Assembly (NCBI GenBank): GCA_021828085.1
Contig: JAKATE010000003.1
Location: forward strand, 1 to 33,999
Source of the DNA: Thermoplasmata archaeon
GTDB taxonomy: Archaea; Thermoplasmatota; Thermoplasmata; Lutacidiplasmatales; UBA184
Direction of reading: 5' to 3'
DNA: 33,999 bases
This document shows positions 1-33,999 of this stretch, in pieces. The position numbers and the translations under genes were made by a program. The stretch's first letter is position 1, and each line of letters begins with the position of its first letter. The notes under the pieces are model-generated. The model was not told the origin of the DNA. It saw only the letters and a list, made by a program, of their open reading frames with translations, and did not search any database.

Positions 1-265
1 TTCCGATCTCCTCGAAACGGATCGCCTTCACGCGGACCCGGGGGGGGAGGTGGCTGCGGGAGCGTTTCCAGAGGAACTCGTTCAGGCGGGGATCGATCCA
101 GATGTTCTTCTCCTCGCCCTTCATGTGCCGCACCACGAACTCGCGGACCGCCTTCACCGCGTGGTCGACGCGCTTGCCTTCGGGGGGGGCGTGGTGGCTC
201 TTCCGCAGGGGGACGACGTACTCGCGCTCGAGCTCCTCGACCCGGGTCTTCTCCTCCTTGGCCAT
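1..265 (-). CDS. rpl31e: Ribosomal protein eL31 (L31e), 3' end cut by window edge
   Basis: Component of the large ribosomal subunit near the peptide exit tunnel. The visible 88 residues begin MAKEEKTRVEELEREYVVPL and contain RVDHAVKAVREFVVRHMKGEEKNIWIDPRLNEF in two stretches that match the eL31 core (helix of basic residues, then the WIDPRLNE signature). The ATG at 263-265 is preceded by a good Shine-Dalgarno GGAAGGAGG. It is the last visible gene of the minus-strand operon eS19-PDCD5-eL39-eL31, 12 nt after the eL39 stop. The C-terminus lies outside the window. Confidence 0.93.
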   Translation of the reverse strand, partial: MAKEEKTRVEELEREYVVPLRKSHHAPPEGKRVDHAVKAVREFVVRHMKGEEKNIWIDPRLNEFLWKRSRSHLPPRVRVKAIRFEEIG

Positions 266-277
266 GCTTCCTCCTTC

Positions 278-436
278 CTATCGGTGAAGGTTCCCGCGGC
301 GCCAGGACCGCCGCTTCGGGTGGCGCGTCACTCGGCGGTTGGTCCGCTGCATCACCCAGGCAGGTACGCGTCGGTTGGACTTCTCGGCCCGGAGCAATCG
401 GAGCTTCCTCGGGAACGGTTTTCGCTTGCTGGACAT
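278..436 (-). CDS. rpl39e: Ribosomal protein eL39 (L39e)
   Basis: Tiny basic large-subunit protein that lines the ribosomal exit tunnel. I translated it by hand because it is short: 52 residues, beginning [20 protein letters not shown], with the family core of the form [14 protein letters not shown] followed by [10 protein letters not shown]. Length and composition (about one third Arg plus Lys) match the usual 50-52 residues of the family. It sits between the PDCD5-family gene (17 nt upstream) and eL31 (12 nt downstream), the normal archaeal order. The ATG at 434-436 follows a weak AAGGTCG Shine-Dalgarno. Confidence 0.93.
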
Positions 437-453
437 CTTCGACCTTGGAGGGA

Positions 454-810
454 CTAGCGGCGGGTGATCCGGATCTCCCTCTTCTCCGGCTGGATGCGCT
501 CCAGCAGGGAGCGCAGGGTCGCGTCATCGATGGCCCGGGGGAGCCGTCCGGCGGAGGCGAGGGCCAGGATCTGCTGCTCCACCCCGGCGACGAGCTCGGG
601 GCGGGTGAGGCGCAGGCGGGCCAGGCGCTCGCGGGCCTCGGGGGTCAGCAGCCGTCGGAGCACCTCGTGCTGCTCGGCCTGGCGTCGCTCCATCTCGGAC
701 TGCTGGCCCTGCAGCGCGGCCAGGTCGCCCCCCGCATACTGCCCCTGGAGCTGGGCGACCCGGCGCCGCCGGAGCTCCTCGAGTTCCTCGTCCTCGTTGG
801 GCGCGCTCAT
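454..810 (-). CDS. PDCD5/TFAR19-family DNA-binding protein
   Basis: Small helical protein of the archaeal PDCD5 family, annotated as double-stranded DNA-binding; its exact cellular role is unsettled. It has 118 residues, beginning [22 protein letters not shown]. An acidic, then basic, N-terminal helix is followed by the family core with [21 protein letters not shown], then [13 protein letters not shown] at the C-terminus, the typical ending in archaeal members. A much longer ORF continues upstream, but the ATG at 808-810 gives the family's usual length and leaves 11 nt after the eS19 stop. It lies in the ribosomal operon as in many archaea, which suggests co-regulation with translation. Confidence 0.9.
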
Positions 811-821
811 AGCTCTCCCGC

Positions 822-1277
822 TCAAGCGTACTTCTTGAGCAGCGGGTCGCGCTGGACGAGCTGCTCGAAGGCCACGCGGCTGACCTTCATGAGGAGCGAC
901 TGCCCCTTCCCCGACAGGGCACGGCCCCGGAGGCGGATGGTGCTGACGAGCCCCGCCTTCTCCAGTTGCTGGAGAATCTCCCGGGCGATGGAGCGGCTGC
1001 CCGAACGGGCGTGGTAGGGGGCGCTCCCGTAGTCCTTCTTGCCCCCGTACTCGTCGGCCACCCGGACGACCCCGCTCGGCCCGCGCACCTGGAGCTTGCG
1101 CAGGATGGAGGCGGAGCGAAGGTACCACCAGTCCTTGGTGCCGGGGGCACGGTCCTTGTGCGTGCCGGTCTTCGCGAAGAGGGCCCAGTCCGGGGGGCGG
1201 ATGGCCTCCTCCTTGCGCAGTTCGGCCGCCAGGAGGGGAAGGAGGACGTTCGGAGGGATCTCTTGGGGATGGGTCAT
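822..1277 (-). CDS. rps19e: Ribosomal protein eS19 (S19e)
   Basis: Small-subunit ribosomal protein needed for 30S maturation in archaea. The 151 residues contain the family signatures PPDWALFAKTGTHKDRAP, then DWWYLRSASILRKLQVRGPSGV, a GGKKDYGSAPYHARSGS segment and a C-terminal LLKKYA. Length matches archaeal eS19 at about 150 residues. The ATG at 1275-1277 is about 26-34 nt downstream of a TATA box at 1303-1310, so the mRNA is probably leaderless or nearly so. It is the first gene of the minus-strand ribosomal operon. Confidence 0.95.
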   Translation of the reverse strand: MTHPQEIPPNVLLPLLAAELRKEEAIRPPDWALFAKTGTHKDRAPGTKDWWYLRSASILRKLQVRGPSGVVRVADEYGGKKDYGSAPYHARSGSRSIAREILQQLEKAGLVSTIRLRGRALSGKGQSLLMKVSRVAFEQLVQRDPLLKKYA

Positions 1278-1302
1278 GAACGGCCGATTCAGAAGGGGCT
1301 CA

Positions 1303-1310
1303 GTATTTAA
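1303..1310 (-). promoter_or_regulatory. TATA box of the eS19 operon
   Basis: On the minus strand it reads TTAAATAC inside an otherwise GC-rich gap. Its centre is about 29 nt upstream of the eS19 ATG, which predicts transcription starting within a few bases of the start codon. Confidence 0.6.
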
Positions 1311-1399
1311 CCCCCGCCCCTCCGCGCCCTCGAGAAGGGGCCCCGGAACCGGGGGAGCGCGGCGGAAGCGTATTCCCCGCCGGGGTCCCTGATCGTCCG

Positions 1400-2038
1400 A
1401 TGATCCCAGCGCTCCTCCTCGCGGCGGGGGGCTCGACCCGGATGGGCTCACGCCCGAAGGGGCTGCTCCCCCTCCCTGACGGGACCTTCGTCCTCGAAAG
1501 GATGGTCCGGACCTGCCGGGAGGCCGGGGTGGGAACGGTGCACGTGGTGATCGGCCACGAGGCGGAGCGCCATCGCAGACGGCTGGCGAGGCTTCCGGTG
1601 GTCGTGGTCGAGAACCCGGCCTGGGAGTCCGGTCGGACCTCCTCGGTGAAGGCGGGCCTCCGGAGCCTCCCTCCCGGGACCTCCGCGTGCCTGCTCTGGC
1701 CCGTGGACGCTCCGCTGGTGCGCCGTTCCACGGTCCAGGCTCTCCTCGAGCGGGAGCGCGACCGCGCCCCCGAGGCGCGCTGGACGATCCCCCTCTATCA
1801 GGGCCGCCGCGGGCATCCGGTGCTGCTCAGCTCGGCCACCTTCCCGGCCGTGGAGGCGCTCGAGGACCCGGAACCCCTCTTCCGCATCCCCCGCGAGCAC
1901 CCGGAGTGGGTCGAGCTCGTCGAGCTCGGCGACCCGGGAACGACGGAGAACACGGACGACCCGGAGGCGTTCCTTCAAGCCCTTCAACGGCTTTCGAAGG
2001 AACGCGTAGGCCCGGGCGATGGAGCGACGGATCCTTAG
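1400..2038 (+). CDS. MobA/MocA-like molybdenum cofactor nucleotidyltransferase
   Basis: Likely transfers CMP or GMP from a nucleotide to molybdopterin to build the dinucleotide cofactor of the molybdenum hydroxylase encoded just downstream. It has 212 residues of Rossmann type. The nucleotide-binding loop LAAGGSTRMGSRPKGLLPL is at about residues 7-25, and a metal-binding WPVDAPLV motif lies near the middle. RRGHPVLLS resembles the GHP segment of MocA-type enzymes, which favours cytidylyltransferase activity because the target is a xanthine-dehydrogenase-family enzyme. The start is ATG at 1400. The last 20 bases overlap the next gene, so translation is probably coupled. A MobA-type GTP enzyme is the alternative. 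Confidence 0.82.
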   Translation: MIPALLLAAGGSTRMGSRPKGLLPLPDGTFVLERMVRTCREAGVGTVHVVIGHEAERHRRRLARLPVVVVENPAWESGRTSSVKAGLRSLPPGTSACLLWPVDAPLVRRSTVQALLERERDRAPEARWTIPLYQGRRGHPVLLSSATFPAVEALEDPEPLFRIPREHPEWVELVELGDPGTTENTDDPEAFLQALQRLSKERVGPGDGATDP

Positions 2039-2855
2039 GGAGGCCCTCGAGCTCTCCGAGCATCATCGGCCGTACGTGCTGGTCCAGGTGGTGGAGGCCC
2101 GAGGCTCGGTCCCGGGGAAGATGGGGACGGCGATGCTCTACCGGGACGATGGCACGACCCTCGGGACGGTGGGAGGGGCGCAGCTGGAGGAGCGTGCCAA
2201 GCTTTTAGCCCGCGAGGCCCTCGCCACGGGGCGAGGGGGCCTCCATCACTTCGAGCTTCGCGCCTGGGAGAAGGGGGGCCTTCCCAGCCTCTGTGGCGGG
2301 AGCGTAGGGCTGGCCGTGAGCTATGTGGGCGTGCGCGGGCATGTGCTTCTCTGGGGCGGGGGTCACGTGGCCCAGGCGCTCGCCCGCCAGCTGGACCTCC
2401 TCGACCTGGACTACTCCATCGCGGACGACCGTCCGGAGTACGTGGGCCCGGAGCTCTTCCCCCAGGCGAGGCAGCGCTGGATCTGCCCACCGGAGGAGCT
2501 CGCCTCCCGGGTGGAAGGGAGCCCGGACCGGTTCACCCGGGTCTACCTGCTCGGGTACGACGCGAAGAAGGACGAGGCGGCCGCTGCGGGGCTCCTGCCG
2601 GTCTTCCCGGGAGGTGTCGGGCTCATCGCCTCCCGGACGAAGGCCGAGCTGACCCGCCGCGCGCTCCGGTCCCGGGGACTCCCCGAGGAGCACGTCGCCC
2701 GGCTGCGCTCCCCCATCGGCCTCCCGCTCGGCGGGGTCACCCCGGCCGAGATCGCCCTCAGCATCGCCGCCGAGATCGTCCAGGAGATCAACGAGCCCGC
2801 CCCGCCGGCCGAAGAGGAAGCCTCCCATGGCGTCTCCGGTGTCCCTCACGCTTAA
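2019..2855 (+). CDS. xdhC: XdhC/CoxI-family molybdenum cofactor insertion protein
   Basis: XdhC proteins bind the finished molybdenum cofactor, help sulfurate it and insert it into xanthine-dehydrogenase-type apoenzymes. This 278-residue protein has the N-terminal domain with RGSVPGKMGTAML at about residues 28-40 and LCGGSV near 91, including the conserved cysteine. A C-terminal Rossmann domain starts with WGGGHVAQAL at about 112-121. The closing segment RLRSPIGLPLGGVTPAEIALSIAAE, split across the C-terminal third, is characteristic. It overlaps the upstream MobA-like gene by 20 nt and the downstream 2Fe-2S subunit gene by 29 nt. That packing ties it to this one hydroxylase. Confidence 0.9.
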   Translation: MERRILREALELSEHHRPYVLVQVVEARGSVPGKMGTAMLYRDDGTTLGTVGGAQLEERAKLLAREALATGRGGLHHFELRAWEKGGLPSLCGGSVGLAVSYVGVRGHVLLWGGGHVAQALARQLDLLDLDYSIADDRPEYVGPELFPQARQRWICPPEELASRVEGSPDRFTRVYLLGYDAKKDEAAAAGLLPVFPGGVGLIASRTKAELTRRALRSRGLPEEHVARLRSPIGLPLGGVTPAEIALSIAAEIVQEINEPAPPAEEEASHGVSGVPHA

Positions 2856-3315
2856 GGTCAACGGGGTCGAGGAGACCCGGACCGTCCCTCCGGAGCGGGT
2901 CCTGCTCGACCTCCTCCGGGAGGAGCTCAACCTGACCGGCACGAAGCGCGGGTGCGACCTCGGGACCTGCGGCTGCTGCACGGTGCTGGTGGACGGGGTG
3001 CCCACCTTGAGCTGCCTCACCCTCGCGAAGCGGGTGGACCGTCGGGAGGTCACCACCATCGAGGGGCTCGCCTCCGGAGCGGGGCTCACGGCGGTCCAGC
3101 GCGCCTTCCTCGAGCATGGGGCAACGCAGTGCGGATTCTGCACCCCGGGGTTCATCCTCACCGCGACGGCCCTCTTGCGCGAGCGGCCCCGGCCGACCCG
3201 GGAGGAGATCGCCGAGGCGCTCAGCGGCAACCTCTGTCGGTGCACCGGTTACGTGAAGATCCTGGAAGCGGTGGAAGCGGCCGCGCGGGCGGTCGCGGCG
3301 GGCGGGGAGGCCTGA
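2827..3315 (+). CDS. Molybdenum hydroxylase 2Fe-2S subunit (4-hydroxybenzoyl-CoA reductase gamma type)
   Basis: Electron-transfer subunit of a three-subunit molybdenum hydroxylase, carrying two [2Fe-2S] clusters. The plant-ferredoxin-type domain has GCDLGTCGCCTVLVDG with Cys43, Cys48, Cys51 and Cys63. The C-terminal four-helix domain has QCGFCTPGF and NLCRCTGY with Cys102, Cys105, Cys137 and Cys139, so all eight ligands are present. Its 162 residues match HcrC (about 161). The ATG at 2827 is preceded by GAGGAAG. It overlaps xdhC and is followed after 4 nt by the large subunit. Family is certain; substrate rests on the other subunits. Confidence 0.93.
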   Translation: MASPVSLTLKVNGVEETRTVPPERVLLDLLREELNLTGTKRGCDLGTCGCCTVLVDGVPTLSCLTLAKRVDRREVTTIEGLASGAGLTAVQRAFLEHGATQCGFCTPGFILTATALLRERPRPTREEIAEALSGNLCRCTGYVKILEAVEAAARAVAAGGEA

Positions 3316-3319
3316 TCCC

Positions 3320-5716
3320 ATGGCCAAGAGCTCCTCAAGCTCCCGCCCGGCCGACGAGGGGAGCCTGGGCTCGCCGGCCCCCCGCGCAGGGTTCCGGCTG
3401 ATCGGGCGGCGGGTCCCGCTCGTCGACGGCCCGCTCAAGGTCACGGGCCGCGCGGAGTACACCGACGATCTCAAGCGGCCCGGGATGCTCGTGGCGAGGC
3501 TGCTCAAGTCGGTCCACGCGCACGCCCGCATCGCCTCCATCGATGTGACCGAGGCCCGCCGGCTCCCCGGGGTCAGCGCGGTCCTCACCGGCGAGCGCTT
3601 CCCCACGCCCTTCGGCGTCCTCCCCATGACCCACGACGAGACCGCCCTCGCCGTGGACAAGGTGCGCTTCTACGGGGAGTGGGTCGCCGCCGTGGCGGCC
3701 CGGGACGAGCGGACCTGCGAGGAGGCCTTCCGCCGCATCCGGGTGGAGTACGTCCCCCTCCCCAGCTACGACGATCCGGCGGTGAGCGAGAGGCCCGTGG
3801 CGGAGAAGATCCACCGTCGGGGCCTCCGGGACACGAACATCCAGAAGGAGGTCTTCCAGCACTTCGGGGATGTCCCGGCCGCCCTGCGCGACGCGTTCGC
3901 CAAGGCCGAGTTCCGCGGACGCTTCGCCGGCGTCACGCACGCCTTCACCGAGCCGCACGCCGTCCTCGCCGAGGCGACCCCGGACGGGCGCCTCACGGTC
4001 TGGTCCGCCACCCAGGTGCCGCACTACCTGCACCGGTCGCTCTCGGAGGTCCTGGGCCTCCCGATGCACCGGATCCGCGTCGTGAAACCCGAGGTCGGAG
4101 GAGGGTTCGGCGGGAAGTCCGACCCCTTCCCTCACGAGATCGCCTGCGCCGCGCTCGCGCTGGAGACCGGCCGGCCGGTCAAGCTCCTCCTGGACCGGGA
4201 GGAGGTCTTCTACGTCAACCACGGTCGGCACCCGACGACGAACCGGGTGGTGGTGGCCGCGGACGAGAAGGGCCGCTTCACCGCCCTCGACGTGGAGGCG
4301 CTCCTCGACGGGGGCGCCTTCAGCTCCTTCGGGGTCGTCACCACCTACTACAACGGCGTGCTCGCCATGGGTCCGTACCGGTTCGACGCCTTCCGGTACC
4401 ACGGGGTGCGGGCGTACACGAACCATCCCCCCTCCGGGGCCATGCGCGCCCACGGGGGTACGAACATCCGCTACTCCCTCGAGATGGCGGTGGACCTCCT
4501 GGCCGAGAAGCTCGGACGCGACCCCTTGGAGCTCCGCCTGGAGAACCTCCTCCCCCCCCACAGCCGGACCCTCAACGAGTTCCGCATCACGTCGAACGCC
4601 GCGCGCGACTGCCTGCTCGCCGCCCGGGCGCGCTCGGGATGGGAGAAGGACTTCCGGCGGCTCCCGCTCGGCGAGGGGATCGGGGTCGCCTGCGGCTTCT
4701 ACATCTCGGGGAGCAACTCCCCCATCCACTTCACCCCCCGCTTCCCGCAGTCCACGGTCCACCTCAAGGTCGACATGGACGGGGGGATCACCATCCACAG
4801 CGGGGCCGCGGACATCGGGCAGGGGTCGAAGACCCTCCTGGCCCAGATCGTCGCCGAGGTGGTGGGGGTACCTCTCGACCGGACGCGGGTGGCGGCGGTG
4901 GACAGCGACACGGCCCCCATCGACCTCGGGAGCTACTCCTCCCGGGTCACCTTCATGATGGGGAACGCCGCCCGCGACGCGGCGGAGAAGTTGCGCGCCC
5001 TCCTCCTGGGGGCCGCCGCCGAGATGCTCGGGAGACCCGTGGGAGCGCTCGCGGTGGGAGAGGACCGGTACTTCGTCGCCGAGGAGCCCACCGTCGGGGT
5101 GGACTACCTCGCGGCGCTCCACCGGGTCATGGAGCACCGGGGCGCGCTCACCGTCTCGGGAATGTACGAGACGTCGCCGCTGGGCGGGACGTTCAAGGGA
5201 GCGAAGGCCGGCACCGCGCCGGCGTACTCCTTCAGTGCCTACGTCAGCCGTGTCGGGGTGGACCTGGAGACCGGGGAGGTCACCGTCCGCAAGGTCTGGG
5301 CCGCCTTCGACTGCGGCCGGGCCCTCAATCCGCTCGCCGTGGAGGGACAGATCGAAGGGTCGATCCACATGGGGCTCGGCCAGATGCTCTCCGAGGCGAT
5401 GAGCTACCGGGGGGCGAGGCTGCTCAACCCCTCCCTTCTCGACTACAAGATCCTCGCCCCGCAGCAGATGCCCGAGGTGGAGTGCCTCCTGGTCGGCGGC
5501 GAGGACCCCGAGGGGCCCTTCGGGGCGAAGGAGGCCGGCGAGGGTCCGCTCATTCCCGTGCTCCCCTCCGTGGGCGCGGCGGTCCACGACGCCATCGGGC
5601 TGCGCTTCCCGGAGCTGCCGATCACCCCGGACCGGGTCTACCGCGCCCTCGAGAACGCCCGCGCCGCCGGGACGCTGGCCAAGCCCTCCCGGCCCCGCCC
5701 CCGGGCGGGGGAGTGA
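3320..5716 (+). CDS. Molybdopterin-binding catalytic subunit, xanthine dehydrogenase family (4-hydroxybenzoyl-CoA reductase alpha type)
   Basis: Catalytic subunit holding the molybdenum cofactor; 798 residues. An N-terminal a/b hammerhead domain (about 30-150, with GRAEYTDDLKRPGML) is followed by the cofactor-binding domains with GGGFGGKSDPF, the PPSGAMRAHGG segment, GAADIGQGSKT, and a C-terminal GAKEAGEGP segment whose Glu (738 or 741) fits the catalytic glutamate of the family. The form I CO dehydrogenase active-site cysteine motif (AYxCSFR) is absent, so it is not a canonical CoxL. Length and the companion FAD subunit point to the 4-hydroxybenzoyl-CoA reductase branch, which removes a ring hydroxyl in anaerobic aromatic degradation. 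The ATG at 3320 follows GGGAGG. Substrate is inferred. Confidence 0.88.
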   Translation: MAKSSSSSRPADEGSLGSPAPRAGFRLIGRRVPLVDGPLKVTGRAEYTDDLKRPGMLVARLLKSVHAHARIASIDVTEARRLPGVSAVLTGERFPTPFGVLPMTHDETALAVDKVRFYGEWVAAVAARDERTCEEAFRRIRVEYVPLPSYDDPAVSERPVAEKIHRRGLRDTNIQKEVFQHFGDVPAALRDAFAKAEFRGRFAGVTHAFTEPHAVLAEATPDGRLTVWSATQVPHYLHRSLSEVLGLPMHRIRVVKPEVGGGFGGKSDPFPHEIACAALALETGRPVKLLLDREEVFYVNHGRHPTTNRVVVAADEKGRFTALDVEALLDGGAFSSFGVVTTYYNGVLAMGPYRFDAFRYHGVRAYTNHPPSGAMRAHGGTNIRYSLEMAVDLLAEKLGRDPLELRLENLLPPHSRTLNEFRITSNAARDCLLAARARSGWEKDFRRLPLGEGIGVACGFYISGSNSPIHFTPRFPQSTVHLKVDMDGGITIHSGAADIGQGSKTLLAQIVAEVVGVPLDRTRVAAVDSDTAPIDLGSYSSRVTFMMGNAARDAAEKLRALLLGAAAEMLGRPVGALAVGEDRYFVAEEPTVGVDYLAALHRVMEHRGALTVSGMYETSPLGGTFKGAKAGTAPAYSFSAYVSRVGVDLETGEVTVRKVWAAFDCGRALNPLAVEGQIEGSIHMGLGQMLSEAMSYRGARLLNPSLLDYKILAPQQMPEVECLLVGGEDPEGPFGAKEAGEGPLIPVLPSVGAAVHDAIGLRFPELPITPDRVYRALENARAAGTLAKPSRPRPRAGE

Positions 5717-5722
5717 GGGACG

Positions 5723-6706
5723 ATGCACCTCGATCCCTTCGAGCTCCACGAGCCGCGCTCGCTGCCGGAGGCGATGGCCCTCGCGCAGGAGCTCGAGGGC
5801 TCCTTCGACTACCTCGCGGGGGGGACGGACCTCCTGCCCAACTACAAGATGCACCTCAACAACCGGCCGCACCTCATCTCGCTCGGTCGGATCCCCGAGC
5901 TTTCCCGCTACGACAGCGCCCGCGGCTGGTTCGGGGCGCTCACGCCGCTCCGTCGGCTCGAGGGCGACGCGCGGCTCGCGCGGGAGTTTCCCGGGATCGC
6001 CGAGGGGGTCCGCCAGATCGCGACGCCGCTCGTCCGGTCCAGCGCGACGGTCGGGGGGAACCTGCTCGTGGAGACCCGCTGCTTCTTCTTCAACCAGTCC
6101 CGTCCCTGGCGCGAGGGGCTCGGCTATTGTCTCAAAGCGGAGGGGGACCGCTGCCACGTGGTGCCGCAGAAGGAGCGCTGCTACGCCACCTTCTCCGGGG
6201 ACCTCGCCCCGAACCTGATGGTGCTCGGCGCCGAGGCCGAGCTCACCGGGCCCACCGGGACCCGGAGGGTGCCGGTGAGGGAACTGTACGACCGGAAGGG
6301 CGACGGGATCCACCGGACCCTGCTCGCCCCGGGGGAGGTCGTGGTCGGGGTCCAGGTGCCCCCCGAGATGCGGGGGGTCCCGGCCACCTATCGGAAGCTC
6401 CGCGTCCGCCCGGCGTTCGACTTCCCCGAGCTCGGCGTCGCGGCCGCCCTCCGCATGGACGGGGGCCGGGTCCGCCTCCTCCGGCTGGCCACCGGAGGCC
6501 TCGAGACCGCCCCGCGGGAGTTCTCCGAGCTCACCGACCCGCTCGTCGGGGAGGAGCTCACGGCGGAGCGGATCGACGCCCTCGCCCAGCAGGTCCGCTC
6601 GCGCGTCCGGCCCGTCCACAACACCGCGCTCGCGCCCGACTACCGCAAGCGGATGGCCGGGGTCTACGTCCACCGCGCCCTCACGGCCCTCCAGGGGGCC
6701 GGATGA
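5723..6706 (+). CDS. hcrB: FAD-binding subunit with extra [4Fe-4S] insertion (4-hydroxybenzoyl-CoA reductase beta type)
   Basis: FAD subunit of the hydroxylase; 327 residues. FAD-binding LAGGTDLLPNYK is at about 31-42 and ATVGGNLL at about 108-115, the usual family motifs. Right after the second motif lies an insertion of about 40 residues with Cys120, Cys136, Cys144 and Cys153, including RCFFFNQS and GYCLKAEGDRCHV. As I recall the Thauera aromatica enzyme, HcrB binds a [4Fe-4S] cluster through cysteines with the same 16, 8 and 9 residue spacing. Ordinary xanthine dehydrogenase and CoxM subunits lack this loop. The length is close to HcrB (about 323). Its TGA overlaps the next gene's ATG. Confidence 0.88.
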   Translation: MHLDPFELHEPRSLPEAMALAQELEGSFDYLAGGTDLLPNYKMHLNNRPHLISLGRIPELSRYDSARGWFGALTPLRRLEGDARLAREFPGIAEGVRQIATPLVRSSATVGGNLLVETRCFFFNQSRPWREGLGYCLKAEGDRCHVVPQKERCYATFSGDLAPNLMVLGAEAELTGPTGTRRVPVRELYDRKGDGIHRTLLAPGEVVVGVQVPPEMRGVPATYRKLRVRPAFDFPELGVAAALRMDGGRVRLLRLATGGLETAPREFSELTDPLVGEELTAERIDALAQQVRSRVRPVHNTALAPDYRKRMAGVYVHRALTALQGAG

Positions 6707-7173
6707 CCGGGCCGGACCCCTCCGGACCCGCCCACCGGCGCCGGGCCGGCCCCGACGGGACCCTCACCTACCGCTTCGAGCTCGTCCCGCTGGAGTCGCT
6801 CCTCGCCCATGAGCGGATCGAGCGGCCGAACCTCGAGGCGATCAAGGAGCGCATCCGCAAGCAGCACCTGGTCGACGAGCCCCTGCTCGTCGCCGAGGTG
6901 CCCGGCGGCCGCTTCGTCGTGCTGAACGGGCACCATCGTAGGCTCGCCCTCATGGAGCTGGGGGCCCGGCGCGCCCCGGCCTGGGTGGTCGACTACGCCG
7001 CCGACGCCATCGTGCTCGATCACTGGCCCGGCGCGGTGAACCACCCCACCCCGACGAAGCAGGAGGTGGTCGAGCACGCCCTCCGGGGGGAGCTCTTCCC
7101 CCCCAAGACCACCCGGCACCGCGTCCGCACCCCCTTGCCCACCCGGGTGACGCACCTCTCCGACCTCAGGTGA
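6703..7173 (+). CDS. ParB/sulfiredoxin-fold protein, possibly SerK-like kinase
   Basis: The 156-residue protein has a ParB/Srx-type domain: VPLESLLAHERIERPNLEAIKERI at about 28-51, split by the usual loop, then LLVAEVPGGRFVVLNGHHRRLALMELG with the nucleotide-handling NGHHRR at about 75-80. A C-terminal part contains VVDYAADAIVLDHW and FPPKTTRH. Archaeal free-serine kinase SerK shares this fold and a similar Pro-Pro-Lys-Thr tail, so a small-molecule kinase is more likely than chromosome partitioning; no parA is nearby. SerK normally has Asp before GHHR, as I recall, where this protein has Asn. The ATG overlaps the FAD-subunit stop (ATGA), so it is translated with the hydroxylase operon. Function is uncertain. 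Confidence 0.7.
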   Translation: MTGPDPSGPAHRRRAGPDGTLTYRFELVPLESLLAHERIERPNLEAIKERIRKQHLVDEPLLVAEVPGGRFVVLNGHHRRLALMELGARRAPAWVVDYAADAIVLDHWPGAVNHPTPTKQEVVEHALRGELFPPKTTRHRVRTPLPTRVTHLSDLR

Positions 7174-7176
7174 GTT

Positions 7177-8028
7177 TTGAGCGCGACGCCCGGGGCGCCT
7201 CCAGGGAAGGGAGGGCCACTGCGTCCGGACCCGGCCCGGTTCGCTGTGGCCCTCACGGTGAAGGACATGCTGAGCTTCCTTCCCGACTGCCTCGGCGCGC
7301 TCCTTCCCGAGCTCGCCCCGGACGGGGAGCTCGTGGTGGTGGACGGCGGCTCCACCGACGGGAGCGCGGAGTATCTGCGGGGGCTGGAGGCGGAAGGGCG
7401 GCTCCGGCTCCTCGTGACACCCTGCACGACCGGGAAGGGGCGGCACCTGGCGGTGCTCGCCAGCGGGGCGCCCGTGGTGGTGACCCAGGTGGACGCCGAT
7501 CTGAAGCTCCGCCCCGGGGTCCTTCGGCGCGCCCTGGAGACGCTCGAACACGACCCGAGGCATCCGGTCCTCGTCGTGGTCGGTCGGAAGGACGAGAACC
7601 CGGACTCCACCAAGCTGTACCTCTGGCGGCGGGAGGCGTACCTGGCGAGCGGGGGATACCCGGACCTTCGCATCGGAGAGGACCTCCAGGTGCTCCAAGA
7701 GCCGATCCGGCGAGGATGGGTGGGGCACCTGACCCTCCCCCGGGTGGGGGACGACCTCCGCGCCGCCCAGCGGTCCCCGGGCGCGGTCGCCCGGCCCTGG
7801 TCGAAGGGGCCCGCGCTCTACGAGGCGGCGCTCCGGCGCTTCCGGGCCGGTTGGACGCTGCGGGACTACCTGGGCTACCTCCGGGCCGTCCGCCGGGGCT
7901 CCGTGCGCTATCTGGCCGGGGTGGCCCTTACCTTCGCTGCGGCGGCGCGCTTCCGTCTCGGCCCGCGCTCGGGCCCGGCCAGGGGAGCGGGAGCTCCCCC
8001 CGGGCGAATCTCTCCACCACCGAGATGA
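7177..8028 (+). CDS. Family 2 glycosyltransferase
   Basis: GT-A-fold glycosyltransferase of 283 residues. It has the nucleotide-sugar region LVVVDGGSTDGSAEYL at about 51-66 and the metal-binding QVDADLKL at about 109-116. The ED of IGEDLQVL fits the catalytic base region. There is no clear transmembrane anchor; the segment near the C-terminus (YLAGVALTFAAAARF) is short and only mildly hydrophobic. A TTG start at 7177 is chosen because it lies 3 nt after the previous stop with AGGTGAG just upstream; no ATG lies at the N-terminus. The 3' 101 bases overlap the convergent purN, so one of the two tails may be shorter in related genomes. Acceptor unknown. Confidence 0.8.
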   Translation: MSATPGAPPGKGGPLRPDPARFAVALTVKDMLSFLPDCLGALLPELAPDGELVVVDGGSTDGSAEYLRGLEAEGRLRLLVTPCTTGKGRHLAVLASGAPVVVTQVDADLKLRPGVLRRALETLEHDPRHPVLVVVGRKDENPDSTKLYLWRREAYLASGGYPDLRIGEDLQVLQEPIRRGWVGHLTLPRVGDDLRAAQRSPGAVARPWSKGPALYEAALRRFRAGWTLRDYLGYLRAVRRGSVRYLAGVALTFAAAARFRLGPRSGPARGAGAPPGRISPPPR

Positions 8029-8632
8029 CCAGGGCGTGCTCCACGGGGCGGAGCCGCTCGGCGAGGCTCTCGGGGGTGTCGCCGGGCTCGACGGGGACCC
8101 GGCGCTGGTCCACGACCGGTCCGGCGTCGAGCGAACCGGTGACGATGTGCACGCTCACCCCCGTCTCCCGGTCCCCCTGGGAGAGCACCGCCTCATGCAC
8201 GTGGCGGCCGTACATCCCCGGTCCCCCGAAACGGGGAAGGAGCGCGGGGTGCGTGTTGACGATGCGCCCGGCGAAGGCCTCCAACACGGGCCCGCGCATC
8301 ACCTTGAGGAAGCCGGCGAGGACGACCAGGTCCACCCGGTGGCGCTGGAGCGTCTCCCGGAGCGTCCGCTCCGGCGCCAGGTCCGTCGAGCCGGCGTCGG
8401 CGCGGAAGAGCGGGAGCGGGGGCACGACCTCGACCGGGAGGCTGTAGGTCCGGGCGCGCTGGAGGGCGGGGGCCTCGGTTCGGTCCGACGCGACCACGGC
8501 GATGACGAATCCCGCCTCCGGGTCCCGGGCGCGCTCGGCGAGGGCCGTGAGGGTGGTCCCCTGCCCGGAGACCAGCACCCCCAGCCGGAGCGGCTGGCGC
8601 GGGGCGGCCACCGGCCGCTCGGGTCCGCTCAT
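7928..8632 (-). CDS. purN: Phosphoribosylglycinamide formyltransferase (PurN)
   Basis: Transfers a formyl group from 10-formyltetrahydrofolate to GAR in purine synthesis. It has 234 residues with the N-terminal LVSGQGTTLTAL loop at about 20-31 and the catalytic set Asn126 and His128 (IVNTHPALLPRFGG) and Asp169 (HIVTGSLDAGPVV). Many archaea use folate-independent PurT instead, so its presence implies a C1-folate pool. The start codon overlaps the upstream pmbA stop (TGATG), so it ends the gar1-tfb-tldD-pmbA operon. A C-terminal tail rich in Pro, Gly and Arg overlaps the convergent glycosyltransferase by 101 bases and is probably dispensable. Confidence 0.9.
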   Translation of the reverse strand: MSGPERPVAAPRQPLRLGVLVSGQGTTLTALAERARDPEAGFVIAVVASDRTEAPALQRARTYSLPVEVVPPLPLFRADAGSTDLAPERTLRETLQRHRVDLVVLAGFLKVMRGPVLEAFAGRIVNTHPALLPRFGGPGMYGRHVHEAVLSQGDRETGVSVHIVTGSLDAGPVVDQRRVPVEPGDTPESLAERLRPVEHALVISVVERFARGELPLPWPGPSAGRDGSAPPQRR

Positions 8633-10065
8633 CAGAAGGTGGTGCCGCTGGTGAAGCGGAAGGAGCGGGAGACGAGCGCGGGGGTGAGCACGGTCTGGAT
8701 CCCCTCCTCCGAGGCGACGGCCACCCGGTCCCTTCCGACGGCCTCCACCCCGCTGAGGGTCCTCAGGACGCTCTCGGTGAAGCGGAGGTTGCGAAGAGGA
8801 TGGGAGATCTCCCCTCCCTCGACCCAGTACGTGCCGTCCCGGGTCATGCCGGTGATCTCCGTCCGGCCGGCGTGCACGGTCCGGACGTACCAGAAGCGGG
8901 TCACGAGCACCCCGGTGCCGAGGTTCCGGAGCAGGCCCGGGAGGTCGGACCGTCCGGGGCGCAGGCTCAGATGCGTCGGGAGCGGACCCCCGGGGAGCTC
9001 CGGCGAGAGGGCATTGCCCGTGAGGGCATGGCCGGAGCGGGCGGAGGAGAGGAGGTCCTCGCAGGGGGTCGCGAAGGCCCCCTGGTGGAGGAGGGCGCGG
9101 CGGGTCCGGCGCGTCCCTTCCGCATCGATCGACTCCGGCAGGCCCTCGGGGTCCCTCGGGTCCTCGTCGAGGCGGAGCGACGGCGGGAGCGGGGGGAGCT
9201 CACCGGGCCGGAGGAGGAAGCTCCATCCCTCCTCCACCGCGCGCGCCCCCAGGCTCGCCGTGAAGATCCCCGAGAGGAGTTCCCCCACCGCGGGGGCGTC
9301 GAGGAGGACCCGGTACTCTCCCGGAGGGAGCGAACGCGGGGGCTTCGGAGCTACGCGCCGGGAGGCGGTGCGCCCGAGCGAGAGGAGGTCCACCCGCCGG
9401 GGGTCCCAGTGGGCCGCCTCGGCCCAGCCGGAAGCGGAGAACCCCCGCCGGAGGTCCTCGAGGAGGACGTTGGCCCGGGCGACGCTGCGTCGCTGTGCGC
9501 GTCGGAGCCCTGCGCTGTTCGCCACGGCGAGCACGCTCGCCGTGGTCTCGTAGGTGCCCGAGACGCGAGGCTCGACGAGGGTGCCCCGCATCTCCTCCAC
9601 CAGGAGAGGGAGGGCCTCGCCGGCCCTTCGCTCCCCCTCCTCCAGTCGGGAGGAGAATGCGGGGGGCTCGACCGGACCGGAGGCCTCCCGGAAGCGGAGC
9701 GGGTGCCCGAGGGGCTGGGCCTCCCGGGCCAGGCTCCGGGCGCGGGCGATCAGTCCATCGATCCCGGCGTCGGAGAGGTCCGTTCCCGTCGCCACGCCGA
9801 TCCGGCTCCCTTCGAGGACGATGCGGAGGGAGAGGCTCTCGAGGAGGACCAGCGAGGGCTGGTAGAGCTGGCTGTTGGCCATCCGAAGGCAGACCGAACG
9901 CTCCGCTCGATAGCGGGCGTCGGCCTCGCCCCCGACCCGCTCCATCAGCCGATCGAGCCTCTCGAGCCCCCGAACGGGGTCGAGGTCCACCGGTGCGTCG
10001 GCCGGAGCGCGGGAGCGCCGTCGCAGGCGAGGGGGTACGGTTACCCGCTTTCCCCGCACCTTCAT
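8632..10065 (-). CDS. pmbA: TldE/PmbA-family protein, non-catalytic partner of TldD
   Basis: Member of the U62 family; TldD and TldE/PmbA form a heteromeric protease, and this subunit lacks the zinc motif. It has 477 residues with family features ANSAGLRRAQRRS in the middle, LPPGEYRVLLDAPAVGELLSG near 245-265 and the C-terminal TGVLVTRFWY and GRTEITGMTRDGTYWVEGGEI, split here. No HExxxH is present, as expected. The N-terminal 30 residues are basic and unusual. The ATG at 10063-10065 overlaps the tldD stop (ATGA). It is followed immediately by purN. Confidence 0.88.
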   Translation of the reverse strand: MKVRGKRVTVPPRLRRRSRAPADAPVDLDPVRGLERLDRLMERVGGEADARYRAERSVCLRMANSQLYQPSLVLLESLSLRIVLEGSRIGVATGTDLSDAGIDGLIARARSLAREAQPLGHPLRFREASGPVEPPAFSSRLEEGERRAGEALPLLVEEMRGTLVEPRVSGTYETTASVLAVANSAGLRRAQRRSVARANVLLEDLRRGFSASGWAEAAHWDPRRVDLLSLGRTASRRVAPKPPRSLPPGEYRVLLDAPAVGELLSGIFTASLGARAVEEGWSFLLRPGELPPLPPSLRLDEDPRDPEGLPESIDAEGTRRTRRALLHQGAFATPCEDLLSSARSGHALTGNALSPELPGGPLPTHLSLRPGRSDLPGLLRNLGTGVLVTRFWYVRTVHAGRTEITGMTRDGTYWVEGGEISHPLRNLRFTESVLRTLSGVEAVGRDRVAVASEEGIQTVLTPALVSRSFRFTSGTTF

Positions 10066-11552
10066 GGGAGTCCCACCTGGACGTCGGTGAAGAGCCCCCA
10101 GGGGGCCCCGTGCCCCACGAGACCCACCTGCCCGGGCTGGCCCTTCCCGCAGTTCGGGATGCCCCAGAGGTGCCAGGACCCCCGGTCGGAGACGGCGGCG
10201 AGGCGCCCCCAGAACTGCGGGGTCATGCCGGAGTAGATCGGGTTCCGAACGAGCGGACCGAGCTCCCCCTTCACGATCCGGCGGCCGACCTCGGTGCCGA
10301 ACTGGAAGTTGAGCCGCCGGTCATCGATGGACCAGGAGCGGTTGGTCTCGAAGTAGAGCCCCTCCTTCACCTCCGAGAGGAGCTCCTCCGGGGAACGCTC
10401 CCCCGGGGCGAGGTTCACGTTGGTCATCCGGATCAACGGGGTGCGCGACCAGCCGGCGGCTCGGCAGGTGGCCCCGCTCTGCGGGAACCCGGCCTCCGGA
10501 GCTGTGGAGCGGGAGGAGAGGAAACCGACGAGGGTGCCCTTCTCGACGAGGGGGTAGCGGTGGGTGGGGACGCCCTCGTCGTCCCAGGGGAAGCTCCCCA
10601 GTCCCCCGGGAAGGGTGGCGTCGGACTCGACGGACATGGCCGGGGAGCCGTAGGGGAGCTCCCCCAGGTCCCCCACGGAGAGGAAGCTCGTGCCGGCGAA
10701 ACCCGCCTCGTAGCCCAGGACCCGGTCGAGCTCGGTGGCGTGCCCGACGCTCTCGTGCACCTGGAGGGCGAGCTGGTCGCTGGCGAGCACGATGTCCATC
10801 CGGCCCGTGGGGGCCGCGGGGGCGTGGAGGAGCTCCTCGGCGGTCCGGGCGCACTCCTCGGCGTGGTCCTCCAGCCCCAGGCCCTCGACGAACTCCCACC
10901 CTCCCTGGGCGAAGTCCCCGCCGAAGCTGGTGGGGTACGAGCGGCGTTGGACCTCCCCCTCGCCCACGGCGGTCGCCTCGATACCGGCCCCCACGTGGAC
11001 GAGGTGGACCGAGTAGCTCACCCCCTCGCTGTTCGCGTAGTGCCGCTCCTCACTCCAGGCGAGGGATTGTGCCCGGGTGGAGCGGACCTGGGCGCGGCCG
11101 TGGAGCCGGGCTTCCGCCTCGCGCAGACGTCCGAGCTTCTCCTCGAGGCTGAGCTCGAAGGGGTCCTTCCGCAGCGGCGTTTCGTACCTCTCCCCCCGGG
11201 GGCCGTGCGCTTCCTCCGTCCAGGGGATCGGCCGTTTCCGGGTGGCTTCGGCGAGGCGGGCGAGCCGTAGCGCTGTGCGGGCCGCCTCCCGGACCGCGGG
11301 CCGGGTGAGCGAGCTCGTGGCGGCGAACCCCCACCCGCATCTCCGGAGCACCCGGATCCCGATCCCGCTCTCCTCGTGGCGGGAGAGCCGCTCGGGCTCG
11401 CCGTCGCGGACCGCGATCGCCTCGAACCGACGGGGAGCGTTCCCGCGCACGTCGGCGAAGCGCACTCCCGGCCCCCTCGCCGCATCGAGGGCCGTCGCGA
11501 TGAGGTCCTCCAGGTCCCGCGCCCTCCCCGCCCCAGGGGCGGAAGAGCTCAG
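10062..11552 (-). CDS. tldD: TldD-family zinc metalloprotease
   Basis: Catalytic half of the TldD/TldE protease, which trims unfolded peptides and matures some modified peptides. The zinc motif [11 protein letters not shown] is at about residue 266. The C-terminal domain has [12 protein letters not shown], the [10 protein letters not shown] segment and [12 protein letters not shown]. The reading frame is open far upstream through tfb, and no ATG, GTG or TTG lies between the tfb stop and residue 29. I place the start at CTG (11550-11552), which overlaps the tfb stop as CTGA and keeps the expected N-terminal helix ([15 protein letters not shown]). The alternative is GTG at 11463-11465, which would remove that helix. 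Start is uncertain; product is firm. Confidence 0.85.
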
Positions 11553-12505
11553 AGGGTCACGGGCAGGTTGAGCTTTTCGGTGATCTCCTTGTAGCGGTTG
11601 CGGATGGTGACCTCGGTGACCCCGGCCACCTCGGCGACCTCGCGCTGCGTCCGGCGCTCGCCGCACTGCAGGCTCGCGATGTAGATGGCGGCGGCGGAGA
11701 CCCCGGTGGGGCCGCGTCCGCTGGTGAGCTCGCGCTCCGTGGCGAGCTTGAGGATGTCGTTGGCCTTCGTCTGGACCTCCCCCTTGAGCTTGAGCTCCGA
11801 GCAGAAGCGCTGGACGTAGTCCTGCGGGCGCGTGGGGAGCAGGCGGAGCTTGAGCTCGCGGGTCATGAAGCGGTAGGTCCGTCCGATCTCCTTGCGGCCG
11901 ATGTGGCTCTTGGAGGCGATCTCGTCCAGGGTCCGCGGGACGTTGCACTGCCGGCAGCTCCCGTAGAGGCTCGCTGCGACCACCCCTTCGATGGACCGGC
12001 CGCGGATGAGGTTGTGGTTGACCGCCTTCCGGTAGATCATGGCGGCGGTCTCCCGGACGTTGCGCGGGAGGTTCATCGCGCTCGCGATCCGATCGAGCTC
12101 GGCCAGGGCGAAGGCCAGGTTGCGCTCGGTGGCGTTCGAGACGCGGATGCGCCGCTGCCACTTGCGCAGCCGGTAGAGCTGGGCCCGGTTGCGCGTGGGG
12201 ATGGACTTCCCGTACGGGTCCTTGTTCTTCCACCCGATCTCGGTGGAGAGCCCCTTGTCGTGGATGGTGAGCGTGGTGGGGGCCCCGGCGCGGGCGCGTT
12301 TCTCCCCCTGCTCCGCGTCGAAGGCACGCCAGTCCGGCCCCTGGTCGATCATCCCCTCCTCCAGGACGAGCCCGCACTCGTCGCAGACCAGCTCGCCCTT
12401 CTCGTAGTCCCGGGTGAGGTGGTTCGAGCCGCAGCCCGGGCAGCGCGTCGGGACGGCGTTCTCGGCGGGAGTGGGGGGCTCCGGGGGGCCTGCCTCAGCG
12501 GGCAC
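11549..12505 (-). CDS. tfb: Transcription initiation factor TFB
   Basis: Archaeal TFIIB homologue that bridges TBP and RNA polymerase at the promoter. It has 318 residues: zinc ribbon with CPGC and CDEC (Cys22, Cys25, Cys41, Cys44), B-finger/linker with [17 protein letters not shown], then two cyclin repeats; the second ends in a helix-turn-helix, [23 protein letters not shown] at 12503-12505 is chosen because it gives the normal TFB length with an 11-nt overlap of the gar1 stop; upstream extension would only read through gar1 in a different frame. The gar1-tfb pairing is common in archaea. Confidence 0.95.
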
Positions 12506-12791
12506 GGTTTCGAACCTCGGTCCAGAGCCTCTGCCCCACGAGCGCGAGCGCTCTCGACGGCTCCAAGGGGCGGCGAGGCTGGACGATGAGATAGGGTCGG
12601 GCCACCGGTCCGAAGATCCGCTGGACCCTTCCCCGGAAGGACCCATCCTCGCTGACGAGGTCCGTCCCCTCTGGAGGGGGGTCCTCCGAACGCAACAGGG
12701 GGAAGCCCCGGGAGGAGAGCCCGGTCACCGTCCCGGCGGGGGAAGGACCCGGCGTCCTCAGGACCCGACCGGCGCCTTGGGGGGTGCTCAA
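12495..12791 (-). CDS. gar1: H/ACA RNP protein Gar1
   Basis: Subunit of the H/ACA pseudouridylation complex (with Cbf5, Nop10 and L7Ae) that helps release modified RNA. It has 98 residues with a beta-barrel core, [11 protein letters not shown] at the start and the diagnostic [20 protein letters not shown] about two thirds along. The TTG at 12789-12791 is preferred because the family starts right at the first strand and a TATA-like box sits 27-32 nt upstream. A GTG at 12816-12818 would add nine residues. Nop10, a partner, is encoded elsewhere in this window at 26349. Confidence 0.85.
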
Positions 12792-12817
12792 GGGATATAA
12801 ATCATTCCCGAAGCACA

Positions 12818-12823
12818 CTTAAA
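12818..12823 (-). promoter_or_regulatory. Candidate TATA box of the gar1-tfb operon
   Basis: Minus strand TTTAAG preceded by a purine-rich AAGG as a possible BRE. It is about 30 nt upstream of the preferred TTG start of gar1. A stronger-looking ATTTATATCC at 12793-12802 lies too close to that start to serve it unless translation begins further inside. Confidence 0.4.
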
Positions 12824-12909
12824 CCTTTCTAGTCATCCCCTCGAGACCCCCGGGGGCCACGCACCCTGGCGTGCGAGGCTCTGCTCTGCCGGGACGCAGC
12901 GTGGGGCCC

Positions 12910-14256
12910 TCACGACGCCGGTGCCAGCGCGTCCTTGAGCCGACGCAGGGTCGTCTCGGCGTCGGCGAGCCTCCCTTCCCCGAGCTGCCGCGTGGCGGTC
13001 ATAAGGAGCGAGGCAGCCTCCCGGACATCGGTCCCATCCGACTGGCGGGACTTGAGCGAGCTCGCCAGTTGGCGAGCCTCGGCCAGGATCTCGGAGACCG
13101 AGCGCGCCTCGGGCTCGGGAGGAAGAGGCGCGGACTCCTCGCCCAGCGCAGGCCGGTCCTCCCCGAGGGGGAGGACCGGGGCCTCCACCGTATCGGGCGG
13201 GGAGGGGATGGGGGCCGGGGGGCTCCCGCCGACGATCTCGGGCGATTCCTTCCGCAGGAGGAAGTACTCCTCGGCCGCCTCCTTGAACCTCCCCGCGCGA
13301 ACGTGACGTTGCAAGAGCGCAACGTGCCTCTCTGCCCGGTCGCGGGAGCTCGGCTCGAGGGAGGTGCTCGCGAGCTGCTCGGTCGCCCGGCCGGCCCTCT
13401 CGAAAAGGGTCTGCCGGACCTGCTCGTGCATGAGCACGAGGATCGCCGAGGCCTGCGTGCTCGCCTCCCGGAGGTCCTCGGTGACCATGGACTCCTCGGC
13501 CAGGGCGAGGCGAACGCGGTGGAGCCGGGCGTCCAGCGTCGCGAGGTCCAGCCCGAGCCTTCCCCCCACTTCGCGGAACGCATCGATCTTGAGCAGGGTC
13601 TCCTTGAGCTGCTTCCAGTCGCGTTCGAGCTCAAGGAGCGCCTCGTCGGCGGTACGCAGCGAGCTCACGGCCTCGAAGCGCGCCCCTTCCCGGAACGCGG
13701 TCCGGGCCCGGGAGATCTCCCGGGCGACGTCTGCGGCCACGCCGTCCTCCCGGAGCAGACCTTCGCGCTCCTCGAGCTCCACGCAGCGCTCATCGAACCG
13801 CTGGGCCAAGGCGGGCTCGAGGGAGGCGGAGGCGCGCGCCAGGGTCGCGCGCGCCTCCTCGAGCCGTCCCCGGGCAGCGCTCATGGCGGCGGTCGCGAGC
13901 GACTCCGCGGTCGAGGTGGCATCGAGCTCCAGGTTCTGGGCCACGCGGAGGCTGTCCTGGAGGGCCAGCGCAGTCTCTTCGACCTCCACGGCCAGGGTCG
14001 TCCCGGGGACCTCCGCCCCCTCCGGACCCCCGGGGGGCCCGGAAGGCCCTCCCTCCGGACCCCCGGTCGAGCGGGAGCCCTCCGCGCGGTCGGCCTCATC
14101 CTCGGCAAGAAGGGCGGCGCGGGCCTCGGGAAAGAGCGCGGTGGGGAAGCCGCAGGAGCTGCAGCTGGCGGCGTCCCCGACGAGGGCGCCCCCGCAGATG
14201 GGACACGGACCGGTCTCCGCAGCGGCCGACACCAAGGAATTGGAGCGCGTGCCCAT
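12910..14256 (-). CDS. Zinc-ribbon coiled-coil protein of unknown function
   Basis: I do not recognise a characterised family. The 448-residue protein starts with a zinc ribbon, CPICGG and CSSCGF (Cys18, Cys21, Cys32, Cys35), then a Gly/Pro/Glu-rich linker at about 60-85. From about 85 to 340 it is almost all charged heptad-like helix (Glu, Arg, Leu, Ala), such as SAARGRLEEARATLARASAS. A Pro/Glu-rich linker and a final helical segment follow. No signal peptide or membrane segment is seen. It follows the ubiquitin-like gene by 20 nt, so the two are probably co-transcribed. In composition it resembles the long coiled-coil protein at the right end of the window. Confidence 0.75.
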   Translation of the reverse strand: MGTRSNSLVSAAAETGPCPICGGALVGDAASCSSCGFPTALFPEARAALLAEDEADRAEGSRSTGGPEGGPSGPPGGPEGAEVPGTTLAVEVEETALALQDSLRVAQNLELDATSTAESLATAAMSAARGRLEEARATLARASASLEPALAQRFDERCVELEEREGLLREDGVAADVAREISRARTAFREGARFEAVSSLRTADEALLELERDWKQLKETLLKIDAFREVGGRLGLDLATLDARLHRVRLALAEESMVTEDLREASTQASAILVLMHEQVRQTLFERAGRATEQLASTSLEPSSRDRAERHVALLQRHVRAGRFKEAAEEYFLLRKESPEIVGGSPPAPIPSPPDTVEAPVLPLGEDRPALGEESAPLPPEPEARSVSEILAEARQLASSLKSRQSDGTDVREAASLLMTATRQLGEGRLADAETTLRRLKDALAPAS

Positions 14257-14276
14257 GACTTAGGTTTTTGGGGATT

Positions 14277-14501
14277 TCATCCCCCGGAGAACGTTCGGGC
14301 GATCTCGAGGCGTCCCGGCCCGTCCACGGGGAAGTCCGAGGGGACCGGCTCGCCGTTCCACCAGAGCGAGGAGCCTTCCACGGGAAGGCCGAGCTCCCGT
14401 AGCAGCTCGGTGAGGGTCGTCCCGGTGGGGACCTGCCGGACGACCGGAGGACGGGCGGTGCCCGTCGCGGCGAAGATGATCGTCACCGCGACGCCTTCCA
14501 T
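14277..14501 (-). CDS. Ubiquitin-like MoaD/ThiS/SAMP-type protein ending in Gly-Gly
   Basis: 74 residues with a beta-grasp pattern: MEGVAVTIIF first strand, VPTGTTLTELLRELGLP strand-helix unit, WWNGEPVPSDFPV middle and LEIARTFSGG at the end. The free C-terminal diglycine is the site that E1-like enzymes adenylate, for sulfur transfer (molybdopterin, thiamine, tRNA thiolation) or for protein conjugation (sampylation). Which role applies cannot be told from sequence. The ATG at 14499-14501 has GGGGAG upstream. No E1 or MoaE lies in the window, but the molybdenum hydroxylase operon here needs molybdopterin. Confidence 0.8.
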   Translation of the reverse strand: MEGVAVTIIFAATGTARPPVVRQVPTGTTLTELLRELGLPVEGSSLWWNGEPVPSDFPVDGPGRLEIARTFSGG

Positions 14502-14566
14502 ATCTCAAGGTCTCCCCTGCGGGGTCCGGAAGGTCCGCGACCCCCATAAGGTTCGGCCGAAGGGGG

Positions 14567-14649
14567 CGCTGAGGGGGAGATTTGAACTCCCGAGGGACGA
14601 ACCCACCGGTTTTCGAGACCGGCGCCTTTCCGGGCTAGGCTACCTCAGC
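14567..14649 (-). tRNA. trnS-CGA: tRNA-Ser (anticodon CGA)
   Basis: A 7-bp acceptor stem GCTGAGG/CCTCAGC with discriminator G, a D arm, an anticodon stem CCGGT/ACCGG with loop CTCGAAA (anticodon CGA), a long class II variable arm and a T arm GGGAG/CTCCC with TTCAAAT. The variable arm confirms Ser. No intron and no encoded CCA. The 83-nt length fits. Confidence 0.95.
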
Positions 14650-14680
14650 ACGGACCCGTGCGGTCCCAGCGCGAGAGCCC

Positions 14681-15721
14681 TCAGGTTATAGGAGTTCGCT
14701 CCCCCGAGCTCGCCTTGCGCGCGGCCTTCATCTTGACGATCCCCTCCATGACGATCGGGTCCACCCCCTTCTCCCGCGCCCGGAAGAGGCTCACCACGTC
14801 GCCGAACCAGCTGAGCTCCAGCAGTCCGGCTAGGAGTCCCGGGATGCCGGGGCGAACCCGCTCGACGGGGACGGAGCGCTTCCTCAGCTCCTGTTCGAGG
14901 TAGGCGACCTCCCAGCGCGTCTCCGGCGGGCTGTCCGCCGCCTCCAGCAGGGTCACGAACTGCTTCGGGCTCTCCCCGGGGGGGAGGGTGTCCCACGCGA
15001 CGATGGCGTTGTGCAGGAGCTCGGGGATCGTGTCGAAGTGGCTGAGTTCCTTGGCGTTCTCCTCGAGATTGTCCTTCCATCGCCGGCCGACGGGGGCGAG
15101 GGGTTCCGGCACGTAGGTCCAGAGCTCCTTTCCGGAGGCCCGGCGCGCGAGACCGGCCGCAGGACCGTCCTCCGCGAAGAGCTCCCTTGAGCGGGATTCG
15201 AGAGATCCGGCGACCCTCTCCATCTCCTCGCCCGGTGGAAGGAGGGTCGGCAGGAGACCGGCGAGGCCCCCGAAGAGGAGTCCCAAGCTTGCCCGGGGCG
15301 GCCGTCCTCCCGGGATCCGGACGACGGGCACCCCCTGCGATCGCCCCATCCGGGTGAGCTCCCCCCCCGCGCTCACCAGGGCGCGAGGGAGTCCGCGCCT
15401 CCCTGCCTCCCGGTAGACGTGGAGGGCCTCCCAGGTGTCGCCCGAGTAGGAGAGGACGACCACCAGGGTGTCCGGGGCGAGCCACCTGGGGAGCGATGCT
15501 TCTCGTGAGGAGCGGACCGGGTGGGAGTTCTGAGCCGAGCCCAGCTGTGCGAGATACTCGCCGGCGATGCCGCTTCCCCCCATGCCGAAGAGATGGATCC
15601 CGCCGAAGGCCGGGAGGCTCCGGGCCACCTCGCGACCTGCACGCCATCCCTCCCTCAGCTGCTCCGGGAAGGCCCGCGTGAGCTCCCACATCCGTGGGGC
15701 GCCCGGGGAGGGTTCCTCCAT
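14681..15721 (-). CDS. Bifunctional phosphoglucose/phosphomannose isomerase
   Basis: Interconverts glucose-6-P, fructose-6-P and mannose-6-P; common in archaea lacking classical Pgi. The 346-residue protein has two SIS domains. The first has FGMGGSGIAGEYLAQLG near 45-61 and the sugar-phosphate loop LSYSGDTWEAL near 89-99; the second has the family's ENAKELSHFD and PELLHNAIVAWD segments carrying the catalytic Glu and His. Start is ATG at 15719-15721. It is followed by tRNA-Ser, whose promoter overlaps its 3' end. It may supply hexose phosphates for the glycosyltransferases in this window. Confidence 0.9.
   Translation of the reverse strand: MEEPSPGAPRMWELTRAFPEQLREGWRAGREVARSLPAFGGIHLFGMGGSGIAGEYLAQLGSAQNSHPVRSSREASLPRWLAPDTLVVVLSYSGDTWEALHVYREAGRRGLPRALVSAGGELTRMGRSQGVPVVRIPGGRPPRASLGLLFGGLAGLLPTLLPPGEEMERVAGSLESRSRELFAEDGPAAGLARRASGKELWTYVPEPLAPVGRRWKDNLEENAKELSHFDTIPELLHNAIVAWDTLPPGESPKQFVTLLEAADSPPETRWEVAYLEQELRKRSVPVERVRPGIPGLLAGLLELSWFGDVVSLFRAREKGVDPIVMEGIVKMKAARKASSGERTPIT
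14684..14692 (-). promoter_or_regulatory. TATA box of tRNA-Ser
   Basis: Minus strand CCTATAACC, 36-43 nt upstream of the mature tRNA 5' end, predicting a short 5' leader. It lies at the very 3' end of the upstream phosphosugar isomerase gene, partly over its last codons. Confidence 0.5.
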
Positions 15722-16012
15722 ACGGAGGCTGCGGGCCCCGGTCCCTCATAGTCCTTCCCCTGGGCCCCGGCCGGCGCTCATCGCCGCGGGAGACCCGGGG
15801 GGGCCCCGACAGGCGCAACTTCAGCCGCGACGGTTCGGCCGGGCCCCGGACCGCCGCGGCGAGCGGACCGCGCCGACAGATGCGTAAGACCTTCACGAAA
15901 AGCAGAATAGCTACCCCGGCGTTGTTGAGATGGGCGTGATCGCCATGGGGATGGCCCCTTCGCTCGCCGAATCCCCCCGGCGCGGACTCCCGCCACGATA
16001 GGGAGGAAACGG

Positions 16013-17878
16013 GTGCAGCGAGGGTTCCTCGGTCCCCACATGAAGATCCCCACGGGGATCGAGGGCCTGGACCGGATGCTCCACGGGGGGCTCCTGCCGG
16101 GTCGCCCGTACCTGGTGGTGGGCGAGCCCGGGACGGGGAAGACCACCCTCGCGCTGGAGTTCCTCCTGCGCGGGGTGCGGCAGGGCGAGGAGGTGCTCTA
16201 CGTGACCCTCGAGGAGCCCCCCAACGAGATCCGCAGCGACTTCCGGGGGTTCGGCCCGGACCTGGGGAAGATCTGGGTGTTCGACGCCATCCCCGACGTG
16301 ATGCGCTACGAGAAGGCGCCCTTCAAGGACATCGCGGCGGTCCGATCGGCGACGCGGCTCGAGTCCTTCCCGGAAGGGATCCGCAGGACCGGGGAGTTCT
16401 CCAGCATCGAGGTCACCTTCAGCGCGCTCATCCAGACGCTCAAGATGGAGAGCGTCCGACGCCTCTACTCGCGGATGGTGATCGACTCGCTCACCTCGCT
16501 GGAGTACTTCTGCATGAAGGGCTTCGATGAACAGCAGGGCGCCCAGGCCTTCCTGCGCTTCCTGAGCGATCTCGGGATCACCACCCTGCTCACCGTGGAG
16601 ACCCCTCCGCGTTCTCCCCCCAGCGCGGAACGGCTGCTGGCCCGCGGGGAGATCCGTCTCTTCCACTGGAGCGTGGAGGGCCGGGCGGTCCGGGCCCTGG
16701 GCATCGAGAAGTTCCGGGGGAGCGCGCACGATCCCCGCCTGCACCCCTTCCGTCTCTCCGCCCATGGGCTCGACGTGGACACGCAGGTCTCCATCGTCGA
16801 GGGGACCCTGAGGACGGAGAGCGTCCCCGTGGAGGCGGAGGAGGCGGTGACCGCGCCCGCGGAGACCGAGCTGATGATCGAGGCCCGGCGCGCCATCCTC
16901 GCCATCCAGGAGGACGTCGAGCACCTGATCGAGCTCGGGCTCGACGCCGATCCGGTCCGCCAGTTGCTCACCGCGGCCCACGCGTCGATCTCGGGGATGC
17001 ATACCCAGGCCGCCTTCGAGCAGATCCTCGAGGCCCGGCAAGTGGTCAACCATCTCCTCCTCGCGCACGAGGTCTCCCGGGAGTTTTCGGGGCGACCGCT
17101 GCAGCCCACCCTCGAGGCTCCCCCCGCGCTCCGTCGGCTCGGCCCCGCGCTCCCGACCGAGGCCGGGACCACGCCGGAGCCGGTTCCGGTGGAGAGCATC
17201 GCCCCGGTCCGGCCCGTCTCCCCGAGCGAGGGGGCCCAGGCGATGCTTCCCCTGCTGGGGAGGCTGGTGGAGGTGCTGGAGAGCTCGCGAGGGGCCTCGG
17301 TGCGGCAGAACCTTCCTCCGTCGCTGGTCAAACGGGCGGTGGCGGCCGCTGCCGCTCCCGCGGGCGCTTCGGCCGCGCGCCGACCCGGCGCGACGCCGGC
17401 CGGGCCCGGTAGTGGCCGGCCGCTTCCGGCCGGTCCGGCGGCCGGGGCGGGCATCGAGCGTGTCCGCCTCCCAGGCTCCCCGCCGGTCCAGTTCCCGGGC
17501 CGGTCGGGTCCGGGACGCATTCCTCCCAGCGGACCCCTCCCGAGGGGCGCACCCGCCCCGGGAGCCGCGGCCCGAGGCGCCCCCGCGCCCCGCGGTGCCC
17601 GAACGGGGCCCGGGTCTTCTCCGCCGGCCGTTAGCCAGCTTCCGGCCCCGGCAAGCGTCCGGCCCCCTCCGAGTGAGGGGACTCCCCCTGCGCAGACCCC
17701 GGGAGATGCGGCCCCTCCCCCGCTGCCCGCGACCTCCCCCCCGGCGCCCCCGGATCCGGACCCCGCTCCGGCCCGGGCAGGGGGCGAGGAACCGCCCCCG
17801 AGTTCCCCCGTTCAGCCGAACCGGAAACCCGATCCGGACCCCCCCCAACCCGTGGCCCCCGAGGGGGGGACGCCGTGA
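16013..17878 (+). CDS. KaiC/RadA-superfamily ATPase with long disordered tail
   Basis: 621 residues. Residues 11 to about 265 form one KaiC-like ATPase domain: TGIEGLDRMLHGGLLPGRPYL entry, Walker A GEPGTGKT at 37-44, catalytic-type LEE at 66-68 and Walker B RMVIDSL near 154-160. Residues about 290-375 are helical and charged. From about 375 to the end the chain is almost pure Pro, Ala, Gly and Arg, so probably disordered. GTG at 16013 is chosen for its GGGAGGAAAC Shine-Dalgarno; ATG at 16040 is possible. The stop overlaps the next KaiC gene as GTGA. Such proteins are linked to signalling or motility in other archaea, but the target is unknown here. Confidence 0.82.
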   Translation: MQRGFLGPHMKIPTGIEGLDRMLHGGLLPGRPYLVVGEPGTGKTTLALEFLLRGVRQGEEVLYVTLEEPPNEIRSDFRGFGPDLGKIWVFDAIPDVMRYEKAPFKDIAAVRSATRLESFPEGIRRTGEFSSIEVTFSALIQTLKMESVRRLYSRMVIDSLTSLEYFCMKGFDEQQGAQAFLRFLSDLGITTLLTVETPPRSPPSAERLLARGEIRLFHWSVEGRAVRALGIEKFRGSAHDPRLHPFRLSAHGLDVDTQVSIVEGTLRTESVPVEAEEAVTAPAETELMIEARRAILAIQEDVEHLIELGLDADPVRQLLTAAHASISGMHTQAAFEQILEARQVVNHLLLAHEVSREFSGRPLQPTLEAPPALRRLGPALPTEAGTTPEPVPVESIAPVRPVSPSEGAQAMLPLLGRLVEVLESSRGASVRQNLPPSLVKRAVAAAAAPAGASAARRPGATPAGPGSGRPLPAGPAAGAGIERVRLPGSPPVQFPGRSGPGRIPPSGPLPRGAPAPGAAARGAPAPRGARTGPGSSPPAVSQLPAPASVRPPPSEGTPPAQTPGDAAPPPLPATSPPAPPDPDPAPARAGGEEPPPSSPVQPNRKPDPDPPQPVAPEGGTP

Positions 17879-18675
17879 TCGCCCCCGAGCGCGTCACCAC
17901 GGGGGTGCCGGGACTCGACCCCCTCCTCGGCGGGGGCTTCTTCCCCGGGCGCCCGTACCTGGTCACCGGGCCGAACGGCAGCGGCCGCACTCTCTTCGGG
18001 CTGCAGTTCCTGCTGGAGGGCATCCGCAAGGGGGAGCCGGTCCTCTTGGTCGCCGTGGACGAGCCCCCCCACGAGATCCTCGAGAACGTCCGCTCCTTCG
18101 GCTGGGACCTTTCCAAGATCCACACCATGGACGCGACCCCCGGGCAGCTGCAGTACCGCCGGCTCGGAGACCTCCAGGAGATCAAGAGCCTCCACGAGGT
18201 CCGGTCGATGCAGGAGATGGGGGAGTCCGCGCGCCGCTCCAGTCCGGCCACCGACGAGATTTCCATCCAGTCGATCTACCTCAAGCTGCGTCGCCAGATG
18301 GAGGTCCTGCCCGCCCGTCGGGTGGTCATCGACTCGATGACCTCGATCCGCCACTTCGCCCTCCGGGCGAGTTCGGACAAGCAGGCCGAGCGGACGGAGA
18401 TCCAATCGCTGCTGCGCTTCCTGAGCGAGCGCGAGGCGACGGTCCTGGTCACCTCCCGTCCCCCGGAGGATCGGGAGCTCACCCCCGAGCAGGTGCTCGC
18501 CCGGGGGGAGATCGCGCTGAGCCGCGAGTGGCACGGGCACGGAACCCGCCGGAGCCTTCGGATCCGGCGGTTCCGAGGCTCCGCCCACGACGGGGACGAG
18601 CACCCGCTCGAGATCCGGAAGGAGGGTCTCGTGGTGCTCGACGGACCGCTCGGGGCCGAACCTACGCCGGCGTGA
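17875..18675 (+). CDS. KaiC-like ATPase with altered Walker A motif
   Basis: 266 residues, a single KaiC-like domain: TGVPGLDPLLGGGFFPGRPYL, then GPNGSGRT at 32-39 where the usual Walker A Lys is Arg38. The VDEPPHEIL segment keeps a Glu after strand two, and Walker B is RVVIDSMTSI. The ending LRIRRFRGSAHDGDEHPLEI parallels the FRGSAHDPRLHPF segment of the preceding protein, so the two are probably paralogues. It starts at GTG within GTGA of the upstream gene, so the products are likely made together and may form a mixed ring in which this subunit binds but poorly hydrolyses ATP (inference). The last 14 bases overlap the convergent GT4 gene. Confidence 0.8.
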   Translation: MIAPERVTTGVPGLDPLLGGGFFPGRPYLVTGPNGSGRTLFGLQFLLEGIRKGEPVLLVAVDEPPHEILENVRSFGWDLSKIHTMDATPGQLQYRRLGDLQEIKSLHEVRSMQEMGESARRSSPATDEISIQSIYLKLRRQMEVLPARRVVIDSMTSIRHFALRASSDKQAERTEIQSLLRFLSEREATVLVTSRPPEDRELTPEQVLARGEIALSREWHGHGTRRSLRIRRFRGSAHDGDEHPLEIRKEGLVVLDGPLGAEPTPA

Positions 18676-19705
18676 GCTCCCGGTAGACCGCGAGGGTCTG
18701 CCGGCCCACCACGCCCCAGTCGTAGCGTGCGACGGCCTTGGTCCTCGCGGTCTCCGCCAGGCTCCTTCGGTAGCTCGCGTCGGAGAGCAGGGCGGTGAGC
18801 TGCTCCCTCCAGCGCAGGACCTTCTCAGGCTCCGGGAGGGCCGCAGGGACAAGGAACCCGTCCTCACCGCTCTCCACCTCGGAGGAGAGCACGTCCGTGC
18901 CGACCACGGGGAGCGCGCTCGAAAGGGCCTCCAGGACGCTGATGCTCTGCAGCTCCGAAGGGCTCGGATGGAGGAGAACGTCGCTGGTGGCGTAGTGGCG
19001 CGCCAGGGTGGCCTCGTCCACGGCCCCGGTGAGGGTGAGGCGGCCGGCCAGACCCGGGACCGAACGGAGCTGACGGGCGTACCCTTCATCCTGGATCGGA
19101 CCGACGAGCGTGAGACGTGAGCCGGGGAGCCCTTTCATCACCTCCACCGCGAGGGCCCAGTCCTTCCGGGGGTGGATGGCCCCTACCCCGAGCACGCGTT
19201 TCCCCTCCCGGGAGGCCCAGTCGGGGGCGAACCGGGCAGTGTCGATGCCGTTCGGAACGATCCTGATCCGGGAGGGGTCTGGCGCAGGCCGGAACGAGGC
19301 CATGCGCGCAGCGACCGCCGCGCTCAGGGCGAAGGTCCGCTGGGCGTGGGCGCAGGCCCTCCGCTCCAGGCGGAAGCCCAAGCGCTCCCGCCAGCCCTCC
19401 GCCCCGTTCCAGTGACGGGAGTGCGAGGTGTACACGTACGGCCGACGGCTCCCCGCGAGCCGGGCCCCCACGACCGGGGTGAAGGCGTGGACGATGTCCG
19501 GCTCGAGCTCGACGATCCGTCGGGGAACGCTCCACGCGAAGGGATACTCCTTCCAGGTCCGGCCCCCCCCGTCCTGGTTGACGAGGGTGACCTCCACGCC
19601 GAGGGAGCCTAGACTGCGGGCAAGCCCATCGATCGCCTTCTCCACCGCCCCCCAATCCGGCGGGGGGATGGGGAGGACCCCGGAGCCCACCAGGACGACG
19701 TGCAC
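18662..19705 (-). CDS. Family 4 (GT-B) glycosyltransferase
   Basis: 347 residues with two Rossmann-like domains. The N-terminal side starts MHVVLVGSGVLPIPPP with DWGAVEKAIDGLARSL. The C-terminal side has RIRIVPNGIDTARFAP, GVGAIHPRKDWALAVEVM and the retaining E(x7)E-like region PSELQSISVLEALSSALPVVGTD. It likely transfers a sugar from a nucleotide sugar to a lipid or glycan at the cytoplasmic face; no membrane segment. The ATG at 19703-19705 is divergent from the next gene with a 65-nt gap. The 3' end overlaps the KaiC-like gene by 14 bases. Confidence 0.88.
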   Translation of the reverse strand: MHVVLVGSGVLPIPPPDWGAVEKAIDGLARSLGSLGVEVTLVNQDGGGRTWKEYPFAWSVPRRIVELEPDIVHAFTPVVGARLAGSRRPYVYTSHSRHWNGAEGWRERLGFRLERRACAHAQRTFALSAAVAARMASFRPAPDPSRIRIVPNGIDTARFAPDWASREGKRVLGVGAIHPRKDWALAVEVMKGLPGSRLTLVGPIQDEGYARQLRSVPGLAGRLTLTGAVDEATLARHYATSDVLLHPSPSELQSISVLEALSSALPVVGTDVLSSEVESGEDGFLVPAALPEPEKVLRWREQLTALLSDASYRRSLAETARTKAVARYDWGVVGRQTLAVYRELTPA

Positions 19706-19770
19706 GCAGTACCATTTCCCTCCGGAGGTAATACCCTTGGTCGGCCGGGGGCACCCTGGCCCTTCGTCCC

Positions 19771-20121
19771 ATGGAGACCCCTCCCGAGGCGTTCGATCTG
19801 GCCGACGCGAAGCAGACCCTCGCGTACCTGCGCCGGCTCCACGGGGCCGACGTGGACCGGGTGCTGGAGTGGATCCGCGAGGGGAGCGCCCCGGGACCCG
19901 GGGCCCCCGACACCCCGGTCCGATGGATGCCGGCGGGGGAGCTCATCTCCCGCACCTGGCGGTTCACCCGGATCCCCCACGTCAACGGGGTGCTTCGGCC
20001 GTTGGTGGACGCCCACGTGCTCCTCTGGCAGGACGAGGGGGTGCGCTTCGACCCCCGGTGCTTCCCGCACGCCGCGCCTCTGGGGCTGTTCGCGCCGCCG
20101 GCGAACCCGAAGGAGGGGTAG
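19771..20121 (+). CDS. Small protein of unknown function
   Basis: I do not recognise it. The 116 residues begin METPPEAFDLADAKQTLAYLRRLHG with a helical N-terminus, then a linker rich in Gly/Pro and a compact C-terminal half containing WRFTRIPHVNGVLRPLVDAHVLLW and FDPRCFPHAAPLGLF, split here. One Cys and several His are present but form no clear metal motif. A TAATACCC at about 19729-19736 could be its promoter. It stands between a divergent glycosyltransferase and a convergent membrane protein (11-nt gap at the 3' end). Codon use is like its neighbours, so I treat it as real. Confidence 0.55.
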   Translation: METPPEAFDLADAKQTLAYLRRLHGADVDRVLEWIREGSAPGPGAPDTPVRWMPAGELISRTWRFTRIPHVNGVLRPLVDAHVLLWQDEGVRFDPRCFPHAAPLGLFAPPANPKEG

Positions 20122-20132
20122 CGTCGCCCGGA

Positions 20133-20915
20133 CTAGGCCCGGTGGCCCACGATGGTCTTCCCGCGGTTGACCCGGCCGCTCAGGGTCCCGGTGACCAGGA
20201 GCGCCGTGGCGGAGATGACCAGGAGGATCAACTCTTCATCGAAGCGGTCCCCCAGGCTCAGGTTCAGGGCGAGCCCGCCGAGCGCTCCGACGAGGACGAC
20301 CCCGCAGAAGGCGTCGAGGAGGTGCACGAGCGTCGACCCGTTCGGGAGGAGGGAGTAGAGGACGAGCCCGACGAAGGAGGCGACGCTGACCAGCACGAGG
20401 AGCTCCCCCGTCAGGGAGCGGTAGCTGATGCCGAGGACGGGGACGCTCAGGACGGAGAAGGCGAGCGAGAGCCAAAGGGCCGTCGCGAGCGTCCTCACGT
20501 TGGAGAGGGTGCGGACCGACTCCGGAGAGTAGAGGACGGTCTTCCCAAGCCGTCGGGGGAGGAAGTGGGCGACGAGGAGCCCGCCCAGCGAGAACAACCA
20601 GAGCCCTTCGTCGAGGCGGTCCTCGGGGCTCTCGAGGGCGCTCGCCGCGAGCTTTCCCAGGAAGGCGATCCCCACCAGGACGAGCGAGTAACGGCTGATC
20701 CGCTTGAGGTCGACCGAGCGAAGGGCGAGGACAAGGAGGGCGATCCCGAGGGCGAGGAGGAGGACATCGTCGAAGAGCGAGGGGAGGACGTCGAGCTCAT
20801 CGTAGCTCTCGAGGAGACCGGCGACCACGAAGACGACGGCGACCAGGAGGTAGGCCTGGTAGCGGGAGTAGGCGTACGCCACCTTGTTGCTCACGTCGTT
20901 GAGACCTTCCATCAT
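20133..20915 (-). CDS. Polytopic membrane protein, unknown function
   Basis: 260 residues with about eight hydrophobic segments, for example YLLVAVVFVVAGLLE near 22, VLLLALGIALLVLAL near 52, LVLVGIAFLGKLAAS, ATALWLSLAFSVLSV and ELILLVISATALLVTGTLSG near the end. Acidic and basic loops are short, and no transporter or enzyme motif is visible. The ORF is open further upstream into tRNA-Gln, so I start it at ATG 20913-20915 (MMEGLNDVSNKV), where codon quality begins. A TATA-like GCTATCTA lies about 35-40 nt upstream. Function unknown. Confidence 0.65.
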   Translation of the reverse strand: MMEGLNDVSNKVAYAYSRYQAYLLVAVVFVVAGLLESYDELDVLPSLFDDVLLLALGIALLVLALRSVDLKRISRYSLVLVGIAFLGKLAASALESPEDRLDEGLWLFSLGGLLVAHFLPRRLGKTVLYSPESVRTLSNVRTLATALWLSLAFSVLSVPVLGISYRSLTGELLVLVSVASFVGLVLYSLLPNGSTLVHLLDAFCGVVLVGALGGLALNLSLGDRFDEELILLVISATALLVTGTLSGRVNRGKTIVGHRA

Positions 20916-20994
20916 GGGAGGGGGAACCCGTGCGACGGGGAGGCAGTAGATAGCTTTCCCGTTGGAGAGGAGGGGAAGGGGGCCAGAGACCCAG

Positions 20995-21002
20995 AATATA
21001 AG
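20995..21002 (+). promoter_or_regulatory. TATA box of tRNA-Gln
   Basis: AATATAAG, 24-31 nt upstream of the mature tRNA 5' end, so transcription should start at or just before the tRNA. Confidence 0.6.
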
Positions 21003-21025
21003 CGGACCGCGCTCCGGGGGGACAT

Positions 21026-21098
21026 AGCCCCGTGGTGTAGCGGACAAGCATACGGGCCTTTGGAGCCTGGGACAGCGGTTCGAATCCGCTCGGGGCTA
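21026..21098 (+). tRNA. trnQ-TTG: tRNA-Gln (anticodon TTG)
   Basis: Acceptor stem AGCCCCG/CGGGGCT with discriminator A, anticodon stem CGGGC/GCCTG with loop CTTTGGA (anticodon TTG), and T arm GCGG with TTCGAATCCGC. 73 nt, no intron, no encoded CCA. It marks the left border of the accessory stretch, but I find no duplicated tRNA 3' end further right. Confidence 0.95.
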
Positions 21099-21221
21099 AT
21101 GGTTCGCTCGGCGAACTGGAGTCGCTCGATCGCCTCGTTCCCATGGCCCTCCGAGGAGCCAGGGGAGGGCCACGAGTCGGGCGGCGATGAGTTTGCCTCG
21201 AAGACGGGATGCAGGACCGTC

Positions 21222-21306
21222 CCCTTCCCCTAAGTGACGAGCCGTTCTTCCTCCTTTTGAAGAACCTGCATTTTATCTCAGTAATACTCCCCGCTTAGGG
21301 GAAGGG
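21222..21306. repeat. 13-bp inverted repeat flanking the promoter of the AbiE-like operon
   Basis: Left arm CCCTTCCCCTAAG at 21222-21234 and right arm CTTAGGGGAAGGG at 21294-21306 are perfect reverse complements. The right arm abuts the TATA box at 21307-21312 and also contains half of a shorter palindrome, TCCCC-GCTTA-GGGGA at 21288-21302. The placement fits an operator for the winged-helix protein encoded next. Confidence 0.7.
21245..21264 (+). terminator. Possible terminator or small hairpin
   Basis: TTCTTC and GAAGAA are inverted repeats around a pyrimidine-rich CTCCTTTT. A T-rich stretch in such GC-rich DNA after tRNA-Gln could end its transcript. Weak call. Confidence 0.25.
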
Positions 21307-21312
21307 TTAAAT
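21307..21312 (+). promoter_or_regulatory. TATA box of the AbiE-like operon
   Basis: TTAAAT, about 27 nt before the GTG at 21336, predicting a leaderless transcript. The BRE position is filled by the right arm of the 13-bp inverted repeat, so a bound repressor would block TFB/TBP. Confidence 0.55.
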
Positions 21313-21335
21313 CGACCCGTTCTCCTCATCCCGAC

Positions 21336-21791
21336 GTGGAGATCGATCCCGCTCTCTCGGGTCTCGTCGGAAGCGAGACTCGCCTCCGCGTCCTGGCGGT
21401 CCTGGCGAACGCTCAGCGTCCGCTGACCGGCTACCGGGTGGCGAAGACCGGCGCGGTCTCCATTTCCAAAGCCTACCCGGAACTGGAGCGGCTCGCAGCA
21501 TCGAAACTCGTCCTCCGCTGCGGGAGGGGATGGGCGATCCACGATGAGGACGTGGCAGCCCTCCTCCGGAAGCGGGTCCGCATCGTCGATGGCGGGGATT
21601 GGTTCCGCGACAAGCCGAAGCGGGATGCCGAGGACCGCCGCTTCCTCTCTCGCTTGAAGAGTCTCCCGGCTCCCGATTGGAGTCAGATCGACCCCGACGC
21701 CATCCGATTCGACGTCGCCCGACGGAAGGAGAAGGACGAACTGCTCCTCCGCCACGGCATGAAGCCTAGCGTGACCCATGGACGAACGTGA
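21336..21791 (+). CDS. Winged-helix AbiEi-like antitoxin/regulator
   Basis: 151 residues. The N-terminal half has a winged-helix pattern: ETRLRVLAVLANAQRPLTGYRVAK, then VSISKAYPELERLAASKLV with a basic hairpin, RCGRGWAIHD. The C-terminal half is charged with no known motif. Followed by an overlapping nucleotidyltransferase gene (14 nt), it has the layout of AbiE-type two-gene modules, in which the winged-helix protein represses its own promoter and opposes the toxin. GTG at 21336 fits the TATA spacing. GC content and Arg codon use (more CGA and CGT) differ from neighbouring housekeeping genes, suggesting transfer. The AbiE assignment is by architecture, not by close similarity. Confidence 0.65.
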   Translation: MEIDPALSGLVGSETRLRVLAVLANAQRPLTGYRVAKTGAVSISKAYPELERLAASKLVLRCGRGWAIHDEDVAALLRKRVRIVDGGDWFRDKPKRDAEDRRFLSRLKSLPAPDWSQIDPDAIRFDVARRKEKDELLLRHGMKPSVTHGRT

Positions 21792-22326
21792 GTTCGACTC
21801 CCTCCTCCGCAAAGCGAAGACTCCGGACCGGCGAGTCGCATGGTTCGGTGCGCTCCTAGCGAAGGAGTCCGAAGTCCCGGTCGTCATCGTCGGTGGCTCC
21901 GCGATCCAGGTGTACACCGAGGGAGCGTATGTCTCCCACGACATCGATATCGTGGGTGACCGGTCGAAGCTCGCCGCGGTCCTCCGTCGGTGGGGCTTCC
22001 ATCGAGAGAAGGGTCGGTCGAGTCGAATCTACTGGGTCAAGGAACCGCTCGGGCTCGTGGACCTGGTCGGTGTCCGCATGAAGTCGGGCCTCTCCCCCCA
22101 GACGGTCCAGACCCCGTACGGGAGCGTCAATCTCGGGCCACCGGAGGACCTCATCACCCGCCGCCTCATGCGAGCCGGGGCCGAACAATCGACCGACCTG
22201 TTCCAAGAAGCCGTGCTGATCGCCCATCGATACAGGGACGTCCTCGACTGGGGGTACATCCGGGCGGACGCGCAGTACGAACGCGTCCTGCCGCTCTACG
22301 AGCAGTTGCGGAAGTTGGTCGCTTGA
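21778..22326 (+). CDS. AbiEii-like nucleotidyltransferase (putative toxin)
   Basis: 182 residues of the polymerase-beta nucleotidyltransferase type: VVIVGGSAIQVYTEGAYVSHDIDIV at about residues 35-59 (split by the family's loop) gives GGSA followed by DxD, the metal-binding pair. A third acidic site may be the Asp of GLVDLVGV. The C-terminal half has PPEDLITRRLMRAGAEQSTDLF, similar to the helical part of AbiEii/DUF6036-type proteins. It starts at ATG 21778 inside the antitoxin gene. In AbiE systems the toxin acts through nucleotide transfer and gives phage-induced growth arrest. No phage genes are seen nearby. Confidence 0.7.
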   Translation: MDEREFDSLLRKAKTPDRRVAWFGALLAKESEVPVVIVGGSAIQVYTEGAYVSHDIDIVGDRSKLAAVLRRWGFHREKGRSSRIYWVKEPLGLVDLVGVRMKSGLSPQTVQTPYGSVNLGPPEDLITRRLMRAGAEQSTDLFQEAVLIAHRYRDVLDWGYIRADAQYERVLPLYEQLRKLVA

Positions 22327-22830
22327 CGCATCGAGCCCATCGAAGACGCGTCGGCCCCGTGACACACCAGCGGGAGCGAGCCGGACCGCCCTTAGGATGC
22401 CTCGAGCCCCCTCGTTCCGGGACTAGGGGAGGGACCTTCGGCTGGAAAGTTGTCTCCACCCGTCTCCCCATCCCGAGGTCCTGGCCCTGGGGGCGGATGT
22501 GAACCAGGGTGCTAACTCGTTCGAAGGGGGGGGGACCGGCAGGAACTGTCGGCGAGCGATCGCGTTCCCACAGAGGCCCTCGTCGACCGTCAGCGTCGGT
22601 AGACTCTGGTCGCACGGGACCGAGATCCCCTCGGATCCCGGGACTCCGTCGAGCAAAGCGCCGGTCCACCCCCCGGACCCGACAGGGTCACGCTACCGCT
22701 CCGCGATCTCCGAGGAGAACGAACGAGAGGAATCCGGTTCCCTCGGTCGTAGGGCGCCTCGGAGACCACCCGTGGCCCCAGAGCCGGACCCCGCGAGCGC
22801 TCATGATCGACGCCGACGTCCCTCCGTCGC
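22327..22830. other. Gene-poor stretch
   Basis: About 500 bases after the nucleotidyltransferase gene without a convincing gene on either strand. Several open frames exist, but their translations are Arg/Pro/Ser/Gly-rich and low in hydrophobic residues, as expected for GC-rich noncoding frames. No tRNA, CRISPR or insertion sequence is seen. It could be the decayed remainder of an accessory insertion. Confidence 0.5.
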
Positions 22831-23007
22831 ATGCGCCCTCGTCTCGTCTTCTTTGACTGGGGAGGGACCCTCGTCCACCTGATCGGGGACCCGGTTTCCC
22901 GGGGGGAGATCCGCTCCACGTTCTCGCTCCCGATCGAGGAGCATCTCTCGGGCGCCTCCCTCGGGAAGGCAGACCGAGCTGCGTTTCAAGTGACGTCTTT
23001 CCGATGA
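22831..23007 (+). pseudogene. HAD-superfamily hydrolase N-terminal fragment
   Basis: A 58-codon frame, ATG to TGA, starts [20 protein letters not shown], which matches HAD motif I (hhhhDxDGTL) except that the second Asp is Gly11. After about 20 residues the match ends and the frame stops; no motif II, III or IV follows before the DUF1801 gene. I read it as a truncated gene remnant. A chance match cannot be excluded, but hydrophobic strand, Asp and Gly-Thr-Leu occur together in the right order. Confidence 0.45.
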
Positions 23008-23090
23008 TCCAAGACGCACGTCCGGGGCTGGACCCCACGGGGTTCAACGAAGCGCTCGGGGATCGAGCCCCCGCGCGCAAGGACAACGGC

Positions 23091-23096
23091 TTAAGG
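23091..23096 (+). promoter_or_regulatory. TATA box of the DUF1801 gene
   Basis: TTAAGG, about 25 nt before the ATG at 23118, fits a leaderless transcript and supports that start over the longer open frame beginning at 23004. Confidence 0.45.
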
Positions 23097-23117
23097 ACGG
23101 GCCCCCTCCATCTCGGC

Positions 23118-23549
23118 ATGCCCGCCAAGAAGGCTGCGACCCGGTTCAGTGAGGAGGAGCGGGCAGCGCTGAAAGATGTGAGCCAGGAGCGGAAGGTGGC
23201 GTGGGGGAGGGACCGGGCGACGGACGAGCGCGCGGTGCTCGCCAAGATCGCCACTCTCCCGGAGCCCGATCGCTCCCTGGCGCTGCGGCTGCACTCGCTC
23301 ATCACGGCGGCCGCCCCAGAGCTTTCTCCGAGGCTCTGGTACGGGATGCCGGCGTACAGCAGGGAGGGGAACGTCCTGTGCTTCTTCCAGCCTGCCAGCA
23401 AGTTCAAGGCAAGGTACGCGACGCTGGGCTTCAACGATGCCGCCCGGCTCGACGAGGGAAGGGTCTGGCCCACTTCCTTCGCCGTAAAGGAGCTCACTCC
23501 CTCCGAGGAGGCCCGGATCTCGGCGCTCGTGAAGAAGGCCGTAAACTGA
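23118..23549 (+). CDS. DUF1801 (YdhG-like) domain protein
   Basis: 143 residues. The basic N-terminus ([20 protein letters not shown]) is followed by a DUF1801 domain: [16 protein letters not shown], then [39 protein letters not shown] and a closing [21 protein letters not shown], split here. Family members include the Bacillus iron chaperone Fra; most are uncharacterised. The reading frame is open to 23004, but that part overlaps the HAD fragment and reads poorly. The family is patchy in archaea and more common in bacteria, so transfer is possible. Confidence 0.78.
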
Positions 23550-23974
23550 GCGCGCGCTCATCCCCGGCCGAGTACCTCCGGGGCGGGGAACTTGCCGATG
23601 GGGCGTGCGTCCTCACCCTGCCGGCGTTTCCACGGACCCAACTCCCGCCCGAGCTCCGGGGATCCGTACCGTGGGAAGGAGGACGCTCTCCTCTCGAGCT
23701 CAGATGGGGCCATGCCGCCCCCAGGTGGGCTCCTCGGGTGAAGCGGCGGCCGGGCCCCGGTCCGCCCCCTCCTCCGAGTCCGATCGGTGGTGGGGTCCGG
23801 AGGGGTCGCCCCTCTGCTCTTACCGGGAGGCGCAGGCCCACACGAGCGAGCTTGGGCCGACGGGCAAGCGGAGGGGGTGGAGGGAAAGGACCCGGGTCTC
23901 TCCTTCCGCGTCCAACACCTTTCATGTAGCCCCGGGACCGTAGGGGGGACGGCACGACCTGCTGCGGTACGAGA
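23550..23974. other. Gene-poor stretch
   Basis: About 425 bases between the DUF1801 gene and the dienelactone-hydrolase-like gene. Open frames on both strands give only Gly/Pro/Arg/Ser-rich translations. No RNA gene or repeat is recognised. It ends in a region with few AT-rich stretches, so I cannot point to a clear promoter for the gene to its right. Confidence 0.5.
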
Positions 23975-25045
23975 ATGGAAGGAGGAATCGACTGCGAACT
24001 GGGTCCGCCCCATGCCCGGTTCCGGGCCTTCCGCTGCTCCCCCGAGGGTCCGCCCACCACCTTTCCCGGGCTGGTACTGATCCACACCGCGCGGGGCTTC
24101 GGCGAACCCGAGCGCGACATCGCCCGGAGGCTCTCCGGCTGGGGATTCGAGGTGATCGCTCCCGACCTCTACTCCCTCGGCCCGTCCCCGCCCGCCCCGG
24201 AAGACATCCGGGACCTCCTCCATCTGGTGAGGGACCTGCCGTTCGAAGGGAGCTTCGTCCCCGGCTTCGAACAGACCGTCTCGGCCCTCCCGAGGCCCGA
24301 CCAGGAGCGGCTGCGGCTGGCCGCCCGGATCCCGCTCTACGCCCCGGACCCCCGGGCCATCGCGACGTTGCGCGACTGCGTGAGCGAGCTCGTAGGGCTC
24401 CCCAACGTGGACCCCCATCGGATCGCCTGTCTGGGCTTGAGCATGGGGGGAGGGTACGCGTGGACGCTGGCCACCCTCGACGCCCGGGTCCGGGCGGCCG
24501 TCGTGGCCTACGGCCGTCCTCTGCTTCCCTGGGAATCCTTGGGCAGGCTGCGGGCGCCCGTCCTCGCCGTTGTCGCAGGCAAGGAAGGGCGCCTCACCTC
24601 GCAGCTGCCGGAGTGGCAGGAGGAGATGCGCCAGCGGGGGAGATCGCTGAGCGTCGCGATGTTCCCGGAGGCAGAGCATGGATTCCTCGACCCCGCTGAC
24701 CGTCGCGCGTTTGAGGAGAGGACCGCCGAGTCCGCTTGGGCCCGGATCCGGGAGTTCCTCCAGGCCAATGTGGGCCCACTGCGGGGACCTCCCACCCCGG
24801 CCGTGGCCCCAGCCCCTCTCCCCCCGGTCCCTCAGCGGGCCGGGCGGAACGTGTCAAAGACCTCCCCGTCGCGGCCCCCACCTGCGGCCACCCAGCCCGT
24901 GGCCCCGACGTCCTCCCCAGGGGAGGTGACGGAGGAGGAGGTCGAAGCGCTCCTCTCCGGCTCGGGCCCGAGGCCCGCCGGGGCGCCGGCCCGCTCGAGG
25001 AAGAAGCACCCCGCCTCACCTCGAAAAGTCCGCAAGGCTAAATAA
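23975..25045 (+). CDS. Dienelactone-hydrolase-family protein with basic C-terminal tail
   Basis: 356 residues. Residues about 30-265 form an alpha/beta hydrolase: GLVLIHTARGFGEPERDIARRL, VIAPDLYSLG, nucleophile elbow GLSMGGGYA with Ser156 (dienelactone hydrolases usually use Cys), and His235 in EAEHGFLDP. The acid position lies in VVAGKEGRLT, where Glu204 appears instead of the usual Asp. Residues about 270-356 are a Pro/Ala-rich linker, a short acidic helix (TEEEVEALLSG) and a Lys/Arg-rich end not known from the family. ATG at 23975. Its stop codon lies inside the eL42 TATA box. It is probably an esterase of unknown substrate. Confidence 0.75.
   Translation: MEGGIDCELGPPHARFRAFRCSPEGPPTTFPGLVLIHTARGFGEPERDIARRLSGWGFEVIAPDLYSLGPSPPAPEDIRDLLHLVRDLPFEGSFVPGFEQTVSALPRPDQERLRLAARIPLYAPDPRAIATLRDCVSELVGLPNVDPHRIACLGLSMGGGYAWTLATLDARVRAAVVAYGRPLLPWESLGRLRAPVLAVVAGKEGRLTSQLPEWQEEMRQRGRSLSVAMFPEAEHGFLDPADRRAFEERTAESAWARIREFLQANVGPLRGPPTPAVAPAPLPPVPQRAGRNVSKTSPSRPPPAATQPVAPTSSPGEVTEEEVEALLSGSGPRPAGAPARSRKKHPASPRKVRKAK
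25038..25045 (+). promoter_or_regulatory. TATA box of the eL42-eS27-aIF2alpha operon
   Basis: CTAAATAA, about 27-33 nt before the eL42 ATG. It includes the TAA stop of the upstream hydrolase gene. Confidence 0.6.
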
Positions 25046-25070
25046 GTCGGGGCCCTCGGTCGCCCTCCCC

Positions 25071-25358
25071 ATGCACTATCCGAAGGAGGTCGCGGCCTAC
25101 TGCCCGAAGTGCCACAAGCACACCCCGCACGAGGTGGAGCGCGGGCGAAAGCGCACCGCCAGCGAGCTCAAGTGGGGGCAGCGCCGGTTCCGCCGGGCCC
25201 AACGTGGCTACGGGGGCTTCCCCCGCCCCAAGCCCGAGGGCCGGGCCAAGGCCGTCCGCCGCGTTTACCTGAAGTACCGATGCAAGACGTGCAAGTACGT
25301 CGTCCAGCCGCGGAGTTTCCGGGCGAGCCAGCTCGAGCTCATGGAGCACAAAGGATGA
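25071..25358 (+). CDS. rpl44e: Ribosomal protein eL42 (L44e)
   Basis: Zinc-binding large-subunit protein near the E site. 95 residues with YCPKCHKHTPHEVERGRKR at the start, RRAQRGYGGFPRPKPEG in the middle and RCKTCKYVVQPRSFRASQLEL near the end; the two Cys pairs form the zinc site. Length is typical. First gene of a plus-strand run; its TGA overlaps the eS27 ATG (ATGA). Confidence 0.96.
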   Translation: MHYPKEVAAYCPKCHKHTPHEVERGRKRTASELKWGQRRFRRAQRGYGGFPRPKPEGRAKAVRRVYLKYRCKTCKYVVQPRSFRASQLELMEHKG

Positions 25359-25546
25359 GCGAGGAGACCCCCGCCCCCACGACCGCCCACTTCGTCGTGG
25401 TGAAGTGCAACGACTGCTCGAAGGAGCAGATCGTCTACCGGCGCCCTTCCACCGTGGTCCACTGCACCATCTGCGGGGCCCTGATCGCGAACCCGACCGG
25501 GGGACTGGCGGACTTCCGCGGTGAGGTCCTTCGTCTCCTCCCGTGA
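25355..25546 (+). CDS. rps27e: Ribosomal protein eS27 (S27e)
   Basis: Small-subunit zinc-ribbon protein, 63 residues, with VVKCNDCSKEQIVYRRPSTVV and HCTICGALIANPTGG, giving a C4 zinc site. Length and motif match archaeal eS27. It overlaps eL42 by 4 nt and is followed by aIF2-alpha after 16 nt, the usual euryarchaeal order. Confidence 0.95.
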   Translation: MSEETPAPTTAHFVVVKCNDCSKEQIVYRRPSTVVHCTICGALIANPTGGLADFRGEVLRLLP

Positions 25547-25562
25547 GGGAGGGGCGCTGACC

Positions 25563-26342
25563 ATGGCCGAAACCGTCGGCACCCTACCGGAGGAAGGGGA
25601 CTTCGTCGTCGCCACGGTCCGCTCGATCCGGAACTTCGGCGCCCTGGTGACTCTCGACGAGTATCGCGACCGGGAGGCGTTCATCCACCTCTCCGAGGTG
25701 GCCACGGGCTGGGTGAAGTACATCCGGGACTACATCCGGGAGGGCCAGAAGATCGTTGGACGGGTGATCCACATCGACCACGAGAAGGGACAGGTGGATC
25801 TCTCCCTCAAGCGGATCAACGAGCACCAGCGCCGGGAGAAGCTCCAGTCCTTCAAGAACGAGCAGCGCGCCCACAAGCTGCTCGACCTGGTCGCGAAGAG
25901 CCTGCATCAAGAGCCCGCGGAGTCGATGACCAAGTTCGGCAACGCGCTGGTGGAGCAGTTCGGGGGGCTCTTCCAGGCCTTCGAGACCGCCTCCTCGGAC
26001 CCTGCACGCTTCTCGGCCGAGAGCCCGAAGGGCCCATGGGTCGAGGCCTTCCTCAAGGTCGCCCATGAGAACATCTCCCCTCCCCACGTGGAGGTCTCCG
26101 GCATGCTCGAGGTCTCCCACCCCGGGCCCACCGGGGTCGAGGCGGTCCGCGAGGCTCTCCTCGCGGCCGAGCAGGCCCAGCCGAACGCTGTGATGATCCA
26201 GTACGTTGGCGCGCCACGCTATCGCGTGGTGGTCACGGGGGCCCAGTACAAGCCCACCGAAGAGCTCCTCAAGAAGGCCTCCGACCTGGCCCTCTCGCGC
26301 ATCAAGGCCTCCGGCGGGAAGGGGACCTTCACCCACCTCTGA
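25563..26342 (+). CDS. Translation initiation factor aIF2 alpha subunit
   Basis: Part of the heterotrimeric aIF2 that brings initiator tRNA to the ribosome. 259 residues: an S1 domain (GDFVVATVRSIRNFGALVTLDEY, then REAFIHLSEVATGWVKYIRDYI and GQVDLSLKRIN), a helical domain and a C-terminal alpha/beta domain with VMIQYVGAPRYRVVVTG. The open frame begins upstream at 25521, but the ATG at 25563, after GGGAGGGGCG, gives the normal N-terminus. Co-transcribed with eS27 and Nop10. Confidence 0.95.
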   Translation: MAETVGTLPEEGDFVVATVRSIRNFGALVTLDEYRDREAFIHLSEVATGWVKYIRDYIREGQKIVGRVIHIDHEKGQVDLSLKRINEHQRREKLQSFKNEQRAHKLLDLVAKSLHQEPAESMTKFGNALVEQFGGLFQAFETASSDPARFSAESPKGPWVEAFLKVAHENISPPHVEVSGMLEVSHPGPTGVEAVREALLAAEQAQPNAVMIQYVGAPRYRVVVTGAQYKPTEELLKKASDLALSRIKASGGKGTFTHL

Positions 26343-26348
26343 CCGGCC

Positions 26349-26540
26349 ATGGGCGAGCCTCTCCTCCACCGCTGCCGTTCCTGCCGGCGGTACACGCTCA
26401 AGTCCGTCTGCCCCAAGTGCGAGGGTCCGGCGGGCTCGCCCCACCCGGCCCGCTGGTCCCCCGAGGACCGCTACCAGCGCTACCGTCGCGCGCTGCTCGA
26501 GTCCGCCGGAGCCTCGAGCGAGTCCGCCGGGAGCGGCTAG
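26349..26540 (+). CDS. nop10: H/ACA RNP protein Nop10
   Basis: Small Cbf5-binding subunit of the pseudouridylation complex, 63 residues. CRSCRRYTLKSVCPKCEG gives the archaeal zinc site, and PHPARWSPEDRYQRYRRALL is the conserved Cbf5-binding segment. It starts 6 nt after aIF2-alpha. The Ser/Gly/Ala tail (SAGASSESAGSG) is not part of the family core. Gar1, its partner, is encoded at 12495. Confidence 0.94.
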   Translation: MGEPLLHRCRSCRRYTLKSVCPKCEGPAGSPHPARWSPEDRYQRYRRALLESAGASSESAGSG

Positions 26541-26597
26541 CGCCTCCCCCCGAGGCAGGGCACCGTTATCTTGCCGGCGGCCCTAACGTCCGAGCGC

Positions 26598-27110
26598 ATG
26601 CAACAGCGCATCAAGGTCGTCAACGAGGTCTCGGACCTGGTGCCGGTCCTGAGGGCGGTGGACTCCGATCTCAAGCTTAGGATCTTCCACAAGCTCTCCG
26701 AGGCGTGGATCACGGCCGACGACGTGGAGCAGGAGTTCGGCAAGGACGGCGGGAAGATCCTCGCCTTCTTCGAGAAGCTCAAGCTGGTGGACAGCCGCTG
26801 GGTCGCCCGCGAGGGCCGCCGCGCCCCGGAGAAGAGCTTCCACACCTACTACTCGACGGTGAACATCAACACCACCGCCCCGCTCACCGAGGTCTCCGAG
26901 ATCCTCGCCGTGGCCTCCATGCCCGAGAAGGACTACGGGCAGCTCGAGAAGAGGATCTACGATGCCATCGGCGAGCAGGGCCGGTTCTTTTCCGACGTGG
27001 CGGAGGAGCTCAAGATGAGCACCACCCGGCTCAAGGGGCTCATCAAGCGCTCCGACAAGCTGGAGTTCCGGGGCCACCGCGTCGAGCGGCTCAATGGTCA
27101 GCGCGCCTGA
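26598..27110 (+). CDS. Archaeal winged-helix regulator (ArsR-like)
   Basis: 170 residues with two likely winged-helix units: VLRAVDSDLKLRIFHKLSEAWITADDVEQEFG with FFEKLKLVDSRW near the N-terminus, and a C-terminal YGQLEKRIYDAIGEQGRFFSDVAEELKMSTTRLKGLIKRSDKLEF (described in part). The first looks like an ArsR-type domain reading a state change; no metal-binding Cys is seen. The ATG at 26598 is preceded by a TTATCTT box at about 26566-26572, giving a nearly leaderless mRNA. It overlaps trm56 by 17 nt. Targets unknown. Confidence 0.75.
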   Translation: MQQRIKVVNEVSDLVPVLRAVDSDLKLRIFHKLSEAWITADDVEQEFGKDGGKILAFFEKLKLVDSRWVAREGRRAPEKSFHTYYSTVNINTTAPLTEVSEILAVASMPEKDYGQLEKRIYDAIGEQGRFFSDVAEELKMSTTRLKGLIKRSDKLEFRGHRVERLNGQRA

Positions 27111-27672
27111 GCGGGACCCCGAACGCATCGTGGACGTCCTCCGGCTCGGACACCGGCCGGGGCGCGATCCGAGGCTCACCACCCACGTGGCGCTCACCGC
27201 GCGGGCCTGGGGGGTCCGCCGACTCTATCTCGAACCCCCGGACCCCTCCCTGGCCGAGCGCGTCCGGGCGCTCACCCGAAGATTCGGGGGGAGCTTCGCG
27301 GTGGAGGGGGTGACGAGCCCCCGCTCCTTCCTCGCCTCGTACCCGGGGACCGTCCTTCACCTGACCATCTACGGCGAGGACCTCGACGAGGTGGTCCCGA
27401 CGCTGGAAGGGCCAGGACCCTTCCTCCTGGTGGTGGGGGGGGCGAAGGTCCCCCCGGAGATCTACCGGCTCGCGCACCGGAACCTGGCGGTGACGCACGA
27501 GCCGCACAGCGAGGTGGCGGCGCTGGCCATCGCGCTGGACCGCCTGCGGGGAACCCCCCGGGACACCTCCCAGCCTGGCGCAAAGCTGCGCGTCCGCCCT
27601 TCCGCCCGGAGGAAGCGCGTCGAGGAGGTGGAGCCCGAGGGACCGTCGGCCCCCCGGGCCAGTTCGCGATGA
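27094..27672 (+). CDS. trm56: tRNA (cytidine(56)-2'-O)-methyltransferase Trm56
   Basis: SPOUT-class enzyme that methylates C56 in the T loop of archaeal tRNAs. 192 residues: the signature VLRLGHRPGRDPRLTTHVALTARAWG begins near residue 15 (given in part), LHLTIYGEDLDEV lies mid-protein, and FLLVVGGAKVPPEIYRLA with NLAVTHEPHSEVAALAIALDRL forms the SAM-binding knot. The C-terminal 40 residues are charged and variable. ATG at 27094; its stop overlaps the mevalonate kinase ATG (ATGA). Confidence 0.92.
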   Translation: MVSAPERDPERIVDVLRLGHRPGRDPRLTTHVALTARAWGVRRLYLEPPDPSLAERVRALTRRFGGSFAVEGVTSPRSFLASYPGTVLHLTIYGEDLDEVVPTLEGPGPFLLVVGGAKVPPEIYRLAHRNLAVTHEPHSEVAALAIALDRLRGTPRDTSQPGAKLRVRPSARRKRVEEVEPEGPSAPRASSR

Positions 27673-28706
27673 GCCCTGCTCTCCCAAGCCTCCCGGGGAA
27701 GCGCTGGCCCTTTCGGGTCCGGGCCCCCGGGAAGGCGATCCTCTTCGGCGAGCACGCGGTGGTCCGGGGCCGGACCGCCCTGGTGCTCGCCGTCGACCGG
27801 GGCACCGAGATCGACTTCCGTCCTCTCCCACCGGGGAGCCGCTCGACCTGGAATGGCGCCCCCTTCGACGCGGAGCTCAATCCCTACCTTCGGGAGGCGA
27901 TGCGCCGTCACCCCGACTGGTCCGCGAGACCGGTCGCGCTCACGGTCCGTTCCGAGCTTCCCCGGGCCTCGGGCCTCGGGACGTCGGCGGCCTTCACCGT
28001 AGCCCTCGTCGCCGGATTCACCCTGCCGGACCGGCAGGAGCTTCCCCGGGCCGAGGTGGCCGAGGAGAGCTATCGGATCGAACGCGCGGCCCAGGGGGTC
28101 GGGAGCCCGGTGGACACCTCGGCCTCCACCGCCGGCGGGCTCCTCGCGATTGGCACGGAGCCCGGAGAGGAAGAGCTCTGGACGCTCCCTGCGGTCGACA
28201 CCTCGCCTCCCTTCCATGCCCGAAGGGTCCACTCCCCCCCGTGGAGCTGGGCCGCGGCGTTCTCGGGGATCGCCAAGGCCACCGGACCGAAGGTGCGGGC
28301 CGTGGGGGAGGTCTTCGCCACCCCGGAGGGCGCGGAGATCCTCGAGAGGATCGGCAGGCTCTCCCGGGAAGGGGAGGGGGCGCTGGACCGGGAGGACAAG
28401 GACGCTGTCGGGGCGCTCATGGCGGAGAACCACCAGCTCCTCCGGAGTCTGGGGGTGAGCCACCCCCGGCTGGAAGCGCTGCTCGAGGTCGCGCGCCCCT
28501 TCGTCCACGGGGCGAAGGTCACGGGAGCGGGAGGAGGGGGCTCGGTCCTCGCTCTCGTCCGGGAAGGCCAGCACGAGGCCCTCCGGAAGGCATGGGCCCG
28601 GGCGGGGGGGGTTCCCTTCCTGCTCTCGGTCGCGCCCCAGGGGCTCCAGGTGATGACGCTGGGTTCAGCGCTTCGAGACCACGCGGACCACGTCCCCGGG
28701 CTCTAA
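27669..28706 (+). CDS. Mevalonate kinase (GHMP family)
   Basis: Phosphorylates mevalonate for isoprenoid lipid synthesis. 345 residues: motif 1 APGKAILFGEHAVVRGRTAL near 19, motif 2 LPRASGLGTSAAFTVAL near 98, the catalytic Asp in GSPVDTSASTAGG, and motif 3 KVTGAGGGGSVLALV near the end. The intact GEHAVV and GLGTSA motifs favour a true mevalonate 5-kinase, but the mevalonate 3-kinase of some Thermoplasmata cannot be excluded by eye. It overlaps trm56 by 4 nt. The last 42 bases overlap the convergent YchF-type GTPase gene. Confidence 0.88.
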   Translation: MSPALPSLPGKRWPFRVRAPGKAILFGEHAVVRGRTALVLAVDRGTEIDFRPLPPGSRSTWNGAPFDAELNPYLREAMRRHPDWSARPVALTVRSELPRASGLGTSAAFTVALVAGFTLPDRQELPRAEVAEESYRIERAAQGVGSPVDTSASTAGGLLAIGTEPGEEELWTLPAVDTSPPFHARRVHSPPWSWAAAFSGIAKATGPKVRAVGEVFATPEGAEILERIGRLSREGEGALDREDKDAVGALMAENHQLLRSLGVSHPRLEALLEVARPFVHGAKVTGAGGGGSVLALVREGQHEALRKAWARAGGVPFLLSVAPQGLQVMTLGSALRDHADHVPGL

Positions 28707-29861
28707 GGGGTGGTCGGCCCCGAGGGTCCGCTTCCGCCGGGCATCCACCGCCCGGAGGAACCCTTCGCCCAGGTCCGTATGGACCCGGAAGGCGAGCTCC
28801 CGGGCGGTCGTTCCCCGGGGGACCAGCAGCGCGTCCGGCAGCACCCGCCCCTTCCCGTCGGTCCACCGCGTCTCGTCCTCGACCGGGAAGACCACGATCC
28901 GCGAGAGCCCTTCGAAGACCAGCGCCTCGAGCGCCTGCTGCACCCCGGTGGAGCCCCAGACCGAGAGGAAACGCTCGACCTCCTCGAGGGCCTTGCGCTG
29001 CGCGGGCTTGAGCCCCTCCGGGTGGGAGTAGGTGAAGCGGGAATCCCCGGGGTGGTAGCGGATGAGCCCCGCCTGGTCGGCGCGGCGCAGCAGCAGTTCC
29101 ACGTCGGCCGAGGCGGGTGCGCAGGGGAGGGGAGCGAGCTCCTCCGCGACCCGGGCGGCCTCCTCCGGCCGGGAACGGTCGGCCTTGTTGGCGACGATCC
29201 GCCGCGGGCGGTTCGCCCGGAGGAGCTCGCGCGCGAGACGGACGAGGTCCGCCTCCGTCCAGCGCGTCGGGTGGGTGAGGTCGAGCGGGAGGTGCCGGAA
29301 GGCGGCGAGGACCTGCGTCGGCTTGAAGTTGAGGCCGGTGAGGCGGCTCGCGATGAGCTCCTCCACCTTCCCTTCGTTGAGCTCGAGGGAGCGCGCCGCC
29401 TTCTCCCACTGCCGGGAGAGGATCTCCCCCAGCCAGAGGACCATCTCCTCCTCGAGGAAGCGGACCGGCTCGGCCGGGTCGAATCGGCCGGGCTCCTCGA
29501 GATGCCCATCCGGGGCGGTGGCGCCGGTGATGTCGATGAGCTGGAGGTAGCCTTCCGCCTGGCGGAGGTCGTCGAGGAAGCGGTTGCCCAGCCCCTTGCC
29601 CTCGTGGGCTCCCGGGACGAGACCCGCCACGTCGACCAGTTCCACGGGCACCCAACGGGTCCCTTCCTGGCAAGGGGCGTTCCCCGGCGTGCAGGGATGT
29701 CCCAGGTCGGTGTGCGGGCAGGCCACCCGGACGTGGGCCACGCCCCGGTTGGGTTCCACGGTGGTGAAGGGATAGGGGGCCATGGGGACGTTGAGCATCG
29801 TGAGCGCGTTGAAGAGGGTCGATTTCCCCACGTTCGGCTGACCGACGAGCCCGACGTCCAT
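28665..29861 (-). CDS. YchF/Obg-type GTPase with TGS domain
   Basis: 398 residues, the usual length of archaeal YchF-like proteins. G1 is GQPNVGKSTLFNAL at about 7-20, G2/G3 regions include PYPFTTVEPN and VDVAGLVPGAHEGKG, and G4 is NKAD. NKAD suggests GTP preference, unlike bacterial YchF, which favours ATP. Helical middle domain, then a C-terminal TGS domain with DALLVPRGTTARELAFRVHTDLG. Acts on ribosomes or translation in related systems. The ATG at 29861 is 17 nt after the cobalamin adenosyltransferase stop. Confidence 0.92.
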   Translation of the reverse strand: MDVGLVGQPNVGKSTLFNALTMLNVPMAPYPFTTVEPNRGVAHVRVACPHTDLGHPCTPGNAPCQEGTRWVPVELVDVAGLVPGAHEGKGLGNRFLDDLRQAEGYLQLIDITGATAPDGHLEEPGRFDPAEPVRFLEEEMVLWLGEILSRQWEKAARSLELNEGKVEELIASRLTGLNFKPTQVLAAFRHLPLDLTHPTRWTEADLVRLARELLRANRPRRIVANKADRSRPEEAARVAEELAPLPCAPASADVELLLRRADQAGLIRYHPGDSRFTYSHPEGLKPAQRKALEEVERFLSVWGSTGVQQALEALVFEGLSRIVVFPVEDETRWTDGKGRVLPDALLVPRGTTARELAFRVHTDLGEGFLRAVDARRKRTLGADHPLEPGDVVRVVSKR

Positions 29862-29878
29862 CTTCCGTTCCCCCGGCC

Positions 29879-30433
29879 TCAGCGAGAGTAGTCCGGGGCC
29901 CGTTCGGCGAACCCCAGGTCCCGGTTGAGCGCCAGCGCCTGGGCGAAGAGGTGGTCCGAGAGCCGGTTCAGATAGCGCAGGAGCACCTCCCGGACCTCCT
30001 CGGACCGGTGGAGCCTGAGCACCGCCCGTTCGGCCCTCCGGGCGACGGTGCGCGCCACGTGGAGCTCACAGGCGGCGGGGACGCCCCGGGGGAGGACAAA
30101 CGTGTCGAGGTCCTGGAGCGGAGCGGTGAGCGCGTCGAGCTCCTCCTCCAGCCGTCGTACATGCCGGTCCTCGATGCGGGAGGCGCTGCTCTTTCCGCCC
30201 TTCGGTGTGGCGAGCTCGGCGCCGACCAGGAAGAGCTCATCCTGGAGGCGGACGAGGGTCTCCCGGCAGCGCTCTTCCCCCGGGGGGAGGAGGGCCTGGG
30301 CGAGTCCCAGGTGCGACGCAAGCTCGTCGACGTGGCCGTACGCCTCCACGCGCAGCGAGTCCTTCTCCACCCGGACGCCTCCGAGGAGACCGGTCGTTCC
30401 CTTGTCCCCCTGGCGCGTGTACAACCGGGTCAT
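29879..30433 (-). CDS. PduO-type cob(I)alamin adenosyltransferase
   Basis: Makes adenosylcobalamin from cob(I)alamin and ATP. 184 residues, a helical bundle: TRQGDKGTTGLLGG at about 6-19, YGHVDELASHLGLA near 32-45, then RTVARRAERAVLRL and VLLRYLNRLSDHLFAQAL carrying the conserved Arg and Asp. ATG at 30433; no clear TATA box. Upstream on the same strand is an unusual inverted-repeat element (30475-30590). It shares an operon with the YchF-type GTPase. No B12-dependent enzyme is visible in the window. Confidence 0.92.
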   Translation of the reverse strand: MTRLYTRQGDKGTTGLLGGVRVEKDSLRVEAYGHVDELASHLGLAQALLPPGEERCRETLVRLQDELFLVGAELATPKGGKSSASRIEDRHVRRLEEELDALTAPLQDLDTFVLPRGVPAACELHVARTVARRAERAVLRLHRSEEVREVLLRYLNRLSDHLFAQALALNRDLGFAERAPDYSR

Positions 30434-30474
30434 CGTCCGAGCCCCGGAGCAGCGTCCGGGGTCAAGTAGTCGAC

Positions 30475-30590
30475 GTAAGCACGACCCGGTCCGGGAACGC
30501 GAGGCCCGCCGCCGGACCGGGCACGCCGCGGCGAGAGGGCCCGGTGGGCCGCGGACGCGCGGCCCCCGGGCGGGCGGAGGACGTGCTTAC
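30475..30590. repeat. Complex inverted-repeat element, possible structured RNA
   Basis: Outer arms GTAAGCACG (30475-30483) and CGTGCTTAC (30582-30590) are perfect 9-bp reverse complements. Inside, CCCGGTCCGG (30485-30494) pairs perfectly with CCGGACCGGG (30512-30521), and GGCCC-GGT-GGGCC forms another hairpin next to paired CCGCGG boxes. The result could be a multi-branched RNA of about 116 nt on either strand. The right arm contains the TAA stop of the small Cys-rich gene. No match to 5S, SRP or RNase P RNA is seen. Confidence 0.5.
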
Positions 30591-30832
30591 CCGGCGGGGA
30601 TCGCCCAGGAACCCCCCGCCATCAGCGGGGCCTCGGTGCGGACGATGTTGTGATCGCGTGCCCATCGAGCGTTCGGCGCATTGCGACCGTCGAGCGGGCT
30701 CTCGAGCCCGTGGACCGGGCAGAAGGTGATGCGCAACCGGTGGTTGTGCACGGCCTCGAGGCGGCACCACCGGCAGATCATCGGGGTCGGCGTGTTGGCG
30801 GCCAGGGCTTCCAGGGTCGCTCTCTCCAGCAT
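30587..30832 (-). CDS. Small Cys/His-rich protein, unknown function
   Basis: 81 residues; family not recognised. Cys20, Cys23 (ICRWCRLEAV), Cys38 and His41 (FCPVHG) could form a zinc knuckle. Further along are LDGRNAPNARWARDHNIV and a Gly/Ala C-terminus. The ATG at 30830-30832 has a strong Shine-Dalgarno (GGAAGGAG), and the gene starts 19 nt after the RHH gene on the same strand, so the two are probably co-transcribed. Its TAA lies in the arm of an inverted-repeat element. Confidence 0.6.
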   Translation of the reverse strand: MLERATLEALAANTPTPMICRWCRLEAVHNHRLRITFCPVHGLESPLDGRNAPNARWARDHNIVRTEAPLMAGGSWAIPAG

Positions 30833-30851
30833 CGGTTCTCCTTCCTGCGTG

Positions 30852-31262
30852 CTACGCACCGGTGTAGCGCCTTCCCTCGCGGGCCGCTTCCTTGCGCTCC
30901 TTCTCGGAACGCTCGAGCTCGCGCGCCACCTCGCGGCGCTGGGCCTGGCGCTCCTGCCGAAGTCGCGCGAGCTCGGCGAGGCCCCGGTCCAGGGCGCTCG
31001 CCAGGGCTTCCTCCGGGCTGCGGGCCCAGCCGTCGTCCACTTCGCGCTGGAGCTCCCGGGCAAGGGAGACCGGCACTTCGAGGGGGACACCGGCCGAGGG
31101 GGCCGAACCCGTGGGGCCTCCTGCGGCCCGGCGAAGGAGCTGCCGGATCCCCTCGGAGCGATGGGCCCAGCCGTTCTGCTGGACCAGCGCATCGAGGGAA
31201 CGGAGCTCTTCCTCGGTGAGACGGACGCCGAGGTAGCCGGGGTTCCGCGGGGGGGAGGGCAC
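30852..31262 (-). CDS. Ribbon-helix-helix DNA-binding protein with coiled-coil tail
   Basis: 136 residues. The N-terminal ribbon-helix-helix domain has the strand YLGVRLT, then EEELRSLDALVQQNG and SEGIRQLLRRA. A second segment, PLEVPVSLARELQREVDDG followed by SPEEALASALDRGLAEL, repeats the strand-helix-helix pattern, so two RHH units may be fused. The last 40 residues are a Glu/Arg coiled coil. GTG at 31260-31262, with a TATA-like AAATACTC about 25-30 nt upstream and a palindromic box beside it, suggests autoregulation. It is followed by the small Cys-rich gene. Divergent from aIF5A. Confidence 0.75.
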   Translation of the reverse strand: MPSPPRNPGYLGVRLTEEELRSLDALVQQNGWAHRSEGIRQLLRRAAGGPTGSAPSAGVPLEVPVSLARELQREVDDGWARSPEEALASALDRGLAELARLRQERQAQRREVARELERSEKERKEAAREGRRYTGA

Positions 31263-31271
31263 GCGTTTTAC

Positions 31272-31296
31272 AGAATTTTACGAGTATTTGAATTCT
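31272..31296. promoter_or_regulatory. Candidate operator over the RHH gene promoter
   Basis: AGAATT (31272-31277) and AATTCT (31291-31296) are perfect inverted arms, spacing 13 nt, in an AT-rich patch. The minus-strand TATA-like AAATACTC at 31285-31292 lies between and over them. A dimeric RHH protein could bind here. Confidence 0.45.
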
Positions 31297-31386
31297 TGTC
31301 AAACACTCCCGGACCCGGGCCTCGCCGGGTTCCGGTCGCGGTCCGAGAGGCCACGGAGCGGCTTCCTCCGCGCCGGCTCCGAGGGC

Positions 31387-31395
31387 TTTTTAAAG
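31387..31395 (+). promoter_or_regulatory. TATA box of aIF5A
   Basis: TTTTTAAAG, about 36-44 nt before the aIF5A ATG, leaving a leader of about 14 nt that carries GAGGAG as Shine-Dalgarno. Confidence 0.6.
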
Positions 31396-31430
31396 CGGCG
31401 GAGGTGCGGGCGCCCCGAGGAGCCAAATCG

Positions 31431-31814
31431 ATGGCCTGGACGCAAGCGGAAGTGCGCGAGCTCAAGGAGGGGCGGTACATGATGGTGGACAACGAGCCCT
31501 GCCGGATCCTCTCCATCCAGACCTCGAAACCGGGAAAGCACGGCGAGGCCAAGGCCCGTCTCGACGTGATGGGCATCTTCGATGGGGGGAAGCGCTCGGT
31601 GGTGTACCCGGTCAAGCACAAGGTCCAGGTCCCCATCATCAACAAGCGCACCGCCCAGGTCCTCGCCCTCGCCGGGGACGAAGTGATGTTGATGGACACC
31701 GAGAGCTTCGAGCAGTTCAGCCTCCCGAAGGAGGGGGCCGGCGAGGTCGCCCCCGGCCAGGAGATCCCCTATCTCGCCGCCATGGGGAAGCGCAAGCTCC
31801 AGGTGAACCCCTGA
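31431..31814 (+). CDS. Translation factor aIF5A
   Basis: Hypusine-containing elongation/initiation factor that rescues stalled ribosomes. 127 residues with an SH3-like N-domain, the hypusine loop SIQTSKPGKHGEAKARLDV (modified Lys36 in GKHG), VYPVKHKVQVPIINKRTAQV and a C-terminal OB domain. Length is typical. ATG at 31431 with GAGGAG upstream. It stands alone between the divergent RHH gene and the long coiled-coil gene. Confidence 0.95.
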   Translation: MAWTQAEVRELKEGRYMMVDNEPCRILSIQTSKPGKHGEAKARLDVMGIFDGGKRSVVYPVKHKVQVPIINKRTAQVLALAGDEVMLMDTESFEQFSLPKEGAGEVAPGQEIPYLAAMGKRKLQVNP

Positions 31815-31868
31815 GTCCCGGAGGGCCTTTCCCACGGGGAGGTTCTCCCGGGTGAAATCCCACTACCG

Positions 31869-31875
31869 TTTATAA
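31869..31875 (+). promoter_or_regulatory. TATA box of the long coiled-coil gene
   Basis: TTTATAA, predicting transcription from about 31895-31900, which falls in the palindrome at 31895-31912. Confidence 0.55.
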
Positions 31876-31894
31876 CCGGAACGGGTATGAGAAT

Positions 31895-31912
31895 GCTCGT
31901 CAGATGACGAGC
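31895..31912. repeat. 18-bp palindrome at a predicted transcription start
   Basis: GCTCGTCA-GA-TGACGAGC: two perfect 8-bp arms around GA. It lies at the start site predicted from the TATA box at 31869 and includes an ATG at 31904. It could be a repressor operator or a hairpin at the mRNA 5' end. Confidence 0.5.
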
Positions 31913-31940
31913 AGCACGGCGCGCCCGGGGAGGAAGTAGC

Positions 31941-33999
31941 ACGGCGTTCGGGGGCGGCGTGGGGGCGGCCCGCCTCAAGCAGATCGCCCAGAAGGCGGAG
32001 GAGGTCAAGCGGAAGAAGGCCGCCTTCGAGAGCGTCTACCGGAAGGCCCAGGAGAAGCTCGCGCTCCTCACCAAGCACCGCATCGAGGTCCCCGAGCCCG
32101 ATCCCACGGTCCCCATCCGGGAGGCCGTGCGCCGCCTCGACTGGGACGAGGCCTCGAAGCTGGCCGAGGCGCTCGACCAGACCCTGGAGACGGTCCTTGC
32201 CCAGGGGACCGAGAACCGCCGCACGCTCCTGGGGGAGCGCGGGGACAAGCTCTTCCAGCTGGGCCTCCCCTTGGACGCCGAGAGCGTCGCTCTGTACGAG
32301 CGCGCCGACGAGGCGCTCGGCCGCCATGCGTGGGCCGACGCCCTGGGCTATCTGGAGTCCCTCGAGGGAGTCATGGCCCAGGCCCAGGAGCAGCAGCGCT
32401 CGGAGCTCGAGCGGAAGATCCGCGAGCTCGTCCGGTGGTCCGGTGCTGAGGCGCGCTCCGCCGAGGTCCTTCAGGGGCTCCAGCCCTGCCTCGCCCGGGC
32501 CCTCCAGGGGGACTTCGCCGGGGCCGACTCGTGCCTTGAGCTCCAGGTCCCGGAGCGCCTTCCCGAGGCCGAAGCGCGTTGGAAGGAGCTCCGCTCCGAG
32601 TGCGAGGCCCTCTGCCGGCTCGCCCGCGAGCACGGCGTCCCCACGGAGGGGCTCGAGATGCGGCTGGCCTCCTCCCAGAGCCTGCTCCCCCTCCAGTTCG
32701 TCGGGGCCGCCGAGCGGCTCGCGGAGGAGCGCGCCAAGGTCGAGGCCTCCCTGCGCAACGTCTTCCACGCGCGCGTGGAGGAGTATCGGGAGCTCCTCGA
32801 GGAGCTCAAGGGCGAAGGGGCGCCGGTGGAGGAGTTCCTCAACGCCCTCGGCGCCACTTCGCAGCGCCTCGACCAGGCGGTCGGGCCCGAGCTCGGCCCG
32901 CTCATCCAGGAGGCCATCCAGAGCCTCCAGGCCCCGGTCATGGGGCTCGTGGCCGGCTACTTCGAGGAGATCGGCCCGCTCATGACCGAGGGGCGGCGGC
33001 TCGGACGCAACACCATCCCTCTCGTCCAGGAGATGAACCGCTCCCGCGAGCACCTGCGGGCGCTCCAGTTCCGCCCCGCCCTGGAGGCCGCCCGCCGCGC
33101 GCTCGAGATGGCGAGCGAGCTGGTGGCCGACGTGGCCGGCGCCAAGGAGCAGCTCGAGGACTTCCGCGATCTGGTCGCCCGGCTCTCCCAGGGGGGACTC
33201 AAGGAGGCGTCGCTCCAGGAGCTCGTCGGCAACGCCGAGGAGGCGCTACGCGAGGGGCAGCTCGACCGGGTGAGCGCCTACGTGGACGAGGGGATCCGGG
33301 AGGCGGGGCGCCGGGCGGTCCCTTTCCTGCGCGCCCGGCTGAGGGCCGAGGCGGAGCTCCTCGACCGGCTCTCGCGTCGCAGCTGGCCGGTCGAGCCGTT
33401 CCCCACGCGGCTCCGCCAACTCCACGAGCTCTTCGAGGAGGGGAAGTTCCCCGAGACCGCCGAGGGCTTCAGCCGGATGCACCGCGACCTTCGCGGCCAG
33501 ATGACGCCCTTCATCACCCAGCGGCTGGAGGAGATGCGTCAGGCCCTGGAGAAGCTCCCGGGGGGATCCGACCGGGACGAGATCCACCGCCGGCTCGCCG
33601 AGAGCGACCTGGGCCTGAAGATCAAGGAGGACCTGGAGCTCTCCCTGGGGGAGCTCGAGTCCGCCGAGAAGGGGCTCTCCGAGGCGTTCGCCCGGGCGAG
33701 CGACCAGATCGTCGAGGAGCTCGACCGGGAGCGAGCCTCCCTCCAGGAGCTCGGGGTCGAGACCGACGAGATCAAGCGGGAGATCCAGCTCATCCGGCAG
33801 ATCTTCACCCTGGGGGACTTCCTCAAGGGCTCGCAGTCCAGCCAGGAGGTCCGCACCCGGATCCTCCAGCAGCAGCTGGTCCGCGCCGAGGAGACCATCT
33901 CCCGGGCCAAGCTCGCGGTGGTCGAGCTCGGCAAGATGGGGCTCGAGCCCGAGGGGCTCCGGGGCGCCCTCACGCTGGCCGGGGAGAAGGTGCGCGCCG
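31941..33999 (+). CDS. Long coiled-coil protein, start uncertain, 3' end outside window
   Basis: At least 686 residues, continuing past the window edge. Almost wholly helical and charged, with segments such as RLKQIAQKAEEVKRKKAAFE, ALYERADEALGRHAWADAL and EEALREGQLDRVSAYVDEG; no catalytic motif, signal peptide or membrane segment is seen. It suggests a structural or scaffold role; function unknown. The frame is closed by TGA at 31905 and has no ATG at its 5' end. ACG at 31941 follows GGGGAGG by 7 nt and would give a start like M-AFGGGVGAARLKQ; GTG at 31959 is the first standard start. Alternatively the ATG at 31904 is real and one extra G has shifted the frame. Confidence 0.75.

Follow-up and report, generated by a model that had tools for sequence, protein, structure and literature searches.

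Type IV toxin–antitoxin systems are those in which the antitoxin protects without touching the toxin. In AbiE, one of the closest described systems, this role belongs to the repressor-antitoxin AbiEi, whose C-terminal domain carries the antitoxicity (PMC7319586), while the residues shown to be important in the toxin AbiEii are an arginine in motif II, a lysine and an arginine (K...R) in motif III and an aspartate in motif IV (PMC3985639). Another nucleotidyltransferase toxin, MenT, modifies tRNA (PMC10435456, PMC11375011). With regard to mobility, there are hitcher genetic elements devoid of their own recombinase, such as MITEs and CALINs (reviewed in PMC11389934). Here we analyse a two-gene locus in a window of archaeal DNA (the whole stretch of 33,999 nucleotides) that a preliminary description had taken for an AbiE-like, self-regulated module. 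The overall best explanation, to which we give a probability of about 0.68, is a compact toxin–antitoxin-like operon of a distinct archaeal family, which would be self-repressed, would have its nucleotidyltransferase (NTase) neutralised by a tail of its partner, and moves between genera.

The locus and its promoter

The module consists of a winged-helix (wHTH) gene whose end is overlapped over 14 nt by the start of the NTase open reading frame. Its features are the following:

21025..21099, + strand: tRNA-Gln (TTG), 3' end toward the module, presumed attachment site
21100..21335, no strand: non-coding spacer, 59% GC, conserved across genera and within the transferred unit
21222..21234, no strand: left arm of a 13-bp inverted repeat, CCCTTCCCCTAAG, perfect
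21283..21307, no strand: putative operator palindrome, AATACTCCCC-GCTTA-GGGGAAGGGT, abutting the TATA-like box
21294..21306, no strand: right arm of the 13-bp inverted repeat, CTTAGGGGAAGGG, perfect, overlapping the operator
21307..21313, + strand: TATA-like box, TTAAATC here and TTATATC in the aligned sisters, with its centre near -26 relative to the GTG start
21336..21791, + strand: wHTH protein, putative repressor and antitoxin, P0001, 151 aa, GTG start
21720..21788, + strand: C-terminal tail of the putative antitoxin, RRKEKDELLLRHGMKPSVTHGRT, kept even where the DNA-binding domain is swapped
21778..22326, + strand: pol-beta-type NTase, putative toxin, P0002, 182 aa
21889..21948, + strand: catalytic signature VGGSA...HDID of the NTase, residues 38-57
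22327..22410, no strand: zone where the DNA homology to the sister units ends (at 22384 for L031, at 22410 for L023)

The overlap of a wHTH gene with a GGSA...DIDIV NTase gene and the neighbouring tRNA-Gln, both noticed at the outset, are thus found, the motif reading VGGSA...HDIDIVG. Different codon use had also been claimed; the direction is right and the difference mild, with a GC3 of 0.79-0.81 in the two module genes against 0.85-0.95 in the 11 other open reading frames of the window taken as genes, and a GC content of 0.64-0.66 against 0.71 for the window. Profile searches identify P0001 as a TrmB/ArsR-like wHTH protein. Downstream of the module, near the expected right end of the unit, lies the truncated start of a HAD-like phosphatase (22832-23008). 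All the genomes compared below are drafts, probably MAGs.

The perfect 13-bp arms are present, the right one adjoining the TATA box, and we rejected their proposed role as the promoter operator on two grounds: the left arm is missing from the alignment of all three sister loci (L023, L031 and L035), and the repeat alone is not beyond chance, since a shuffled window should contain 0.375 pairs of perfect 13-bp arms within 100 bp and the real one contains two. The second lies at 29134-29146 / 29218-29230 and is consistent with chance. Local shuffles of the 260 bp around the repeat gave perfect 13-bp arms in only 8 of 3000 cases. The left arm is an inverted near-copy of the right half of the operator (17/20 nt, or 85%, when extended); it may be a second, private half-copy or a product of chance.

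The conserved feature is the palindrome nested around the right arm, the smaller TCCCC (21288-21292) / GGGGA (21298-21302) element of the preliminary description. Its family form is AATACTCCCC-N5-GGGGAnTATT: it reads AATACTCCCC-ACTTA-GGGGAATATT in L031 (genome G095), is perfect in L035 (G102) as TACTCCCC-TATTA-GGGGAGTA, and is retained in a weaker form in L023 (JOPF257, the same contig as G119:C19). In other clades, the TATA box or start is marked by near-perfect palindromes of different sequence, for instance of the TATTAGTCA/TGACTAATA and GTATAC/GTATAATA types. A TATA box centred around -26 from the start codon has the spacing expected of a leaderless archaeal transcript. Scored locus by locus against shuffles, the palindromes are weak (15/51 below 0.05), and a covariation test was used instead, on 30 loci that share a CC-N5-GG core at about the same place. 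The centre was placed from this core and its position only, leaving the outer positions unused for placement, and the right halves were dealt among loci. Outer arm positions were complementary in 116 of 210 pairs against 73.7 +/- 6.4 after permutation, with a p of about 5e-5 that is the permutation floor and is optimistic, because the loci are related and the test was chosen after the sequences had been inspected. Arms changing in step are the trace that a dimeric repressor and its site would leave. From this covariation and from the position at the TATA box, we infer that the wHTH protein represses its own operon at 21283-21307, in line with the earlier idea of a self-regulated pair, on another site.

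Family identity and proposed toxin–antitoxin logic

The possibility that the pair is a divergent AbiE type IV system, with an AbiEi repressor-antitoxin and an AbiEii toxin, has for it the gene order (wHTH, then NTase), the palindromic promoter sites and a profile-profile link of the NTase family to one AbiEii subfamily (E 8e-4). The AbiEii subfamilies, however, link to each other at 1e-5 to 7e-14, against 8e-4 to 0.3 to the NTase family here. A search of P0002 with the AbiEii profile (PF08843) gives no match at E<=1, and no AbiEi model matches the wHTH protein. The AbiEii residues of motifs II (arginine), III (lysine/arginine) and IV (aspartate) (PMC3985639) are not conserved; Y51 occupies the position of the motif II arginine and an invariant R129 lies near the motif III lysine. 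The catalytic spacing (V-G-G, 14 residues, D-I-D) can be set beside the hG[G/S]x15DhD of AbiEii, and this motif is general in pol-beta NTases. The antitoxin, with 151 aa, is without the AbiEi C-terminal domain, and the open reading frames in the AbiEi position at genuine AbiE loci mostly measure 235-290 aa. Finally, a genuine AbiEii exists on contig C223 of the same genome, as its sole match to PF08843, a profile that 33 of 61 genomes match above cut-off. We therefore consider AbiE membership, which the preliminary description had favoured, very improbable and rejected it: judged by its sequences, the pair resembles AbiE but is not AbiE. Nor do we claim for it the type IV-like label of the preliminary description, which depends on whether toxin and antitoxin touch.

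The only family that P0002 matches is DUF6036 (PF19502), at 18.3 bits, below the gathering cut-off of 23.6. The DUF6036 check proposed at the outset thus leaves P0002 outside the family as defined and makes it a distant relative. Twelve of 18 NTase relatives match DUF6036 likewise below the cut-off (best E 0.0012), and the NTase is a branch of the DUF6036 neighbourhood, because the NTase profile (A2) also finds relatives that pass, namely L072 (29.9 bits against 23.6) and G433:C25, elsewhere in the phylum. No mention of DUF6036 was found in the literature searched. A PDB search with the NTase profile returned no NTase chain, hence no sequence match to any solved NTase, and AF2 models from two alignment rows were poor (pLDDT 44 and 52). 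At eight DUF6036 loci (L101, L103, L109, L111 and L115-L118), we observed a larger wHTH partner with a conserved C-terminal domain, ending for example in IAKQYGIR; the archaeal DUF6036 gene with its larger wHTH is possibly a fuller version of the same system. Some DUF6036 loci (L099, L113, L116 and L117) lie near a tRNA, and L116 has a second copy of the first 29 nt of tRNA-Lys at a distance of about 1.9 kb.

Several observations suggest that the two genes form a toxin–antitoxin-like pair, as had been proposed: intact copies are paired, decay is one-sided and the antitoxin is modular. Among intact NTase copies of the host family and of the closer relatives L056, L057 and L064, nearly all those whose contig extends far enough upstream are immediately preceded (-4 to +60 nt) by a partner open reading frame. 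The lone NTase copies of the host family, L015 and L018, are broken. In G032 (L076), about 446 bp of the NTase are missing relative to L050, between flanks 91% and 95% identical, and the wHTH frame is open; L075 keeps an intact wHTH gene and a perfect operator beside an NTase remnant. The dN/dS is 0.17-0.30 for the wHTH gene and 0.33 for the NTase, this latter value coming from a single valid pair (window against L023). We also noted in L017 an NTase where GRSA and NIN replace GGSA and DID, beside an intact wHTH gene, which from these changes is probably catalytically dead.

The antitoxins of the family measure about 106-170 aa, the short forms about 106-112 aa, and end in a tail of pattern KDELL..HGM.PS (KD..L...G..S), whose KD pair is found in all but one listed row. 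In L059, a zinc ribbon stands in place of the winged helix and the tail is the only part common with the wHTH partners. Since it is retained where the DNA-binding domain was swapped, the tail is probably the neutralising part. By eye only, a palindrome (GGAACTCACTTATAGGTAAGTTCC, L059:1121-1190) is seen near a TATA-like box at the L059 antitoxin gene.

Alternatively, the wHTH protein may simply regulate an NTase whose target is a small molecule, an RNA or an invader that it modifies, as a single-step defence or tailoring enzyme, outside any toxin–antitoxin logic. Some wHTH genes do stand alone, and related NTases of other Thermoplasmata families (L070, L072, L073 and L074) are solo proteins fused to an N-terminal zinc ribbon (MKCPxCxYxWxxRKxxPKxCPRCKRRLD), of the same kind as that of the L059 antitoxin; having no wHTH partner, these fusions indicate that the NTase need not always be a toxin. 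We hold this alternative to be unlikely, in view of the intact NTase copies that come with their partner in the host family, of the losses that keep the antitoxin and break the NTase, and of a tail conserved independently of the DNA-binding domain.

Spread between genomes and association with tRNA genes

Of the 103 host-family genomes, 40 have the NTase, several of them in two or three copies, broken ones included, and it is sparse in the rest of the class and phylum; the genes are thus present in some relatives only, and not fixed as core genes. On a 49-row NTase tree, genus labels change 18 times against 19.2 when shuffled and are therefore not more clustered than by chance. The module with its spacer is 86.6% identical in DNA to G095 and 83.9% to G119, both of another genus. 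The core DNA of the window shares 69-72% identity with the corresponding regions of these two genomes (74-75% within the genus), and the eIF2-alpha protein 62-63%. A module at 84-87% against core genes at 69-72% shows horizontal transfer between genera, in agreement with the description of a horizontally moving pair. No relatives were found in plasmids, phages or viral contigs.

Each of the 13 tRNAs detected near a module has its 3' end toward it, 11 of them within 240 bp, and the tRNAs are of the Gln, Lys, Leu, Arg and Ala types; independent cases are fewer than 13, because some loci are related, and the majority of module loci have no adjacent tRNA. L023 carries a second copy of the final 19 nt of its tRNA-Gln at 3353-3371, and the two copies delimit a unit of 1,722 bp, made of the two genes and about 0.7 kb of other DNA, with no integrase. 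Once joined, the L023 flanks are uninterrupted in G092 (84% identity) and, for a shorter length, in G117, G113 and G098 (79%); in the alignment, these empty sites have only one tRNA 3' end, after which comes the L023 flank. Given these tRNA-Gln repeats and uninterrupted empty sites, a segment of 1,722 bp has been either gained or lost, precisely from one repeat to the other. Similarly, 19 nt of tRNA-Arg are repeated in L052 and 14 nt of tRNA-Lys in L011 and L032, three units in which the two genes leave no space for an integrase, and 18 internal nt are repeated in L031. For the tRNA-Lys and tRNA-Arg units, empty sites were not found, the matches stopping at or just past the tRNA.

In the window, the DNA homology to the sister loci of another genus begins at tRNA-Gln, whose 3'-most 28 nt are identical and whose 5' part has diverged, as would be expected if the unit brought the 3' end with it. 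Downstream of the module, we found no right tRNA-3'-end repeat (attR), no match exceeding 11 bp. The window copy is a relative of the JOPF257 unit at tRNA-Gln with an unrecognisable right end.

Two accounts of this mobility can be weighed. The pair could be leftover cargo of larger tRNA-integrated islands, the repeats being scars of decayed elements, an account compatible with the best explanation. The missing right repeat of the window copy, the many loci without a nearby tRNA and the rightmost 370 bp, which are not alike between the L023 and L031 units, all speak for it; the similar small units at different tRNAs (about 1.3 kb at tRNA-Lys, 1.5 kb at tRNA-Arg and 1.7 kb at tRNA-Gln) and the empty sites, which are exact and have only one tRNA 3' end, speak against it. 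We rate it a little short of an even chance. It is also conceivable, though we say so tentatively, that the wHTH/NTase operon is itself the whole mobile unit, of 1.3-1.7 kb, which would insert at tRNA 3' ends via a helper integrase and be held by its own toxin–antitoxin pair, with a portable tail of about 20 residues on exchangeable DNA-binding domains.

Proposed mechanism and comparison with known systems

Under the best explanation, that of a self-repressed toxin–antitoxin-like operon, a dimer of the wHTH protein would bind the palindrome by the TATA box, block TBP/TFB and shut down the operon. The short tail, as its conservation across the domain swap suggests, would probably dock on the NTase and hold it inactive. 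Once freed by loss or titration of the antitoxin, the NTase could, by analogy with MenT and AbiEii, transfer nucleotides to an essential RNA and stop growth. The operon spreads between genera. At least one well-resolved copy, that of JOPF257/G119, is an insert of 1,722 bp at the tRNA-Gln 3' end, and an integrase acting in trans might mobilise it. If true, this would add an undescribed NTase toxin–antitoxin family in a little-studied archaeal group, and a clean case of a toxin–antitoxin-like pair crossing genera at tRNA genes in a unit devoid of integrase. Such a case would be relevant to how tiny modules travel without an obvious vehicle. Moreover, the natural swap of a winged helix for a zinc ribbon, with the tail kept, allows a direct test of the neutralising part.

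With AbiE, the pair shares a bicistronic arrangement of a wHTH repressor followed by a pol-beta NTase, promoter palindromes and a patchy, mobile distribution. It differs in having no sequence match to either AbiE protein family and in missing the AbiEii-specific motifs, in carrying a short tail where AbiEi has an antitoxic C-terminal domain, and in its promoter, where a single local palindrome adjoins the TATA box, while AbiE has two 23-bp repeats separated by 3 bp (PMC7319586). With MenA/MenT, it may share the logic of an NTase toxin, although the NTase here matches no solved NTase in sequence. The archaeal DUF6036 genes sampled also come after a wHTH gene; in comparison, our NTase forms its own branch and its partner is much smaller, the resemblance being confined to the helix-turn-helix. 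As for hitcher elements, the likeness is that of a small unit without mobility genes, which would need a helper enzyme, whereas the cargo here is a toxin–antitoxin-like operon at archaeal tRNA 3' ends.
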